A DNA stretch of 64,000 bases from Chloroflexota bacterium (lineage in GTDB: Bacteria; Chloroflexota; Anaerolineae; Aggregatilineales; Phototrophicaceae): the NCBI GenBank assembly GCA_009841405.1, contig VXLV01000032.1:82174-146173 (forward strand), read 5' to 3'. Positions 1 through 64,000 of the stretch are shown in pieces; positions within the stretch are counted from its first letter, which is position 1; the number at the start of each line of letters is the position of its first letter. Below the pieces are notes generated by a model that was not told the DNA's origin, made no database searches, and worked only from the letters and a program-made list of their open reading frames with translations. A program made the translations under genes and the position numbers.

Positions 1-2
1 AC

Positions 3-1238
3 AATCTTGAGTTGCCCCTGATTCCGATTGTCGGCGCGATGCAATACCAAGGCGTCACGCTGGATGTCGACTTCCTGGGCGAAATGAGCGCGCGCCTGGC
101 GACAAGCATCGCCGGGCTGCAAGGAGCGATCTACGAGGCCGGCAATATCGGCGAGTTCAATATCGGCAGCCCCAAGCAACTCAATACCGTCTTGTTCGAT
201 GTGCTCGCGTTGCCGACCGACGGCTTGAAGAGAACCAAGCTCGGTTTTTCCACCGACGCCACTACGCTGGACACGCTGCGCGATCAGCATCCGATCGTGG
301 ATATGATCGTGGAATATCGCGAACTCTCCAAACTGAAGAGCACCTACGTCGACGCCTTGCCGGCGCTGGTCAATTCGCGGACCGGCCGTGTACACACCAG
401 CTACAACCAGACAGGTTCGGCGACCGGCCGCTTCAGCAGCAGTAATCCCAACTTGCAGAATATCCCGATTCGGACTGAAGTCGGGCGCGAGGTGCGGCGG
501 GCATTTATAGCGCCGGAAGGCTACTTGCTGCTGGCGGTGGACTACAGTCAAATCGAGCTGCGCGTGATGGCGCATATCAGCGAGGACGAGACTTTGATCC
601 GCGCTTTTCATCAGGGGCTGGATATCCATCGCGCCACCGCGGCGACGGTCAATGGCATCGACCCGGAAGCGGTCAGCTACGAGCAGCGGAGCTTCGCCAA
701 GCGCGTGAATTTCGGCTTGATGTATGGCATGGGGGCGTTCCGGCTGGCGCGCGACAGCGACTTGAGCTTGGCGGAGGCGGAAGAATTCATCGCCACGTAT
801 TTCGAGCGAATGCCGGGCGTAGAGCAGTACATCACCGATACGAAGGAATTTGTCTGGCGGCACGGTTATACGGAGACGCTCTACGGCCGGCGGCGGATAT
901 ATCCGGCCATCAAGTCCAATGGCAATCGGCGCAGCACCTCGGCCGAAGAACGCGCCGCGATCAACATGCCGATCCAGGGCACAGCCGCGGACATCTTGAA
1001 GCAGTCGATGATTAACCTGCACCAACGGCTGGCGGAATCACCTTTCGACGCCGCCATGATCTTGCAGGTGCACGATGAGCTAGTGCTGGAAGTGAAAGAG
1101 ACTGAGCTTGAAGCCGTCACGGCGCTGGTCGTCGAAACGATGGAGTCGGCCCTGCCTGACGGCAAACCCCTGCGCGTGCCCTTGCGCGCCAACGCCAGCT
1201 ACGGGCGTGACTGGCGCGATATGGAAGAGCTTGGCTGA
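3..1238 (+). CDS. polA: DNA polymerase I, C-terminal polymerase domain (5'-truncated by window edge)
   Basis: Family A DNA polymerase, which fills gaps and replaces Okazaki primers in replication and repair. The frame is open from base 3 (it reads NLELPLIPIV), so the TTG at 12 is not a start; the gene begins outside the window. Visible motifs, numbered from the track ORF: motif A DYSQIELR near residue 177, the O-helix motif B (RSFAKRVNFGLMYG) near 226-240, and motif C QVHDELVLEV near 352. The conserved TGRFSSSNPNLQNIP segment is also present. Both catalytic aspartates (motifs A and C) are intact. The 5'-nuclease and 3'-5' exonuclease domains lie off the left edge and cannot be judged. argF follows 74 bp downstream on the same strand. 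Confidence 0.96.
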   Translation, partial: NLELPLIPIVGAMQYQGVTLDVDFLGEMSARLATSIAGLQGAIYEAGNIGEFNIGSPKQLNTVLFDVLALPTDGLKRTKLGFSTDATTLDTLRDQHPIVDMIVEYRELSKLKSTYVDALPALVNSRTGRVHTSYNQTGSATGRFSSSNPNLQNIPIRTEVGREVRRAFIAPEGYLLLAVDYSQIELRVMAHISEDETLIRAFHQGLDIHRATAATVNGIDPEAVSYEQRSFAKRVNFGLMYGMGAFRLARDSDLSLAEAEEFIATYFERMPGVEQYITDTKEFVWRHGYTETLYGRRRIYPAIKSNGNRRSTSAEERAAINMPIQGTAADILKQSMINLHQRLAESPFDAAMILQVHDELVLEVKETELEAVTALVVETMESALPDGKPLRVPLRANASYGRDWRDMEELG

Positions 1239-1312
1239 TCGCGCTAGAGGCGAAGCCTGTACCCAGCATCGATCGTAGACTGAACTGAATCCGAAAGCGA
1301 GTTAGGGCGTAT

Positions 1313-2230
<918 letters not shown>

Positions 2231-2365
2231 CGATAGCTATTTCCGCGCGCTATTTTGCGATGTTTCGCGTCCGGCGCCACGCGGAGATCTTCCCGCCGAC
2301 TTTCCGACGTTTGCGCGGTAGCGAGCATATTCCTCGCGCGTTTAATCAATATGGCCGTCGTTTAG

Positions 2366-2374
2366 TGTTAGAAT
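2366..2374 (+). promoter_or_regulatory. Candidate extended -10 promoter for cdaA-cdaR
   Basis: TGTTAGAAT is an extended -10 element (TGn followed by TAGAAT, 5 of 6 matches to TATAAT). It lies in the 240-bp gap between argF and cdaA, the longest non-coding stretch in this part. No good -35 is visible at 16-18 bp, as is usual for extended -10 promoters. The predicted transcript start near 2381 would leave a leader of about 90 nt before the GTG of cdaA. The rest of the gap shows nothing I can name. Confidence 0.35.
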
Positions 2375-2470
2375 AGCATAACGCAAGTCTGTCTGGCGTG
2401 TTAATAAAAGAAGCTAAGCTTGGCTGTCGGGCGGCGATGGCCGGGCCGCGCCTGAAAGCGAAGACCTGAC

Positions 2471-3346
2471 GTGGAACAGATTCTACTCATCGTGCAGGGT
2501 CTCGAGTTAACAGACATTGTCGATATCGGCATTGTCACCTTGCTCTTTTACAGCATCACCTTCATGTTTCGCGGCACGCAGGCGGTTGCGCTCTTCCGCG
2601 GGATTGCCTTGCTGGTGATCGGGCTGATTTCGGTGGCGGCAGTCCTGCGTCTGGAAGCGCTTAGCTGGTTGATCGCCAACAGTCTTACGGCATTGGCCAT
2701 CGCTATCCCGGTGATATTCCAACCGGAGATTCGGCGCGCGCTTGAGCGGCTGGGCCGCGGCTTGATCATTGGGTCTAGGCTAGCGCCGCAAGAAGCGCGC
2801 GTTTCGATCATCGCCGAGGTTTGCGTCGCCGCGGAGAAATTGTCGGCGCGGCGGCACGGGGCGCTAATCGTATTGCAGCGCAACAGCAGCCTGCAGGAGT
2901 ACATCCGCACCGGTATCGGCCTGGATAGCATCGTGTCGGCTGACTTGCTGGTCACCGTATTCTGGCCGCGCACCGAACTCCACGATGGCGCCGTGATTAT
3001 CGATCGCGGCGGGCGCATCGCCTCGGCCTCGAGCGTGCTGCCCATCACCGCCAGCCGCAATTTGCCCAACCCTAATCTGGGCACCAGGCATCGGGCGGCG
3101 GTCGGCATCAGCGAAGTTGGCGACGCGCTCTGTGTGATTGTCTCGGAGGAGACGGGCAAAATCTCGGTGGCCAACGCCGGTCGCATGATTCTCGACCTGG
3201 ACTCGCAGCGGCTGCGATTGATTCTCAACGCCTATTATGGCGTGACTGAGGAATCCTGGACTAGCTACCGCTCGCGCCTGCGCGAGGTCTTGGTTGATTT
3301 GCGCCTGCGCATGCAAACGCGCAGAAGGCAGCAGGCGCAATCATGA
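2471..3346 (+). CDS. cdaA: Membrane diadenylate cyclase CdaA (DisA_N/DAC domain)
   Basis: Condenses two ATP into cyclic di-AMP, a second messenger controlling potassium/osmolyte balance and envelope homeostasis. It has 291 aa and a GTG start after a purine-rich leader. Roughly the first 95 residues contain three hydrophobic segments (about 15-30, 38-58 and 65-83), matching the CdaA membrane anchor. The DAC domain follows, with the catalytic DGA motif at residues 172-174 and the RHR motif at 206-208. The C-terminus is basic. It overlaps cdaR by 4 nt (ATGA), so the two are co-translated. In Firmicutes the pair is followed by glmM; here der follows instead. DisA is excluded by the transmembrane N-terminus and the lack of DNA-binding domains. 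Confidence 0.93.
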   Translation: MEQILLIVQGLELTDIVDIGIVTLLFYSITFMFRGTQAVALFRGIALLVIGLISVAAVLRLEALSWLIANSLTALAIAIPVIFQPEIRRALERLGRGLIIGSRLAPQEARVSIIAEVCVAAEKLSARRHGALIVLQRNSSLQEYIRTGIGLDSIVSADLLVTVFWPRTELHDGAVIIDRGGRIASASSVLPITASRNLPNPNLGTRHRAAVGISEVGDALCVIVSEETGKISVANAGRMILDLDSQRLRLILNAYYGVTEESWTSYRSRLREVLVDLRLRMQTRRRQQAQS

Positions 3347-4629
3347 TACGCCGGCTGCTGCATTCAGATATGGCGGGGAATCTGCTTTGGCTGCTCGTAT
3401 CGGCGCTTCTGGCGACTGGCGTCTGGTACATCGCCGTGACCTCGGCCGATCCCATCCGACAGCGCCGTTTTTACGGGATTCAAATTCAGTTTGTCCCCAG
3501 CTCGATGGCGGTCATGACGCAAAGCGGGACGCGCGCCGCGGATGTAACGATCCAGGGATCGCAGACGATCGTATCGTCGCGGCTCGCCAGCGACATCATC
3601 GTGCGCGCTGATCTGTCTCGGCTGGGTCCGGGAAACCACTCGGTGCCCCTGGCTGTCGAAGTGGTCAGACCGGATACCGACAGTTTCCGCCGCCTGGTGT
3701 CCCGCGTAGAGCCCTCGCAGATCAACATCGAATTGGAGCCGCGAGAATCGCGCGACAATCGCATCGTGGTTGAGCTTCTTACAGCGCCCCCCATCGGCTT
3801 TCGCAATGATGTGCCGCAGCCGAATATCGACCAGGTGCGGGTGAGCGGCGCCGCCAGCCTGGTGTCGCAAGTGGTGGCCGTTCGGGGACAGCTGGACCTT
3901 TCGGCCAGCCGCAATCCGCTTGAAGTCGACCTGCGCTTGCACGCGATCGACGCCGACGGCAACCGCGTGGCCGGCGTCGAGCTGGACCCGCAGACCGCCT
4001 CGGTCGCCGTGAATATCCAGCGCCGCGACGATATTCGCCAGATCGCCGTGCGGCCCAATGTCTTGCTATCAACGCTGCCGGATGGCTTCACGCTGAAGAA
4101 CCAGAGCTATGAACCGGAGTCGCTATTTGTTAGTGGCGCGCCGGATCAGCTTGGGAAGATCTCCGATACCTTGCTGACTGCGCCGATCAGCCTGGTAGGG
4201 CGCGAAGAAGGATTCGTCACCAGCGTGCCCGTGCAACTGCCCGATGGCGAGCTCTTCGTCATGGGCGGCGACAGCAACATCACCGTTTCAATAGAAATCA
4301 TACCGATCGTCGTTTCGCGTCAAATCGACAGCATCGACGTGGGGCACATTGGATTGGGCGATACCTATGAAGTTTCCATCGTTCCGAAGACGGCCTCGGC
4401 CATTGTGACCGGTCCGGTGGTTTATGTGGACGCGTTGTCGCTTGAAGACATTCAACTTGTCGTTGACCTGGAGGGATTGGCGCCGGGCGTATACGACTTG
4501 TCTCCGGCGATCTCGATCACCAAGGGCGATCTGAGCGAAGCCAACGTATCGCTGTCGCCGGCGGAACTGAACGTGGAGATCACCTCGCCCGAGGCGGCAA
4601 ACGCGAGCGACGCCCCCGCCGAGAACTAG
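3343..4629 (+). CDS. cdaR: YbbR-domain protein, CdaA regulator CdaR-like
   Basis: Single-pass membrane protein with extracytoplasmic YbbR repeats. In Firmicutes, CdaR binds CdaA and modulates c-di-AMP synthesis. It has 428 aa: one N-terminal transmembrane helix (about residues 12-31, LLWLLVSALLATGVWYIAV), then about 390 residues of beta-rich sequence. I read this as roughly four YbbR-type repeats, each containing a pattern like 'V.G....V..' followed by '..VDL..L..G...V.L'. The start codon overlaps the cdaA stop (ATGA), which strengthens the functional link. The gene ends 159 bp before der. The assignment rests on the fold pattern and linkage rather than on catalytic residues. Confidence 0.85.
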   Translation: MIRRLLHSDMAGNLLWLLVSALLATGVWYIAVTSADPIRQRRFYGIQIQFVPSSMAVMTQSGTRAADVTIQGSQTIVSSRLASDIIVRADLSRLGPGNHSVPLAVEVVRPDTDSFRRLVSRVEPSQINIELEPRESRDNRIVVELLTAPPIGFRNDVPQPNIDQVRVSGAASLVSQVVAVRGQLDLSASRNPLEVDLRLHAIDADGNRVAGVELDPQTASVAVNIQRRDDIRQIAVRPNVLLSTLPDGFTLKNQSYEPESLFVSGAPDQLGKISDTLLTAPISLVGREEGFVTSVPVQLPDGELFVMGGDSNITVSIEIIPIVVSRQIDSIDVGHIGLGDTYEVSIVPKTASAIVTGPVVYVDALSLEDIQLVVDLEGLAPGVYDLSPAISITKGDLSEANVSLSPAELNVEITSPEAANASDAPAEN

Positions 4630-4788
4630 ATTGAGCGACATCTTTGGAGCGATAGACTGGGCGCCAGTCGCGCATCGCGGGCCTGGCATTATGATGCTTC
4701 TTTGCCTTTCAGCGACTACCGAAAGCCGATACCGACGTCTACAATACGGGCGCGAAAATCATAGCAGCAGCGGAGCGAATGCGGCGCC

Positions 4789-6168
4789 ATGTCAGGTAAG
4801 AATATCGTCGCCTTGGTTGGCCGCCCCAATGTGGGCAAGAGTACGCTATTCAACCGTCTGGTTGGCGAGCGCCAGGCGGTTACGCATGAGATTCCCGGCA
4901 CCACGCGGGATCGCTTGCACGGCGAGTCGTTCTGGAACGGCGTGACATTTCAGGTGGTCGACACCGGCGGGATCGAGATTTATCAGCCGGCCGGCGCGCG
5001 TGATGAATCGCCGCTGGCGGAAGGCAGCGCCGATTTTGTCGCCGAAATCATTGAGCAGGCGCAGATCGCCATTGCCGGTGCGGACGTTATTATTCTGGTC
5101 GTTGACGCGCAGTTTGGCGTGACCGCCGCCGATCAAGCCATCGCCGAGATCTTGCGCCGAACCGACAAGCCGGTGATCGTCGCCGCCAACAAGATTGACG
5201 ACCGCAAGCACGCGAACGATGCCTACGACTTTTACAGCCTTGGGCTCGATGCGGTGGTTGGCGTCAGCGCGATTCACGGGCTTGGGGTCGGCGATCTGCT
5301 GGACGAGCTGGTGATGGCCTTTGGCGACGCCGAACCCGAGGCTGATGAGGACGACGAAGACGATCATTTGAAAATCGCGATTGTCGGGCGGCCGAACGCG
5401 GGCAAGAGCACCCTGCTGAACAAACTAATCGGCCGCGACCGCGCTATCGTGAGCGAGGTAGCGGGCACGACCCGCGACGCCATCGATACGGACATCAGTT
5501 GGTACGGCGAGCGCCTCACCTTGATTGACACTGCGGGCATCCGCCGCCGCGGGCGCATCGAAGCGGGCGTGGAGAGGTTCAGCGTAATCCGCGCGATGAA
5601 AGCCATCGGCCGGGCGGATGTCGGCTTGCTGGTGATCGACGCCAATCTGGGCGTCACGGAGCAAGACGAGCACATCGCCGGTTACATAATCGACGAATAC
5701 AAGAGTCTGGTTATTGTTGTCAATAAATGGGACGCGATCGAAAAAGACGACTACACGATGGACGCGTTCAGCGAGAATATCCGCGACCGTTTGCACTTCG
5801 TTCGCTACGCGCCGATTATCTTCATCAGCGCGCTCGAGGGGCAGCGCATTCATCAGGTTCTTGAAGTGGCGCATCGCGTTTGGGAGGCGCGCTTTTTCCG
5901 CATACCGACAGCGGATGTAAACCGGCTGATGCGCGAAGCGGTGAGCAAGCATCCGCCGCACGGTAAAGGGACTAAAAGGCTGAAGTTCCTCTATGCGTCG
6001 CAGGTGCGTTCCGATCCGCCCTTGTTTCTGTTCCATGTCAACGATCCAGCCCAGGTGCATTTCACGTACAAGCGCTATCTGGAAAACCAGTTTCGCGAAG
6101 CTTACGACTTTGAGGGCACGCCAATTCGTTTGAGCTTCCGCGCTCGCGCGAAAACGCGCGCTGATTGA
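4789..6168 (+). CDS. der: Ribosome-assembly GTPase Der (EngA), tandem G domains
   Basis: Essential double GTPase for late 50S ribosomal subunit maturation; cytoplasmic, 459 aa, typical length. The first G domain has a P-loop GRPNVGKST at residues 11-19, DTGG, and NKID near 134. The second has GRPNAGKST near 200, DTAG, and NKWD near 312. The domains are joined by a very acidic linker (EADEDDEDD) near residue 186. A KH-like RNA-binding domain occupies the last ~100 residues (from PPHGKGTKRLKFLYASQ). The ATG start follows a short purine stretch. A TACAAT -10-like hexamer at 4740-4745 lies upstream but has no convincing -35. The 159-bp gap before the gene shows nothing else. Confidence 0.96.
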   Translation: MSGKNIVALVGRPNVGKSTLFNRLVGERQAVTHEIPGTTRDRLHGESFWNGVTFQVVDTGGIEIYQPAGARDESPLAEGSADFVAEIIEQAQIAIAGADVIILVVDAQFGVTAADQAIAEILRRTDKPVIVAANKIDDRKHANDAYDFYSLGLDAVVGVSAIHGLGVGDLLDELVMAFGDAEPEADEDDEDDHLKIAIVGRPNAGKSTLLNKLIGRDRAIVSEVAGTTRDAIDTDISWYGERLTLIDTAGIRRRGRIEAGVERFSVIRAMKAIGRADVGLLVIDANLGVTEQDEHIAGYIIDEYKSLVIVVNKWDAIEKDDYTMDAFSENIRDRLHFVRYAPIIFISALEGQRIHQVLEVAHRVWEARFFRIPTADVNRLMREAVSKHPPHGKGTKRLKFLYASQVRSDPPLFLFHVNDPAQVHFTYKRYLENQFREAYDFEGTPIRLSFRARAKTRAD

Positions 6169-6216
6169 CCGGCGCGCCGTCGGCGAATTGAGAACGATGA
6201 AGGGCGGCAATCTGCA

Positions 6217-6245
6217 TTGCGATGAAAAGGGCGGAATCCTATAAT
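6217..6245 (+). promoter_or_regulatory. Sigma70-type promoter for lepB
   Basis: TTGCGA (6217-6222), a 17-bp spacer, then a perfect TATAAT (6240-6245). The predicted start near 6252 leaves a leader of about 58 nt. This supports the ATG at 6310 as the lepB start, because the upstream in-frame codon at 6259 would be practically leaderless. Confidence 0.7.
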
Positions 6246-6309
6246 CATTGCAGCGGCATTGCGCTTGCGCTTGCGGTTCGCCAAAAGCGCGGGCGTCGAA
6301 GGAGGGTTA

Positions 6310-6882
6310 ATGTTCCGCAGCCATATCGACGAGTTGCCAAAGCCGCGGCTGGATACGCCCGGCTTTCTGCAGGAGGTCGTCAGCACAATTGTATTCGTCA
6401 TTGCCGTCACTGTGCTGTTTGACTTGGCGATACCGCGATCGCTGGTGGACGGGCATAGTATGGAGCCGACCTTCTATCAGAGCGACCGCCTGGTGGTCAG
6501 CCGCGTCCATTATCTGTTAGGGCAGCCCGGCCGCGGGGATATCGTCGTCTTTAACTCGCTGGTGCCGAGCGAGGCGGCGCGCGGCATCATGCTCATCAAG
6601 CGCGTGGTCGGCTTGCCGGGTGAAACGGTGGAGATTCGCGACCAGCGCGTGCATATCAACGGAGAGCCGCTGGACGAGCCCTATATCAAGGAAGCCTGCC
6701 GCATCCAGCGCTGCGGCGACGCCGCTTGGACATTGGAAGCTGACCAGTACTTCGTCATGGGCGACAACCGCAACAACAGCCGCGACTCGCGGCGCTTCAA
6801 CGCCGTGCCGCTGCAGAAGATGGTGGGGCAGGTGATATTCCGATATTGGCCGCTTGATTCAATCGGGGTCATCCCGAATTAG
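6310..6882 (+). CDS. lepB: Signal peptidase I (S26)
   Basis: Membrane serine protease that removes signal peptides from exported proteins; 190 aa from the ATG at 6310. I chose this start over the track start at 6259 because GGAGGG (6301-6306) sits ideally before it and a promoter lies just upstream. One transmembrane helix spans about residues 22-42. The catalytic Ser is S50 in GHSMEP and the general-base Lys is K97 in IKRVVGLPGE. The box E signature GDNRNNSRDSR is at 151-161. These are the complete hallmarks of the family. The downstream zinc-ribbon gene begins 9 nt after the stop and is probably co-transcribed. The many exported binding proteins in this window are its expected clients. Confidence 0.95.
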   Translation: MFRSHIDELPKPRLDTPGFLQEVVSTIVFVIAVTVLFDLAIPRSLVDGHSMEPTFYQSDRLVVSRVHYLLGQPGRGDIVVFNSLVPSEAARGIMLIKRVVGLPGETVEIRDQRVHINGEPLDEPYIKEACRIQRCGDAAWTLEADQYFVMGDNRNNSRDSRRFNAVPLQKMVGQVIFRYWPLDSIGVIPN

Positions 6883-6891
6883 GGTGATGCG

Positions 6892-7164
6892 ATGGATGCC
6901 AAACCACGAGCATATGCTTGCCCGCGCTGCACGGTAGGGCGCTGTACGGCACAAGGAACTACTTTCGCCGATGTCTACAAGGGGCAGTTGCTATGCATTC
7001 CCAATACGCGCGCCTATATCTGCGATGTCTGCCACTTCGCCGAGTTCGAGACGGAATTGCTGGACGCGCTCTGGGACGAGCTCTACGGCGAGGCGTCGAC
7101 GGATGAAGTCCAGCCCCTCGCCCGCCACAAGCGCGGATCCAGTTACAGCGAAGGCTCCGGCTAG
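6892..7164 (+). CDS. Small YgiT-like zinc-ribbon protein, function unknown
   Basis: A 90-aa protein 9 nt behind lepB. Cysteines lie at 10, 13 (CPRC), 18, 35, 44 and 47 (CDVC). The CxxC...CxxC arrangement resembles the YgiT/MqsA N-terminal zinc finger that occurs alone in many small proteins of unknown role. The middle is an acidic helix (ETELLDALWDELYGE) and the tail is basic and Ser-rich, probably disordered. No helix-turn-helix is present and there is no toxin partner beside it, so an MqsA-type antitoxin role is not supported. Co-transcription with lepB and the position just upstream of tRNA-Glu are the only context. The function remains open. Confidence 0.7.
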   Translation: MDAKPRAYACPRCTVGRCTAQGTTFADVYKGQLLCIPNTRAYICDVCHFAEFETELLDALWDELYGEASTDEVQPLARHKRGSSYSEGSG

Positions 7165-7244
7165 CTGCGCGCGGCCAGTGACAGGCGCGAACAAAGCGGA
7201 CTTGACCGGCGCAGCGCTTCGTTGTATGCTTGTCGGCGCTTGCT

Positions 7245-7317
7245 GGCCCCTTCGTCTAGCGGCCTAGGATGCCACCCTTTCAAGGTGGAGACACGGGTTC
7301 GAGTCCCGTAGGGGCTA
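7245..7317 (+). tRNA. tRNA-Glu (anticodon UUC)
   Basis: A 73-nt cloverleaf. The acceptor is GGCCCCT/AGGGGCT with a G-U pair at position 1-72. The anticodon arm is CCACC-CTTTCAA-GGTGG with anticodon TTC at 7279-7281. The T arm is ACGGG-TTCGAGT-CCCGT and the discriminator is A. The sequence closely parallels bacterial tRNA-Glu. CCA is not encoded (CAC follows). A strong terminator follows 23 nt later. Confidence 0.95.
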
Positions 7318-7340
7318 CACTGTTGGAATATGCTCGAGCG

Positions 7341-7374
7341 CCGTTCGCCGATTGAGGCGAGCGGTTTTCTTTTT
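7341..7374 (+). terminator. Rho-independent terminator after tRNA-Glu
   Basis: The stem CCGTTCGCC / GGCGAGCGG (9 bp with one G-U) has a 6-nt loop and is followed by TTTTCTTTTT. This is a textbook intrinsic terminator closing the lepB/tRNA-Glu region. Confidence 0.88.
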
Positions 7375-7512
7375 CGCGCCGCGCCGTCGCCAGTTGTCTC
7401 CGTCTGCAGCGCAATCTAAGCCGGGCATTGCAGTATGCTCAAGCTGCCCCTGGATTCTCCGCACGCGGTGAAGAGGTCGCATGCTATGCAATCCTTGCGG
7501 CAGGCAAGCTTC

Positions 7513-7540
7513 TTGACAGAAAATCGCCACAGGATATACT
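7513..7540 (+). promoter_or_regulatory. Strong sigma70-type promoter for the first sugar importer
   Basis: A consensus TTGACA (7513-7518), a 16-bp spacer and TATACT (7535-7540). Transcription should begin near 7547, about 55 nt before the binding-protein ATG. It is the best consensus promoter in the window. The remaining bases between the tRNA terminator and this site show nothing else recognisable. Confidence 0.75.
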
Positions 7541-7602
7541 CAGGCAGTCTGTAAATCGCGTCCGAGATAGACGTGATGAAACCAAGAGGAGGACTAAGGA
7601 CT

Positions 7603-8922
7603 ATGATTAGACACAGGATTTCGATTCTCGCAATTTTGGCGTTGCTGCTGGCGCTAGTGGTAGGGGCGTCGTCGGCGCAAGACAACAATGTGACGATATG
7701 GGCCGCTGACGATGACACGGGCACTTGCTGGTCGAATCTGCTCGTGGATACATTCCCGCGCGACGACATTTCGATTGAGGTTGTCTTGCAGCCGGGCACC
7801 GGCCTGGTTGACGCGCAGCGCACGGCTTTGCAGGGCGGCGCCGGGCCCGATATCACGTTCTCGCACGGGCCGGCCTTCATGCTGGAGTTGGCCAGCGCGG
7901 GATTGCTGCTCTCGCTGGATCATTACGCCGATGAATACAACTGGGCCGATCGCTTCGCTCCCTGGGCGCTGGATTTGGGCCGCGTGGAAGGCTCGCTCTA
8001 CAGCTTGTCGGAGGAACTCGAGACCGTCATCTTGTATTACAACAAGACGGTATTCGAAGAAAACGGCTGGGAAACGCCCAAGACGATGGACGAGCTTTAT
8101 GCTTTGGCGGACGCCATTCAAGAGGCTGGCCTGGTGGTGATGGGGCCGGCGTTTGGCGAATGCGCGCCCTGCTACGAGTGGGCGGTTAGCGTCTTCCTCA
8201 GCCATCACGCGGGTCCGGAATTGGTATACGAGGCTTTGACCGGCCAGCGTTCCTGGACCGATCCGGCCTTTGTCGAGGCGATTTCGGCGCTTAGGGACAT
8301 CGTGCAGGGCGGCTGGTTTATGGGCAGCATGGATCTCTTCTTCTCCGACACCTTTGATTCGGCGCACGCCTTGTTCGGCGCTGGAGAGATCGCCATGAGC
8401 TTTGAAGGCACCTGGATGCTGGACAACTATCAGCGCGACTTCTTTGGCGAAGCCGCGGGCAATATGAACGATTGGGACTGGTTCGCATTCCCGACGACAT
8501 TCTCGGAAGAGCCGCACTTTATAATCGGCGTCGGCTCAAGCTGGGGCATTAGCACCGCGACGGAGAATCCGGACGCGGCGGCTGCCGTGCTTGATCATTA
8601 CTACAGCACTGGCTTCCAGGCGGCCTCGCACGCTGCTTGCGGCAACGCGCCCGCGCCGCTGTTCTACGAGGGCGATGTATTTGCCGAGGCGGACCCGCGC
8701 GAAGCCCGCTTGTATCAAGAGTTTGGCCAGGCGTCGGCCGCTGGCAACGTCGGCTACACCAGCTGGAGCTTCTGGCCCGCGCGCACGAATGTCTGGCTCT
8801 GGGAGCAGATCACGCGCGTCTACGATGACCAGATCTCGGTTGAAGACTACCTCGCCGGCATGCAGTCGGAATTCGAAGAAGAATTCGCCGAGGGGCTCAT
8901 CCCGCCGATTCCCGCTCGCTAA
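7603..8922 (+). CDS. Sugar ABC transporter substrate-binding protein (CUT1, family 1)
   Basis: Exported solute-binding component that delivers a sugar or oligosaccharide to the two permeases that follow; 439 aa from the ATG at 7603. AGGAGG at 7587-7592 selects this start over the GTG at 7573. The first ~25 residues are a signal peptide (RHRISILAILALLLALVVGASSAQ, cleavage after SSAQ). There is no lipobox Cys, so it is either free or tethered otherwise. The mature part shows the family-1 pattern: an early GPDITFSHGP segment, an aromatic-rich ligand face and repeated Trp residues. The substrate cannot be read from sequence. It leads a three-gene operon with a strong promoter and is followed by a stem-loop. 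No ATPase gene accompanies it. Confidence 0.9.
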   Translation: MIRHRISILAILALLLALVVGASSAQDNNVTIWAADDDTGTCWSNLLVDTFPRDDISIEVVLQPGTGLVDAQRTALQGGAGPDITFSHGPAFMLELASAGLLLSLDHYADEYNWADRFAPWALDLGRVEGSLYSLSEELETVILYYNKTVFEENGWETPKTMDELYALADAIQEAGLVVMGPAFGECAPCYEWAVSVFLSHHAGPELVYEALTGQRSWTDPAFVEAISALRDIVQGGWFMGSMDLFFSDTFDSAHALFGAGEIAMSFEGTWMLDNYQRDFFGEAAGNMNDWDWFAFPTTFSEEPHFIIGVGSSWGISTATENPDAAAAVLDHYYSTGFQAASHAACGNAPAPLFYEGDVFAEADPREARLYQEFGQASAAGNVGYTSWSFWPARTNVWLWEQITRVYDDQISVEDYLAGMQSEFEEEFAEGLIPPIPAR

Positions 8923-8937
8923 ACAATAATCATGAAC

Positions 8938-8972
8938 CCGGTGTTCTGGCGCGGCTGTCGCTGGAACACCGG
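8938..8972 (+). other. Intercistronic stem-loop after binding-protein gene
   Basis: Perfect 9-bp arms CCGGTGTTC (8938-8946) and GAACACCGG (8964-8972) around a 17-nt loop, 15 nt after the binding-protein stop. There is no T-run, so this is more likely an mRNA-stabilising or partial-termination element than a full terminator. It is the first of five such elements in the window. Confidence 0.65.
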
Positions 8973-9022
8973 CGCTCGCTTATGTAGGCGCCCGCTCAGG
9001 TTATGACGGTCGAGTTGATCTG

Positions 9023-9922
9023 ATGCTTGGCAAGCTGCGTATCAACCGCGAATACTGGACGCGTTATCGCGTCATGCGCTATTGGGTTGTGCCCTGGCTA
9101 TTCATGCTGCCCATCCTAGGTTTGCACGCCTTTGTGGTTGTCTTCCCGGCGTCTCAAGGCGTCTACTATTCGTTCACCGACTGGTCGGGTATCGGCGAAG
9201 CTGAATTCATCGGCCTGCGCAACTTTGAAGAAATGTTCTTTGAAGACCAGAGCCACCTGGACGCGCTATCACGGAATATCCAGTGGATGCTGTTCTTCAT
9301 CACCGTGCCCTTTATATTCGCGCTATTTGGCTCGAGCTTGCTGGCCAAGGTCCGGCGCGGCGCCATGATTTATCGGACTGCGCTCTTCATGCCCTTCATC
9401 TTGCCTAGCGTCGTGACGGCGACGATTTGGCGCTACTTGTACAATCCGCGCTTCGGCTTGCCGACGCTGGTCGGCTATGACAAGGCCTTGCTGGGCCAAT
9501 CCGACACTGCGCTTTGGGCGATCGCCTTCGCGGACAACTGGCACTTCTGGGGCTTCTTGATGGTGCTCTTCCTCACCGCGATGCAAGGCATAGACCCAGT
9601 CTTGTATGACGCGGCCAAGGTGGATGGCGCCAGCCGCTGGGAGGAATTCTGGCACGTCACCTTGCCGGGCATCAGGCCAGTGGTGCTTTTCATGATGATG
9701 ATGGTGATGATCTGGGCCTTCCTGGTTTTCGACTACATTTTCATCTTGACGGGCGGCGGCCCGGCCGGGGCTACGGAAGTGCTGGGCATCGACATCTACA
9801 AGAACGCCTTCCAGCGCTTTGAGGCGGGTTACGCTGCGGCCCAGGGCATCACTATCTGCCTCTTCGCAGGCCTGATCGTCAGCGTATTCGCAATGCTGCG
9901 TAAACGGGGATGGGAAATATGA
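9023..9922 (+). CDS. Sugar ABC transporter permease 1 (MalF/UgpA type)
   Basis: Inner-membrane channel subunit of a CUT1 importer, 299 aa with about six hydrophobic segments. The cytoplasmic ATPase-docking EAA loop is visible as YDAAKVDGASRWEEFWHVTLPGIRP near residues 195-220. The N-terminus carries the short basic stretch and first helix typical of MalF-like subunits without the large periplasmic loop. It sits 100 bp after the binding-protein gene and overlaps the next permease by 13 nt, so the pair is translated together. The partner ATPase is not encoded nearby. Confidence 0.9.
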   Translation: MLGKLRINREYWTRYRVMRYWVVPWLFMLPILGLHAFVVVFPASQGVYYSFTDWSGIGEAEFIGLRNFEEMFFEDQSHLDALSRNIQWMLFFITVPFIFALFGSSLLAKVRRGAMIYRTALFMPFILPSVVTATIWRYLYNPRFGLPTLVGYDKALLGQSDTALWAIAFADNWHFWGFLMVLFLTAMQGIDPVLYDAAKVDGASRWEEFWHVTLPGIRPVVLFMMMMVMIWAFLVFDYIFILTGGGPAGATEVLGIDIYKNAFQRFEAGYAAAQGITICLFAGLIVSVFAMLRKRGWEI

Positions 9923-10773
9923 GAGCGCAACGGGAGTTCTTCCTCTTCCGCAAGCAGCGCGAGAGCAACGCCTTTAATCACTTTTTTCTGTCCATCTTGG
10001 TGGTTTTCTCGCTGGGGCCGGTGGTGCTGTTGGGCTTGAACTCTGTCAAGTCTAACTCCGAGATTGCTTTGAATCCGCTTGGTCTGCCGCGGCAAGTGCA
10101 TCTGGATAATTTTGCCAACGCCTGGCAGAAAGGCGAGTTCAGCCGCACATTCAAAAACAGCGTCATCCTGGTTGTCGGCACGGTCGCCGCCGAGCTCGTG
10201 CTGGGCGGGCTGGCGGCTTATAGCCTGGCGCGCAAGAATCCGCCCGGCGCCAACTTCGTGATGATCTACTTGCTAGTGGCCTCGACCGTTCCGATCTGGC
10301 TGTATCTGGTGCCGCTCTTCTTTCTGTGGCGGCAGTTGGGCTTGCTCAATACGTATCACGGACTCATCCTGATCTATACTGCCTTGAACGCGCCCTTTTC
10401 CATATTCTTGCTGCGCTCGTATCTGATCGGTTTGCCGGTGGAGTTGGAAGACGCGGCGCGGGTCGACGGCGCAAACGAGTTGCAAGTGCTGCTGCGCATA
10501 ATCGTGCCCCTGGCTTGGCCTGGCTTCTTGACCGTCGGCTTGGTGGTCGGGCTGGGGATCTGGAGCGAATTCCAGGTAGCGCTGATATTCGTGCACAAGC
10601 CCGACATGTTCCCGGTAACCACCAGTTATTTCAAGTTCACCGACCGCTTCGGCCGCGACTGGGCCATGACCAGCGCCGGCGCGTTCATGATGATTGCGCC
10701 GGTGCTGATATTATTCCTTGCGCTGCAACGCCGGTTCGTCGAGGGGCTAACGCAGGGCGGCGTGAAGTTCTAG
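9910..10773 (+). CDS. Sugar ABC transporter permease 2 (MalG/UgpE type)
   Basis: Second channel subunit, 287 aa with six predicted transmembrane segments. The EAA motif is EDAARVDGANELQVLLRIIVPLAWPG near residue 180-205. A second in-frame ATG lies at 9919, three codons in; either fits, since both overlap the upstream gene. The C-terminus ends in the usual 'FVEGLTQGGVKF', close to the 'GL..GAVKG' tail of MalG-like proteins. It closes the three-gene operon and converges with the dehydrogenase gene 12 nt downstream. Confidence 0.9.
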   Translation: MGNMRAQREFFLFRKQRESNAFNHFFLSILVVFSLGPVVLLGLNSVKSNSEIALNPLGLPRQVHLDNFANAWQKGEFSRTFKNSVILVVGTVAAELVLGGLAAYSLARKNPPGANFVMIYLLVASTVPIWLYLVPLFFLWRQLGLLNTYHGLILIYTALNAPFSIFLLRSYLIGLPVELEDAARVDGANELQVLLRIIVPLAWPGFLTVGLVVGLGIWSEFQVALIFVHKPDMFPVTTSYFKFTDRFGRDWAMTSAGAFMMIAPVLILFLALQRRFVEGLTQGGVKF

Positions 10774-10785
10774 CGCGATCTCGGC

Positions 10786-11841
10786 TTAGCCGCGCAAGTC
10801 CACCGCGAATTTTATCAACGCGTCCGGCTGCTGCCGAATGTGCTCGAAGACCTGCGTGGCCTCTTCGAGCGGGTAGACGCGATTAATCAAGCCGCGGCAG
10901 TTCAGGCGCCCCTGACGCATCATGGACAGAATGGCGCGGAATGCGCGTTGGCTGTCCCAGTAGGGATAGTCGCGCGGTTCATGACCGAAGCCGCAGCCGT
11001 GCGGCACGATCATCGTCAGGCGGTTGTGATGCCATTCGCGGCCCAGAAACAGGTCCTGCGCCTCGCCCTGATAGAAACCGGCCGAGCAGACCAGGCCACC
11101 CACGCGCGTGCAGGCAATCGCGGTATTGAGCCCGATGTAAGCGCCAGTCAGCTCGATGGCGACATCTACGCCCATGCCGTCGGTCAGCTCATGCGTTTGC
11201 GATGCCAGATCGCCGTCGCGCGGGTCAAAGGCATGATCAGCGCCATACTCAAGCGCGAGCGCCCGGCGCTGCGGCAGCAGGTCGGCGGCGACGATCGTCT
11301 CCGCGCCCGCCTCGCGCGCGATGCTCACCGCCAGCAGCCCGAGCGCGCCCAAGCCGATGACGGCCACGCGGTCGCCGTAGCGTATATTCGATTCGCGGAT
11401 GCAGTGAATGGACACGTACGCCGGTTCGATGCAGAGCGCGACCAGCGGATCTATGTCGCCCAGGGGCCAGACCCGGTCCTCAGCGCAGATGTTGGTCTCG
11501 CGGATATCCATTAAGCCGACCACGCGGTCGCCCGGCGACAACCGCGTGACGTCTTCGCCAACCGCTTCGACAAGGCCCAGCCCGCTCGTGCCAGTGCGCC
11601 AAGGGTTAGCTCTGCTGGGGCGGCGTATCGCGCCCGGCTCGCCGGAGTCCACAAACAGGTGGCGCTCGCTGTCAAAGCGCATGCCGGCGAAGCTGCGGCC
11701 GTCCAGCATGGCCAGGGTGGTGCCATGTTTGCCCGACGCGAACTCGGTGCGCACCAGCACCTCGTCTGGCTTTAGCGCTCGGTCTTTGTAATCAAGCACG
11801 CTCGCCTGGTAGAGCCCGGTTAGGGCCAGTCGCCTCGGCAT
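10786..11841 (-). CDS. Medium-chain dehydrogenase/reductase, zinc ligands not conserved
   Basis: MDR-superfamily NAD(P)-dependent oxidoreductase, 351 aa. The N-terminal GroES-like domain carries SPGDRVV. The Rossmann fold has GLGALG at 163-168 followed by an acidic strand end (VAADLL), which suggests NAD rather than NADP. The usual catalytic-zinc Cys and GHE motif are absent: the positions read SGKHGT and SGLGLVEAVG. No four-Cys structural-zinc lobe is seen. It may therefore be a zinc-independent or atypical member. It is monocistronic, convergent with the importer operon on its left and divergent from the GH127 gene, which suggests a role in metabolism of the imported sugar. The substrate is unknown. 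Confidence 0.85.
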   Translation of the reverse strand: MPRRLALTGLYQASVLDYKDRALKPDEVLVRTEFASGKHGTTLAMLDGRSFAGMRFDSERHLFVDSGEPGAIRRPSRANPWRTGTSGLGLVEAVGEDVTRLSPGDRVVGLMDIRETNICAEDRVWPLGDIDPLVALCIEPAYVSIHCIRESNIRYGDRVAVIGLGALGLLAVSIAREAGAETIVAADLLPQRRALALEYGADHAFDPRDGDLASQTHELTDGMGVDVAIELTGAYIGLNTAIACTRVGGLVCSAGFYQGEAQDLFLGREWHHNRLTMIVPHGCGFGHEPRDYPYWDSQRAFRAILSMMRQGRLNCRGLINRVYPLEEATQVFEHIRQQPDALIKFAVDLRG

Positions 11842-12107
11842 GATGGTCTGCCTCTTCTCTCAAGGAAATCGAAAACGTCAGAATGTCGGGTGGTCGGGTG
11901 TTGTCAATGTTGACTCGCGTCAGGCAAGCGCTGCAACGCTGAGCGAATTATACAGAAGCGCAAGATTGGCGGCAAATGCCGTATCGGCATGAGGCGGCCG
12001 ACTTTGCATGAGTCCCGCGTCCAATCCCTGCTTTTGTGGGCAACTTTGGCTGAATGCGATATGCTTGCTGACGATAACGCGTTCAAACATGGGAAGGGAG
12101 AGATACA

Positions 12108-14063
12108 GTGACAATTGCGCCAGGCAAGCGAGTAGCGCCCGTGCCGCTAAACCGAGTGACGATCAGCGGCGGATTCTGGGGCGAGCGGCAAGCGGTAAAC
12201 CGCGAAGTGTCGATCCCGGCGATTTATCAGAAGTTGGAAGAGACGGGGCGTGTCGCGTCCTGGGCGATGGAAGGCCCGGCCTCGCCGCCGCCTTCCCACG
12301 AGCGAATCGGCGTGCGCGTCTTCTGGGATTCGGATTCGGGCAAGTGGCTGGAAGCGGCCGCCTACAGCCTCGCTACCCATCCCGACGCGGAGTTGGAGGC
12401 GACTGCCGATGCGCTGATAGACGCGATCGAGGGCGCCCAATTCGACGACGGCTACCTCAACACTTATTTCCCGGTGCATTTCCCGGAGGGGCAGTGGGCC
12501 AATCTGCGCGACAATCACGAGATGTATAATGCCGGGCATCTGATGGAAGCGGCGGTGGCCTACCATCAAGCGACTGGCAAGCGCAAATTGCTCGATGCGC
12601 TCGCGCGCTTTTCCGATCATATCGCCGCGAATTTTGGGATTGAAGAAGGCAAACGGCGCGGTTACGGCGGCCACCCGGAGATTGAGTTGGCGCTGGTCAA
12701 GATGTACCGCGAAACTGGCGAGCAGCGCTTTCTGGACTTGGCCTCGTATTTTGTCGATGAACGCGGACAGGCGCCTCATTATTATGATCAGGAGGCGCAT
12801 GATCGCGGCGAAAGTACCGAATCCTACTGGGCGCGGACCTACCGTTATTGCCAGGCGCATTTGCCCCTGCGCGAGCATACCGAGGCGAATGGCCACTCGG
12901 TTCGCGCCTGTTATCTTTACGCCGGCATCGCTGATGTCGCGCTGGAGACCGGCGATGAAGACTTGCTTCGGCTCTCGCGCGTACTCTGGGACGACCTGAC
13001 GCGGCATCAGATGTATGTGCATGGCGGCGTGGGACCCTCGCATCACAACGAGGGCTTCACATTCGCCTACGATATGCCCACCGAGACCGCTTACTGCGAG
13101 ACCTGCGCCGCCATCGCGCTGGCCTTTTGGGCGCATCGCATGTTTCATCTGGATCCCGATAGCCGTTACATTGATGTAATGGAGCTTGCCATCTATAACT
13201 CGTCCTTGAGCGGACTTTCGCGTTCCGGCGACGAGTTCTTTTACGCCAATCCGCTGGCGGCATACCCGGGCGTGAACCCGCAAGGTCGCTGGCACGAAAA
13301 CATGGAAGACGGGCATCATCGTCGTACGCCGTGGTTTCACTGCCCTTGCTGCCCGCCGAATATCTCGCGCTTGATCGCGAGCATCGGCGAATACGCGTAT
13401 TCGCAGGCGGGGGATCGTGTTTACGTGCAGATGTATCACGAGAACGCCGTGTCGCTGAATGTCGCTGGCGGAGAGATTCGGCTCGCGCAAGAGACGCAAT
13501 ACCCCTGGGACGGGTTGATTCAGATCACCGTGCAAGCGGAAAAACCGCTCGCATTTGAAATGGCGCTGCGCATCCCCGATTGGTGCTACGGCTATCAGCT
13601 GTCGGTCAATGGCGAGGCGAATGAGCCGGCGACTAAGCGAGACTACGTCATCCTGTCACGAGAATGGTCAGATGGCGACAAGGTAGAGTTAATGCTGGAT
13701 ATGCCGGTCGAGCGAGTCATGCCGCATCCGAGCATCCGGCAGACGGCCGGTCAAATCGCGCTGCAGCGTGGCCCGCTGGTATTCTGTCTCGAAGAAGTCG
13801 ACAATGGACCACGGTTGGCAAATGTCTGCATTCCGGAAGACGCCGTGCTGAAGGCCGCGTTTGACAGCGAGCTCCTGGGCGGCGCCTCGGTGATTACCGG
13901 AAGCGCGCTTCGGATTGAGCCAGCCGAAGAAAGTACGGCGCTTTATCGTCATCACAGCCAAACAGGCTATAATAAGACGGCGTTCACTTTTAAGGCGATT
14001 CCATACTACCTGTGGGCGAATCGTGCGCTGGGCGAGATGCGCGTCTGGATTCGCTCAAATTAG
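12108..14063 (+). CDS. Glycoside hydrolase family 127, beta-L-arabinofuranosidase-like (DUF1680)
   Basis: Retaining hydrolase releasing beta-L-arabinofuranose from arabino-oligosaccharides. GH127 enzymes use a Cys nucleophile in a Zn(Cys)3-Glu site. It has 651 aa, with a GTG start after GGGAGAG. The diagnostic site is complete: E331 and C333 in YCETC, and C414/C415 in HCPCCPPN, matching the family spacing (Glu and Cys about 80 residues before the CC pair). The N-terminal two-thirds is an (alpha/alpha) barrel and the C-terminal third is beta-rich. No signal peptide is present, so it acts on imported oligosaccharides in the cytoplasm. An exported-binding-protein/permease operon begins 74 bp downstream and probably supplies its substrate. 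Related families (GH146 and other DUF1680 enzymes) cannot be fully excluded. Confidence 0.88.
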   Translation: MTIAPGKRVAPVPLNRVTISGGFWGERQAVNREVSIPAIYQKLEETGRVASWAMEGPASPPPSHERIGVRVFWDSDSGKWLEAAAYSLATHPDAELEATADALIDAIEGAQFDDGYLNTYFPVHFPEGQWANLRDNHEMYNAGHLMEAAVAYHQATGKRKLLDALARFSDHIAANFGIEEGKRRGYGGHPEIELALVKMYRETGEQRFLDLASYFVDERGQAPHYYDQEAHDRGESTESYWARTYRYCQAHLPLREHTEANGHSVRACYLYAGIADVALETGDEDLLRLSRVLWDDLTRHQMYVHGGVGPSHHNEGFTFAYDMPTETAYCETCAAIALAFWAHRMFHLDPDSRYIDVMELAIYNSSLSGLSRSGDEFFYANPLAAYPGVNPQGRWHENMEDGHHRRTPWFHCPCCPPNISRLIASIGEYAYSQAGDRVYVQMYHENAVSLNVAGGEIRLAQETQYPWDGLIQITVQAEKPLAFEMALRIPDWCYGYQLSVNGEANEPATKRDYVILSREWSDGDKVELMLDMPVERVMPHPSIRQTAGQIALQRGPLVFCLEEVDNGPRLANVCIPEDAVLKAAFDSELLGGASVITGSALRIEPAEESTALYRHHSQTGYNKTAFTFKAIPYYLWANRALGEMRVWIRSN

Positions 14064-14137
14064 CTGCGGTTAAATCGGGCGCGCTAGCCCGGATTGACAT
14101 CCAATTGATGGCGAGAGTACATAATAGGAGCAGAGTC

Positions 14138-15511
14138 ATGAGTATTTCGCGTAGAGAGTTTTTGAAGTTGACTGGCGGTTCCGCTACGGCGGCGGCTATG
14201 CTGGCGCGGCTTGGCTATCTGCCGCCGGCGCTGGCGCAGGATGTAACCAATATCACGTTTGGCGGCTGGGGCGGCGTAGCTGAAGACGAAGGCGTCAAAG
14301 CGGCCATTGAAGTTTTTGAAGCGGAAAACGAAGACATTGATGTGGAATGGCTGCACACGCCTTCCGCGGGGGATTACGGTCGCGTCTTGCTGTCGAGCAT
14401 CGCCGCGGGTACGGCGCCGGACACCGGATTCATCTTGTCCGACAATTACGAGACCCTGGCCGTCGGCGGCGCCTTGATGGACATCACCGACCTGGTCAAG
14501 AATGATCCGCTCCTGGGACAGCCGGGTTACTTCCTGGAGCCGCAGGAAGCTAATCGCTGCGAGGTCAACGGGCGCTGGTACGGCATCGGCTCGACCTGGG
14601 TCGCCCATCATTTCTACTACAATGCCGAAATGTTCGACGCAGAGGGCATCACGCCGCCCGGCTTCCAGGATGATGAGATCTGGGAGTGGGAAGAATTCCT
14701 GGAAATCTGCAAGGTATTCACGCGGGACAGCAGCGGCCGCCATCCGGGCGATGCCGGATTTGATAGCGACGACATCGTGCAATGGGCGGTGGACTGGCCC
14801 TTCTGGTGGATGCCGCTGGGCTTGGCCGCGCACGCCAATGGCGGCGAGTTCCTCACCGAAGACGGTTTGATCGGCCTGGACAGCCCGGAAGCGATGGAAG
14901 GCTTGCAGCGCATCACGGACCTGGTTTACAAGCATCATGTGGCGCCGCGGAGCGCGGCCTTGGCCAGCCTGGGCATGAACAACGTGCAGATGGTCGATAG
15001 CGGCCGCCTGGCGATGGCCGTGGACGGCTCTTGGGCGCTGTCCTGGATGAATCCGTCCTTGATGAGCGTGGCGATGGGCACGGGCGCGCTGCCCAAGATG
15101 CAGCAACCCGCCAGCATTATGCAGGCGCATTTCCATTCCGTGCTCGCCGGCACCGAACATCCGGAAGAAGCCTGGCGCTGGGTGCGCTTCCTGGCGACCC
15201 CATTCTACCAGGAGCACTTCTGCAAGATCGGCTTGTGGATCCCCAACCAGACGGCCATGCTGACGGAAGAAGGACTGAAAGGCTGGATCCGCGAAGGCAT
15301 CCATCCGCCGAATTACTCGCAGTTCGCGACCGACTATCTGCCGAAGCACGGCGTCGCTGTTGCGATTCCGCCTGGCTATATCGAGGCGGCCAACGATTGG
15401 ATCAATCCGGCCTTTGAAGGGCTCGCCAATGGCGAACGGGCAGAGGATATCATGCCGGATGCCGTGCGCGGCGCGAACGAAGTCCTGCTTGCCGCCAAGG
15501 AAGACATGTAG
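14138..15511 (+). CDS. Sugar ABC transporter substrate-binding protein with Tat signal
   Basis: Family-1 solute-binding protein, 457 aa from the ATG at 14138. AGGAG at 14126-14130 and the signal sequence fix this start; the track start at 14012 lies inside GH127. The N-terminus is a twin-arginine signal (SRREFLK, then a hydrophobic stretch ending PPALAQ), so it is exported folded through Tat. The other two CUT1 binding proteins in this window have Sec signals instead. The mature sequence begins with NITFGGWGG and has many Trp/Phe residues suited to stacking on sugars. It sits between GH127 and two permease genes on the same strand, pointing to uptake of arabinose-containing oligosaccharides (inference). 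No ATPase is adjacent. Confidence 0.9.
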   Translation: MSISRREFLKLTGGSATAAAMLARLGYLPPALAQDVTNITFGGWGGVAEDEGVKAAIEVFEAENEDIDVEWLHTPSAGDYGRVLLSSIAAGTAPDTGFILSDNYETLAVGGALMDITDLVKNDPLLGQPGYFLEPQEANRCEVNGRWYGIGSTWVAHHFYYNAEMFDAEGITPPGFQDDEIWEWEEFLEICKVFTRDSSGRHPGDAGFDSDDIVQWAVDWPFWWMPLGLAAHANGGEFLTEDGLIGLDSPEAMEGLQRITDLVYKHHVAPRSAALASLGMNNVQMVDSGRLAMAVDGSWALSWMNPSLMSVAMGTGALPKMQQPASIMQAHFHSVLAGTEHPEEAWRWVRFLATPFYQEHFCKIGLWIPNQTAMLTEEGLKGWIREGIHPPNYSQFATDYLPKHGVAVAIPPGYIEAANDWINPAFEGLANGERAEDIMPDAVRGANEVLLAAKEDM

Positions 15512-15537
15512 CCGTCCGCGTGATTCGGCGCGACGGC
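15511..15537 (+). other. Intercistronic stem-loop after Tat-exported binding protein
   Basis: GCCGTC-C-GCG and CGC-GACGGC form a stem with one bulge around an 8-nt loop, starting at the last base of the stop codon. No T-run follows. It occupies the same relative position as the element at 8938-8972, between binding protein and first permease. Confidence 0.5.
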
Positions 15538-15589
15538 CGCGCAGTTCTGGCGCGATGAATCGTTACATCCCTGCGAGCGGGAGGCCCGA

Positions 15590-16591
15590 ATGCGGCGCCC
15601 GCTCGCAGCGCGATATCGAATCGATTGCGAGCGCATATCCATGACCAGGCACATTGCCGACAAGACTGCCGCTGAAGGCTTCTGGCTGACGCGGCAGTAT
15701 AACCGCTTGACTTTGCGGCAACGCCGTACGCTTATGGGCTACGTCTTCATCGCGCCCTTTATCCTTGGCTTTTTGTTTTGGTGGCTGGGGCCGGCGGCAG
15801 TGGCTGGCTACCTCACCTTTCACAAATGGAACTTCCTCGCCGCGCCAAAGTTCGTGGGCATGGCCAACTTCAGCAAGATGTTCGGCGACCCGATTCTGGC
15901 GCAGAGCTTGAAGGTCACGATCGTCTTTTCGGCGATTTCGGTGCCGCTCGGTTTGGTCTTCGCGTTTTTCCTCGCCAACTTGATAAACGCCAAGTTCCGC
16001 TTCATCGCCATCTTCCGCACAATTTATTTCTTGCCCAGCATCGTGCCGGCTGTGGCGAACGCGATTTTGTGGGCCTGGCTCTTCAACACCGAGTTCGGCT
16101 TAATCAACTATGTAATTCGCTTCTTAGGCGGGCCGAAAATTGGCTGGCTGCAAGACCCAAGCTGGGTGATGGTGGCTTTTGTGATCCTGACAGTCTGGGG
16201 TGTCGGCGGCTCGATGATTATCTTTTTGGCCGGTTTACAAGGTATCCCGCAGATCTTTTACGAGGCGGCGGAGATTGATGGCGCGGGTCGCTGGCAGCGC
16301 TTGCTTTACGTCACCTTGCCGATGATGTCGCCGATCATATTTTTCAATCTGGTCATCGGCTTCATCAATTCGTTTCAGGTGTTCGTCAGCGCTCTGCTGA
16401 TCACCAACGGCGGGCCGCAGCGGGCGACGCTCTTCCTCGTGCTGCATATCTGGCGCACGGCATTCAGCAGCCAGAAGATGGGTTACGCCGCTGTGCTGTC
16501 CTGGCTGCTCTTCGCAATCTTGATGCTGCTGTCGTTCCTTGTATTCCGTTATATCGGGTCGCGCGTTTACTATGAGAATCCGGGCGATTAG
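15590..16591 (+). CDS. Sugar ABC transporter permease 1 (MalF/UgpA type)
   Basis: Channel subunit of the second CUT1 importer, 333 aa. GGGAGG at 15579-15584 supports the ATG at 15590; a later ATG at 15641 is possible but lacks such a site. About six transmembrane segments follow a ~45-residue basic cytoplasmic N-terminus. The EAA loop is [25 protein letters not shown]. It begins 78 bp after the binding-protein gene, and 11 nt separate it from the second permease. Together with the GH127 gene upstream this forms a plausible four-gene transcription unit. Confidence 0.9.
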
Positions 16592-16602
16592 GAGCGAGAA
16601 GC

Positions 16603-17487
16603 GTGGGCTTTAGCGAGCGGACGGCCAACTACATTGAATCGCGGCGCCGGCCGACTTCATACGGCGATATGCTCTTTCATTGGCTGACGGTTTTTCTGCT
16701 GGTCTTCTTCGCTGTCGTCATGATTACGCCCTTTATCTGGCTGCTTTCGAGCTCACTGAAGACGCAGATAAACATTTTCCAGTATCCTCCCCAATTGATA
16801 CCTGACCCGATAGTGCCGGAGAATTATGTTTACGCGCTGACCTACAAGCCCTTCGGTACTTACTTCCGAAACACGATTATTGTGGCCGGTCTGAATGTTG
16901 TCGCCGTAGTATTTACGTCATCGTTTTGCGCCTACGGATTCGCGCGCATGCGCTTCCCAGGGCGCGACTTCTGGTTCGGCATTGTGATGGCAACGCTCTT
17001 CCTGCCATACGCTGTGCTGCTGGTGCCCAGCTTCATCGTGTTCTCGCGGCTGGGCTGGGTCGATACCTTTCTGCCGCTGGTGGTGCCGCCCTTCTTTGGG
17101 GGCGGCGCGTTCAACATTTTCCTGATGCGGCAGTTCTTCCGCACGATTCCCGAGGAAATCGCGGATGCTGCGCGCATCGACGGTTGCAGTGAATTCGGCG
17201 TCTATTGGCGCGTCATGCTGCCCTTGTCCAAACCCGCGCTGATCACAATTGGTATCTTCACCTTCCTCTTCGCCTGGAACGATCTCATCGGGCCGATCAC
17301 GTATCTGCGATCGCCGGATAACTTCACGATCGCCGTAGGTTTGGCGTCGTTCCGCAGCCAGACCGACATCAGCTGGGATCTGCAGTTGGCGGCGTCTTCG
17401 GCGGTCACCTTGCCGGTCATCGTGTTGTTTTTCTTCGCGCAGCGGTACTTCATTCAGGGTGTGGTGATGACCGGGCTGAAGGGCTAG
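16603..17487 (+). CDS. Sugar ABC transporter permease 2 (MalG/UgpE type)
   Basis: Second channel subunit, 294 aa, with a GTG start preceded by GGAG at 16591-16594. It has six predicted transmembrane helices. The EAA loop reads [27 protein letters not shown], and the family-typical [10 protein letters not shown] segment follows. The tail [12 protein letters not shown] is the canonical MalG-like ending. It ends 9 nt before the convergent livF gene, with no room for a long terminator. The last ~40 bases of each gene would be transcribed from both sides. Confidence 0.91.
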
Positions 17488-17496
17488 GGGAGTTGG

Positions 17497-18198
17497 CTAA
17501 GCCCAGAAGGCTTTCTCAAGATCGTCAAACTCGGCAGCGGGGCCTTCGAATTTATTCCGCCCCAGCTCGAGCACATAGACATAGTCGGCGATCTTCAACG
17601 CTTCGCGGATTTCCTGGTCGACCAGGAGAATTGTCAAGCCCTCGACATCGCGCAGGTCAACCAACATGCGGTAGACTTCTTCGCTGAGCAATTTCGCCAG
17701 GCCCGCGGTTGGCTCGTCGACCAGAATGACTTGCGGGTCGGTCATGAGCGTGCGGCCGATTTCTACCATGCGCTGCTGTCCACCAGAGAGGCTGCCGGCC
17801 TGGTCGTGCTGTTTCTCCCGCAAAATCGGAAAGCGCTCGTAATTCTCTTCGATCTTGCCTTCCATCCGTTTCTTGTCATTCTGAAAGGTCCAGGCGCCCA
17901 TCATCAAGTTTTCGCGCACGCTCATGTGTTTGAACACGCCGGGCTGCTGCGGAATGTAACTGATGCCGAGGCTGATCAGTTGGTGGGTCGCCGTGCCGGT
18001 GACATCGCTGCCATTGAGCAGGACCTGTCCGCTATGCGGCTTCAGGAATCCGTAGATTGCTTTTAGCAGCGTCGATTTGCCGACGCCGTTAGCGCCCAGA
18101 ATCGCGGTGATCTTTCCGGTTTCCGCCGCCAGGCTAAGCCCGCGCAGAATATGCAGGTCTTCGTAGTAACCGACGTAGAGATCATTGATCTCGAGCAT
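17497..18198 (-). CDS. livF: Branched-chain amino acid ABC transporter ATPase LivF
   Basis: ATP-hydrolysing subunit of a HAAT-family importer, 233 aa. Walker A is GANGVGKST at 35-43, the signature LSGGQ at 137-141 and Walker B VILVDE at 157-162. The short length and the LEINDLYVGYYEDLHILRGLS opening are typical of LivF. It is the last gene of a five-gene operon (livK-livH-livM-livG-livF, read right to left) and starts 2 nt after the livG stop. Substrates of such systems include branched-chain amino acids but also other amides, so the exact ligand is uncertain. Confidence 0.93.
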   Translation of the reverse strand: MLEINDLYVGYYEDLHILRGLSLAAETGKITAILGANGVGKSTLLKAIYGFLKPHSGQVLLNGSDVTGTATHQLISLGISYIPQQPGVFKHMSVRENLMMGAWTFQNDKKRMEGKIEENYERFPILREKQHDQAGSLSGGQQRMVEIGRTLMTDPQVILVDEPTAGLAKLLSEEVYRMLVDLRDVEGLTILLVDQEIREALKIADYVYVLELGRNKFEGPAAEFDDLEKAFWA

Positions 18199-18200
18199 GT

Positions 18201-18935
18201 TTAGTCATCCTCTTCATGGCCGAGGTAGGCGTCGATTACGGCGGGATCGTTCTTCACCGATTGCGGATCGCCATCGGCGATCAGCGCGCCATGATGCAGC
18301 ACCAGCAGCCGCTGGCTCAATTCGAAGACGGCATTCATGTCATGGCTGATGAAGATGATTGCCTTGCCACTTTCATGAACGCGGTGGATGTAGCTGGTTA
18401 TAGTTTCTTGCAAAGTCGGATGTACGCCGGCGAAGGGCTCGTCGAGGACAATAACGGCCGGGTCCAGCATGAGCAGGCGGCCCAATTCCAGCAGTTTGCG
18501 CTGCCCGCCGCTCAAGGCCCGGCTGTATTCATGCGTCAAGTGGTCGATTGTCAGCAAGCCCAGAATCTCGTGCGCCCGGTCTTCCAGGTCGGCTTTGCGC
18601 GCGTTGGGTTTCAACGCCAGGCCGGGCACCATCATGTTTTCCATCACGGTCATGCGGCCCAGCGCGCGCGTGATCTGGAAGGTTCGGCCCAATCCGGCGC
18701 GGGTAACGTCATAAGCCGGGTGACCGTCAATCCGCCTGCCGTTGAGATAGATCGTGCCCGAGCTAGGTTTGAGCATGCCGCTCAGCACATTGGTCAGCGT
18801 TGTTTTTCCGGCGCCATTGGGGCCGATCATGCCGATCAACTCAGGTTTCGTGACGGAGAACGATACGTGGTCAACCGCTTGATTGCCGCCGAAGCGTTTG
18901 GAGACCTTGTTGAGTTCCAGATTGATGTCACTCAT
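18201..18935 (-). CDS. livG: Branched-chain amino acid ABC transporter ATPase LivG
   Basis: Second ATPase of the Liv importer, 244 aa from the ATG at 18935. I prefer this to the track start at 18971 because GGAGG lies 6 nt upstream and the protein then opens SDINLELNKVSKRFGG, as expected. Walker A is GPNGAGKTT near 38-46, the signature LSGGQRK near 142-148 and Walker B VIVLDEPFAGV near 162-172. The long insertion between Walker A and the signature is typical of LivG. The start overlaps the end of livM by 8 nt, indicating translational coupling. Confidence 0.93.
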   Translation of the reverse strand: MSDINLELNKVSKRFGGNQAVDHVSFSVTKPELIGMIGPNGAGKTTLTNVLSGMLKPSSGTIYLNGRRIDGHPAYDVTRAGLGRTFQITRALGRMTVMENMMVPGLALKPNARKADLEDRAHEILGLLTIDHLTHEYSRALSGGQRKLLELGRLLMLDPAVIVLDEPFAGVHPTLQETITSYIHRVHESGKAIIFISHDMNAVFELSQRLLVLHHGALIADGDPQSVKNDPAVIDAYLGHEEDD

Positions 18936-20097
18936 CGTCCGCCTCCAGCGGCGCGTCGGCGTAGTCGTCATCGTCCTTGCGCTTGGATACGGTCTCCTTC
19001 ATGGCGAGGTCGCGCCCGCTGAACCAGGTGATGAAGGGATAGAGCAGGCCATTGCGCATGTATCGCAGGGTAAAGACCATGACTACGCCGAACAAGGCAA
19101 AGCGCCAGGCGCCCGTCTCCCAGACGAAGGCGTCGCCGCCATCGGCGGTTGTGAGGCCGAATGGCAGGGTAATGACCACTTCGCGCATCGCTTCCAGCAG
19201 ATAGCGAGAAATGAAGGCGCCGGCCGCCGCGCCGATCAAGCTCTCCATGCCGCCGATCACGGCATAGGCGATGATCAGCGACATCTGCAGCACTTCAAGT
19301 TGTTCGGGGATAATCCGCTCCGAGCCGACATCGCTATAGAATATCGCGCCGGCAAGACCGACAATCATGCTTGTGAAGACGAATATCAGGATCTTGTAGC
19401 GCACGACGTTGACGCCCAAAGCTGACGCGGCGTCCTCATCCTCGCGCATGGCGCGCAGGAAGAGGCCGATGGGCGAGTTGGCCACCCAGTGCATGGCGAG
19501 CAGACAGACGATCAAGAGCGCGAACATCAAGTAATATTCGACCTGCCGCGCCGTGTCAACGTCCGCAATTTGCAGCAGCGGACGCAGCGACAAGCCGTTT
19601 GAGCCGCCGGTGTAGTCGTACTCCGTCAGCATCATGATGCGGAACAGCTCGGAGAAGGCGATAGTGAAGAGCGCCAGGTAGGCCGCGCGCAGCCGCAGCA
19701 GGAGCCAGCCGATGACCAGGCCGACCAGGCCGGCGACCAGCGTGCCGATGATGATCGCGCCCAACGCGGAGAAGGACTCCGGCGTAATCGCGATTCCCAG
19801 CATCGCGAACACTATGCCGTCTCGCGCGATCAAGCCGGCAGCGTACGCGCCGATGCCCATGAAAGCCATGTGACCGAACGAGAACTGACCGGCGATGCCC
19901 GCCAACAGCGCCCAGCTGGACGACATAATCGCATAAAAGAAGCCGCTGATGAAAACGGTCTTGGCGTAGTTAGACTGTGATGTGTCGTTGGGGAACCACA
20001 GGAAGAACAAAATGACAAGGCCGAGCACGACGTATCCCAGACGGCGGCGGCCGATGCCCTGGTCGATTCTGCTTTCGATTTGTCGGAAGTATTCCAT
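18928..20097 (-). CDS. livM: Branched-chain amino acid ABC transporter permease LivM
   Basis: Polytopic membrane subunit, 389 aa, with about nine to ten hydrophobic segments. The conserved SSWALLAGIAGQFSFGHMAFMGIGAYAAG region near residues 55-85 and the MRAMREDEDAASALGVNVVRYK loop (ATPase contact) near 215-235 identify LivM. The C-terminus is charged and acidic (RKDDDDYADAPLEADDE), longer than in most homologues and probably disordered. The start lies 2 nt after the livH stop and its end overlaps livG. Confidence 0.92.
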   Translation of the reverse strand: MEYFRQIESRIDQGIGRRRLGYVVLGLVILFFLWFPNDTSQSNYAKTVFISGFFYAIMSSSWALLAGIAGQFSFGHMAFMGIGAYAAGLIARDGIVFAMLGIAITPESFSALGAIIIGTLVAGLVGLVIGWLLLRLRAAYLALFTIAFSELFRIMMLTEYDYTGGSNGLSLRPLLQIADVDTARQVEYYLMFALLIVCLLAMHWVANSPIGLFLRAMREDEDAASALGVNVVRYKILIFVFTSMIVGLAGAIFYSDVGSERIIPEQLEVLQMSLIIAYAVIGGMESLIGAAAGAFISRYLLEAMREVVITLPFGLTTADGGDAFVWETGAWRFALFGVVMVFTLRYMRNGLLYPFITWFSGRDLAMKETVSKRKDDDDYADAPLEADDE

Positions 20098-20099
20098 GA

Positions 20100-21647
20100 C
20101 TATAGCTGCTCCCGGCCGAAGAGCCCGGTGGGTTTCAGCAGCAGCACCAGGGCGAATATCACTAGCGCAAAGGCTTCTTTGTAGGCGGCGCCGCGGCTGG
20201 GGTCGGGGTGGCAGCCGGCGCCCAGGGCTTCCACAATGCCAACGACGATGCCGCCAACCAGCGCGCCGGGCACGGAGCCCAATCCGCCAAGCACGACAAT
20301 GACGTACGAGCGCCCGACCATTTCGGCGCCGACCCAGGGCACCCAGGCGAAGATCGGGATCAGCGCTGCGCCGGACATGGCCGCCAGCATCGAACCCATG
20401 CCGAATGACAAAGTGTTCATATTAGTCGGGTTGATGCCGGTTACGGCGGCCGCTTGCCGGTCCTGGCTGGTGGCGCGCAAGGCGCGACCGGTCCAAGTGC
20501 GCTGCAAAAAGTAGAGCAGGGCGAAGATCAGAATGATGCCCACGACCATCGCGAAGGCGCGGTCGCCAATGATGTTAATGGGGCCAAAGGCGAAGTCGTC
20601 CGTGATCTGCGTCCGCTGCAAAGTGAAGCGGCGAATATCAATGAAGCGGTCGGTGCGTTGCGGGAATGGGCCGGCGACCGCCAGGGTCGTGTACTCAATC
20701 ACGAAACCGAAGCCGAAAGTAATGAGAATAGCGTATTCGGATACGCGCTCAATTAGCCCTTCGTGCATGGGCTTCAAGAAGAAGCGTTCGAATACGGCGC
20801 CCATTAGAAAGACAATTGCGGCCGCGACGGGAATGCCCCAGATGGGGTTCACTTGTACTTCAGTCCCGGTCAGTTCGCTGAGCAGATTGCCGGCGTGCAA
20901 CAAGAAATAGAATGAGAAATAACCGCCAACCATATAGAGCTGCCCGTGGGCGAAACTCACGATGCCTTGCACGGAATAAATCAGAGTCAAGCCAACCGCC
21001 ATCAATGAATAAATGCACCCGATGACGACGCCATTTGCCGTCTGCTGCGTCAAGTATGTGACCGAGAATGGCGCTTGCACACAGGGATTGGTCGGATTTT
21101 GAATGGCGAAGAGCGTATAAATCTGCCAGGCGCCCAGCGAACCGAGGATGATCATCCAGTCGCGATTGATTTTGGGCGTGGTCTTCCACATCAGGCCGAA
21201 TATCAAGGGGCCGATGGCAAAGCCGCCGAGAGCGGCCGCGGTCAGGACATTCTGGTCATCGGCTTCCTCGTCGCGGTAATGACGGGGAATGAAGTAAGCC
21301 GCCAGCGCCGCCCAGAGCGGGCCCGCCAGTAACAGCCACAGCGCGGAGGGAAAATGCGGATCCACCACCCGCACCATCACCTGAGATGTGACAAACACGG
21401 TGAGGACGACGCCGATGGTCAGGGTCGTCCGGCGTATGAGCGTCGGCTCGAAGTAGAACAAGCCGAGGCCGACTGGCCCCAAGGCGAAACCGCCGATGAC
21501 GCCGGCAATCTTGAGGGTAGTGGCGGGAATCAAGTCTTCATTCTTGCGCCCGCGGTTGACGTTGGGCAGCAGAAACAAACCCACGGCCGCCCATAACGGA
21601 CCGGCGACCATGAGCCAGAGAACAAATAGGGTGTCTTGAATGACCAT
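20100..21647 (-). CDS. livH: LivH-type permease with duplicated ~190-residue membrane extension
   Basis: Branched-chain amino acid permease, 515 aa, against about 290-310 for ordinary LivH. The LivH core starts near residue 190 (TANGVVIGCIYSLMAVGLTLIYSV) and contains IVSFAHGQLYMVGGY and the RALRATSQDRQAAAVTGIN coupling loop. The extra N-terminus holds about six hydrophobic segments and looks like a tandem repeat: LWLMVAGPLWAAVGLFLLP and LWLLLAGPLWAALAAYFIP begin the two copies, each continuing into a charged stretch and then GGFA.GP. The start has no clear Shine-Dalgarno. The extension is in frame without any sign of a frameshift. Its function is unknown; possibly it contacts the binding protein or LivM. 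Confidence 0.88.
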   Translation of the reverse strand: MVIQDTLFVLWLMVAGPLWAAVGLFLLPNVNRGRKNEDLIPATTLKIAGVIGGFALGPVGLGLFYFEPTLIRRTTLTIGVVLTVFVTSQVMVRVVDPHFPSALWLLLAGPLWAALAAYFIPRHYRDEEADDQNVLTAAALGGFAIGPLIFGLMWKTTPKINRDWMIILGSLGAWQIYTLFAIQNPTNPCVQAPFSVTYLTQQTANGVVIGCIYSLMAVGLTLIYSVQGIVSFAHGQLYMVGGYFSFYFLLHAGNLLSELTGTEVQVNPIWGIPVAAAIVFLMGAVFERFFLKPMHEGLIERVSEYAILITFGFGFVIEYTTLAVAGPFPQRTDRFIDIRRFTLQRTQITDDFAFGPINIIGDRAFAMVVGIILIFALLYFLQRTWTGRALRATSQDRQAAAVTGINPTNMNTLSFGMGSMLAAMSGAALIPIFAWVPWVGAEMVGRSYVIVVLGGLGSVPGALVGGIVVGIVEALGAGCHPDPSRGAAYKEAFALVIFALVLLLKPTGLFGREQL

Positions 21648-21713
21648 AAGTTTGCGTTACGTCAGTCTTGCTGGCGGGCCGACTCGGCGACCCGCCGGCG
21701 TTGACAAGGAAAA

Positions 21714-21740
21714 CAAGGGCGACCGAATCAGTCGCCCTTG
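21714..21740 (-). terminator. Intercistronic hairpin between livK and livH (attenuator-like)
   Basis: A perfect 10-bp stem CAAGGGCGAC / GTCGCCCTTG with a 7-nt loop. In the direction of livK-livH transcription it is followed by TTTTCC. It begins 13 nt after the livK stop. This resembles a partial intrinsic terminator that would give more binding protein than permease. A second GC-rich inverted repeat (GGCGGG...CCCGCC) lies a few bases further on. Confidence 0.65.
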
Positions 21741-21753
21741 TGTTTGCGAATCG

Positions 21754-23082
21754 CTAAGGTGTGGTTCCCGGCACGATATAGCTGGTACCGTGGGTCTGAT
21801 AGACCTCGGGATAAACGACTGCCGCTTCCAGTCCGCTTTGACCCGGCTCGTAGTATTGCATGACAGTCACGATCGGGTCTGGCCATTGATGCCACATAAA
21901 CTCCGGCGTGCCTTCAGGCAAGTCGGGATTATGCGCGCCGTACGCGAAGTAGTAGCGCCCTTGGGACAGCTCGATATCGACTGCCTCGATCGCGCCGACG
22001 ATGGCGGCGGCGTCATCATAGCTGCCGGCGCGTTCCATCGCGTCCTTCACAATATAGACCGCGTCGTAGGAGGCCATGGCGAAGCTGGGAATGAGATCCC
22101 CCCAGGCTTCCTCGTACTTGCCGTTCAACTCGGCTGCAGCTTCGCTGAACAAGCTTGGGATGATGCCCACGCGATTGAAGGCGCAGTAGTTGCCATCGGG
22201 GACGGTCGCCCAATACTGATCCGACTGGAAGGCGATCTGATTGGTGACGCAGATGGTGTCTTCGGACGGCGCGATGCCCAGCTCCGACATTTGCTGCGTG
22301 AGGTTGAACGACGTCTCGCCCGTGACCAAGATGCGGATGACATCTGGCGCTTCGGCGCGCGCCTGAATCCGGCTCAAGATCGGGACGAAGTCTTCCGTGC
22401 CCAATTCGACGTCAATCTTGGTGACGGTAGCGCCAGCCGCTTCAAAGCGCTCAGCTTCGTCGGCCGCCGCCGGTTGACCGTAGTCCGTGTTTTCCACGAT
22501 CAAGACAACATCTTCGACGCCCAGGCTGAGCAGCCAGTCGACGACAACGCTGCCGACCATCGAGCTGGCGGGCGAGATCCGGAATATGTGGTCGATACCG
22601 TCTGCAAACCGCGGCGGCGCGCCATCGTATTCGAGGATGCCGTTGGCGCTGACGTTGTCGTTCCAGGGCTCGGAGAAGACGGTCGGAATCGCGTTCGCTT
22701 CCAGCATGCCCATGGTCGCCAAACCGACCGCGCTATGGTAGACGCCCACCATCGCGTCGACGCCGTCTTCCTGGATCAGGCGCTCAGTTACCGCTTGGCC
22801 GCGCTCGGGGCTGCCTTCGGAATCGCCCGTGACGACATCAAGCATGTAATTCACGCCGTCAATCTGTACGCCGCAGTCGGCGTTGATATCGTCGGCTGCC
22901 TGGTTAAAGGCCCAGTCCATGGCGACGCCGCCGGCTACCGCGCCGGGCGCGGATAAGGGCGCCAAGCCGCCGATCGTGATGGTGTAATCTGCGAATTCGC
23001 AATGCCCGTCGGCCTGCGCCATGCCCATCGGCATAATGGCAAGCAAGGCAATCAGGCAAATCAAGATGGTCTTGCGTTTCAT
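21754..23082 (-). CDS. livK: Branched-chain amino acid ABC transporter substrate-binding protein
   Basis: Exported ligand-binding protein of the Liv family (periplasmic binding fold type I), 442 aa. A Sec signal peptide (RKTILICLIALLAIMPMGMAQA) precedes the mature start near ADGHCEFADYTITIGGLAPLS. The opening IGGLAPLSAPGAVAGG and the VDAMVGVYHSAV segment are characteristic of Peripla_BP_6 proteins. AAGGAGGAG lies just before the ATG. It is the first gene of the liv operon, followed by an attenuator-like hairpin. The ligand may be an amino acid or a related small molecule; the sequence does not decide it. Confidence 0.9.
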   Translation of the reverse strand: MKRKTILICLIALLAIMPMGMAQADGHCEFADYTITIGGLAPLSAPGAVAGGVAMDWAFNQAADDINADCGVQIDGVNYMLDVVTGDSEGSPERGQAVTERLIQEDGVDAMVGVYHSAVGLATMGMLEANAIPTVFSEPWNDNVSANGILEYDGAPPRFADGIDHIFRISPASSMVGSVVVDWLLSLGVEDVVLIVENTDYGQPAAADEAERFEAAGATVTKIDVELGTEDFVPILSRIQARAEAPDVIRILVTGETSFNLTQQMSELGIAPSEDTICVTNQIAFQSDQYWATVPDGNYCAFNRVGIIPSLFSEAAAELNGKYEEAWGDLIPSFAMASYDAVYIVKDAMERAGSYDDAAAIVGAIEAVDIELSQGRYYFAYGAHNPDLPEGTPEFMWHQWPDPIVTVMQYYEPGQSGLEAAVVYPEVYQTHGTSYIVPGTTP

Positions 23083-23280
23083 GTTGCACTCCTCCTTAGC
23101 TTCAACGATCCAACTTCGCTACGGCGCGTTGCCGCAGCTTTTAGCCGTGCCGCGTCGCTTGTGGCATAGAGAGATACAAGTTATGGCGATGTCTGCGATC
23201 TGCCTGTTGAGCAATGTTGACAGACACTTCAGAACCTGAGGGCTGGGCGCGCCCAGCACAGCCAGCGCTGCGACATTTTG

Positions 23281-23309
23281 AGATTAACTTGGATATAGTG
23301 TTTTGTCAA
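23281..23309 (-). promoter_or_regulatory. Candidate promoter for livKHMGF
   Basis: On the minus strand TTGACA (23309-23304), a 17-bp spacer and TAATCT (23286-23281). The -10 is poor (3 of 6), so this is tentative. It would give a leader of about 190 nt before livK. Confidence 0.35.
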
Positions 23310-23341
23310 GCCGGCGCGCTCTGCCCGCCCGGGCGCCTGGT

Positions 23342-23370
23342 TTGACAGGCTAGTTTAGATGCAGTACATT
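23342..23370 (+). promoter_or_regulatory. Sigma70-type promoter for the peptide-importer operon
   Basis: Consensus TTGACA (23342-23347), a 17-bp spacer and TACATT (23365-23370). The predicted transcript start near 23377 gives a leader of about 167 nt to the ATG at 23544, long enough to carry regulation, though no known riboswitch pattern was recognised. Confidence 0.6.
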
Positions 23371-23543
23371 CTCCCACATTGTTCGACTGGGCGCGCCGCG
23401 CAGTCTGGCATCGCCTGCGGATGCCGCGGCGGACGCGTGTCGGAGCAGTGTGACGGCGTGTCCGGCAATGTCAAGCAGGGAGGATACAGGCGAAGAACTC
23501 AGTTAGGGATGGAACGCTCGCAATCAGTGAAAGGAATGTATCG

Positions 23544-25064
23544 ATGAAATTGTTAAGATCTCTAGCGCCGCTCGTGCTGATCGTCGCGCTGATAGTTGGC
23601 ATGGGCATTGTGACTACCGCTCAGATGTCGGAGTCGGTGCTGCACGCGGCGCATGACGCCGAGTGGACCGGGCTGGATCCGCATGTCGCCAGCACTGTGT
23701 CGAGCTTCCACGTGCTGGCGAATGTCGTGGAATCCTTGACGACCAACAATGACAGTCTGGAACTGACGCCGCTGCTGGCTACCGATTGGTCGCAGTCGGA
23801 AGACGGCGCAACCTGGACGTTTAACTTGCGCGAAGGCGTGATGTTCTCCAACGGCGTAGAAATGACCTCCGAACATGTCGTCTTTTCGATGAATCGTATC
23901 CTCGACCCCGACACCGGCTCCGGTCGCGTCGCCTCAGTCGGCGGCGCGGGCACGGTTTGGGAAGCCATGGGCGATTATTCCGTGACCGTCACCACACCCG
24001 AGCCAAACGCGATTCTGCCGATTCTGCTTTCGAGCCGCGCAACAGCGGTTGTGCATCCCGACAGCGTCGATGAGAACGGCGTCATCGTCGTGCCGATTGG
24101 CACGGGCCCCTTCACGGTGGAAGACCTGGACGGCACGATTAGCATGACCCTGGCCAAGAATGAAAACTACTGGCAGGAGGGCTTGCCCTTGCTGGACGCG
24201 GTTGAAATCACTGTCATTCAGGAAGACGCGGCCCGCGAAGCGGCGCTGATAGGCGGTGAAGTCGACTTCGTCACCAGCGTCGGCCGCCAGGCGGTGGCGG
24301 CCCTGCAAGAGAATCCCGATGTGACTGTGCTGGTGTCGCCGGCGCTGGCGTACAAGTACATCGGCTTGAATCTGATGCGCGAGCCCTATGACGATGTGCG
24401 CGTGCGCCAGGCCATCGCCTACGCGATTAATCGCGACGACCTCTGCGCGGCGGGCGACTTCGGTTTGTGCACGCCGCTCTACGGCGGGCCAATCGATACG
24501 GCCAGCCCCTGGCACTTCGATTACGCGCCCTACTCGCAGAACATCGAGAAAGCCAAGGCGCTGATGGCGGAAGCCGGCTACGCCGACGGCTTCGATATGG
24601 AGCTGATGCCCACCTCGACATACCAGGATACCGTGCGGCAAGCGCAAGTCTTGCAAGCGCAGTTGGCCGCCATCGGCATCCGCACGACCATCAACGCGCC
24701 GGAATGGGCCGAATGGCTGGAGCTCGAAGGCAACTTCCGTTATGACGGCTACATCTGCAGCTGGAACGGCTTGATTGACGTCGAGCAGTACTACTATCTG
24801 CAGCATCGCACCGATGAAGTCTTCAACTTCACCGGCTACAGTGATCCGGCATTTGACGCGCTGGTCGAAGAGGGACGCACCATCTCGGACTTTGACGAGC
24901 GTTACGCCATCTACGAGCAGGCTAATCAGATTCTGGTTGACGCAGTACCCTACGTGTACTTCTACAACCCGGCATTCGTCCGCGCGATGAGCCCGAGCGT
25001 TCAGGGTTATGTCTTGCGCCCGGACAACAACAATCTCTACATGAACACCTGGCTCGAAGGCTAG
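23544..25064 (+). CDS. Peptide/nickel-type ABC transporter substrate-binding protein (SBP_bac_5)
   Basis: Exported binding protein of the DppA/OppA/NikA family, 506 aa, normal length. The signal peptide spans about residues 1-27 (KLLRSLAPLVLIVALIVGMGIVTTAQ). Family hallmarks are LDPHVASTVSSFHVLANVVESL near the mature start, the WTFNLREGVMFSNG stretch, and the VRQAIAYAINRDDLC helix near residue 285. A GAAAGGAATG ribosome site precedes the ATG. Ligands of this family include peptides, opines, nickel chelates and oligosaccharides; here they are unknown. It is the first gene of the operon, followed by a strong stem-loop and two permeases. Confidence 0.9.
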   Translation: MKLLRSLAPLVLIVALIVGMGIVTTAQMSESVLHAAHDAEWTGLDPHVASTVSSFHVLANVVESLTTNNDSLELTPLLATDWSQSEDGATWTFNLREGVMFSNGVEMTSEHVVFSMNRILDPDTGSGRVASVGGAGTVWEAMGDYSVTVTTPEPNAILPILLSSRATAVVHPDSVDENGVIVVPIGTGPFTVEDLDGTISMTLAKNENYWQEGLPLLDAVEITVIQEDAAREAALIGGEVDFVTSVGRQAVAALQENPDVTVLVSPALAYKYIGLNLMREPYDDVRVRQAIAYAINRDDLCAAGDFGLCTPLYGGPIDTASPWHFDYAPYSQNIEKAKALMAEAGYADGFDMELMPTSTYQDTVRQAQVLQAQLAAIGIRTTINAPEWAEWLELEGNFRYDGYICSWNGLIDVEQYYYLQHRTDEVFNFTGYSDPAFDALVEEGRTISDFDERYAIYEQANQILVDAVPYVYFYNPAFVRAMSPSVQGYVLRPDNNNLYMNTWLEG

Positions 25065-25073
25065 CCGATACGA

Positions 25074-25102
25074 GGGGCGGGTTGGCGTCGCTGGCCCGCC
25101 CC
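25074..25102 (+). other. Intercistronic stem-loop between binding protein and DppB-like permease
   Basis: GGGGCGGG (25074-25081) and CCCGCCCC (25095-25102) form a perfect 8-bp GC stem around a 13-nt loop, 9 nt after the binding-protein stop. No T-run follows. It has the same placement as the elements in the other importer operons. Confidence 0.62.
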
Positions 25103-25142
25103 ATACAGATTTCCCCCAGCCATTGGCATAGCGCTGAGAGGC

Positions 25143-26099
25143 GTGAGCAGCTTGAACTATCAGTATGTTTTGCAGCGATTGTTCACGGCGCTGATCGTTG
25201 TGCTGGGCGTCACCTTTGTCGTCTTCATGATCATGCAGATCGTACCGGGAGATCCGGCGCGCGTTGTTTTAGGTCCTTACGCCAGCGATGAGTCGGTTGC
25301 CGGCTTGCGCGAACGCCTGGGGCTGAATCGGCCCTTTTTTGTGCAGTACGCGGCATGGTTGGGCGGGGTTGTTCAGGGCGACTTCGGCCAGAGCCTGCTC
25401 AACGGGCAGGAGGTGGCGCCGCAGTTGTGGGGGCGGGTCGGGCCTTCGTTTGAGTTGGCAATGGTATCGCTCTTCGTTGGCTTGGCTATCGCCTTTCCCG
25501 TGGGCATGATTTCCGCGTTAAAGCCCGGCAGCGCCATCGACATCGCGGCGACGCTCTTCAGCCAAATCGGCGTCTCCGTGCCGACCTTTTGGATGGGCAT
25601 CCTGCTGGTGATCGTTTTCGCCCTGCAGTTGCGCGTGCTGCCGCCCAGCGGTTATACGCCAATCACCGAAGACCCGGGCGACTGGCTCGCGCATATTGTC
25701 CTGCCCGCTTTCACCGCCGGTTTCGTCAGCGCCTCGATTCAGACGCGCTTCATCCGCAGCGCCATGCTGGATGTCTTGAGCGCCAACTACGTCCAGACCG
25801 CCCGCGCCAAAGGCCTGGCGGAGCGTAGAGTCATCGTCAATCACGCCTTGCGCAATGCGCTTATCAATATTGTCACGATTATCGGCTTGCAGATTACCGC
25901 GCTATTCAGCGGCATCGTCATCGTCGAAGTCGTATTCTCCTGGCCCGGTCTGGGCCGGCTGGCGCTCAACGCTGTGTTGGAGCGGGATTATCCGCTGCTG
26001 CAAGGGGCGGTCTTCTGCGTCGCGCTGATGGTGACCATCGTGAATCTATTCATAGACTTGCTGTATTTCTTTCTCGATCCACGAATTGAGTTTGCCTAG
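25143..26099 (+). CDS. Peptide-type ABC transporter permease (DppB family)
   Basis: Inner-membrane subunit, 318 aa, with a GTG start. The N-terminus LQRLFTALIVVLGVTFVVFMIMQIVPGDPA is the DppB hallmark, with the first helix followed by the PGDPA motif. Six transmembrane helices are predicted. The EAA loop is YVQTARAKGLAERRVIVNHALRNALINI near residue 215-245. It starts 78 bp after the binding protein and ends 12 nt before the DppC-like gene. Confidence 0.92.
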   Translation: MSSLNYQYVLQRLFTALIVVLGVTFVVFMIMQIVPGDPARVVLGPYASDESVAGLRERLGLNRPFFVQYAAWLGGVVQGDFGQSLLNGQEVAPQLWGRVGPSFELAMVSLFVGLAIAFPVGMISALKPGSAIDIAATLFSQIGVSVPTFWMGILLVIVFALQLRVLPPSGYTPITEDPGDWLAHIVLPAFTAGFVSASIQTRFIRSAMLDVLSANYVQTARAKGLAERRVIVNHALRNALINIVTIIGLQITALFSGIVIVEVVFSWPGLGRLALNAVLERDYPLLQGAVFCVALMVTIVNLFIDLLYFFLDPRIEFA

Positions 26100-26111
26100 G
26101 GCGGCCGGGCA

Positions 26112-27017
26112 ATGACTTTAGGCAAGCCAGAACCGGCGCTGAATCGTATTGATGCCGACCAGAGTCTGGGGCCGGCCAACACGCTCTGGCGGGACGCCGG
26201 ACGTCGCTTGCTGCGCCATCGCTTGGCGATGTTTGGCCTGCTCGTGCTGCTGATCGTATTGGTGATGGGCATATTCGGGCCCGCCATCACGCCTTACGAC
26301 CCCAACGGCATGGACTTCGGGGATCGCTTCGCCAGTCCCTCCTTCGCCCACCTTATGGGCACGGACGACTTCGGCCGCGACACGTTTTCACGCATCATCA
26401 TTGGCGCGCGCGTATCCTTGCAAGTCGGATTCGTCGCTGTGAGCGTCGCGACGGTCGTTGGCGTCGGACTGGGCTTGATCGCCGGCTACGGCTCGCGCTT
26501 GACTGACGAGGTCATCATGCGCGCCATGGATATTTTGTACGCCTTCCCGGCGATTCTGCTGGCGATCGCCATCATGGCGGCGCTGGGCAAAGGCATCGGC
26601 AACGCCATGATCGCCATCGGTCTGGTCTATATTCCCATATTCGCCCGCATAGCGCGCGCGGCGGTGCTCGGCATTCGCAACGAAGAATTCATCATCGCGG
26701 CTAAAGCCATGGGCGCCGGCGACGCGCGCATCGTGATCGCGCATGTGCTGCCCAATGTACTGTCGCCGATCATCGTCGAGATCACCCTGAGCCTGGCCTT
26801 CGCGATCCTGGCCGAGGCGTCGCTGAGTTTCTTCGGTCTAGGCACGCAGCCGCCCGATCCGAGCTGGGGGCGGATGCTCGCCGAAGGGCGCGATTTCTTC
26901 CGCCAATCGGGCTGGATGGGGGTGTTCCCGGGCCTGGCGATATTCTTCACGGTCATGGGCTTCAATTTCCTGGGCGACGGGCTGCGTGACGCGCTCGATC
27001 CCAAGCTGCGGCGTTAG
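26112..27017 (+). CDS. Peptide-type ABC transporter permease (DppC family)
   Basis: Second channel subunit, 301 aa. After a cytoplasmic N-terminus come the first helix, then the DppC signature HLMGTDDFGRDTFSRIIIGARVSL near residues 80-103. The EAA loop is FIIAAKAMGAGDARIVIAHVLPN near 195-217. The ending LGDGLRDALDPKLRR is canonical. The DppD/DppF ATPases that usually follow are missing; the next gene is a spermidine-synthase-like membrane protein 9 nt downstream. ATP-hydrolysing partners must therefore be encoded elsewhere. Confidence 0.92.
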   Translation: MTLGKPEPALNRIDADQSLGPANTLWRDAGRRLLRHRLAMFGLLVLLIVLVMGIFGPAITPYDPNGMDFGDRFASPSFAHLMGTDDFGRDTFSRIIIGARVSLQVGFVAVSVATVVGVGLGLIAGYGSRLTDEVIMRAMDILYAFPAILLAIAIMAALGKGIGNAMIAIGLVYIPIFARIARAAVLGIRNEEFIIAAKAMGAGDARIVIAHVLPNVLSPIIVEITLSLAFAILAEASLSFFGLGTQPPDPSWGRMLAEGRDFFRQSGWMGVFPGLAIFFTVMGFNFLGDGLRDALDPKLRR

Positions 27018-27026
27018 GCGCGCGCA

Positions 27027-29258
27027 GTGAACAGAACGCTGCCACGCCAGCGACTGGTCGGCACGGCCCTGCTGTCGGCCAGCGCGCTGCTGCTGGAAAT
27101 CGCTTTGACCCGGCTTTTCTCCCTTCTCTATTTCCCGCCTTATGTTTATTTCATCATTTCTGTCTCCATACTTGGCGTCGGCATTGGCGCTGCATTGCCG
27201 GCTATCCGCCCGGCGCTGGCCGCCGAGGTACGCCTGGCGCTGTATGCCGTCGCCGCCGCGTTCGCGACTTTTCTGCTGCTGTTGCTGGCGACCCTGGCGC
27301 CCGCGGCATCACTACAGATTCCATTGTTCGCGCTGCTGGCGCTGACATTCGCGTGCTTCGGCCTGGCGGTTTCGTCCATCTTCAGTCTACATCCCGCGGC
27401 CGGTCGGGTCCTGTACATGGCGGACTTGCTCGGCGCGGGTGTTGGCGCATTGCTGGCGATACCGCTGCTGAATCAATTTGGCGCGGTTAACGCGGGGCTG
27501 GTTGCGGTTGTGGGTTTCTCTCTCGCCGGCGTTTATTTCGCGGCTGGGCGCCAAGCCCTGGCGGCGCTAGGCGCGCTCGGTCTGTTTGCGCTGGCATTCG
27601 CGGCGAACGCGGCGGCCGATATTCTGCCCATAGACTTGGTGTCCCTTACCAGCGAGAAGCCTATCGTCGCCGCGCTGCAATCTGGCGGCGAAATCCTCGA
27701 GAGCCGGTGGGATGCTTTCGCTCGTACGGATTTGCTCGATCCCGGCGCTGGCCAGCCCTTGCGGATTTACGTCGATGGCGGGGCCGCGTCGATCATGCCC
27801 AGCCAGGCGCGCGCTGCCGAGCTGATGCGCGACATCGGATTCTTCCCCTTCGCCACCGAGCAGCCGGAACGCGTCTTCATCCTGGGGCCCGGGGCCGGGC
27901 TGGATGTGTTCTTCGCGCGCCAGGGTCGCGCCCGGGCGGTGACTGCGGTCGAGGTTAATCGCGCTGCGACTGCGATTGTTGATGAGTGGCGCGCTTACAA
28001 CGGCGGTGTTTACGCGTCGCCCGGCGTAACCGTGATCGTAGACGATGGCCGGAGCGCGCTGCGGCGATCTGACGAGGAGTACGATCTCATTTATCTGTCG
28101 CAAGTTGTGACCCTGGCTGCCGAGCGTGGCGGATACGCGCTATCTGAGAATGCGATTTACACGGTTGATGCCTTCGCCGAGTATCTGTCGCACCTGGCCG
28201 ACGGCGGGCATATCGCGCTGAAGCTCTACGATGAAGTCACGCTGACGCGCGCGCTGTCGACCGCGCTGGCGGCTCTCCGGCTGCAGGGCCTGGACGACCA
28301 GCGGGCGCTGAGCCACTTGATGGCCTTCGTGGATGACAAAAGCACGCCGCCGGTTCCCTTGCTCTTGATCGGTGAACGGGCCTTTGACGAGGACGATTCG
28401 CTGGTGCTGGGCGCGATTGCGCGCGATGTCGGCTTTACGCCGCTGCTGCTGCCGCATGTGCTGGCGCAGCCGCCGCTGGACACGGTGGCCGACGGCGCCC
28501 AGACTTTCGACGCCATTGTCGCCGCGTCCGCTGCCGATATATCCGCGCCAAGCGACGACTGCCCTTATTTCTTTCAACTGGAACGGGGCATACCGGCCAG
28601 CCTGTTGCCTCTGGCCGCCATCGTCGCCCTGCTCACGCTGCTATTGCTTATTCTCTACCTTCGCAACTGCACGCAATCTCGGGCGAGGGTTTGGCGCTCC
28701 CTGCCGCTGTATTTCGCCGCGCTCGGCGTCGGATTCATCGCCCTTGAGATTTACGCGATCCATCAGACGCGGCTCTTCCTCGGGCATCCGACGATGGCGG
28801 TGACCCTGGTGCTGGTCACATTCTTGGTCGGCGGCGGCATCGGCAGCGGGCTCAGCCAACTGCCTGTCGCGCGCGCGCTGCGCCAGCGCCCGCCGTTGCT
28901 TACCGCGCTGGTTGTCCTGCTTGTCATCGTCTGGAGCGCCATTTGGCCCGCGGCAAGCCGCGCGCTTGTCGCCGCCGATTTATCGTTGCGCGCGGCGGCG
29001 GCTGTGATGTCGCTGCTGCCCTTGACGCTTGTGCTGGGCATTCCTTTCCCGCAGGCGCTGGAGAGCGCGGGCAAGCTTGGCGCGCGCCATATCGCGGTCG
29101 CCTGGTCGGTGAATGGCTTGATGACGGTGGTAGGCTCGGTAGCCGCCGTGATACTGTCGATCACGCTGGGTTTCAGCGCGGTTTTTCTTTTGGGCGGCGG
29201 CGCGTATGCCCTGGCGACGCTCGTGTCGCTTTGGGCGCAGCGCCGGGAGGAGTCATGA
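27027..29258 (+). CDS. Membrane-embedded spermidine-synthase-like protein
   Basis: A 743-aa protein with a GTG start. It has a central SAM-dependent methyltransferase/aminopropyltransferase-like domain flanked by membrane helices: about seven in residues 10-215 and about six to seven after residue 525. The central Rossmann domain shows VFILGPGAGLDVFFA near 285, the acidic strand end VTAVEVN, and DDGRSALRRSDEEYDLIYL. The layout matches the poorly characterised spermidine-synthase-like membrane family whose reaction is unknown. The first helices (LLEIALTRLFSLLYFPP) are typical of that family. It overlaps the S9 peptidase gene by 4 nt (ATGA) and may be co-transcribed with the peptide importer upstream. 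Polyamine synthesis is not established for this type. Confidence 0.8.
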   Translation: MNRTLPRQRLVGTALLSASALLLEIALTRLFSLLYFPPYVYFIISVSILGVGIGAALPAIRPALAAEVRLALYAVAAAFATFLLLLLATLAPAASLQIPLFALLALTFACFGLAVSSIFSLHPAAGRVLYMADLLGAGVGALLAIPLLNQFGAVNAGLVAVVGFSLAGVYFAAGRQALAALGALGLFALAFAANAAADILPIDLVSLTSEKPIVAALQSGGEILESRWDAFARTDLLDPGAGQPLRIYVDGGAASIMPSQARAAELMRDIGFFPFATEQPERVFILGPGAGLDVFFARQGRARAVTAVEVNRAATAIVDEWRAYNGGVYASPGVTVIVDDGRSALRRSDEEYDLIYLSQVVTLAAERGGYALSENAIYTVDAFAEYLSHLADGGHIALKLYDEVTLTRALSTALAALRLQGLDDQRALSHLMAFVDDKSTPPVPLLLIGERAFDEDDSLVLGAIARDVGFTPLLLPHVLAQPPLDTVADGAQTFDAIVAASAADISAPSDDCPYFFQLERGIPASLLPLAAIVALLTLLLLILYLRNCTQSRARVWRSLPLYFAALGVGFIALEIYAIHQTRLFLGHPTMAVTLVLVTFLVGGGIGSGLSQLPVARALRQRPPLLTALVVLLVIVWSAIWPAASRALVAADLSLRAAAAVMSLLPLTLVLGIPFPQALESAGKLGARHIAVAWSVNGLMTVVGSVAAVILSITLGFSAVFLLGGGAYALATLVSLWAQRREES

Positions 29259-31069
29259 ACGCGGACGTGAAATCGACATCTGATGAGACAATCAAGAGGA
29301 TGGCGCGGGTCGGAAGTTGCTGGTCGCCGACATTTTCGCCCGACGGACTCAAGCTGGCGTTCGTCAGCGATATGACGGGCAGCCCTCAAATTTGGCAGCT
29401 GCCAGCAGCCGGCGGCTACCCGCGCGCGGTTACAGCCTTTGAGGAACAAATCAGCGAGGTCAGTTGGTCGCCGGCGGGCGACTGGCTGGCGATACAAGCG
29501 GCGCCGGGCGGGGGCATGAACTCCCAGATTGACCTCGTGCGGCTGAACGGCGCCGGTCGTCGGCGCATCACGCCCGGCGGCGCGACCAATAATTGGCTGA
29601 ATTGCTGGATGCCCGACGGCGCCGCCCTGATCTTCTCGTCAAACATGGACGACGCCAATTCGATGAACAGCTACCTGTATTGTATGAAGACTGGCGAAAC
29701 GCGCCGAATCGCGGTCAACAGCGGTGTCGGCGTCGTGGAGCATGTCGCGCGGGATGGCGGGCAATTCCTGCTGAGTCGCGTGGTCTACCGCGGCGACAAC
29801 AATATTTTTCTTGCGAGCCTGGAAAATGACGATGAGCGCCTGCTGACTGAACATGAGCCGCCGGCCAGCTTCGGCAACGCCCGCTTCTCGCATGACGGCG
29901 GCAGCGTGTTTATGCTGACCAACCGCGACCATGACCTGGCTTGTTTCGTCCGGGTCCGACTGGAACAGGGCGCGGCGTGGGAGACATTGCAGTCGCGCGC
30001 TGACGCCGAGCTGGAGCAATTCGCCGTCGCTGCCGAAGACAGGCTGTCGGCGCTGGTATGGAATTGCGCCGGTCGGCATGAATTGGAATTGTTCGATCTT
30101 GCTGTGAATCGACTCGTAGCCAAAATCGGTTTGCCGGGCGAGATCGTTGACGAAATCCGCTTCTCGACTGACGGCGACAAGTTGGCCCTTGTCGTCTCCG
30201 GCGCCAGGCTGCCGCAAGACATCTGGCTGTTGGACACGGCCGATCGGCGCTTGCGGCGGCTCACGCATAGTCCGCACGTAGGCGTGGATTTGGATGCGCT
30301 TGCGGGCGCGGAATTGCGCCGCTACACCGCTCATGACGGCTTGCACTTGACCGGTTGGCTTTACAGGCCGACGGCGGGCAGCGCGCCCTATCCGACAGTG
30401 CTGAGTTTCCACGGCGGGCCCGAAGGCCAGGAGCAGCCACGCTTTCGTTATGAGTATCAGGCGCTGGTTTCGCAGGGCATCGCCGTCTTCGCGCCCAATG
30501 TTCGCGGCTCGTCGGGCTTCGGCAAGCGCTTCGTCAACCTGGATAACGGCGCGCTGCGCGTGGACGCCATCCAGGACATCGCCTCGACCGCGCGCTATCT
30601 GATTGAGAGCGGATTGACCACGCCGGGCCGGGTCGGCATTATGGGCGGGTCCTACGGCGGCTACATGACCATGGCTGGCCTGGCGGAGTTTCCCGACCTG
30701 TTCGCCGCCGGCGTCAATATCTATGGGTTGGTCAATTTCAAGACCTTCTTTGAGCAGACCGAACCCTGGATGGCGGCAATCTCCAAAATCGAATACGGCG
30801 ACCCGGAGACGGAAGGCGACTTGCTGGACGCGCTGTCGCCGATCCACAATCTGGACCGCGTTGCCGCGCCGGTGCTGGTGCTGCACGGCGCCAATGATAC
30901 CAATGTGCCGGTCTATGAAGCCGAGCAGGTCGTTGCGAAGTTGCGCGCGCGCGGCCTGCCCGTCGAGTACATCTTGTTCCCGGACGAAGGGCACGGCTTC
31001 CGCAAAGAGGAGAATCGGATCGCCACCGCCATCGCCGTCGTCAACTGGTTCGCCGAGTATCTATTGTAG
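29255..31069 (+). CDS. S9 family prolyl-oligopeptidase/acylaminoacyl-peptidase-like serine peptidase
   Basis: Cytoplasmic serine peptidase, 604 aa from the ATG at 29255. GGGAGGAG directly upstream selects this start; the longer track ORF runs back inside the previous gene. An N-terminal beta-propeller of TolB/WD-like repeats (SPTFSPDGLKLAFVSD and later copies) covers about residues 20-340. The alpha/beta hydrolase domain follows with nucleophile S466 in GGSYGGYM, D548 in GANDTNVPVY and H580 in DEGHGF, a complete triad. No signal peptide is present. The start overlaps the preceding stop. Lying behind a peptide-type importer, it may degrade imported peptides (inference). Confidence 0.92.
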   Translation: MNADVKSTSDETIKRMARVGSCWSPTFSPDGLKLAFVSDMTGSPQIWQLPAAGGYPRAVTAFEEQISEVSWSPAGDWLAIQAAPGGGMNSQIDLVRLNGAGRRRITPGGATNNWLNCWMPDGAALIFSSNMDDANSMNSYLYCMKTGETRRIAVNSGVGVVEHVARDGGQFLLSRVVYRGDNNIFLASLENDDERLLTEHEPPASFGNARFSHDGGSVFMLTNRDHDLACFVRVRLEQGAAWETLQSRADAELEQFAVAAEDRLSALVWNCAGRHELELFDLAVNRLVAKIGLPGEIVDEIRFSTDGDKLALVVSGARLPQDIWLLDTADRRLRRLTHSPHVGVDLDALAGAELRRYTAHDGLHLTGWLYRPTAGSAPYPTVLSFHGGPEGQEQPRFRYEYQALVSQGIAVFAPNVRGSSGFGKRFVNLDNGALRVDAIQDIASTARYLIESGLTTPGRVGIMGGSYGGYMTMAGLAEFPDLFAAGVNIYGLVNFKTFFEQTEPWMAAISKIEYGDPETEGDLLDALSPIHNLDRVAAPVLVLHGANDTNVPVYEAEQVVAKLRARGLPVEYILFPDEGHGFRKEENRIATAIAVVNWFAEYLL

Positions 31070-31161
31070 GATGCAAGTGACTCGACGGCGCTGGTGATAG
31101 ATTGCGCCAGATTTGCTAACATAGACTGGCTAGGCATTGGGGCATTACCAAGGTGAGGACT

Positions 31162-31995
31162 ATGAGTGAGATGACAATTGGTTGCGCGCTATGGACGCTG
31201 GGGGCGACCCCGGATGTGGCGGCTCTGGCGCGACAGATGGAGATCGCGGCGAATATTGGCTGCACATCAGTACAACCCTGGATCGTGGACTTTGAGTTTC
31301 GTCCCTGCATCCTCGATCCCGAAGTTGGCTCCGCCGCCGACCGCCGCGAAGTCATGCGAATTGCCGAGTCGCTTGGCCTCTCGTTCAGCGGCTTCTGCGC
31401 CCAGTTGCAGGGCGCCGTGACATATGGCGGGCTGGAGGAGCGCGAGGGCTTGCGCTGGCGGATCGACAAGACCAAGACCGCGCTGGATACCGCCGCTGAG
31501 CTGGGTGGTACTATCGTCACCACGCACGCCGGCGTCTTGCCCGAGGAAAAGACCGACCCGGCTTATCAGATTCTGCTGGAATCAGTGGGCGAGATCGCCG
31601 AGCACGGCGCGAGCGTCGGCGTCTACTTCGCCATGGAAACAGGCCAGGAAACGCCGCAAGCGCTGGGCGATTTCATTGACGAAGTGGGCAATCCCTGGCT
31701 GAAAGTCAACTACGATCCCTGCAACCTGCTGAGATTCGGTTCGGAAGCTGGCACGGTTCGGGGTGTATATGACCTGGGTGACAAGATCATCCACACGCAC
31801 GCCAAGGACTGGAATCCTGAAACACGGCAAGCCACCTGCGGTGAAGGACTTGTGCCCTGGGACGCGTACATGGGGGCGCTGCGGGACATCGGCTATCAGG
31901 GCGTGCTGGCCATTGAAGACGAGACCGGCAACGACGACATGATCGGCTCGATTGCGCGCAGCTACGCATTCTTGAAAGGCTACTTCAATGATTAA
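31162..31995 (+). CDS. Sugar phosphate isomerase/epimerase family TIM-barrel protein
   Basis: Xylose-isomerase-like TIM barrel, 277 aa from the ATG at 31162; an in-frame GTG at 31153 overlaps the AAGGTGAGG ribosome site and is less likely. Likely divalent-metal ligands are E in FAMETGQ (near residue 157), D in NYDPCN (near 183), H in HTHAKDW (near 209) and E in IEDETGN (near 252), the family pattern. The substrate could be a keto-sugar, inosose or sugar acid. It overlaps the downstream Gfo/Idh/MocA oxidoreductase by 8 nt. Such pairs commonly act in successive steps of inositol or rare-sugar catabolism (family knowledge; inference here). Confidence 0.85.
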   Translation: MSEMTIGCALWTLGATPDVAALARQMEIAANIGCTSVQPWIVDFEFRPCILDPEVGSAADRREVMRIAESLGLSFSGFCAQLQGAVTYGGLEEREGLRWRIDKTKTALDTAAELGGTIVTTHAGVLPEEKTDPAYQILLESVGEIAEHGASVGVYFAMETGQETPQALGDFIDEVGNPWLKVNYDPCNLLRFGSEAGTVRGVYDLGDKIIHTHAKDWNPETRQATCGEGLVPWDAYMGALRDIGYQGVLAIEDETGNDDMIGSIARSYAFLKGYFND

Positions 31996-33037
31996 TGTCG
32001 GTATCCTCGGCGCGGGCGGGATCGCCGCGCTCAGCCATCTGCCCGAGATCGCCGCTGTCGAGGGCATGCGCGTGACGCATGTATGCGGGCGGCGTGAGCA
32101 GCGTCTGCGCCTGCTCTGCGAGCGCTTTGACGTGCCGCGCTTTTCGACCAGTTGGGCTGGTCTGCTGGGCGACGATGAACTGGACGCGGTGATCGTGGCG
32201 CTGCCGCATCCGCTGCACGCCGAAGCCGGCCTAGCCGTGCTGCAGCGAGGTTTGCATCTCTTCATGCAGAAGCCGCTATGCACAAGTATAGACGAAGCGA
32301 ATCAATTGGCGGCGGCCAGCGAGGCACGGCCGGCGCAAATCGTCTATTGTCGCCCGTCATTTGACGCGATCGTCTACGAGATGAAGCGACAATTGGCGGC
32401 CGGCGCCATCGGCACGATCTCGGGGGCTATGGCGCGGCATAGCCATGGCGGCCCGGAAGTCTACTATGCCGAGGTGACGGACAGCTTTGAGGAGCCGCGC
32501 GTCGAGAATGACTTCTGGTTTTTCGATGCCGATACCGCTGGCGGCGGCGCGCTGATCGACATGGGCGTTTATTCTATCGCCAACATCGTCGCGCTGCTGG
32601 GCAAGGTCGATCATGTGACGGCGCGCATGGCTACGGTCGCCAAGCCGACCGGCATGGAAGACACCGCCACGCTAATTCTGGAAATGGCCAATGGCGCCTT
32701 GGCCACCGCCGAAACCGGCTGGTGCGACCCGGCGCGGTCGTCCTACCTGCGCGTGCATGGGACAGCGGGCAAGCTCATCAAACGCGACGAGGCGATTGAC
32801 TACATCCGCCCCAGTTCTTTCGAGCGCGAATGGGCCGCGCCGCTGGTCGACGTCATCAGTCCGGCGCCTGCCCTCAACCAGCATGAGGAGTGGCTGCGCT
32901 GCATCGAAAGCGGCCGCCAGCCCGAGCTGTCAAACTTGTGGGTGGCGCGCCATGTGACCGAGATCATGCTGGCGGCGGTCGCGTCCAACGAAAGCGGCGC
33001 GCGAATCGCCATCGAGACCGATCCAAGAATGAGTTGA
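31988..33037 (+). CDS. Gfo/Idh/MocA family NAD(P)-dependent oxidoreductase
   Basis: Sugar or cyclitol dehydrogenase, 349 aa. The N-terminal Rossmann fold has GILGAGGIAALSH at residues 5-17. The family Lys motif reads QKPLCTS rather than EKP, with Lys conserved near residue 96. A C-terminal GFO_IDH_MocA-C-like beta-sheet domain follows, with GGGALIDMGVYSI near 180-192. Its start overlaps the isomerase gene by 8 nt, so the two are translationally coupled. The gene converges with the GH51 gene, with a 3-nt gap. Substrate identity is not visible. Confidence 0.88.
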   Translation: MINVGILGAGGIAALSHLPEIAAVEGMRVTHVCGRREQRLRLLCERFDVPRFSTSWAGLLGDDELDAVIVALPHPLHAEAGLAVLQRGLHLFMQKPLCTSIDEANQLAAASEARPAQIVYCRPSFDAIVYEMKRQLAAGAIGTISGAMARHSHGGPEVYYAEVTDSFEEPRVENDFWFFDADTAGGGALIDMGVYSIANIVALLGKVDHVTARMATVAKPTGMEDTATLILEMANGALATAETGWCDPARSSYLRVHGTAGKLIKRDEAIDYIRPSSFEREWAAPLVDVISPAPALNQHEEWLRCIESGRQPELSNLWVARHVTEIMLAAVASNESGARIAIETDPRMS

Positions 33038-33040
33038 AAC

Positions 33041-34549
33041 TTAGACATCGACGCCGAGCGAAGTGAAGGAAAGCGGCGGCAGGCTCAGCTCGGCTTTGCC
33101 ATTAATGATTCGCGGCGCGTAAATGGCCTGCGCTGTGAATTGATTCGGGTTCTCCCAGGTATTGGCCGCCTTGGGGTCGCGGCCGGCCAATTGGTGCGCT
33201 GACGATATGCGTTTCGGCGCGATGTCTTGCCAGTGGATTTCAAGTGGCACGCGCTCGGTCTGGCTGCGGTTGACGATGAATATTGTATTGTTGCCCGTCT
33301 CCGCATCATAGGCGGCGGAAACATCCAGCAGCGGCATATCGCCAAACTTCTTGGTGTCATAACGCGGCGACTCGACAAGCAGGTCGAGCGAATTGCCGCT
33401 GGCCATCTGGCTGAACATCAGCAGCGGATAGTATATGGTTTGCTTGAGCAAACTGTCAGTGGTCGTGAGGATGGGCGCGATGACGTTGACGATTTGGGCG
33501 ATGCAAGCGATCTTGAGCACATCGGCTTTGCGCAGAAAGACATTCAGCCATTGGGCTACGACCAGCGCGTCTTCGAGATTGTAGACCTCCTCAATCAAGT
33601 GCGGCGCCTCGGTCCAGCCGCCCCGCATATCGCTTAGGTCGCGCGTTTTGTACCAGACGTTCCATTCGTCCCAGGACAGGTAGACATCGTGCTTGGAACG
33701 CGTTTTGGCTTTCACATAGCGCAGCACAGCAGCGACCGTATCGACGTAGTCTTCGAAGGCGGCGCTGAGCGCGAGATAGCTGGCCGTGTCGTCCTCAAGG
33801 TTGTCGGCGTAATAGTGCATGGAGTGATAATTGACAAGGTCCCAGCACAATTCAAGGCTAATCCGATCCCACTCGGGGTAGGTCGCCATCTTGGAGCTTG
33901 ATGAGCCGCAAAGCACCAGTTTGATTGCGGCGTCGTGCAAGCGCATCAGTTTGGCGGCTTCGCGCGCTTTCGTGCCGTACTCGGCGGCTTGCAGGTGGCC
34001 GATCTGCCAGGGGCCGTCCATCTCATTGCCCAGGCACCAGTACTTGACGCCATAGGGCTCTTCGTGACCGTTTGCGGCGCGCATATCCGCGTAATGGCTG
34101 CCTGGCCGCGCATTGCAGTATTCCACGAGGTTGGCGGCGTCTTGAATCGTTCCCGTGCCCAGATTGACCGCCAACATCGGCGCTGTACCGATCTCACGGC
34201 AGAAACGGATGAACTCGTCCGTGCCGAACTGGTTGGTCTCGACCGACTGCCAGGCCATTTCCCGCCGGCGCGGCCGCTGGTCTTTTGGTCCGATGCCATC
34301 TTCCCAGCGGTAGCCGCTGACGAAGTTGCCGCCGGGATAACGCATCGCGCGGTAATTCAGTTCGCGCAGGGCCGCCAGGACATCCACCCGGAGTCCGTTT
34401 TCATCGGCGTGGCGCGAGGCCGGGTCGTGGATGCCTTCGTAGATGCAGCGCCCCATGTGCTCGGCGAAGCCGCTGAACAGGAGCGGGGAGATTTCGCCGA
34501 TGGCGCGTTTTGTGTCGACATAGAGGCGGGCTACGGGCGTCTGGCTCAT
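33041..34549 (-). CDS. Alpha-L-arabinofuranosidase, GH51
   Basis: Retaining hydrolase removing alpha-L-arabinofuranosyl units from arabinan, arabinoxylan or arabinogalactan oligosaccharides; 502 aa, the usual length for bacterial GH51. The acid/base is E176 in [10 protein letters not shown] and the nucleophile is E295 in SWDEWNVWY. The N-terminal [21 protein letters not shown] and [19 protein letters not shown] segments are classical GH51. No signal peptide, hence cytoplasmic. It lies 71 bp behind glgP on the same strand. Together with GH127 at 12108 it gives the cell both alpha- and beta-L-arabinofuranosidase activity, fitting use of plant- or algal-type arabinosides. Confidence 0.94.
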
Positions 34550-34620
34550 GGCTTTTCCTCTCTAATCAAGTCCGTCTATATGACGGCCGTCCTTCAGTTG
34601 AAGTGTGGGCAAACCGGCGC

Positions 34621-37098
34621 CTAATCTTCTCTGACCAAATCCAGTATCGACGCCTGCCAAATGTCGCGGTTGTATTCAGCGATTGTCCGGTCCGACGAGA
34701 AGAAGCCGCTGCGCGCCGCGTTGAGAATGGACATCGTTGTCCAGCGTTCCTGGTCGGCGTAGGCTTGCGCGACCTGCTGCTGGCACGCCAGGTAGCTGGC
34801 GAAATCGGCGCAGAGCATGTACTCGTCGTGGTAGAGCAGCGAATCGACGATGGGCCGGAACAGCCCGGTGTCGCCGCCGGAGAATTGCCCGCCGGCGATC
34901 CAGTCGATGGCCTCGCGCAGCGCGGCGTTCGACTCGATGTAATCGCGCGGGTTGTAGCCGGCCGCTTTCGCCGCGAAGACTTCTTCGGTGGTCAATCCGA
35001 ACAAGAAGAAGTTCTCCGCGCCGACCCGGTCGCGGATTTCGATATTGGCGCCATCAAGCGTGCCGACGGTCAGCGCGCCATTTAGCGCGAATTTCATATT
35101 GCCGGTGCCGGAGGCTTCCTTGCCGGCGAGCGATATCTGCTCCGAGACGTCGGCCGCGGGATAAATCAGCTGGCCGGAGGTGACATTGAAATTAGGGATG
35201 AAGACGACGCGCAGGCGCTCGGCCGAAACCGGATCGCGATTGACCACATCGGCGATGGAATTGATCAGCTTGATGATTAACTTGGCCATGTGATAGCCGG
35301 GCGCGGCTTTGGCGCCGAAGACGAAAGTGACCGGGTCTTGCGCAGCGCCGGGATCGAGTTTGAGTCGCTGATACAGATGTATTATGTGCAGCGCTTTCAA
35401 CAGTTGCCGCTTGTATTCGTGCAGGCGCTTGACCATGACGTCAAACATTGAATCGGCGTCGACCGCCAGCCCGAGCTGGTCTTTGACGTAATCCGCCAGC
35501 TGCTGCTTGTTTGCCTTTTTCATGGCGCGCCAGGCGTCGCGAAACTCGGCGTCATCGACGTAGGCTTCCAACTGCGCCAGTTCATCCAGGTTGGTCAGCC
35601 AGCCGTCTCCGATTCGCTCGCTGATGAGATCGGCCAGGATGGGGTTGGCCAGGCGCATGAAGCGGCGCGGCGTCACGCCGTTGGTCTTGTTGCCGAATTT
35701 CTCGGGCCACATATCGGCAAAGTCCGAAAAGACGCGCGATTTCAGCAGGTCGGACTGGAGCTCGGCAACGCCGTTGATCGAGTAGCTGCCGATGCAGGCC
35801 AGGTTAGCCATGCGCACTTGCTTCTCCGCCGCCTCTTCGATAATCGACATGCGTTCAACCCGACCGGGGTCGTTCGGGTAAGTCATGCGCACATCGTCCA
35901 GGAATCGGCGATTGATCTCGTAAATGATTTCCAGATGGCGCGGCAGCACGCGCTGCATCAACCAGACAGGCCACTTCTCCAGCGCTTCCGGCAGCAAGGT
36001 ATGCTGCGTTGAGGCGAATGTGCCCGTGGTGATCTTCCAGGCGCGTTCCCAGCCGAGCTGGTATTCGTCGATCAGCAGGCGCATTAACTCAGCGATCGCG
36101 ATGACCGGGTGCGAATCATTGAGGTGGATCACAGCCACCCGCGGCAACTCCTCCCATTCGGCGTTCTTGATCATGAAGCGCTTGATGATATTGTTCAGCG
36201 AGCAGGCGACAAAAAAGTACTGCTGCTTCAGGCGCAGTTCCTTGCCTTGCGGCGTATTGTCATTGGGGTAGAGCACCTTGGTGACGTTTTCGGAGCTGGT
36301 CTTCTGCTCGACCGCGCGCGAGTAGTCGCCGACGTCAAAGAGCTGCAAATCGAATTCGCGCGTGGCGCGCGCGCTCCACAGCCGCAGCATGTTGACAGTT
36401 TTCGTACGGTAGCCGGGCGCCAGCGTGTGGTAGGGCTGGCCCATGATGGTCTGCGCCGGGATCCAGCGGACGCGGTAGGCGCCGTCGCCGTCGGCATAGT
36501 GCTCGGTATGCCCGCCGAAACCGACCTCAACCATGTCGTCTGGTTGCGGGAATTCCCAGGGGTTGCCGTAGTAGAGCCACTCGTCCGGGCTTTCAACCTG
36601 CCAGCCATCGCGGAATGACTGACGGAAGATGCCGTATTCGTATCGAATGCCGTAGCCGACGGCCGGGATATTGAGCGTGGCCAGCGAGTCCATGAAACAG
36701 GCGGACAGCCGGCCCAAGCCGCCGTTGCCCAAACCTGGCTCGATGTCCAGGGCGATGAGTTCGGCGATGTCGATGTCGTGCTTCTGCATCGTCTGCCTGG
36801 CCAGCTCATAGGTATTGGTGTACAGAAGATTCTGCTCCAGTTGCTGCCCGACCAGGTATTCGGCCGACAAGTAATACACAAATTTAGGATTCTGGCGAAA
36901 GTAGCAGTCGACGTTTTGCTGCCAGTTGTACATCATGTAGTCGCGAACGGTATAGGCGAGCGCCTCATAAAGATCGTGCCGCGTCGCGGTGTAAATTGCC
37001 TGGCCGCGCGTGTAATACAGATTGTCGCGAAATGCTTGCGCGAATGCCTCCTGCGAATGCTCCACGCTAGAGATATTCTCGAAATCGGCGATCACCAT
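34621..37098 (-). CDS. glgP: Glycogen/starch/maltodextrin phosphorylase
   Basis: PLP-dependent GT35 phosphorylase that releases glucose 1-phosphate from alpha-1,4-glucans; 825 aa, standard length. The PLP-binding Lys is K669 in [15 protein letters not shown]. The [15 protein letters not shown] signature, [15 protein letters not shown] near 125 and the N-terminal DNLYYTRGQ are all present. No carbohydrate-binding extension is seen. It is transcribed ahead of the GH51 gene and is divergent from the sulfatase at 37294. Its presence points to intracellular storage glucan or imported maltodextrin use. Confidence 0.96.
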
Positions 37099-37253
37099 GC
37101 TTGTCCCTTTCGTCTAGCAATTGCCAAATGCGACTTGCCGCGCTAGGCGCCCCGGCGCAACGAAGCGCGACTCTGTAAAGAAAGTATCCCCAATAATAGA
37201 CCGCAGCGCGCGTTTCCGCCAATACTGGCGATACTCGGTAATTTCGCCGACCG

Positions 37254-37262
37254 TGCTAGAAT
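37254..37262 (+). promoter_or_regulatory. Candidate extended -10 promoter for the sulfatase gene
   Basis: TGCTAGAAT: an extended -10 (TGn plus TAGAAT), identical at the core to the element before cdaA. It lies in the 195-bp divergent gap between glgP and the sulfatase. Transcription near 37269 would place GGGAG and the ATG at 37294 properly downstream and rule out the upstream ATG at 37261. No good -35 is visible. Confidence 0.38.
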
Positions 37263-37293
37263 GAGTCCGGCCGGCGCTAGCGGGAGCAAAGCC

Positions 37294-38709
37294 ATGAAAC
37301 GTCCCAACATCCTCATCCTTTATACCGATCAGCAGCGCTGGGACGCTCTCGGCGCCAACGGCAACAAGGAAATCATCACGCCTAATCTCGACAGACTTGC
37401 TGCCGAGGGCGTCAGCTTCACGCGTCACTTTGTGCAAAGTCCGGTCTGCATGCCCAGCCGAATCAGCATGCTGTCTGGGCGCTATCCGTCTTCGCTTGGC
37501 ATCACGCGCATGGGCGTGCCCGTGCCGGAGGATGTCGCGACCTTGCCGAAAATCCTTAGGCAGTACGGCTATCGGACCGCCAATATCGGCAAGCTGCATT
37601 TCTTGCCGCACGCCAATCGCGACCACCGCCTGCCGCACCCGGCTTATGGCTTCGATCATCTGGAGATCGCCGATGAACCGGGGGTTTACGAGGACGCCTA
37701 TCGCGCTTGGGCGCGGCGCCGGGCGCCCGAGCAAATGGATGAGATCAGCGCGGGCATACCGCCTGCCGCGGGCGTTTGGCAGCGCGTCATGGGCATCGAC
37801 GACGGCGTCGCGCATCGCGGCGATCCAGAGGGCAGGCGCGACTTTGACCGCGCTATCCCTTTCGCCGCTGATGATGGCTTGACGCACAGCGCCTTCGTCG
37901 GCGAGCGGACGATGGCGTGCGTGGAGCAGGCAGGCGACGCGCCCTTCCTGTGCATCGCCGGTTTCTATTCGCCGCACGCGCCCTGGATGACGCCGCAAAA
38001 ATATCTGGATCTATACGAGGCCGAGAAGCTGTCGCTGCCCGATTTTCCCGCAGACATCGACGCGCCGCGACCACAAGATCTGGAAGCGCCGTTTTCCGAC
38101 GCACAATTGCGGCGCGCGCGACTGGGTTACTACGCTATGATCAGCGAAGTTGACTTTTACGTAGGCGAAATCCTTGACCGGCTGGCAGCCTGTGGAAAGC
38201 GGGATGACACCATCGTCGTCTTCACGTCCGATCACGGCGAATGGCTGGGCGAGCATCTGCGTTACGGCAAGGGCTACCCGGCCGATGACGCCGTAAGCCG
38301 CGTTCCGCTCATCATTTCAGCGCCCGACGCTCAACGCGACAAGACGTATCCGGGCGTGGTGGAAGCGGTTGACATCGTCCCGACCTTGCTTGAGCTGGCC
38401 GCCATACAAAATCCGCCATTCCTGCAGGGCGAAAGTCTGGCAGGCATAATCGAGGGCAGGGGCGCGCGGCGGAAAAGCGTGGCGCTCACCGAAGGTCACG
38501 GGTGGAAGCGCCTGCGGACCGACCACTTTAGCTATCTCGTTCACGCGGACGGGCGAGAATGCCTGTGGGATATCAGCGTCGACCCGGGCGAGTACTTTGA
38601 TGTCGCGGCCAGCGGCGCCTATTCTGCCGCGCTGGCGGAATGCCGCAAAGCGCTCTTGCAGCGACTGCTGGAGATTGAGCGGCCGCTGCCGCGCGCCTGG
38701 CCCTACTAG
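37294..38709 (+). CDS. Type I sulfatase (Cys-type, CxPxR)
   Basis: Formylglycine-dependent sulfate ester hydrolase, 471 aa from the ATG at 37294 (GGGAG at 37282-37286). The maturation motif C52-M-P-S-R is complete, so the Cys can be converted to formylglycine. The metal site is supported by the N-terminal YTDQQRWD and by FTSDHGEWLGEH near residue 310. No signal peptide is present, so it would act in the cytoplasm. It is monocistronic and convergent with the DapA-family gene. The substrate is unknown; homologues act on sulfated glycans, choline sulfate or aryl sulfates. No formylglycine-generating enzyme is encoded in the window. Confidence 0.93.
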   Translation: MKRPNILILYTDQQRWDALGANGNKEIITPNLDRLAAEGVSFTRHFVQSPVCMPSRISMLSGRYPSSLGITRMGVPVPEDVATLPKILRQYGYRTANIGKLHFLPHANRDHRLPHPAYGFDHLEIADEPGVYEDAYRAWARRRAPEQMDEISAGIPPAAGVWQRVMGIDDGVAHRGDPEGRRDFDRAIPFAADDGLTHSAFVGERTMACVEQAGDAPFLCIAGFYSPHAPWMTPQKYLDLYEAEKLSLPDFPADIDAPRPQDLEAPFSDAQLRRARLGYYAMISEVDFYVGEILDRLAACGKRDDTIVVFTSDHGEWLGEHLRYGKGYPADDAVSRVPLIISAPDAQRDKTYPGVVEAVDIVPTLLELAAIQNPPFLQGESLAGIIEGRGARRKSVALTEGHGWKRLRTDHFSYLVHADGRECLWDISVDPGEYFDVAASGAYSAALAECRKALLQRLLEIERPLPRAWPY

Positions 38710-38724
38710 CGCGTTTGACCGGCG

Positions 38725-39630
38725 CTATCTGAAGGGAAACTCGGCGACCGTGTATTCGGCGACGCGCGGCCACATGCGCTCCACCGCCGCGATGTCATCC
38801 CGGTTCAAGCTGAGCTTCTGCGGGTCGCGCGCGAAGGGCGAGTCGATTACGCCGCGGCGCCACATGACATATTTGTGCAGGGAGACGCCGTAGACCATGG
38901 CGTAATTCAGCAGCGGCAGCATGCGGAAGTGTATTCGCTCGGCCGCGTCGATATCGCCCTGGGCGAACAACTCATATATCTTGACTTGGGCGTCGACCAT
39001 GCCGCCGGCGGGCATATTGCCGCAAGCGCCGCGCCGCAGTTCGTCGATCAGGTAGATGCCGTTGGCGCCGCCGAAGACGCCCAGACAGTTGCCGGCGTCC
39101 AGTTCAAGGATTTGATTGATATGCTGTAGAATCGGAACCGTTTCTTCTTTGATGTAGCTAATCCGGCTCTCGGCGGCCAGAAGCTCGACCAGTTCACGCG
39201 GCGATAGCGGCGTGCCAATGGGCGCGGGCGCGTTTTGAATGATCAGCGGGCGATCGAACTGAGCGAGCTGGCGATAGTAGTCTTGCACGGCCGGCTTGGG
39301 CGCCTTGCGCAGGTAGGGCGGCATCGCCATGAGCGCCGACGCCCCGTGCCGGCAAGCATGCTCGGCGAAGTCCAGCGCCAGCTGCAAATTCAGCCCTTGC
39401 ACGCTGACAACATAAGGGACGCGCCCGGCGATCTGCGCGCCGGCGAACTCCACTACTTGCATCCGCTCACCGTCGCTGAGGGTGAAGAACTCGCTGGCCA
39501 GCGCCGGCGTGACGAGACCATGCGCGCCGCTGACGATACAGTAGTCGATCTGCCGCGCGAAACTGGCCCAGTCAATCGCGCCGCTGTCAGTGAAGGGCGT
39601 TTGAAGTATCTGAAAGATCCCGGCAAGCAC
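38725..39630 (-). CDS. DapA/NAL superfamily protein with altered active site
   Basis: Class I aldolase-type TIM barrel of the dihydrodipicolinate synthase/N-acetylneuraminate lyase superfamily, 301 aa, GTG start after AAGGAGAG. The Schiff-base Lys is kept in ISYIKEET near residue 155. The usual catalytic Tyr position (YN.P) reads LIIQNAP near 130, so Tyr is replaced by Gln. The TT(G)E motif after strand 2 reads ALASE. It is therefore unlikely to be DapA itself. It is divergent from the mandelate-racemase-type gene, a neighbour typical of sugar-acid catabolism where DapA-family members act as 2-keto-3-deoxy-sugar-acid aldolases or dehydratases. The actual reaction is undetermined. Confidence 0.85.
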   Translation of the reverse strand: MLAGIFQILQTPFTDSGAIDWASFARQIDYCIVSGAHGLVTPALASEFFTLSDGERMQVVEFAGAQIAGRVPYVVSVQGLNLQLALDFAEHACRHGASALMAMPPYLRKAPKPAVQDYYRQLAQFDRPLIIQNAPAPIGTPLSPRELVELLAAESRISYIKEETVPILQHINQILELDAGNCLGVFGGANGIYLIDELRRGACGNMPAGGMVDAQVKIYELFAQGDIDAAERIHFRMLPLLNYAMVYGVSLHKYVMWRRGVIDSPFARDPQKLSLNRDDIAAVERMWPRVAEYTVAEFPFR

Positions 39631-39659
39631 TGTTTTGCTCTCCTTATTTTTGCGCGTCG

Positions 39660-39693
39660 TTGCCTATCAGAGGGCAATCTCCTACACTATACT
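39660..39693 (+). promoter_or_regulatory. Candidate operator and -10 in divergent gap before racemase-type gene
   Basis: An inverted repeat TTGCC-N8-GGCAA (39660-39677) lies just upstream of a TATACT hexamer (39688-39693). This falls in the 101-bp gap between the divergent DapA-family and mandelate-racemase-type genes. Such an arrangement could be a repressor site overlapping the promoter region. The arms are only 5 bp, so it may be chance. Confidence 0.28.
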
Positions 39694-39731
39694 CGTCCCG
39701 CGTTTACGAATCCAGCGACAGGAGGACCGGC

Positions 39732-40886
39732 GTGAAGATCACGCAAGTCGAAGCGATCCCCATGCGCATCAGACGGGAGGAGGCCTATCTGGGCGGGCTG
39801 CCGCCGGGCGCCGACCGCGAGGCATATTTCCTGCGCCCGCCGTATCGCGCGCTGTATTCCGCCTATTTCGAAACCGCCTTCGTCAAGATCAGCACGGCGG
39901 AGGGCGTCGTTGGCTGGGGCGAGGCGCTGGCGCCGGTTGCGCCAGAGGTCGTGCAGCAAATCGTCGAGCAGCTGCTTGCGCCCGCGTTAATCGGCCGCAG
40001 CCCGCTTGATGTCAATGTCTTGTGGAATGTCATGTACGACCTGATGCGCGAGCGCGGATATTATGGCGGCTTCATGCTTGATGCCATCAGCGCCTGCGAT
40101 ATCGCGCTGTGGGACCTCTGCGGCAAGATTCTGGGGCAGCCGGTGTATCAGCTACTGGGCGGCGCCTATCGCCAGCGGATACCCTGTTACGTCTCCGGCT
40201 TGCCGCGACCCACCGCGGAGGAACGGGTTGAGTTGGCGCTGCAGTTCACCAACGCCGGATTTAACGCCTTCAAGCTGGCGGCGGGGCACGGCGTTCGCGC
40301 TGACGCCAAGAGTGTGGCGGCGCTACGCGACGCGCTCGGCGATGAGGCGACGCTCCTGCTGGACGCGCATTGGGTGTACTCGCTGGACGAAGCGGTGCAA
40401 CTGGGCCACGCCCTGACCGACCTCGGCGTGGGTTTCTTTGAAGCGCCTATCAATCCCGAAGATGTCGAATCTCACGCGCAGTTGGCGGCGGCGGTCGCCG
40501 TGCCAATCGCTCACGGCGAGACCGAGCGCACACGCTATCAGTTTCGCCCTTGGCTGATGCAGCGGGCGGCCGACGTCTTGCAGCCCGATGTTGGACGCGC
40601 GGGCGTCTCCGAGGTGTTCAAGATTGCGACGATGGCGGAAGCCTTCAACGTCAAGATGGCGCCGCATCTCAGCGTTGGTTTGGGCGTTTGCATCGCGGCG
40701 ACGATTCACGTGGCCGCGGCCATGCCCAATCTCTACCTGCTGGAGTATCAGCCGCCGGTCTTTGAGATCGCAAATCAATTGCTCGAGTCGCCGCTGGTTT
40801 GCTGCGACGGCGGCTACGAGATCCCGGCGGCGCCCGGGCTGGGCGTGGCGCTGGATGAGCGGCGCTTGCGCCAATTGCAGGCCTGA
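39732..40886 (+). CDS. Mandelate racemase/muconate lactonizing enzyme family protein (sugar-acid dehydratase-like)
   Basis: Enolase-superfamily enzyme, 384 aa from the GTG at 39732, chosen because AGGAGG lies 7 nt upstream and the protein opens KITQVEAIPMRI. Metal ligands are D211 (LLLDAHWVY), E237 (FFEAPI) and E263 (HGETER). The general acid/base dyad is D286 (QPDVGRAG) and H312 (MAPHLSVG), as in the mandelate racemase subgroup. K181 (FKLAAG) stands where the first Lys of KxK is found; the second Lys is replaced by Ala. This favours dehydration of a sugar acid such as galactonate or arabinonate over racemisation (inference). It is divergent from the DapA-family gene, a likely partner step. 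Confidence 0.88.
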   Translation: MKITQVEAIPMRIRREEAYLGGLPPGADREAYFLRPPYRALYSAYFETAFVKISTAEGVVGWGEALAPVAPEVVQQIVEQLLAPALIGRSPLDVNVLWNVMYDLMRERGYYGGFMLDAISACDIALWDLCGKILGQPVYQLLGGAYRQRIPCYVSGLPRPTAEERVELALQFTNAGFNAFKLAAGHGVRADAKSVAALRDALGDEATLLLDAHWVYSLDEAVQLGHALTDLGVGFFEAPINPEDVESHAQLAAAVAVPIAHGETERTRYQFRPWLMQRAADVLQPDVGRAGVSEVFKIATMAEAFNVKMAPHLSVGLGVCIAATIHVAAAMPNLYLLEYQPPVFEIANQLLESPLVCCDGGYEIPAAPGLGVALDERRLRQLQA

Positions 40887-40896
40887 GCGCCGCAGC

Positions 40897-41709
40897 TTAC
40901 TCCGGTACCAGCGGCGCCTTTGGGCGCACGATCTGCAAGCGCTCGGGCGTCAAGCGCTCGACCAGCTCGTCCGATACCTGATAGCCGTGCCTGAAGTTGC
41001 CCCACGATGGGCCGTAACGGAAGACGATGATGCGGCGGTCGCCAATGTTGCGGCGTTCAGCTGACCCGTGGCAGAGCGCGTCCACGAAGAGCAGGGCGTC
41101 GCCGGCGTCCATGTCGATGTGAATGGCGCCCTCTACACCGTCGACTGACGCCGCCTCCCCGCGCATCCGGCGCCGTTCAGAGTCGGGATGCGGGAAATGC
41201 GCCTTGTGGCTGGCGGGCACGACCATGGTGCCGCCATCGCCCGGGCCAATATCCGTCAGCGCCATCAAGATGTTGATCTGCCCGCAATGAAACATGCCGT
41301 TGTAGAAGCGGAACTGGGTGCGCTTTGTGCCCTCGTGGCCGCCGGAATGCAGCCCGATCGCCTCGCCGGGTCCCCGTATATTGGCAAAGCACTCGTCGAT
41401 GAAGAGCGGGCCATGATTGTAGTCAAAGGTATTGGCGCCGCCGACGAAGAACTTGACCTTTTCGATCCAGGAGGGATGATCAATGAGACGCTCGAAGGCT
41501 TCGCCGCCCTCGTAAATCTGCTGCAAGTTCAAGCCGTCGTTGTCGCCGAAGTTGTGGCCGTGCACATAACCCTTCCATTCGCCGTGCCCGACCGGCAGCA
41601 GCGCGTCGATGGCGGCGTTGATATCGGCGACTTCGCCGGCTGACAAGGCCCCTTTGAGCACAAGAAATCCGTTGAGATCGAAGAAGTAGCGTTCTCTGTC
41701 GCTGACCAT
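40897..41709 (-). CDS. Phytanoyl-CoA dioxygenase family protein (PhyH), HxG variant
   Basis: Fe(II)/2-oxoglutarate dioxygenase fold, 270 aa from the ATG at 41709, which has GAGGAG upstream; the longer track start overlaps the flavoprotein gene. The double-stranded beta-helix is recognised by LTDIGPGDGGTMVVPASHK near residues 151-169. The first metal His appears to be H121 in GLHSGG and the second H214 in CHGSAERR. The usual acidic residue two positions after the first His is Gly (HSG, not HxD), so the iron site may be altered. Last gene of the nine-gene minus-strand operon, 26 nt behind the flavoprotein gene. The substrate is unknown; homologues are abundant in marine and sponge-associated bacteria. 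Confidence 0.82.
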   Translation of the reverse strand: MVSDRERYFFDLNGFLVLKGALSAGEVADINAAIDALLPVGHGEWKGYVHGHNFGDNDGLNLQQIYEGGEAFERLIDHPSWIEKVKFFVGGANTFDYNHGPLFIDECFANIRGPGEAIGLHSGGHEGTKRTQFRFYNGMFHCGQINILMALTDIGPGDGGTMVVPASHKAHFPHPDSERRRMRGEAASVDGVEGAIHIDMDAGDALLFVDALCHGSAERRNIGDRRIIVFRYGPSWGNFRHGYQVSDELVERLTPERLQIVRPKAPLVPE

Positions 41710-41735
41710 GTGTCTCCTCACATTGCTTTTGGCGA

Positions 41736-44024
41736 CTACTCGTAACATTGCACGGCGAACACCGCCGCGGGAGCGTCGCCCTGGACTTTGACGACCTCCA
41801 GCTGCAACTGGTCGGTCTCCAGCGGCTGGTCGAATTCGATCGTGTTCACCGTTTGATGATTGTGTTTGACTTCCGACACTATCGCGCCGGCGCCGTCCTT
41901 GATGCGGTAATGCTCGACGACAAAGGGCATTGTCGCTTCGGGATGCCCTCGCAGCGTGGTTTCCATCGCGTGGTCAAAGTCGGTGTCAAACATGAGGGTG
42001 ACTTTGCTAATGCTCTGCGGGACGACCCACTTGATATCCAGTTGCGGTGCCGGGTCGTCAGGATCCGCGACCCAGGCATTGGCTTGAGACGTCGGCCGGG
42101 CGACGCCGTTGCAGATATTCCGGGCATCAAAGCCGTTGATCGGCGGATCAAACTGCATCGCCAGATTATGGCCGGCGGGCCGGCGCGGCGGCGTCCAGAA
42201 TTCGAAGCTTTCGACGCCGATATCCGGCGGCGGAATCTGCGTCCGGCGGTATTGCAGCGCCAGCAAGCCGCTGACGCGCGTCCGGCTTAAATGCAATCGC
42301 AGCGCGGGATTCGCCATGACGCAGACAAAGACGTAACGGCCCTCGTCAATCAACTCGTCGAAGTCGAGCTCGATCCGCTGGTTGTCGCCCGCCGGCAGTT
42401 CGAAAGCGAGCGCCTTTAAGGTGACGTCCGGTGTGTGGTTGTCGAGTTTACTGCTCATACGCAGCTCTACATCAAGCTGGGTCGCTTCGTTCGCGTCGAC
42501 CGTGATCGTCATGCGCGGTACGCGGCCGCGCTGCAGGGGCAGCATCTGCGCGTAGGGGCGCACTAGCGCATGCAGCGGGCCATCGTCGGGCAGGCGCTCC
42601 AGGCAGAGTTTGCTTGATGCGGTCACCTGGGCTTGCCGGACCAGGTTGACTTCATCATCCAGCTTGAATTGCGGGATGTAGCCGCCGACGCGCTGCAAAT
42701 CGCGCTGGAGCAGCTTCATGTGTTCGGGCTCGGCGATATCGCGCGGCAGCAGGTTGCGCCCCACGCAATGCGCCGCCGCCATGCCGACCGACTGCGCCGC
42801 GGCAGCCAGGGTTAGCATGACGCGGGTCGAGCCGAATGCCACGTGCGAGGCGCTCATGATGCGTCCCGCAATGAAGAGGTTGCGGATATTCTTGCTGTAT
42901 TGCGTTCGATAGGGCACTTGATAAACGCCCTTGGCATGCCACTGATCGCAGCCGGGCAACTCGCTGAAGACGCCGTCGGCCGGATGCAAGTCGATCGACC
43001 AACCGCCGAAGGAGATGGCGTCGTAGTGCTGGCGCTGCTCGACAACGTCTTGCTGGATCATCATGTAATCGCCTTCAAAGCGCCGGCTTTCGCGCTTGCC
43101 CGGGATATGACCGACCCATTCCAGCGTCAGCGTCTCGGCCTCCGGGAATTCGCCCGAATTCTTGATGTAATTCCAGACGCCGTAGACAACCTTCCACAAC
43201 TGCCACTTGATCGTCTCGGTTTCGTGAACGGTATCCAGGCGTCCGCCATATTCGATCCACCACAGGCGGCAGCCGTCGGTGGCCGTATTGAAACTGCGGA
43301 AACGGGGTATCTGCGTGATGTCATCCAGCGCGTAACTCGGCGGCACAAACTTGACCGGCTCGCCGATGTCTTTGCTGTAAAAGTAGATCGAATGGCCGAG
43401 CAGGTAGCCGTATTCTTCGCTCGGCGCGAATTTCTCGCCGAATTCCTCGCGCGATTCGGCGCCCATGCGGAAGGCGGCGCCGGCTTGAAAGGCGATGATC
43501 CCATCGCCAGAGGCATCGCAGAATAGCGGCGCGTAAAGTTCATACTGCGTTGAATTTTGGCTGCAGAAAGCGGTTACTGACTTGATCGTCTCGCCGTCCG
43601 ACTTGCTTACGCGCACCGCGGCGGTATTGAGCAGCAGCGTAATATTGTCCTCTTCGACGACCTTTTCCAGCAAGACGGTATCAAATATCAGGGCGTTGCC
43701 TTCTCTGTTGCGATACATATTCTCGACCAGGATCTCGTCGATGACGCCGCCCTCGCGCGCCCAGCGGTTGTTGTTGTTCATGTGTGAAGTCGCGCCCAGC
43801 GCCCAAAGGCGGACTTCGCTGCTGGCGTTGCCGCCCAGCACGGGCCGGTCCTGAACGAGCGTGACTTTAATGCCGGCGCGCGCGGCCGTGATGGCGGCGC
43901 ATGTGCCTGCCAGGCCGCCGCCCACGATGACCAGATCGCTGTCAATGCGCACCGTCTTGGGCGGGCGGACCTCCGGCGAGAAGGGTTCGCTCAGCATTCG
44001 CGGGATCTGATTGTCTTGCTTCAT
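41736..44024 (-). CDS. FAD-dependent oxidoreductase with large beta-rich C-terminal region
   Basis: Flavoprotein of the FAD_oxidored type, 762 aa. The dinucleotide-binding motif is VIVGGGLAGTCAAITAARAG near residues 32-51, followed by GGNASSEVRLWALGA. A second FAD-contacting segment is IRNLFIAGRIMSASHVAFGSTRVM near 385-408. Residues from about 470 onward are beta-rich with no obvious cofactor motif and may bind carbohydrate or act as an accessory domain. No signal peptide. It lies 11 nt behind the sulfatase and 26 nt before the PhyH gene in the nine-gene operon. The family includes poorly characterised enzymes often found beside sulfatases and glycosidases; the substrate is unknown. Confidence 0.85.
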   Translation of the reverse strand: MKQDNQIPRMLSEPFSPEVRPPKTVRIDSDLVIVGGGLAGTCAAITAARAGIKVTLVQDRPVLGGNASSEVRLWALGATSHMNNNNRWAREGGVIDEILVENMYRNREGNALIFDTVLLEKVVEEDNITLLLNTAAVRVSKSDGETIKSVTAFCSQNSTQYELYAPLFCDASGDGIIAFQAGAAFRMGAESREEFGEKFAPSEEYGYLLGHSIYFYSKDIGEPVKFVPPSYALDDITQIPRFRSFNTATDGCRLWWIEYGGRLDTVHETETIKWQLWKVVYGVWNYIKNSGEFPEAETLTLEWVGHIPGKRESRRFEGDYMMIQQDVVEQRQHYDAISFGGWSIDLHPADGVFSELPGCDQWHAKGVYQVPYRTQYSKNIRNLFIAGRIMSASHVAFGSTRVMLTLAAAAQSVGMAAAHCVGRNLLPRDIAEPEHMKLLQRDLQRVGGYIPQFKLDDEVNLVRQAQVTASSKLCLERLPDDGPLHALVRPYAQMLPLQRGRVPRMTITVDANEATQLDVELRMSSKLDNHTPDVTLKALAFELPAGDNQRIELDFDELIDEGRYVFVCVMANPALRLHLSRTRVSGLLALQYRRTQIPPPDIGVESFEFWTPPRRPAGHNLAMQFDPPINGFDARNICNGVARPTSQANAWVADPDDPAPQLDIKWVVPQSISKVTLMFDTDFDHAMETTLRGHPEATMPFVVEHYRIKDGAGAIVSEVKHNHQTVNTIEFDQPLETDQLQLEVVKVQGDAPAAVFAVQCYE

Positions 44025-44035
44025 GGGTATTCCCT

Positions 44036-45448
44036 TCAGGTTATAGCCGCCAGCCAGTCCACCAACTGCGATTGCATTTCGCCGCGGATAGCAGAATACT
44101 GCGGATTATCCCACAGATTGCTCAATTCGTGTGGATCATTTTTCAAGTCATAGAGTTCGCCATTGCCGTTTTCTTCGTCAACCAACTTCCAGCGATGATT
44201 GCGCAGCATGCGAATGCGCCCTGACAGCGAAACCGGATTGCCTTCCCATGACAGGCGGTCATTGGACGGATTGGTAAATATCGTGTTGGACAGCCCTTCG
44301 TCAGTTAAGCGTGCTTCATCGTAAGGCTTGCCCGGCACACCATATTCGCTGAACGCAAATGGACGTATTGCCCCACCTTTGCCGCCATCGCGCAGGCAGG
44401 GCAGCAAGTTGACGCCTTGCGCTTGCGGTGGGTAGGGCACGCCGGCTGCAGCGGCGAAAGTAGGCAGCAAATCGATATGCGAAGCGAAGCGATCATCTAG
44501 CCGACCGGCATCGATTTGACCTTGCCAGCGCACGATCAAGGGTACGCGAACAAGCACATCGTAAAGCGCCGGACTCTTGGCCAGCAGCCCGTGATCGCCC
44601 TGGTAATCGCCGTGATCGCTGGTGAAAACCAACAGAGTGTTGTTCGCCAGACCGCGCTCATCCAGGAAGTCGAGTATCTTGCCGATCTCGGCGTCTATCA
44701 AAGTTACCATGCCGTAATAGACCCGCCGCATCAAATTGATTTGCTCTTCCGCGAAGGGGATGACTGCGTCATTGTTGCGCTGATGAAACTGCTGCCGGAA
44801 GGGCTTGCCCGCCGTTGCCAAGGCGTCGGATTCGACTGCCGGCGGCGGTAAATCAGCATACATCGAGAAGAACGGCTCTGGCGCTTCGTAGGGCGTGTGC
44901 GGATACAGATAGGACAGCCAGAGAAAGAAGGGCTTGTCGCTATTGCCGTGCTGTTCCATGAAGCGCAGCGCCGACGCGGTTTTGGCATGTTCGGCCGTGA
45001 TGGATGTCCAGACAGGCTCCTCTGCCAGACGCGGATAATATTGCTCGCGATGTCGCGCCCAGCGTTCGTAATGGTCCCACTCCGGATGATGTGGCAGCGT
45101 GGGCGCCTCGTCCCATTCGTCCATGTCGGCCGGCGTCAAAAACGAATGATTCTTGCCGCTCAAACCTGTGACATACCCGGCGTTGCGCAGCATCTTGGGT
45201 ATGTCGGTCGGCGGACGCAGTCCGGGGTGATGATTGGAATAACAGCGGTTCTTGCTCGACCATTGCCCGCTATGCAAGCACCAGCGGTTCACCAGGCTCA
45301 CCGGCGAAGGCGTGGTCGCGTAAGTGAAAGCCACCCCTTCGCCGACCAGGCGGTCCAGGTTTGGCGTGTGAATATGCCCGTTCCCAAGCGCGCGTATCGT
45401 GTCGAAACGCTGCTGATCCGTGTAGATCAGGAGGATGTTGGGTCTCAC
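44036..45448 (-). CDS. Sulfatase-family protein with non-canonical maturation motif (SLVNR)
   Basis: Alkaline-phosphatase-superfamily sulfatase, 470 aa. The N-terminal NILLIYTDQQRFDT and the VFTSDHGDYQGDHGLLAKS segment are as in type I sulfatases. The maturation core, normally C/S-x-P/A-x-R, reads S51-L-V-N-R55: the nucleophile position is Ser and the third position is Val. It may be a Ser-type sulfatase, or a hydrolase that does not use formylglycine (for example a phosphonate or phosphodiester hydrolase relative), or inactive. No signal peptide. It starts 3 nt after the upstream PhyH stop and ends 11 nt before the flavoprotein start. Contrast the two Cys-type sulfatases in the window. Confidence 0.85.
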   Translation of the reverse strand: MRPNILLIYTDQQRFDTIRALGNGHIHTPNLDRLVGEGVAFTYATTPSPVSLVNRWCLHSGQWSSKNRCYSNHHPGLRPPTDIPKMLRNAGYVTGLSGKNHSFLTPADMDEWDEAPTLPHHPEWDHYERWARHREQYYPRLAEEPVWTSITAEHAKTASALRFMEQHGNSDKPFFLWLSYLYPHTPYEAPEPFFSMYADLPPPAVESDALATAGKPFRQQFHQRNNDAVIPFAEEQINLMRRVYYGMVTLIDAEIGKILDFLDERGLANNTLLVFTSDHGDYQGDHGLLAKSPALYDVLVRVPLIVRWQGQIDAGRLDDRFASHIDLLPTFAAAAGVPYPPQAQGVNLLPCLRDGGKGGAIRPFAFSEYGVPGKPYDEARLTDEGLSNTIFTNPSNDRLSWEGNPVSLSGRIRMLRNHRWKLVDEENGNGELYDLKNDPHELSNLWDNPQYSAIRGEMQSQLVDWLAAIT

Positions 45449-45451
45449 GTC

Positions 45452-46300
45452 CTACAGGCCCATGCGATCGGGCTCGACGCCGTGCTCGGCGCACCATTCG
45501 TTCAGCGGGTTCAGGCCGCCTTGTGGCTGGAACTCCTGCGTGTCATCCACCTCTTCGCCGACGAGGTACTTCTCGATATCGCTGAGCTTCTCGACAAAGG
45601 ACAGCTCCTGCTTGATGTAATCCATCGGCTTTAGCCAACGGTAGCCGTAGCCGATCATCACCGCCTTGCGCGTAAAGTCAGTGAAATTCGGGGCGCCGGC
45701 GTGCCAGGTGCGGTACTCGAAGATGACACAATCGCCCGGATTCAGCAGCGGCTCGATGGCGTTGGCCGGGTCAGCAGCGCCCGCCGGGATATCGATTCGT
45801 TCCTTCAACTGATTGCTGCCTGGCGCGAGCATCGTCACACCCGAGTTGGGCTGGCTGAGATCCGTCAGATAGAAGGCGCACTTCAAGCCCATGCGCGGAT
45901 AGTTTCCCTGGCCCAAGTCCAGCTGAGTGCGGCCGCCGTCGCGGTGCCAGCCGGGCCGTCTGATGCTATCGGGAGTGCCGGGCGGGTCGGGATGGCGGTA
46001 GATGAGGTGGCTGGTGGACAGCTGCAAGTTGGCGCCCATCAGTTGGATGACCAGCGGCAAGGCGACGGAGTTCGTCAGCAGCGGGATGAAGGCGTCGTCC
46101 ATCACGATGCAATTGCGAAAGCCGTCGTAGTATTCGCTCGTTTGATAGCGATTGAAGCGTTCGTCCGTGGCGATGAGTCGGTCGCCCGCTTCCAGCAGAC
46201 GTCCGATCAGGTCTGCGTCAAGCGCGTTACGCACAATGAGATAGCCCTCGTCATGAAACTGCTTGCGCTGCGCTTCTGTCAACTCGACAAAACCATTCAT
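45452..46300 (-). CDS. Phytanoyl-CoA dioxygenase family protein (PhyH), canonical iron site
   Basis: Fe(II)/2-oxoglutarate-dependent oxygenase, 282 aa from the ATG at 46300; the track ORF extends upstream into the previous gene without a ribosome site. The facial triad is intact: H119-R-D121 in GWHRDGG and H200 in RTWHAG, with R211 (TRKAV) placed to bind 2-oxoglutarate. LTDLSQPNSGVTMLAPGSNQ near 145-164 is family-typical. The N-terminus (LTEAQRKQFHDEGYLIVRNAL) is the classic PhyH opening. It lies 37 nt after the unknown gene and 3 nt before the sulfatase. It should hydroxylate a small molecule; the substrate is unknown. Confidence 0.88.
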   Translation of the reverse strand: MNGFVELTEAQRKQFHDEGYLIVRNALDADLIGRLLEAGDRLIATDERFNRYQTSEYYDGFRNCIVMDDAFIPLLTNSVALPLVIQLMGANLQLSTSHLIYRHPDPPGTPDSIRRPGWHRDGGRTQLDLGQGNYPRMGLKCAFYLTDLSQPNSGVTMLAPGSNQLKERIDIPAGAADPANAIEPLLNPGDCVIFEYRTWHAGAPNFTDFTRKAVMIGYGYRWLKPMDYIKQELSFVEKLSDIEKYLVGEEVDDTQEFQPQGGLNPLNEWCAEHGVEPDRMGL

Positions 46301-46337
46301 GCTTTCGCTCCCGAAACCGCCTAACTTTTCATCTTTG

Positions 46338-47723
46338 CTAAGTATAGGTGAAATACGCGGTGGCGACACATTCTTGCTCGCTGCGAATTCGCGCCCAGTG
46401 CGCGCTGTAGCCCGGTGGAAAGGCATGATACGCGTAACCATTCGCCGCGACAGAAAAGCTGTCGTAGCGCTTCCAGCCGCCGTTGCCCAGGAAATCGACC
46501 TCCAGCACGAATTCGACGGCGCTGTCGCTTTCGTTGCTCAAGTGCAAGACTTTCTGGTCAAAGCCGGTCATCAGATAGGGATCGGAAGTCTCGCCGGCGT
46601 CGACTTCGTCTTCCAACCAGACGCCGCCCCAACCGGCCGGCTTGCCGAACTGCCAGAGGTCGTCGGTCTTGCCGAAGTACAGTCCAGACTGCGGCTCGCC
46701 AGCCAGATGATTTGCGCCGTGATGCGGGCTGGCGTTGTCCGAGCCGAGCGCCAACATGCCGCGATAGGTGCAGAAATCGCCAAGAACCCAGAGATGCGTC
46801 GAAATGGGACGGATGCCCCAGATGCAATTCTCGTAAGCCCAGGGCGATAATTCGTAAAACATGCCGTGGCAATCCATGATGAAGCGCTCATGGTCGACTT
46901 CGCGAATGCGCGGCCACTCGGTCTGCCACATGTGGTCGAAGCAGTGGCTGGCCTTGGGCAGACGGTAGCGCTTCCACTCGCCGTTGGCTTTCGTGAATAC
47001 TTGCAGAATCGCCGAGCGTTTGTCCCAGCCCATGGCGAAAATCGTGCCGGCGAAATCGCCGCGGCCATTCACCTCGATGAAGGGATTGCGCTCGATAATG
47101 GTCCAGTTTTCGCCGTCCCACTCCGCCAGGCGACCGGCCGCTTCCGCGCCCGTGAAGTCGCGCTCGTCGTAGCTATTGTTCGCGACCACGACCCGCCCGA
47201 AGTTACTATACGCCGCCTTGAAGTGGGCGTACTGATGATCGGGAACGCCCAGTTCCAGCGTGAGATCGGCGATGAGATTCGTCCGCAGACTGTGCACGTT
47301 CATCTCATAAAATTCGCCCTCCATGCCCAACATGTAGACCATGTCGTTCGGGCTTGTGAGATGGCGCATGGTCGAGCAAATCCGCACTTCAACCAGGTCT
47401 TGCGCGGTGCGGACATTGCCGGCCGCGTCGATGACATGCGGCCCGATGATGAGCTGGTTGGACTGCCAATGCACCATGCGATTGGTGTAGGTGCCGACGT
47501 AGCTGGCCGGGTGCCTGCTGATTTCAAGTTGTTCGTTGATCGAATAGAGCCCGGTTCCTACTCCGCTGGCGGATTTATGCGAGACGTAGGTGACCAGCCA
47601 GAGTTTGCCGGCCCAGGCCATCATGGCGCCGATGCCGCATTCGCTGCGGGGCGGGCCCAGCTCGGCCGAAAGCGCCAGATGGGGGAATACGCCGCTCGCG
47701 TTCAAGTATTGATTGTTTGCCAT
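46338..47723 (-). CDS. Conserved-looking protein of unknown function, possible beta-propeller
   Basis: A 461-aa protein from the ATG at 47723 (GCGAGAG upstream). I do not recognise the family. The sequence is rich in Trp, Tyr, Gly and Asp, with repeated short strands such as GKLWLVTYVSH, DMVYMLGMEGEFYEMN and GRVVVANNSYDERDF, suggesting a beta-propeller. There is no signal peptide and no membrane segment. Its start overlaps the sulfatase upstream by 22 nt and it ends 37 nt before a PhyH gene, so it is locked into the nine-gene operon. It could be a lyase, lactonase-like enzyme or binding protein for the same substrate. No catalytic residues are evident. Confidence 0.75.
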   Translation of the reverse strand: MANNQYLNASGVFPHLALSAELGPPRSECGIGAMMAWAGKLWLVTYVSHKSASGVGTGLYSINEQLEISRHPASYVGTYTNRMVHWQSNQLIIGPHVIDAAGNVRTAQDLVEVRICSTMRHLTSPNDMVYMLGMEGEFYEMNVHSLRTNLIADLTLELGVPDHQYAHFKAAYSNFGRVVVANNSYDERDFTGAEAAGRLAEWDGENWTIIERNPFIEVNGRGDFAGTIFAMGWDKRSAILQVFTKANGEWKRYRLPKASHCFDHMWQTEWPRIREVDHERFIMDCHGMFYELSPWAYENCIWGIRPISTHLWVLGDFCTYRGMLALGSDNASPHHGANHLAGEPQSGLYFGKTDDLWQFGKPAGWGGVWLEDEVDAGETSDPYLMTGFDQKVLHLSNESDSAVEFVLEVDFLGNGGWKRYDSFSVAANGYAYHAFPPGYSAHWARIRSEQECVATAYFTYT

Positions 47724-49039
47724 TTGCTCTCGCTTTCTTTGTGGGTAGGCGTCAGTGTGTTCGTTGATTGCGTCCGCTCGCCGCGCTCGACGCGCGCGCG
47801 CCAGGAAGACAAGGCCGCGATCAGCCGCTCCCGAACAGTGGCGCAAGCCGGGTCGTCGAGGCGATTGTCGAGTTCATACGGGTCGACGCTTAGCTGATAT
47901 AGCGCGGCCGGTTCCAGCCTGCGTCCGCGCGTGATCAGCTTCCAGTCTTGCGCGCATGCGCAGAAGTCGTGATATTCGCTGATGACGACGCGATCTTCAT
48001 CGCTCGCGCGGCCTTCGATCAGCGGGCGCAGGGAGGCGCCTTCGCCGGGGCCAGCGGCGTTGCAGCCGGCGTAGTCAAGCAGAGTCGGCATCAGGTCGAC
48101 TGTCGAGACCGGCGCGTCGACGCGGAGACTTCCAGCCTGGCGCGGCGCCCGCGCGATGAGCGGAATCCGCAATGCTTCTTCATACATCACGCCCTTGCCG
48201 AATCGACCCTGAGCGCCGGCCATCTCGCCGTGATCGGAAGTGAAAACGACCAGCGTGTTGTCGCGCAAGCCAAGGCGATCCATTGCTGCCAGCAAGCGTC
48301 CGAAGGCCGCGTCCAAATGGCTGATCTCGCCAAAATAGAGCTCGCGGAAGCGCTGCGCGTCATAGTCGGCCCGCCATGCCTCATGCTTGAACCAGGCTTC
48401 TCGATCAGCGTTGGCTTCCGTTACCAGATCGCGATTCTCGTAGGGCGCGAGGAACTCCGCCGGCGGGGAGCAGGGCGGGTGCGGCGCTTGATAAGACAGC
48501 AGCATGAAAAATGGCCCGCCGGCGACGGCTGCCCGCTCCATTTGGTCAAGCGCGATATCGGTCAAGCTGTCCGTCTCATGTCCGGGCATTTTGACGGCAT
48601 TCTCCGGGTCATCCGCCCAAATGAGGCCGGCCCAGTGATCGACGTGATGGCTCTCCCAGCCGATGAAGTGCTGAAAGCCGGCGCGCTGTTCGGGCGGTAC
48701 CCGGCGATTCATCTGGGGCGCGCCGCTGAGATGCCACTTGCCCACATAGTAAGTTTCGTAGCCGCCGGCATTCAGGTGATCGGCCAGGCTTGTGATGCCA
48801 TCCGGGAATGCCTGCCCGTTCTCCAGCACGCCGGTTTGCGAGGGGTACTGGCCGCTGAGCAGGCAGCCACGGTATGGCGTGCAGACCGGCGCTGTCGTTA
48901 TCGCCCGCTCGAATACGGCGCTTTCAGCGGCAAAGTTTTCGAGATGCGGCGTCTCCACCAGGGGATGGCCGTAAGTCGGCAGCCAGCGCGCGCCAAGCTG
49001 ATCCGCCAAGATGAAGACGATATTGGGAGGCGCGTCCAT
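47702..49039 (-). CDS. Type I sulfatase (Cys-type, CxPxR)
   Basis: Formylglycine-type sulfatase, 445 aa from the ATG at 49039. The track extension to 49270 reads through the end of the permease gene and is rejected. The maturation motif is C53-T-P-Y-R57, followed by GCLLSGQYPSQTG. The metal site is supported by NIVFILADQLGARW and VFTSDHGEMAGAQG. No signal peptide, so it should act in the cytoplasm. It lies 11 nt behind the CUT1 permease gene and overlaps the next gene by 22 nt, directly linking import with desulfation. Substrate unknown. Confidence 0.92.
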   Translation of the reverse strand: MDAPPNIVFILADQLGARWLPTYGHPLVETPHLENFAAESAVFERAITTAPVCTPYRGCLLSGQYPSQTGVLENGQAFPDGITSLADHLNAGGYETYYVGKWHLSGAPQMNRRVPPEQRAGFQHFIGWESHHVDHWAGLIWADDPENAVKMPGHETDSLTDIALDQMERAAVAGGPFFMLLSYQAPHPPCSPPAEFLAPYENRDLVTEANADREAWFKHEAWRADYDAQRFRELYFGEISHLDAAFGRLLAAMDRLGLRDNTLVVFTSDHGEMAGAQGRFGKGVMYEEALRIPLIARAPRQAGSLRVDAPVSTVDLMPTLLDYAGCNAAGPGEGASLRPLIEGRASDEDRVVISEYHDFCACAQDWKLITRGRRLEPAALYQLSVDPYELDNRLDDPACATVRERLIAALSSWRARVERGERTQSTNTLTPTHKESESKWQTINT

Positions 49040-49050
49040 GAGCGGCAGTC

Positions 49051-49929
49051 TCAGCCCTTTAGGCCGGAGATATTCGCGCCCTGAATGAATTGCTTTTGGA
49101 AGAGGAAAAACACGATCAGCACCGGCAGCACCATCATGGTGGAGGCCGCCATCTGTTGATTGTAGATGCCGCCTTGGCCTGGCAACGACGTGAATTTGTA
49201 CAGCCCAATCGCCAGCGTGTGCAAGTCTGGGTCCTTCAGATAAATCAGCGGGCCCAGAAAGTCGTTCCAACTGTTCTGGAAGCTCAGGATGGCGATGACC
49301 ACAATTGCCGGCTTGGCCAGCGGGATCATGACCTGGGTGAAGATGCGCACTTCGCTCGCCCCGTCAATCTTGGCGGCGTCGAGCAAATCCTGAGGAATGC
49401 CAAGGAAGAACTGCCGGCAGATGAAAATATAGAAGGCGTTGCCGAAGAAATTGGGCACGATCAGCGGATAGAAAGTGTCGATCCAGCCGATGGCGTCATA
49501 AGCGGCGTAGACCGGAATCAGCCGTACCGCGAAAGGCAGCATCAAGGTCGCCAGCAGAATCAGGAACAGCGTGTCTCTAAAGGGGAAACGAAAACGCGCG
49601 AAGCCGTACGCCACAATCGTGCAAGAGCCGATGTCGCCGATGAGCGAGAATACGGTGATGAGCATGGTGTTGCGGAAGGTCGTGCCGAAATTCCAGAACT
49701 TCAGCGCCTCGGTGAAGTTTTCCGGCATCCATACGCGCGGGATCCACTGAACCGGGAAGACACCGACTTGGTCCAGGGGCATGAAAGACGACATGAACAT
49801 CCAAAACAAGGGCGCCAGGAACCACAGGCTCATCACGATCAGCAGCCCGTAGAGCAGGATGCGCCCGGCGATGCGTGTCAGCCGGAAGACCGAGTCCCGT
49901 TGCAGGAAGCCGGTTTCGCCTTGGATCAT
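49051..49929 (-). CDS. Sugar ABC transporter permease 2 (MalG/UgpE type)
   Basis: Channel subunit, 292 aa from the ATG at 49929. The 490-aa track ORF that includes it begins in a wrong-frame shadow of the upstream permease. The start overlaps that permease's stop by 4 nt (ATGA). Six transmembrane helices are predicted. The EAA loop is LDAAKIDGASEVRIFTQVMIPLAKPAI, followed by FQNSWNDFLGPLIYL. The tail FIQGANISGLKG is canonical. It is the third gene of the nine-gene operon, followed 11 nt later by a sulfatase. Confidence 0.92.
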   Translation of the reverse strand: MIQGETGFLQRDSVFRLTRIAGRILLYGLLIVMSLWFLAPLFWMFMSSFMPLDQVGVFPVQWIPRVWMPENFTEALKFWNFGTTFRNTMLITVFSLIGDIGSCTIVAYGFARFRFPFRDTLFLILLATLMLPFAVRLIPVYAAYDAIGWIDTFYPLIVPNFFGNAFYIFICRQFFLGIPQDLLDAAKIDGASEVRIFTQVMIPLAKPAIVVIAILSFQNSWNDFLGPLIYLKDPDLHTLAIGLYKFTSLPGQGGIYNQQMAASTMMVLPVLIVFFLFQKQFIQGANISGLKG

Positions 49930-50900
49930 GCGCCGTTCTCCCCGCCTTGATAAAAGACCCAGCGCTGCGATGTCATCACGATGACGGCTGTGAAGAAAAA
50001 GATGATCATGAAAAGAATCCAGGCCAGCGCGGACGAGTAGCCCATCTGCGGCGGCAAGTATTGAAAGGCGTGATCGAATAAATGCAGCACGTAAACTCGG
50101 GTGGCGTCGCGCGGGCCGCCGGTGCCGTCTGTCATGATGAATACTTGCGTAAAGACCTGGAAGGCGTTGATGATATTGATGAGGATGTTCAAATAAATGG
50201 TGGGCGTCATCAAAGGAATAGTGACGCGCAGCAGACGCTGGAAGATATTGGCGCCGTCGATCTTGGCGGCATCGTAATACTCTTCCGGGATGCCCTGCAA
50301 ACCGGCCAAGAAAATCACCATCGTCACGCCGACCCAGGTCGTGCTCATGATCAGGTAGCCGATCATGGCAATATCGGGGTCGGCAAACCAGCGAAAGCGT
50401 GGCAAGCCAATCGCGTAGAGCAGCGAGTTTAGCAATCCCGCGCGCGCGTTCAGCACATACAGCCAGATCACGGACAGGGCCACAATCGGCACAACCGAGG
50501 GCAAATAAAAGAGTGTGCGCCACAAGCCGAGCAAGCGAACCTTGGCGTTGAGCAGCAGCGCCAGCGCGAAGCCCAGCACAATCCGAATCGTCACCGAGCC
50601 GACGACATAGACGGCAGTATTTCTCAAGGATTTCAGGAAAAGCGGGTCATCGCTGAAGATATGTTCGTAATGCTCCGTGCCGATCCACTCCGGTGGCTGC
50701 ACGATATTGTATTTGGTGAAGCTCAGGAGGAATGAAGCCACGAAGGGAAAAAGCGAAAACAGCAACACGCCGACAATCCAGGGGCTGATAAAGAGCAGGC
50801 CCATTTTGGCTTCGCGCTTGCGCATCGGCGAAAGGTCGCGCCAGCGTTCCCGCCGGCGTCCGCGCAGGGCGCTAATTTGCGAGCCGAATGAGGTGGCCAT
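49926..50900 (-). CDS. Sugar ABC transporter permease 1 (MalF/UgpA type)
   Basis: Channel subunit of the third CUT1 importer, 324 aa with six predicted transmembrane helices after a very basic N-terminus (RGRRRERWRDLSPMRKREAK). The EAA loop is YDAAKIDGANIFQRLLRVTIPLMTP near residues 210-235. No clear Shine-Dalgarno precedes the ATG. The upstream stem-loop (50934-50963) lies between it and the binding-protein gene, and its end overlaps the second permease. Confidence 0.9.
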   Translation of the reverse strand: MATSFGSQISALRGRRRERWRDLSPMRKREAKMGLLFISPWIVGVLLFSLFPFVASFLLSFTKYNIVQPPEWIGTEHYEHIFSDDPLFLKSLRNTAVYVVGSVTIRIVLGFALALLLNAKVRLLGLWRTLFYLPSVVPIVALSVIWLYVLNARAGLLNSLLYAIGLPRFRWFADPDIAMIGYLIMSTTWVGVTMVIFLAGLQGIPEEYYDAAKIDGANIFQRLLRVTIPLMTPTIYLNILINIINAFQVFTQVFIMTDGTGGPRDATRVYVLHLFDHAFQYLPPQMGYSSALAWILFMIIFFFTAVIVMTSQRWVFYQGGENGA

Positions 50901-50933
50901 CGTTTATCCGCTGGATTTACGAGCTACGACAAA

Positions 50934-50963
50934 GGTGTGGGACATCAGTCGACGCCCCACACC
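50934..50963 (-). other. Intercistronic stem-loop between binding protein and permease
   Basis: GGTGTGGG (50934-50941) and CCCACACC (50956-50963) form a perfect 8-bp stem around a 14-nt loop, 18 nt after the binding-protein stop in the direction of transcription. Only TTT follows, so at most weak termination is expected. This is the fifth element of this kind in the window. Confidence 0.6.
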
Positions 50964-50981
50964 AATTGAGATTGGCTCGGT

Positions 50982-52310
50982 TTAGCCGTATTCTTCCCAG
51001 AAGGCGTCCAGCAGGCCCTGGATTTCGCCTTCAGCGTTGGCCAGCGCGTCTTCAATGCTGCTGTCGCCGAAGAGAACATCCTCAACCATGCGATTGATGA
51101 TCTGGTTGGCTTCCGGCTGTACCGGCGACACGGCGACGAGATTATCCAGTGCGGCCACGCCGAGCAGCGACTCCGCGCGCGGATGTACAACGCCGTCCTT
51201 CTCGTAGCCATTGCAATCGACCAGCGGCGACGGACGCTGCTGCTGCTGGATGAACCAGCAGGCGCCCTGACCCTCGACTTCCGCCGTCAACCACTTGACC
51301 AGCTTCCAGGCTTCGTCGGGATGGGCGGCATTCTTCGGGACCATATAGCCCCAGCCACCATGGGCGCTGCCGCGGCGCTCGGCGTTTCCGTTCGGGCCAT
51401 AAGGAATCGGCGCCACACCGTAATTCAGGCTTTCGGCATGGTCTTCAACTTGGAAGAGCGTCCAGGAACCGTTGATTTCCATGGACACCAGGCCTTGAAT
51501 CAGCGGCCCCTGGTCAAATTCGCCCGCCATTTCCCAGAAGGCGTTGACTTCTTCAATGCCGTAGTTGATTTCAGCCATGGCTTGCATGAACCCAAGAGCC
51601 TGCGCGCCGGCTTCATTGTTGATGGTGATGGTGCGCAGATCACTGCTGATCCAGTCTTGTCCGTTGGCGTTGAGCCAGGTTAGGAAGGCGCCAGGGCCGC
51701 TGGTGGATTGCGCGTTCAAGCCAATGCGCTCGAGGAAGCTGCCATCGCCGAGTCTAAGCGTTTCAGCGGCTTGCAGCATCTCGTCCCAGGTTTCGGGGAA
51801 GCTGTCGATACCGGCTTCGGCGAAGTGATCGGTGTTGTACCAAACGATATTGTAGGCGCCGCCGCCCGGCAAAGGGAGAATCCAGGTCTGGCCGTTGAAC
51901 TGCGTGCCGGCGAATTCGGAAGCGTGGAAAATCGCCGGATCAACGCCGTCAGCAGCCATATAATCATCCAGCGGGATGATCGACTCGGTAGCGGCGAAGA
52001 AGGGCAGGTCTTGACGGCCAAACATCGTTACGTCAGGCGGGTTGCCGGCGGCGATAGCGGCCAGCAGATTCTGCAAGCGGTTGTCCCAGGGCAAGAATAC
52101 GTTGTCGACGCAGATGCCGGGATGCGCGTCTTCAAAAGCTGCGACTTGCTGTTCCTGCAATGGAATGCGGTTGCCGCCCCAGTGATGCCAGTACGTCAGC
52201 GTAACATCGCCCTCGCAGTCGGGGTTCTGCGCCGAGACCGTCATCGAGAGCGGCATGACCGCCAGGACCATGACCGTGACAAATAACATAAGGGTCGCTT
52301 TCTTAAGCAC
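50982..52310 (-). CDS. Sugar ABC transporter substrate-binding protein (family 1)
   Basis: Exported binding protein heading the nine-gene operon, 442 aa, GTG start with AAAGGAG upstream. The Sec signal peptide is LKKATLMLFVTVMVLAVMPLSMTVSA. The mature N-terminus DVTLTYWHHWGGNRIPLQEQQVAAFE is typical of family-1 sugar-binding proteins, as is AAIAAGNPPDVTMFGRQDLPFF. Because its operon continues into two sulfatases, the ligand is probably a sulfated or otherwise modified sugar-like compound (inference). No ATPase is encoded with it. The 140-bp gap upstream holds only weak promoter-like hexamers. Confidence 0.9.
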   Translation of the reverse strand: MLKKATLMLFVTVMVLAVMPLSMTVSAQNPDCEGDVTLTYWHHWGGNRIPLQEQQVAAFEDAHPGICVDNVFLPWDNRLQNLLAAIAAGNPPDVTMFGRQDLPFFAATESIIPLDDYMAADGVDPAIFHASEFAGTQFNGQTWILPLPGGGAYNIVWYNTDHFAEAGIDSFPETWDEMLQAAETLRLGDGSFLERIGLNAQSTSGPGAFLTWLNANGQDWISSDLRTITINNEAGAQALGFMQAMAEINYGIEEVNAFWEMAGEFDQGPLIQGLVSMEINGSWTLFQVEDHAESLNYGVAPIPYGPNGNAERRGSAHGGWGYMVPKNAAHPDEAWKLVKWLTAEVEGQGACWFIQQQQRPSPLVDCNGYEKDGVVHPRAESLLGVAALDNLVAVSPVQPEANQIINRMVEDVLFGDSSIEDALANAEGEIQGLLDAFWEEYG

Positions 52311-52450
52311 GATTTTCTCCTTTCATCGTGAGTACAGGGTCGCGGGATTGCGATTTCTTCGAGATGCGTCCAATTCTCGTCGGACGCATCCCGCAGATAA
52401 GATAATGCGAATTGGACAATAATGCAAAAGCCATTTTCTCGCGCGGCAGC

Positions 52451-53230
52451 TTACAGGCGATGCAAGCCGCGTAGCAAAGCATCGCGCCCAGCGGCGAGCG
52501 CGCGGGCGGGATTGGGCAAGCCCGGGCTCAGTTCCAGGCTGAGTGCGCCCTGATAGTCGATATCGGCCAGGGCTTGCAGCGTGGCGTCGAGCGACTCCTC
52601 TGTCATCACGCCGTCCAACAGCGCCCAATGCAAGTCGCTGACGCCGTCGTTGTCGTCGAAGTGCATGTAGCCCAGCCGGTCGCCCGCGTTCAGGATGGCG
52701 CTGGCGGGCTCCTCGCCGGTCATCTGCAGGTGACCGCTGTCGATCAGCAGGTACAAGTTGGGATGGTCCGCGCGCCTGATGAACTCCAGCGTTTCGCTGG
52801 CTGTCGGCAGCGTCGTGCCCGGGAAGTGCTCCAGCGCCAATTTGACGCCGAACCCGGCGGCGAGATCCGCCAGGCCTGCGAGCGAATCGCGAAAGCGGGC
52901 TAATGCGTTTGGGCTGCTGTCTTTGCCCGGCACGACGTAGGCTGACTCAGCCCCCAAATGCCCGGCGAGCGCGATTCCGCTCGCGACATTATCGAAGGCT
53001 GTCTTTCGTTTATCGGCGTCGGCGTGATCCAGGGCCGCGCCCGCCGGCATGGCGAATGACGCGCCGACGCAGGACACGCGCAAGCCCAGCTCCTGCGCCA
53101 GCAGCCGGCTCTCCAGCGCGCGGAGGTGGGTCGGCTGAATGTCGATCCAGTCGAAACCGAGCGCCCGCGCCTCTCGCAGAATCTCGGTTTCCATGCCTGC
53201 CAGCGCCCAAATGCAACAAGCGATCTTCAT
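52451..53230 (-). CDS. Sugar phosphate isomerase/epimerase family TIM-barrel protein
   Basis: AP-endonuclease-2/xylose-isomerase-like TIM barrel, 259 aa, a second, distinct copy besides the one at 31162. Likely metal ligands are E in LALEHFPG (near residue 137), D in LIDSGHLQMTG (near 164), H in GYMHFDDND (near 192) and E in LSLELSPG (near 240). No signal peptide. It lies 140 bp ahead of the binding-protein gene on the same strand, so it could be part of, or co-regulated with, the nine-gene operon. It is divergent from the SDR gene across a 127-bp gap with two palindromes. Substrate unknown. Confidence 0.83.
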   Translation of the reverse strand: MKIACCIWALAGMETEILREARALGFDWIDIQPTHLRALESRLLAQELGLRVSCVGASFAMPAGAALDHADADKRKTAFDNVASGIALAGHLGAESAYVVPGKDSSPNALARFRDSLAGLADLAAGFGVKLALEHFPGTTLPTASETLEFIRRADHPNLYLLIDSGHLQMTGEEPASAILNAGDRLGYMHFDDNDGVSDLHWALLDGVMTEESLDATLQALADIDYQGALSLELSPGLPNPARALAAGRDALLRGLHRL

Positions 53231-53272
53231 CCGGCGTCCTTTCTCGCAGCGACATTTCCAGGGGCGATACTA

Positions 53273-53306
53273 GCGCATGCCTATGCGCTTGTCACGGTTT
53301 GACAAG
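53273..53306. promoter_or_regulatory. Two adjacent palindromes in divergent promoter gap (candidate operator)
   Basis: GCGCAT-GCCT-ATGCGC (53273-53288) directly abuts CTTGTCA-CGGTT-TGACAAG (53288-53306). Both are perfect inverted repeats. The second overlaps the -35 of the SDR promoter. They lie between the divergent isomerase and SDR genes, so a transcription factor bound here could control both units. Confidence 0.45.
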
Positions 53307-53327
53307 GCGGCGGGCCGGTCGTACACT
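53299..53327 (+). promoter_or_regulatory. Sigma70-type promoter for the SDR-amidase-permease cluster
   Basis: Consensus TTGACA (53299-53304), a 17-bp spacer and TACACT (53322-53327). The predicted start near 53334 gives a leader of about 24 nt containing GGGAGAG before the ATG at 53358. The -35 is part of a palindrome, suggesting repression. Confidence 0.62.
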
Positions 53328-53357
53328 TGGCGGGGTCGTCAATAGACGGGAGAGACA

Positions 53358-54104
53358 ATGGATCGGAAAACCGCGCTCATCACCGGGGCTGGCTCGGGCA
53401 TTGGCCGCGTGACCGCCCTGGCGCTATGGGAGGCGGGCTATACGCTCGCGCTTGCCGGCCGCCGCGAAGACAAATTACGCGAAACCCGAGCCGCCGCCGG
53501 CGTCGGCGCCGAGCGCGCTTTGATCGTCCCGACCGATGTCAGCGACCGCGAGGCCGTGGTTCGACTCTTTGCCGAGACGAAAGCGAAATTCGGCCGGCTG
53601 GATGTCCTGTTCAACAATGCCGGCATCAACGCGCCGGCGATTCCGCTCGAAGAGCTCAGCGAGGCGCAATGGCGCGATGTCGTTGCCGTTAACCTCACCG
53701 GCGCGTTCTGGTGCTTGCAAGAAGCCTACAAGCTGATGAAGGCGCAGCGACCGCAGGGCGGCCGGATCATCAACAACGGCTCGATCTCCGCGCACGCGCC
53801 GCGGCCGCATTCGGCCGCTTACACCGCGACCAAGCACGCCATGACCGGGCTCACCAAGTCCACGGCGCTGGATGGCCGCGCCTACAATATCGCTTGCGGG
53901 CAGATCGACATCGGCAATGCGCGCACTGAAATGTCAGACCGGCAGCAAGAGCGCCTGCGGGCCGCGGCTGGCTCGGCGGAGCCGCAAATAGACGCGCGCC
54001 ACGTCGCTGATGCCGTGCTGTACATGGCTAATCTACCCTTGAGCGCAAATGTCTTGTTCATGACGGTCATGGCCAAGGATATGCCCTATGTGGGCCGGGG
54101 CTAA
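53358..54104 (+). CDS. Short-chain dehydrogenase/reductase (SDR)
   Basis: Classical SDR, 248 aa, NAD(P)-dependent oxidoreductase. The cofactor motif is TGAGSGIG at 9-16, NNAG at 86-89, and the catalytic set is S142/S144, Y155 and K159 (YTATK). GRRED after the second strand, with Arg residues, suggests NADP (inference). It starts after GGGAGAG and is followed 6 nt later by an amidase gene. The unusual '[10 protein letters not shown]' in the substrate loop may reflect its specificity. The substrate is unknown. Confidence 0.9.
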
Positions 54105-54110
54105 GCGCGC

Positions 54111-55532
54111 ATGAGCGAACTGATATGGAAGACGGCGGTCGAGCTGGCGGCGATGATCAAGCGCGGCGAAGTCTCGGCTGTGGATGTATTAAAAGCGCAC
54201 CTCGAGCGGATTGACGCGGTCAATCCGGCGCTCAACGCCATCGTCACCTACTTGCCGGAGGAAGCGCTGGCATTGGCGCGCGCTGCGGATGAGAAGCAGG
54301 CGCGCGGCGACGATCTCGGCCTGCTGCATGGCTTGCCGATCGCGCACAAGGACCTTTTCGAAACGGCCGGCATTCGCACGACCATGGGCTCGGCCGCCTT
54401 CAGCGACTACATTCCCGAGGCGGACGACCTGATCATCGCGCGCTTGAAGCGGGACGGCTGCATCACCATCGGCAAAACCAATGTGCCCGAATTTGGCGCT
54501 GGCTCGCATACCTTCAATCCGGTCTTCGGCGCAACTTGCAATCCCTACGACCTGTCCAGGACCTGCGGCGGCAGCAGCGGCGGCGCGGCGGTGGCGCTGG
54601 CGGCCGGCATGATCCCGATCGCCGATGGCAGCGATATGGGCGGCTCCCTGCGCAACCCGGCCAGCTTCTGCAATATCGTCGGCCTGCGCCCGACGCCCGG
54701 CCGCGTGCCCAGCTACCCCAAGGGCAACGCCTGGTCGACGCTCTCGGTGGACGGCCCAATGGGGCGGACCGTGCAAGATGTCGCCTTGATGCTGCAAGCC
54801 ATCGCCGGTTACGACAGCCGCGCGCCCATCTCATTGGAACAGCCGGGCTCAGCCTTCGCCGCTGACCTTGAGCGCGACTTCGCCGGTGTTCGAATGGCCT
54901 GGAGCCCCGATCTGGGCGGCTTGCCCATTGACCCGCAAGTGACCGCGACGATCGAGGCGCAGCTCCCGGTCTTCGGCGATTTGGGTTGCATCGTCGACGA
55001 GGCCGCGCCGGATTTCAGCGACGCTTACGAGATCTTTCAGACCCTGCGCGCCTGGAACTTTGAACTGTCTTTCGCCGAGCATTTCGCGCAATTCGGCGAG
55101 GATGCCTTCAAGGAAACCATCCGCTGGAATGCGGCCCAGGGCAGAAAATTGAGCGCCGGGCAAATTAGCCGGACCGAGGCGAAGCGCACTGAACTATTCC
55201 ACCGCGTGCGAGAGTTCCTGGAGACCTACGAGTATCTCCTGTTGCCGACAGCGCAAGTCCCGCCCTTTCCCATAGAGACGGAATATCCCACGGAGATTGC
55301 CGGCGTCGCTATGAAAACGTATATCGACTGGATGATGAGCTGCGCCTATATCACGGTCACGGGTCTGCCTGCGATTTCAGTCCCTTGCGGCTTCACGGCC
55401 GACGGGTTGCCCGTCGGCTTGCAGATAGTCGGGCGTCCGCGCGCGGACTTCGCCGTGCTGCAGTTGGCGTACGCGTTCCAGGAGGCGACCCGCTTCTATG
55501 AACAGCGGCCGCCACTAGACGAGACTGACTGA
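54111..55532 (+). CDS. Amidase signature family hydrolase
   Basis: Ser-cisSer-Lys amidohydrolase, 473 aa. Catalytic residues are K80 (IAHKDLF), cis-Ser S155 (CGGSSGG) and nucleophile S179 (GSDMGGSLRNPA); the Lys-Ser-Ser spacing is as in the family. The length suits stand-alone amidases. GatA is possible by fold, but the lack of gatB/gatC nearby and the linkage to an SDR and a carboxylate permease argue for a catabolic amidase. No signal peptide. It begins 6 nt after the SDR stop and ends 65 nt before the permease gene. Confidence 0.92.
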   Translation: MSELIWKTAVELAAMIKRGEVSAVDVLKAHLERIDAVNPALNAIVTYLPEEALALARAADEKQARGDDLGLLHGLPIAHKDLFETAGIRTTMGSAAFSDYIPEADDLIIARLKRDGCITIGKTNVPEFGAGSHTFNPVFGATCNPYDLSRTCGGSSGGAAVALAAGMIPIADGSDMGGSLRNPASFCNIVGLRPTPGRVPSYPKGNAWSTLSVDGPMGRTVQDVALMLQAIAGYDSRAPISLEQPGSAFAADLERDFAGVRMAWSPDLGGLPIDPQVTATIEAQLPVFGDLGCIVDEAAPDFSDAYEIFQTLRAWNFELSFAEHFAQFGEDAFKETIRWNAAQGRKLSAGQISRTEAKRTELFHRVREFLETYEYLLLPTAQVPPFPIETEYPTEIAGVAMKTYIDWMMSCAYITVTGLPAISVPCGFTADGLPVGLQIVGRPRADFAVLQLAYAFQEATRFYEQRPPLDETD

Positions 55533-55597
55533 CAGGCGCTCGCTTCGGCTGATGTACGTCAGCGCCACTGCCGGATCAGGGCGACTGGAGACAGCGC

Positions 55598-57160
55598 TTG
55601 GACCTCAACCTCATAAACTGGCTGCTCGCGCTTTCGCCCGTCCTAACGGTGCTGCTGCTAATGGTTGGCCTGGGCTGGGGCGGCAGCCGCGCCGGCGTGG
55701 CGGGCTTCCTGGTCGCGCTGGTTCTATCACAGACTACCTTCGGCGGCGGCCTTGATTTGGCGGCGGTCGCTATCGGCAAGTCCGTTTTTCTCGCCGTCGA
55801 TGTCTTGTACATCGTTTGGATGGCGCTCTTCTTTTACAACGTGACAAATGAGGCGGGCGCGGTCGCCTTGATTGGCCGCAGCCTGCCGCGTCTGACTTCG
55901 GATCGCGCCGCGCAGAGCTTGCTCATCAGCTGGGTTTTCGTCTCGCTCTTGCAGGGGGTTGGCGGCTTCGGCGTGCCAGTGGCGGTAGTCGCGCCCTTGC
56001 TGGTCGGCCTGGGATATACCGCCACGCAATCGGTCATCATGGCGGCGCTCGGCCACGGCTGGGCAGTGACCTTCGGGTCGCTGGGCACGTCGTTTGTCGC
56101 CTTGACCGCGGTCACGGGTTTGGCGGGCGAGGCGCTGGCGCATGACGCGGCGCTTATTCTGGGTTTGGCCGGCTTCTTCAGCGGCGGTCTGGTCGCCTTT
56201 GTAAGCGCGGGCTGGGGCGGCTTCCTGCGCTCGCTACCCATGCTGTTCGTCGTCGGCTCGGTCATGGGTCTCACGCAGTGGTGGATCGCCGCCAATGGCA
56301 TGTGGACCCTGGGCTCGACTTCGGGCGCGTTAGCCGGCGCAGTCGTCGGCGTCGTCTATGTGCTGTCGCCCTTTCATTCGGCCGAGAAGAACGCGGCGGC
56401 GAATGTCGGCAGCGAGCGCCCGCAAGACATCGCGCTGGCGCTGGCCGCATACCTCATACTTCTGATTCTTGCGTTTTCAGCGAACCTCATCGGCCCGCTT
56501 GAGCAGCTCGTGGACGCGCTTATCATCCAGGTCGACTTCCCGGCGGTGGCGACCCGTTTTGGCTGGCAAGTCTCCGCCGAGAGCGGGCGCGGCATCAGCG
56601 TATTCGGCCACGCCGGGGCGATTCTGTTTTATGCGGGCGGCATCGCCTTCCTGTTGTATCGTCGCGCCGGCTACTATGAGTCCGCGGACGTTTGGCGCGA
56701 GATCTGGACCAAGGTGCGCCGGTCCGCGTCCAAGTCCACGGTGTCCATCCTGGCGCTGGTGGCGATGGCGGCATTGATGACGCATACCGGCATGACGCAG
56801 ATCATCGCGCGCGGCATCAGCCAGACCTTCAGCGCTGCGCTCTATCCCCTGGTCGCGCCCTTCATCGGCGCGCTGGGCGCATTCATGACCGGCAGCAACA
56901 CCAACTCCAACGTCGTCTTCGGCGCTCTCCAGCAGGAGACGGCGACCCTGCTGGGGCTGAGCGTGCCAGTGTTGCTCGCTGGGCAGACGGCGGGCGCTTC
57001 GCTGGGCAGCGTGCTCGCGCCGGCCAAAGTCATCGTTGGCTGCAGCACGGTTGGGCTGGCGGGGCAGGAAGGGCCGGTGATCCGGCGCATGCTGCTGCTG
57101 GGGCTGATCCCGGTCGCCTTTGTCGCGCTTTTCACATTCGCGAGGTTGGCGGGCTCATGA
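55598..57160 (+). CDS. L-lactate permease (LctP) family transporter
   Basis: Polytopic membrane transporter, 520 aa, TTG start with GGAG 7 nt upstream. About twelve hydrophobic segments. Family hallmarks are LLQGVGGFGVPVAVVAPLLVGLG near residue 110-132 and the C-terminal FMTGSNTNSNVVFGALQQETA near 430-450, the most conserved LctP stretch. Known members move lactate or glycolate with protons; some related clusters use other hydroxy acids. It follows the SDR and amidase genes, so the imported or exported acid may be linked to their reactions. It is followed by an aminotransferase gene 111 bp on. Confidence 0.9.
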   Translation: MDLNLINWLLALSPVLTVLLLMVGLGWGGSRAGVAGFLVALVLSQTTFGGGLDLAAVAIGKSVFLAVDVLYIVWMALFFYNVTNEAGAVALIGRSLPRLTSDRAAQSLLISWVFVSLLQGVGGFGVPVAVVAPLLVGLGYTATQSVIMAALGHGWAVTFGSLGTSFVALTAVTGLAGEALAHDAALILGLAGFFSGGLVAFVSAGWGGFLRSLPMLFVVGSVMGLTQWWIAANGMWTLGSTSGALAGAVVGVVYVLSPFHSAEKNAAANVGSERPQDIALALAAYLILLILAFSANLIGPLEQLVDALIIQVDFPAVATRFGWQVSAESGRGISVFGHAGAILFYAGGIAFLLYRRAGYYESADVWREIWTKVRRSASKSTVSILALVAMAALMTHTGMTQIIARGISQTFSAALYPLVAPFIGALGAFMTGSNTNSNVVFGALQQETATLLGLSVPVLLAGQTAGASLGSVLAPAKVIVGCSTVGLAGQEGPVIRRMLLLGLIPVAFVALFTFARLAGS

Positions 57161-57271
57161 TTCGCCCGACCTTTCACGCTGTCGATTGCAAGGCATTATG
57201 ATTGCGCGAAAAGTAAACGGTGGCAGCGCGCGCAGTCGCGGCGGGCAAGTAGTCAATCTGGAGGGTGTGCG

Positions 57272-58528
57272 ATGAGTGAACTAGCGCTATTCGGGGGCAG
57301 CAAAACGCGGACGGCGGCATATCCCAGCTGGCCGGTGCATGACGAGCGCGATGTCGAAGCGGTCGCAGCGGTCGTGCGCAGCGGCAATTGGGGCGGCTTC
57401 CCCTACCCGGGCCCGCAGACACAGCGCTTTCTTGACGCTTTCGTCGAGATGCAGCGCGGCGAATATGCCGTCGCCGTCATGAATGGCACCATCACGATGG
57501 AGGTCGCCCTGCGCGCGGCCGGCATCGGCTGGGGCGATGAAGTTCTGGTTCCCGCTTACACCTTCCAGGCGACCGCCTCCGCGCCGATGATGGCGGGCGC
57601 GATTCCGGTGCTGGTTGATATTGATCCCGATACCTTCTGCATCGACCCCAAGGCGATTGAAGCTGCGATTACTGAGAAGACGCGCGCCATCATCCCGGTG
57701 CATATCGCCTCGCAGATGGCGGATATGGACGCCATCATGGCCATCGCCGAGCGGCATAACTTGATTGTTATTGAAGACGCCGCCCATGCCCACGGCGCGG
57801 TATGGTCGGGTCAAGGCGCCGGCGCCCTCGGGCACTTCGGCTCTTTCAGCATGCAATCGACCAAGATCATGACCGCCGGCGAGGGCGGCGTATTGCTTTG
57901 CCGCTCGCAAGAACACGCCTGGCGCGCGGCCAGCATCATCGACTGCGGACGACCGCATGACCCGGCCGGCGAGCTCTACACGCAGGGCGGCAACTATCGC
58001 ATGACCGAGTTGCAAGCAGCGCTGCTGAATGTCGCCCTGGAGCGCTTCCCGGCGCAAGCCAAACAGCGCGCAGAATCTGCAAAATATTTGGACGAAGCGC
58101 TCAGCGAGGTCGAGGGCGTTCGCGTTTTGCCGCGCGACGCTCGACACGAAAAGCGGGCGCTCTACCGCTACATCTTCGCTGTCGATCCTGATGCCTTTGG
58201 CGCGACCAACAGAATTGTCGCGCGAGCAATGCAAGCCGAGGGCATCCTCTGCTGGAGCGGTTATGACCCCATGTATCGCTACGATCTCTTTCGTCCGCAA
58301 GAGTCGCGCCTGGCTGTGCCCTCAGCATTCCCCGAGTACTTTGAGCTTGAGAACATGCGCTTGCCCGTCACCGAGCGCATCAGTACGCAAGAGGGCTTGT
58401 GGCTCGATGAGGAGATATTCCGCGAAGGCGAAAGCGCGGTGGATGAAGTTGTCGCCGCCCTGAAGAAAGTGCGGGCGGCGCTGGCCGGCGACCCGACGTT
58501 GGCGGAAAGGATTCGCGCCCTCGAATAG
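57272..58528 (+). CDS. DegT/DnrJ/EryC1/StrS family PLP aminotransferase
   Basis: Fold-type I PLP enzyme, 418 aa, with GGAGGG before the ATG. The Schiff-base Lys is K198 in MQSTKIMTAGEGG and the PLP-contacting Asp is D169 in IEDAAHAHGA. The MNGTITMEVALRAAGI segment holds the phosphate-binding Thr region. Such enzymes aminate keto-sugars or cyclitols (for example 3-amino-5-hydroxybenzoate or scyllo-inosose pathways). No nucleotide-sugar genes lie near it, so it may act on free keto-sugars or inososes, in line with the isomerase/MocA genes elsewhere in the window (inference). It converges with the TPP-enzyme gene, with no gap. Confidence 0.91.
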   Translation: MSELALFGGSKTRTAAYPSWPVHDERDVEAVAAVVRSGNWGGFPYPGPQTQRFLDAFVEMQRGEYAVAVMNGTITMEVALRAAGIGWGDEVLVPAYTFQATASAPMMAGAIPVLVDIDPDTFCIDPKAIEAAITEKTRAIIPVHIASQMADMDAIMAIAERHNLIVIEDAAHAHGAVWSGQGAGALGHFGSFSMQSTKIMTAGEGGVLLCRSQEHAWRAASIIDCGRPHDPAGELYTQGGNYRMTELQAALLNVALERFPAQAKQRAESAKYLDEALSEVEGVRVLPRDARHEKRALYRYIFAVDPDAFGATNRIVARAMQAEGILCWSGYDPMYRYDLFRPQESRLAVPSAFPEYFELENMRLPVTERISTQEGLWLDEEIFREGESAVDEVVAALKKVRAALAGDPTLAERIRALE

Positions 58529-60127
58529 CTAGCGTTTGCGTACGGTTGTGGGGTAGCCGACCGGGTCGAGCATGACATCGATAAGCATGGGGGCGCGCCG
58601 GGACAATCCCGCCTGGATCGCGGCGTCGCATTCCGCGCGCGTCTCCACGCGGCGGTATGCAATGCCATAAGCGCCGGCGATGAGTTCAAAGTCTGGATTT
58701 TGAAACTCCGTGCCATAGGCAGCGCGCCCCGCGCGAAGTTGCGCCGAGCGAATCAGGTCGAGCGCGGCGTCGTTCATGATGAAGACCAGCACCGGCAGTC
58801 GCCGCTCCGCCAGCAAACCCAGTTCGCCTATGACCATGGCCAGACCGGCATCGCCCGTGATGCAGACGGCGGGCTCGCCCGTGACCGCCGCCGCCGCGAT
58901 GGCGCTGCATAGGCCGAAGCCCATCGCCGAGAGCCCATTCGAGACGAAGTAGCGATTGGGCGCGCGCGCCGGCCAATTCAGCGCCGCGAAGATCTTGTGC
59001 GAGCCGACATCGGTAGTGACGATCATGTCGTCAGGCGTGTACTCGCGTAGCGCTGCCAGGAAGGTCTGCGGCAGGATGCGCCCGGCGCGAGGGGCGGGCA
59101 GACTGATCCGGCTCTGCGCATCGCGAAACTGCTTGACGCGCGCCGCGCCCCAGCTTTCCGCTGTCGGGCCGCTCAGGTCCGCCAGCGAGTCCAGGCTGTC
59201 GCTGACGGGGCCGACCGCTTCCCAAGCGCTGGGTATCGGCGGGTCGCGGTTTTCCCAGGCGGCGATCCAGACCAGCGGCGTGTCGTAGTCCCAGGGCTTG
59301 ACCAGCTCAACGACATCAAAGCCGATGGCGACGATGCAGTCGGCTTCATCCAGCAATTCATAGACCGGGTCCGCGCGCGTCAGTCCGGCCGTGCCGGCGA
59401 AGAGTGGATGATCGGCTGGCATGAGTCCTTTGCTTTTGGGCGTGTCAATCAAGGGCGCGCGCAGTGTCTCAGCGAGTTCGCGGATCGCGTCGTAGGGCGC
59501 GTCCGCTGCCAACCCCAAACCGGCCACGATGATTGGCTTCCGCTTGTCCGACAGCAGCGCGTTCAAGGCATCGAGTTCAAGATCAAGCCGCGGCGCGGGT
59601 GCGATTGCCGGCAGCGCCGCGGCACGCTCTATCTCTTGCCGGGCGATACGATTGTGCAGGCCGAGATGAACCGGGCCAGGCCTTCCGGCCACTGCAAGGC
59701 GCAGCGCGTCGTGAATTGTTCGCGCCGCATTCGACGCCGTGAGCTCCGCCGAGAATTTGCAGATTGGCTGGAACAGGGCGGCCAGGTCAAGCGCCTGATG
59801 CGTGTGGCGGTCGGCCAGGTCAGGGTCGCTTGTCGCCGTGATCATCAGCACAGGCGCGCGGTCGAGATGCGCGTGCGCCAGGCCGGCGACGGCGTTGGCC
59901 GCGCCCGGGCCAAGCGTCGTAAGCGCTACGCCTATTGTGCCCCTCAAGCGCGCCTCGGTTGCCGCCATGAAACAAGCGCTGCTCTCATTCCTGACCAGCA
60001 CGAATTCGAGTCCACGCCGGCGGATCGCGTCTAGGATCTCGACATTTTCGCCGCCGGGCAAGCCGTAGACGCGCTTGACGCCGGCGGCTTGCAGCGTAGC
60101 AGCGAAGTGGTCAGCGACAGTCGCCAT
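58529..60127 (-). CDS. Thiamine-pyrophosphate enzyme (acetolactate synthase/decarboxylase-like)
   Basis: Three-domain TPP enzyme, 532 aa from the ATG at 60127; the longer track start lies inside the TauE-like gene. The cofactor-activating Glu is E48 (VRNESSA). The Mg/TPP motif is GDAG near 425-428, ending in MND rather than NN. The RH/RNE motif and the LGPGAANAVAGLAHAHLDRAPVLMITA region are family-typical. No regulatory subunit gene (ilvN) is next to it, so biosynthetic acetolactate synthase is less likely than a catabolic decarboxylase, a synthase, or a sulfonate-cleaving relative. It starts 2 nt after the exporter stop, forming a two-gene operon. Confidence 0.85.
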   Translation of the reverse strand: MATVADHFAATLQAAGVKRVYGLPGGENVEILDAIRRRGLEFVLVRNESSACFMAATEARLRGTIGVALTTLGPGAANAVAGLAHAHLDRAPVLMITATSDPDLADRHTHQALDLAALFQPICKFSAELTASNAARTIHDALRLAVAGRPGPVHLGLHNRIARQEIERAAALPAIAPAPRLDLELDALNALLSDKRKPIIVAGLGLAADAPYDAIRELAETLRAPLIDTPKSKGLMPADHPLFAGTAGLTRADPVYELLDEADCIVAIGFDVVELVKPWDYDTPLVWIAAWENRDPPIPSAWEAVGPVSDSLDSLADLSGPTAESWGAARVKQFRDAQSRISLPAPRAGRILPQTFLAALREYTPDDMIVTTDVGSHKIFAALNWPARAPNRYFVSNGLSAMGFGLCSAIAAAAVTGEPAVCITGDAGLAMVIGELGLLAERRLPVLVFIMNDAALDLIRSAQLRAGRAAYGTEFQNPDFELIAGAYGIAYRRVETRAECDAAIQAGLSRRAPMLIDVMLDPVGYPTTVRKR

Positions 60128-60129
60128 AA

Positions 60130-60879
60130 TCAGCAATTGGCGGCGCAATTGTTGAGCAAGAGGTAAAGGCTCAACACAAAGAGCGGGATCATCATCAGCC
60201 ACTCAAATGCTTGCTGGTTGATGCGGTCGATCAGATAGCGCGCGACCATCACGGCGGGCGGAATGAGCGCGAAAACCCAGGCGATGCTTAGCAGGCGCTC
60301 AAGGTCAAACAAGCCGAGCAGCATAAAGCCCGGCAATTTGGTCAGATTCATGACCGCGAAAAAGAGCGTGGTCGTGCCGATGAAGCGCCGGGGTGTCATC
60401 TGCGGCTGCAGCAGCAAGTATGCCGTGAAAGGCGGCGCGCCAACATTGGCCAGGGTCGAGCCGAATCCGGATGCCAAGCCGGCGAAATAGCCGTGCCATG
60501 TCCGCGGCCGGTACGACATCGCGGCCAGCCGGTCGCTGGCGATCTTGAAGATCAGGGCGAGCAGAGTCAAGCCGCCGATGATTCGCTTCAGCGTGAGGGC
60601 GTCAATGTCCTTGAGTACAAATGCGCCCAGAACCACGCCCAGCAATCCCGGGATGAGCATCAGGCCGATGTAGTGCCGGTCCCATTGTTTCCAGTAGAAA
60701 TACAGCGCGAAGCCGTCAGCGAAGATGAGCAGCGGCAAGACCAGGACGACGGCGACTTGCGGGTCGATGAGCAGCGACAACATCGGTACGGTCAGCGCGA
60801 CCGGGACCGGCCCACCGAGACCGCCCTTGGAAAAACCGACCAATACGCCAACCAGCGCGAATACAATAATCTCGTTCAT
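60130..60879 (-). CDS. TauE/SafE family sulfite/anion exporter-like membrane protein
   Basis: Polytopic transporter, 249 aa from the ATG at 60879 (GGGACAG upstream); the track start ten codons earlier is also possible. About seven to eight hydrophobic segments. The family signature is present twice, as GVLVGFSKGGLGGPVPVAL near residues 8-26 and GLASGFGSTLANVGAPPFTAYLL near 138-160. Members export sulfite or organosulfur anions, or are of unknown substrate. It is transcribed ahead of a TPP enzyme with 2 nt between them. That pairing recalls organosulfonate degradation, where sulfite is released by TPP enzymes and exported, but the link is only suggestive. Confidence 0.87.
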   Translation of the reverse strand: MNEIIVFALVGVLVGFSKGGLGGPVPVALTVPMLSLLIDPQVAVVLVLPLLIFADGFALYFYWKQWDRHYIGLMLIPGLLGVVLGAFVLKDIDALTLKRIIGGLTLLALIFKIASDRLAAMSYRPRTWHGYFAGLASGFGSTLANVGAPPFTAYLLLQPQMTPRRFIGTTTLFFAVMNLTKLPGFMLLGLFDLERLLSIAWVFALIPPAVMVARYLIDRINQQAFEWLMMIPLFVLSLYLLLNNCAANC

Positions 60880-60986
60880 CTGTCCCCAAGGAATCTGAGT
60901 CGCAGCCATTATACTGTATTCGCAGCCCGAATCCGACCGGTCCGCGCGCTTGCAACTCGCCCGGAGCGCAGAACGGAGAATACGCA

Positions 60987-61826
60987 GTGGACATCAAGCA
61001 GCTGAATGATGAAGGTCGCGAACTGTGGAACCGCAAGGCGCGCTTTTGGGATGCGTTGCACGGGGAGCGCGGCAACGAATTCCATCGCCTACTGGTTGAG
61101 CCCAGTGTGCTGCAACTGCTGCGGTTGCGGGCCGGCGAGTCCGTGCTGGATGTCGGTTGCGGCAACGGCGCGCTGGCGCGGCGGCTGGCCCGCGAAGGCG
61201 CGGCCGTGACCGCCATTGACTTCAGCCCCGCGATGATTGCTTTGGCGCGCGAACGCGACGAAGCATCCCATACAAGCATAGACTACCGGGTCATAGACGC
61301 GACCGACGAGGCGGCGCTGCTGCTGCTGGGCGCGCGGCGTTTCGATACCATCACCTGCACGATGAGCTTTATGGACATGCCGACGATTGATCCGCTCTTC
61401 GCCGCCGCCAGCCAACTGCTGAAGCCGGCGGGCCGCTTTGTCTTCGCGACCATGCACCCGGCCTTTAACTCCAACAATCCGGTCTTCCTGCACGAGAAAG
61501 AAGACCGCGACGGCGTCGTCAGCGAGCAATACGCTTTGAAGCTGCGGGCTTATCTTGCCATGCCGCCGGTCAAAGGATCGGGCGCGCCCGGCGAGCCGAC
61601 GCCGCACTACTACTTTCATCGCTCGCTCAGCGAGTTGCTCGGCGCTGCTTTTGACGCGGGATTCGTCCTGGACGCCTTGCTTGAGCCAACTTACGAAGCG
61701 GAAGAATCGGCCAGCGCGGCCAGCCTGGATTGGCGCCGGTTTCGCCAGTTCCCGCCGGTGCTCAGCGGTCGCTTGCGGCTAAGTCAGATGGACGGGCTCT
61801 CGGCATCCAGGACGGCGGACTCGTAG
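60987..61826 (+). CDS. Class I SAM-dependent methyltransferase
   Basis: Small-molecule-type methyltransferase, 279 aa, GTG start after GGAGAA. The SAM motif I is VLDVGCGNGALARRLA at residues 53-68 and the acidic strand-2 end is AIDFS. Motif II/III segments (DTITCTMSFMDMP and LKPAGRFVFATMHP) follow. The N-terminal GRELWNRKARFWDALHGERGN helix resembles cap regions of UbiE/Coq-like enzymes acting on small molecules. A TATACT hexamer lies upstream at 60910-60915. It converges with, and overlaps by 43 nt, the B3/B4-domain gene. The methyl acceptor is unknown. Confidence 0.87.
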   Translation: MDIKQLNDEGRELWNRKARFWDALHGERGNEFHRLLVEPSVLQLLRLRAGESVLDVGCGNGALARRLAREGAAVTAIDFSPAMIALARERDEASHTSIDYRVIDATDEAALLLLGARRFDTITCTMSFMDMPTIDPLFAAASQLLKPAGRFVFATMHPAFNSNNPVFLHEKEDRDGVVSEQYALKLRAYLAMPPVKGSGAPGEPTPHYYFHRSLSELLGAAFDAGFVLDALLEPTYEAEESASAASLDWRRFRQFPPVLSGRLRLSQMDGLSASRTADS

Positions 61827-62485
61827 CTGCCGCCGGCGAATTCGTTCAGCAGCGCCAACAAGTCCGCAACTGCCGCTTCGATATCCGCGCGGCCGCCGGC
61901 GTGATGCGCCTCCACCGTGATGACCGCCGCAGTCGTGCCGGCATTTGCGGCGCTGGTCGCGCTCTGCCGCCAGCACCAGCGCCGCGCCACAACCATCTTG
62001 TTTTCATCGGAGAAGACCACTTCGCCCGCTTCCGGGCGCATCGCCTCGCCGCTGGCCAGCTCGGTATACAGTTCGTCCCCGTCCGAGTAATGCACGGTAA
62101 TCGGCCTTGCGATCTGCCGCGTATCGAAGATGGCGACGGGCAAGCCATAGCGGATGCTGACCAGATTTCCGATATCGACCAGCGCGCTGATGCAAGGAAT
62201 ATCGCCCTTTTTCGTCAGCCGGCGCAGCAAGGCTTCAGCGGCGCTGCGGTATTTTGTGGGAGAGACGCCGAATGCGCTGAAGGCGCGGCGCCAGGCGCCC
62301 AGCGACGGCAGCTCGCTCAGCGGCGTCGCGCCGATCCGCGCCTTGACCGCGGCCTGCTCCGCCAGGTAGCGCTCTTTCAGCGCCGCCGGTGATGGCGCGT
62401 TGGTCATGCCGCGCGCGACAATCACGCCGCCGCAGAGGTCCGGATAATTGTTAGTGATTTGCTCGTCGTATTGAAAGCTGGTCAT
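61784..62485 (-). CDS. B3/B4 domain protein (PheT-like tRNA-binding fold)
   Basis: A 233-aa stand-alone protein resembling the B3/B4 domain of phenylalanyl-tRNA synthetase beta. Indicative segments are SAFGVSPTKYRSAAEALLRRL near residue 70-90, ISALVDIGNLVSIRYGLPVAIFD near 98-120 and an ending with DLLALLNEF. Free-standing members are thought to act in editing of mischarged tRNA or are of unknown role. No signal peptide. Its 3' end overlaps that of the methyltransferase by 43 nt (convergent), and it starts 1 nt after the MFS stop, so the two are co-transcribed. Confidence 0.83.
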   Translation of the reverse strand: MTSFQYDEQITNNYPDLCGGVIVARGMTNAPSPAALKERYLAEQAAVKARIGATPLSELPSLGAWRRAFSAFGVSPTKYRSAAEALLRRLTKKGDIPCISALVDIGNLVSIRYGLPVAIFDTRQIARPITVHYSDGDELYTELASGEAMRPEAGEVVFSDENKMVVARRWCWRQSATSAANAGTTAAVITVEAHHAGGRADIEAAVADLLALLNEFAGGSYESAVLDAESPSI

Positions 62486-62486
62486 C

Positions 62487-63785
62487 TTAGCCTCCTGCGA
62501 CCAATTCGGGGGCGGCTGTCACCGACCCGCTTTCGTGCGATTCCAGCCAGTGGACAATCCGCAGCCAAATCAGCAGCGGCGCGACCGCGGCCAATGCTGA
62601 AGCAAATACGATTGCGCGCATGCCGCCATCGCCAACGGCGTCGATTGCAAAGCCCACCGCGAGGATGCCCAGGGTCTGCACCAGCTCGAAGCCGGCGAAA
62701 TCAAGCGAGAACATCCGCCCCAGGTATTCGTCATGCACCTGCTGCTGGATGATCACCGAACTGTATGTCCAATTGATCGAGCCGCCCATCGCCCGCACGA
62801 CCACCGCCAGCGCCAGAATCTCCAGCGACGGCGACAAGCCCCAAAACAGCCAGCCCAGCACGATCAAGGCGAAGCCGACGCTGATCAGCCGGCGCAGCGC
62901 GCGTACCGAATCGTCGCTGAAGCGATTGGCGATAAGCGGGCCGATGATAGCGCCCACCCCGAAAGCGGCCCACAGAATCGCCATCGAAGTGATGCCTTGG
63001 TCGCCCAGGACAAAGACCTGCGTGCCAAAGAAAATGAGCAGGGCGTCCGAACTGGTGATGCTCTGGCCGGCTTTGACAAATAGCGCGGCCGCAGTCTCCG
63101 GATGACGCCGCAAATAGCGCAGGCCATCCATGAAGGTACGCTCGGCCTTGTCCGTGACTTTGCGGGGCGGCTGGCCGATTTCCGAGCGCGGGCTGTCCGG
63201 GATCACAATAAGCATGACCAGAATCGCGGACAGCACAAAGGTCATGGCGTCGATCAGCAGCGCGATCTGCGTGCCGAAAATCTCCGCCACCAGCCCGCCG
63301 GCAATCGCGCCGATCGCCAGCATAGCCGACCAGGTAACGCTGCTCAGCGTATTGCCGATGATGAGCTGATGCCGATACAAGACGCTCGGCATGATGGCGT
63401 TGCGCGCCGGCTCGAACACCGAAGAAATCAGAAACTGGATGATGACGAGGACGTAGATCAGCGGCAGGTAATCCGGGCTTTGCGCGGCGAAGAGCAAGCC
63501 CAGCACAGCCACCGCGCGCAGCAGGTCGCTGGCGATCAGCAGGCGCTTGCGGTCAAAGCGATCCGCCAGCACGCCCGCCCAGGGCCGCGCCAGCAGCGGC
63601 GGCAGCATTCTGGCGATCAAGAAGCCGCTGACGGCGATGCCCTGATGCCCGCTGCCCTCGGTGTAGGTGATGATCAGCGCTGAGACGACAATGGTGCTGA
63701 ACCAGTCGCCGAGCAGACTGACCAGCTGCGCGCCCCAGAGCTTGGCGAAATCATGGTTGCTGTTGAGAAGTCTGATGTAGTCCAT
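62487..63785 (-). CDS. Major facilitator superfamily exporter (MFS_3/EntS-like)
   Basis: Twelve-helix MFS transporter, 432 aa from the ATG at 63785; the track start adds 30 residues of low-complexity sequence without a ribosome site. The opening DYIRLLNSNHDFAKLWGAQLVSLLGDWFS, with the Asn-Phe-Lys-Leu-Trp pattern, is typical of the MFS_3 branch (enterobactin exporter-like and macrolide-efflux relatives). LLARPWAGVLADRFDRKRLLI is the conserved loop 2-3 motif. A likely drug or metabolite exporter. It leads a two-gene unit with the B3/B4-domain gene. Confidence 0.88.
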   Translation of the reverse strand: MDYIRLLNSNHDFAKLWGAQLVSLLGDWFSTIVVSALIITYTEGSGHQGIAVSGFLIARMLPPLLARPWAGVLADRFDRKRLLIASDLLRAVAVLGLLFAAQSPDYLPLIYVLVIIQFLISSVFEPARNAIMPSVLYRHQLIIGNTLSSVTWSAMLAIGAIAGGLVAEIFGTQIALLIDAMTFVLSAILVMLIVIPDSPRSEIGQPPRKVTDKAERTFMDGLRYLRRHPETAAALFVKAGQSITSSDALLIFFGTQVFVLGDQGITSMAILWAAFGVGAIIGPLIANRFSDDSVRALRRLISVGFALIVLGWLFWGLSPSLEILALAVVVRAMGGSINWTYSSVIIQQQVHDEYLGRMFSLDFAGFELVQTLGILAVGFAIDAVGDGGMRAIVFASALAAVAPLLIWLRIVHWLESHESGSVTAAPELVAGG

Positions 63786-64000
63786 TGGCGGCCCCGACTG
63801 TGGAACGCCAGTGTACAGCACATCGCCGCCGGATGCACGGCGCAACCGGCGCCCGGGCGGATCGTCGACCCCCACCCCAAACCCTTCTCGCCATCTCTAT
63901 GGCGCGTAGACACTGCGGTTCTGGCGAGCATCCCATAAAGCGGGAGGGGCTATACGCGATGTCTTCGCGCTTTTGGCTCCCCCTCCCTGATGCTTCGGGG
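63786..64000. other. Terminal intergenic region with C-rich tract and inverted repeat
   Basis: A 215-bp stretch with no gene I can support. It contains a C-rich tract (GACCCCCACCCCAAACCC near 63868) and long-range arms GGGAGGGG (63942-63949) and CCCCTCCC (63980-63987) separated by 30 nt. The pattern resembles dispersed C-rich intergenic repeats seen in some Chloroflexota genomes, but only one copy is in view. The track ORFs here are shadows. Confidence 0.35.

Follow-up and report, generated by a model that had tools for sequence, protein, structure and literature searches.

The window, by which we mean the whole stretch of 64,000 nucleotides analysed, comes from an uncultured Chloroflexota bacterium and encodes a sulfatase-superfamily hydrolase that carries Ser51-Leu-Val53-Asn-Arg55 at the site of formylglycine maturation. 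The reading that we favour, by a modest degree, is that this protein is a working cytoplasmic, S1-like sulfatase of the Ser type, matured by an anSME, in which a single-base substitution would have put Ser in the place of the Cys precursor. Its activity has probably been retained, because the only intact sulfatase-activating enzyme of the genome belongs to the type that accepts either Cys or Ser.

The gene, its product and the altered motif

The gene is an exact open reading frame on the minus strand (44036..45448), encoding 470 aa from a GTG start that sits 3 bp past the stop of the upstream PhyH gene. PF00884 is matched by residues 3-337 (E=3.8e-43, 148.3 bits against a cut-off of 25) and the Pfam family Phosphodiest likewise matches the protein. 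In the AlphaFold model (pLDDT 94.5, pTM 0.94) the protein adopts the usual fold of sulfatases and phosphonate monoester hydrolases; a helix begins at residue 51, where the catalytic helix is expected to start. With a whole-domain profile match and a matching fold, the protein belongs to the sulfatase/alkaline phosphatase superfamily and should be filed there.

Among solved structures, its best relatives are found in the sulfatases and the phosphonate monoester hydrolases. The top Foldseek matches in the PDB, with E values down to 3.6e-35, are SpAS1, phosphonate monoester hydrolases, SpAS2, choline sulfatase (including C54S) and PsS1_NC (including C84S). The phosphonate monoester hydrolases and the dimeric sulfatases SpAS1 and SpAS2 (PDB 2w8s, 4uph, 4upi, 4upl) are the best fold matches at 25-27% identity; they differ from our protein in length, 504-555 residues being modelled there against 470 aa here, and in the nucleophile motif. 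Choline sulfatase (PDB 6fny, 7pth) also matches in fold, at 24-25% identity, but the TIGR03417 score lies far under the curated cut-off (193.6 against 433.45 bits) and the operon is of a sugar-catabolism type. The score against PehA (NF045661, phosphoric/sulfuric ester hydrolase) is 191.7, the curated cut-off being 900 bits.

The altered motif occupies 45284..45298 on the minus strand (codons AGC CTG GTG AAC CGC) and lies within SPVSLVNR, residues 48-55. As the initial annotation had stated, two sulfatases of the same region read SPVCMPSR (37261-38709, plus strand) and APVCTPYR (47702-49270, minus strand) in its place. The annotation also held that the combination of Ser and Val fits neither textbook maturation rule; for the pair this is correct, but it is Val at the third position alone that breaks the anSME rule, which Ser at the first obeys. 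In fact, the S1 group uses Cys or Ser as formylglycine precursor, and Ser51 is one of the two; the metal and substrate-site residues apart from the nucleophile are also those of the group. In the strict sense the protein is nevertheless no more than a candidate member of the formylglycine S1 group, because L-V-N at positions 2-4 departs from the published pattern [CS]-[STACGMV]-[PA]-[STAGF]-R (PMC5066984).

Operon and genomic neighbourhood

The sulfatase lies inside a minus-strand operon for the import and desulfation of sulfated compounds. An ABC importer comes first, followed by a Cys-type sulfatase, a conserved protein, PhyH and the SLVNR sulfatase; an FAD oxidoreductase and another PhyH gene complete the operon. 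The importer is a sugar-type ABC transporter (49051..52310) composed of a solute-binding protein (50982-52310) and permeases (49926-50900 and 49051-about 49900). The Cys-type sulfatase (47702..49270), which carries APVCTPYR, probably has its true start downstream of the first listed codon. The conserved operon protein (46338..47738) shows 75-88% identity to its genus relatives; neither Pfam (E<=1) nor the PDB sequences gave a match for it. The first PhyH-family gene (45452..46441), Fe/2-oxoglutarate dioxygenase-like, ends 3 bp upstream of the sulfatase; the FAD-dependent oxidoreductase (PF12831; 41736..44024) starts 11 bp downstream of it and overlaps by 13 bp with the second PhyH-family gene (40897..41748).

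After the operon come an enolase-superfamily sugar-acid dehydratase-like gene (39660-40886, plus strand) and a DHDPS-family aldolase (38725-39630, minus strand), both conserved with the operon, then the third sulfatase of the region, which is Cys-type and carries SPVCMPSR (37261..38709, plus strand), and a phosphorylase. The gene order around the sulfatase is kept in the genus orthologues.

No N-terminal extension precedes the sulfatase domain, so that the protein is probably cytoplasmic and desulfation in the cytoplasm after import is its likely setting. The substrate is probably a sulfated sugar or sugar derivative.

Maturation enzymes

A single anSME is encoded in the genome (locus L149, positions 1342-2640, minus strand; G000 C65:5852-6958), scoring 493.5 bits against TIGR03942, whose cut-off is 349. 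It is intact: the radical SAM CxxxCxxC motif, the CD-x-YV Asp region and the SPASM cysteines are all present, and its best PDB match is 4k36, a solved anSME. It also bears a C-terminal zinc motif of the SEC-C type, with PDB matches to SecA C-terminal peptides. Each of the 34 genus genomes carries this enzyme, and no other intact maturase was seen in the genus; these genomes hold 13-36 sulfatases each, and the tested members encode cytochrome oxidase.

The FGE was rejected as maturase. Only two proteins with the FGE domain (PF03781) occur in the genome and both were checked: one is membrane-anchored, with CalU17 as its nearest match, the other joins the domain to an N-terminal region that appears TIR-like by eye, and neither has the catalytic Cys pair of an FGE. 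Eight further genus copies of the membrane-anchored protein were read and all lack the pair. The fusion protein (locus L148, positions 1489-3201, minus strand; G000 C16) has copies of similar length across the genus and might be a defence or signalling protein. One 8.5 Mb genome placed in the genus (G396) is twice the size of most others and holds 24 FGE-domain proteins instead of two; it is possible that it represents a mixed bin or a distinct lineage.

Since anSMEs act on Cys or Ser (PMC6388578) and Ser is the precursor in 21.1% of the 4058 FGly-sulfatases of SulfAtlas (PMC5066984), a serine at position 51 is ordinary where an anSME is present. The unusual part is Val at +2, which is common to the constrained Cys orthologues described below; in SulfAtlas this position is Pro in 87% of sequences and Ala in 369, the other residues each accounting for less than 1% (PMC5066984). 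A literature search on Val at +2 and on sulfatases of sponge Chloroflexota gave no usable data.

Orthologues and the origin of Ser51 and Val53

The orthologue family was assembled from a species-level genome collection and from searches at class, genus and family level. The sulfatase has an orthologue in 10 of the 34 genomes of the genus, which are Anaerolineae/Chloroflexota drafts; in the family search no genome outside the genus passed the score used for orthologues. Three orthologues carry CLVNR (L060, 87% identity; L062, 84%; L059, 81%), four CLANR (L067, L030, L063, L064) and two CMANR (L061, L065), and more distant relatives read CMPAR in Pelagicoccus (L066), CTPSR in Cytophagales (L068) and CAPSR in Luteitalea (L069). 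The CLVNR, CLANR, CMPAR, CTPSR and CAPSR proteins form one protein family with ours (44-87% identity), and within the genus the CLVNR and CLANR members occupy the same operon; all of them keep Cys at the nucleophile, where our protein has Ser. The CLVNR orthologues also depart from the published maturation pattern.

In the tree, the window sulfatase pairs with L060, beside L059, L067 and L062. The tree and the orthologue motifs therefore indicate that Pro changed to Ala and then to Val at +2 in a Cys enzyme. The Ala found at +2 in L067 would then mean either that the position reverted or that Val was acquired on more than one occasion. The single-base change of TGC to AGC, which replaced Cys by Ser, is confined to the window sulfatase's own branch. 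In L067, from a sister species, a frameshift in a run of nine T breaks the orthologue near residue 175 (L067 8001-9411; G397 C14:29823-31233); the break is either real or a sequencing error.

We sampled 119 distinct sulfatase motifs in the genus, including those of the source genome: 105 are CxPxR, 7 CxAxR, 3 CxVxR, 1 SxVxR and 3 Thr-type. The three CxVxR motifs belong to the orthologues and the SxVxR is that of the 44036-45448 gene; in this sample, no other Ser-type sulfatase occurs and Val at +2 is found only in the window sulfatase's clade. L023, L026 and L007, sulfatase-superfamily proteins of the same genome, have Thr as the nucleophile residue (TVPAR, TVPTR and TTPAY), a residue from which no formylglycine is possible; they are probably phosphoesterase or transferase types.

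A conserved SLVNR clade, which the initial annotation had raised, must be rejected: the motif is absent from every orthologue and every sampled genus sulfatase, the closest orthologues having CLVNR and the wider family CLANR, CMANR, CMPAR and CTPSR. The annotation had also proposed that canonical motifs in homologues would reduce the finding to a one-off mutation or a misassembly. This applies to Ser51, a one-off substitution, and not to Val53, a trait of a small clade. A viral or mobile origin was rejected as well, the viral-contig scan having returned only distant relatives (<=35% identity).

Residue 57 (codon 45278-45280, minus strand) is usually Ser, but L067 and all members of the Val53 clade have Cys there; because of this distribution, Cys57 would have preceded or accompanied the drift of the motif. 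That the nucleophile moved to Cys57 was rejected: L067 pairs Cys57 with CLANR, Cys occupies that column in 7 of 39 sequences, and residue 57 sits farther down the helix that begins with residue 51.

Selective constraint and alternative explanations

Comparison of the window sulfatase with L060 gives a dN/dS of 0.18, where pairs of Cys-bearing clade members give 0.15-0.17; a mutation late on the branch would be invisible to this measure. Unambiguous changes number 18 synonymous and 18 nonsynonymous on the branch of the window sulfatase and 28 and 28 on that of L060; the CLVNR orthologues L060, L062 and L059, which combine Val53 with Cys, are as constrained as the window sulfatase. Besides the nucleophile, all ten catalytic positions are retained (D11, Q12, R55, N72, K99, H101, H184, D278, H279 and K291). 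C51S is the sole departure of the window sulfatase from the columns invariant in 11 orthologues, which themselves depart at 0 to 14, and in the 39-sequence alignment it departs at 1 of 44 strongly conserved columns, again residue 51. General decay of the gene is unsupported by dN/dS, by the branch counts and by the conserved-column departures. This is not the pattern expected of a gene that has long been without function, and it would be compatible with a very recent change.

Such a change is the basis of the strongest rival, a recent loss of function in which Ser51 stays unconverted and substrate is bound with little or no turnover, decay being at its beginning; we judge it unlikely, but to be taken seriously. 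Replacement of Cys by Ser is in fact the standard inactivation that keeps structure and ligand binding, as in the ligand-bound C54S choline sulfatase and C84S PsS1_NC of the PDB, and such mutants were made to block FGly formation in E. coli (PMC6189696). Moreover, Ser51 is unique to the source genome, and the gene may be dispensable, since the copy of the sister species (L067/G397) is split by a frameshift. Against this, no other conserved column is disturbed, the branch shows no relaxation, the operon is intact and the genome has a maturase of the Ser-capable type.

It is improbable that the serine is an error of consensus or assembly, or a minor strain allele, with TGC (Cys) as the true sequence and a plain CLVNR sulfatase as the product. 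The codon is one base off the orthologues in a single draft genome of 173 contigs, and no second genome of the species was found in the species-level collection or in the class, genus and family searches; yet the flanking coding sequence is clean, the frame is open, and random errors would rarely strike the nucleophile codon alone among conserved sites.

Still less probable is catalysis by an unoxidised Ser51 as in alkaline phosphatase, the protein being a phosphatase, phosphodiesterase or phosphonate hydrolase. Relatives in the alkaline phosphatase superfamily use Ser or Thr, promiscuous phosphonate monoester hydrolases are among the closest folds, and Phosphodiest matches, as noted. But the residues of formylglycine-type catalysis K99, H101, H184 and K291 have all been retained, every orthologue has Cys, nothing points to adaptation to phosphate, and two more sulfatases of the region are Cys-type. 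A non-catalytic partner or sensor protein, for which the altered nucleophile is the sole point in favour, can practically be dismissed, the rest of the catalytic site being retained and nothing suggesting pairing with another sulfatase. Both of these suggestions, a different phospho/sulfo hydrolase and a non-catalytic partner, came from the initial annotation and gained no positive support, given the retained catalytic residues, the intact purifying selection and the anSME of the genome.

Discussion

The active, anSME-matured Ser-type sulfatase that we prefer would result from a point switch of Cys to Ser in an anSME-only lineage in which Val at +2 is tolerated. The anSME belongs to the radical SAM enzymes, needs no thiol and can oxidise either residue, Cys or Ser; it would turn Ser51 into formylglycine even with Val at +2. 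Once hydrated, the aldehyde would attack sulfate esters imported by the adjacent ABC transporter, and the desulfated product would pass to the co-encoded oxidoreductase, dioxygenase and sugar-acid steps.

Several observations weigh against this reading. Ser is seen in one genome only, and Val at +2 lies outside [PA], among residues that are each rarer than 1%. The 119 sampled motifs include no other Ser-type sulfatase, and so give no sign that this anSME uses Ser in vivo. According to PMC5066984, the Ser-type sulfatases of prokaryotes are confined to facultative or strict anaerobes, yet the genus encodes cytochrome oxidase subunit I. The narrower claim, that the protein is a natural anSME substrate breaking the P/A rule at +2, caught midway between Cys-type and Ser-type in an anSME-only lineage, we hold tentatively, at a little under an even chance.

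Ser-type sulfatases are already known, and non-P/A residues at +2 are rare. Klebsiella AtsA is an example of a Ser-type FGly-sulfatase matured by an anSME. The window sulfatase resembles this type in its Ser precursor, Arg at +4, sulfatase fold and an anSME in the genome; it differs in having Val instead of Pro or Ala at +2, in a Ser that came from a point change inside a Cys-type family and stands amid Cys-type relatives, and in a genus that encodes an aerobic terminal oxidase.

If the protein is non-functional, the case is a recent point inactivation without general importance. If it is functional, the recognition rule for formylglycine sulfatases would widen to SxVxR and CxVxR beyond [CS]x[PA]xR, and SLVNR and CLVNR, at 87% identity, would offer a clean natural pair for what an anSME needs at +2. 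It would also illustrate a possible drift between Cys-type and Ser-type in an anSME-only lineage; should Ser51 be matured naturally, the anSME would tolerate a beta-branched residue at +2, and the sulfatase type could change within a species-level branch.
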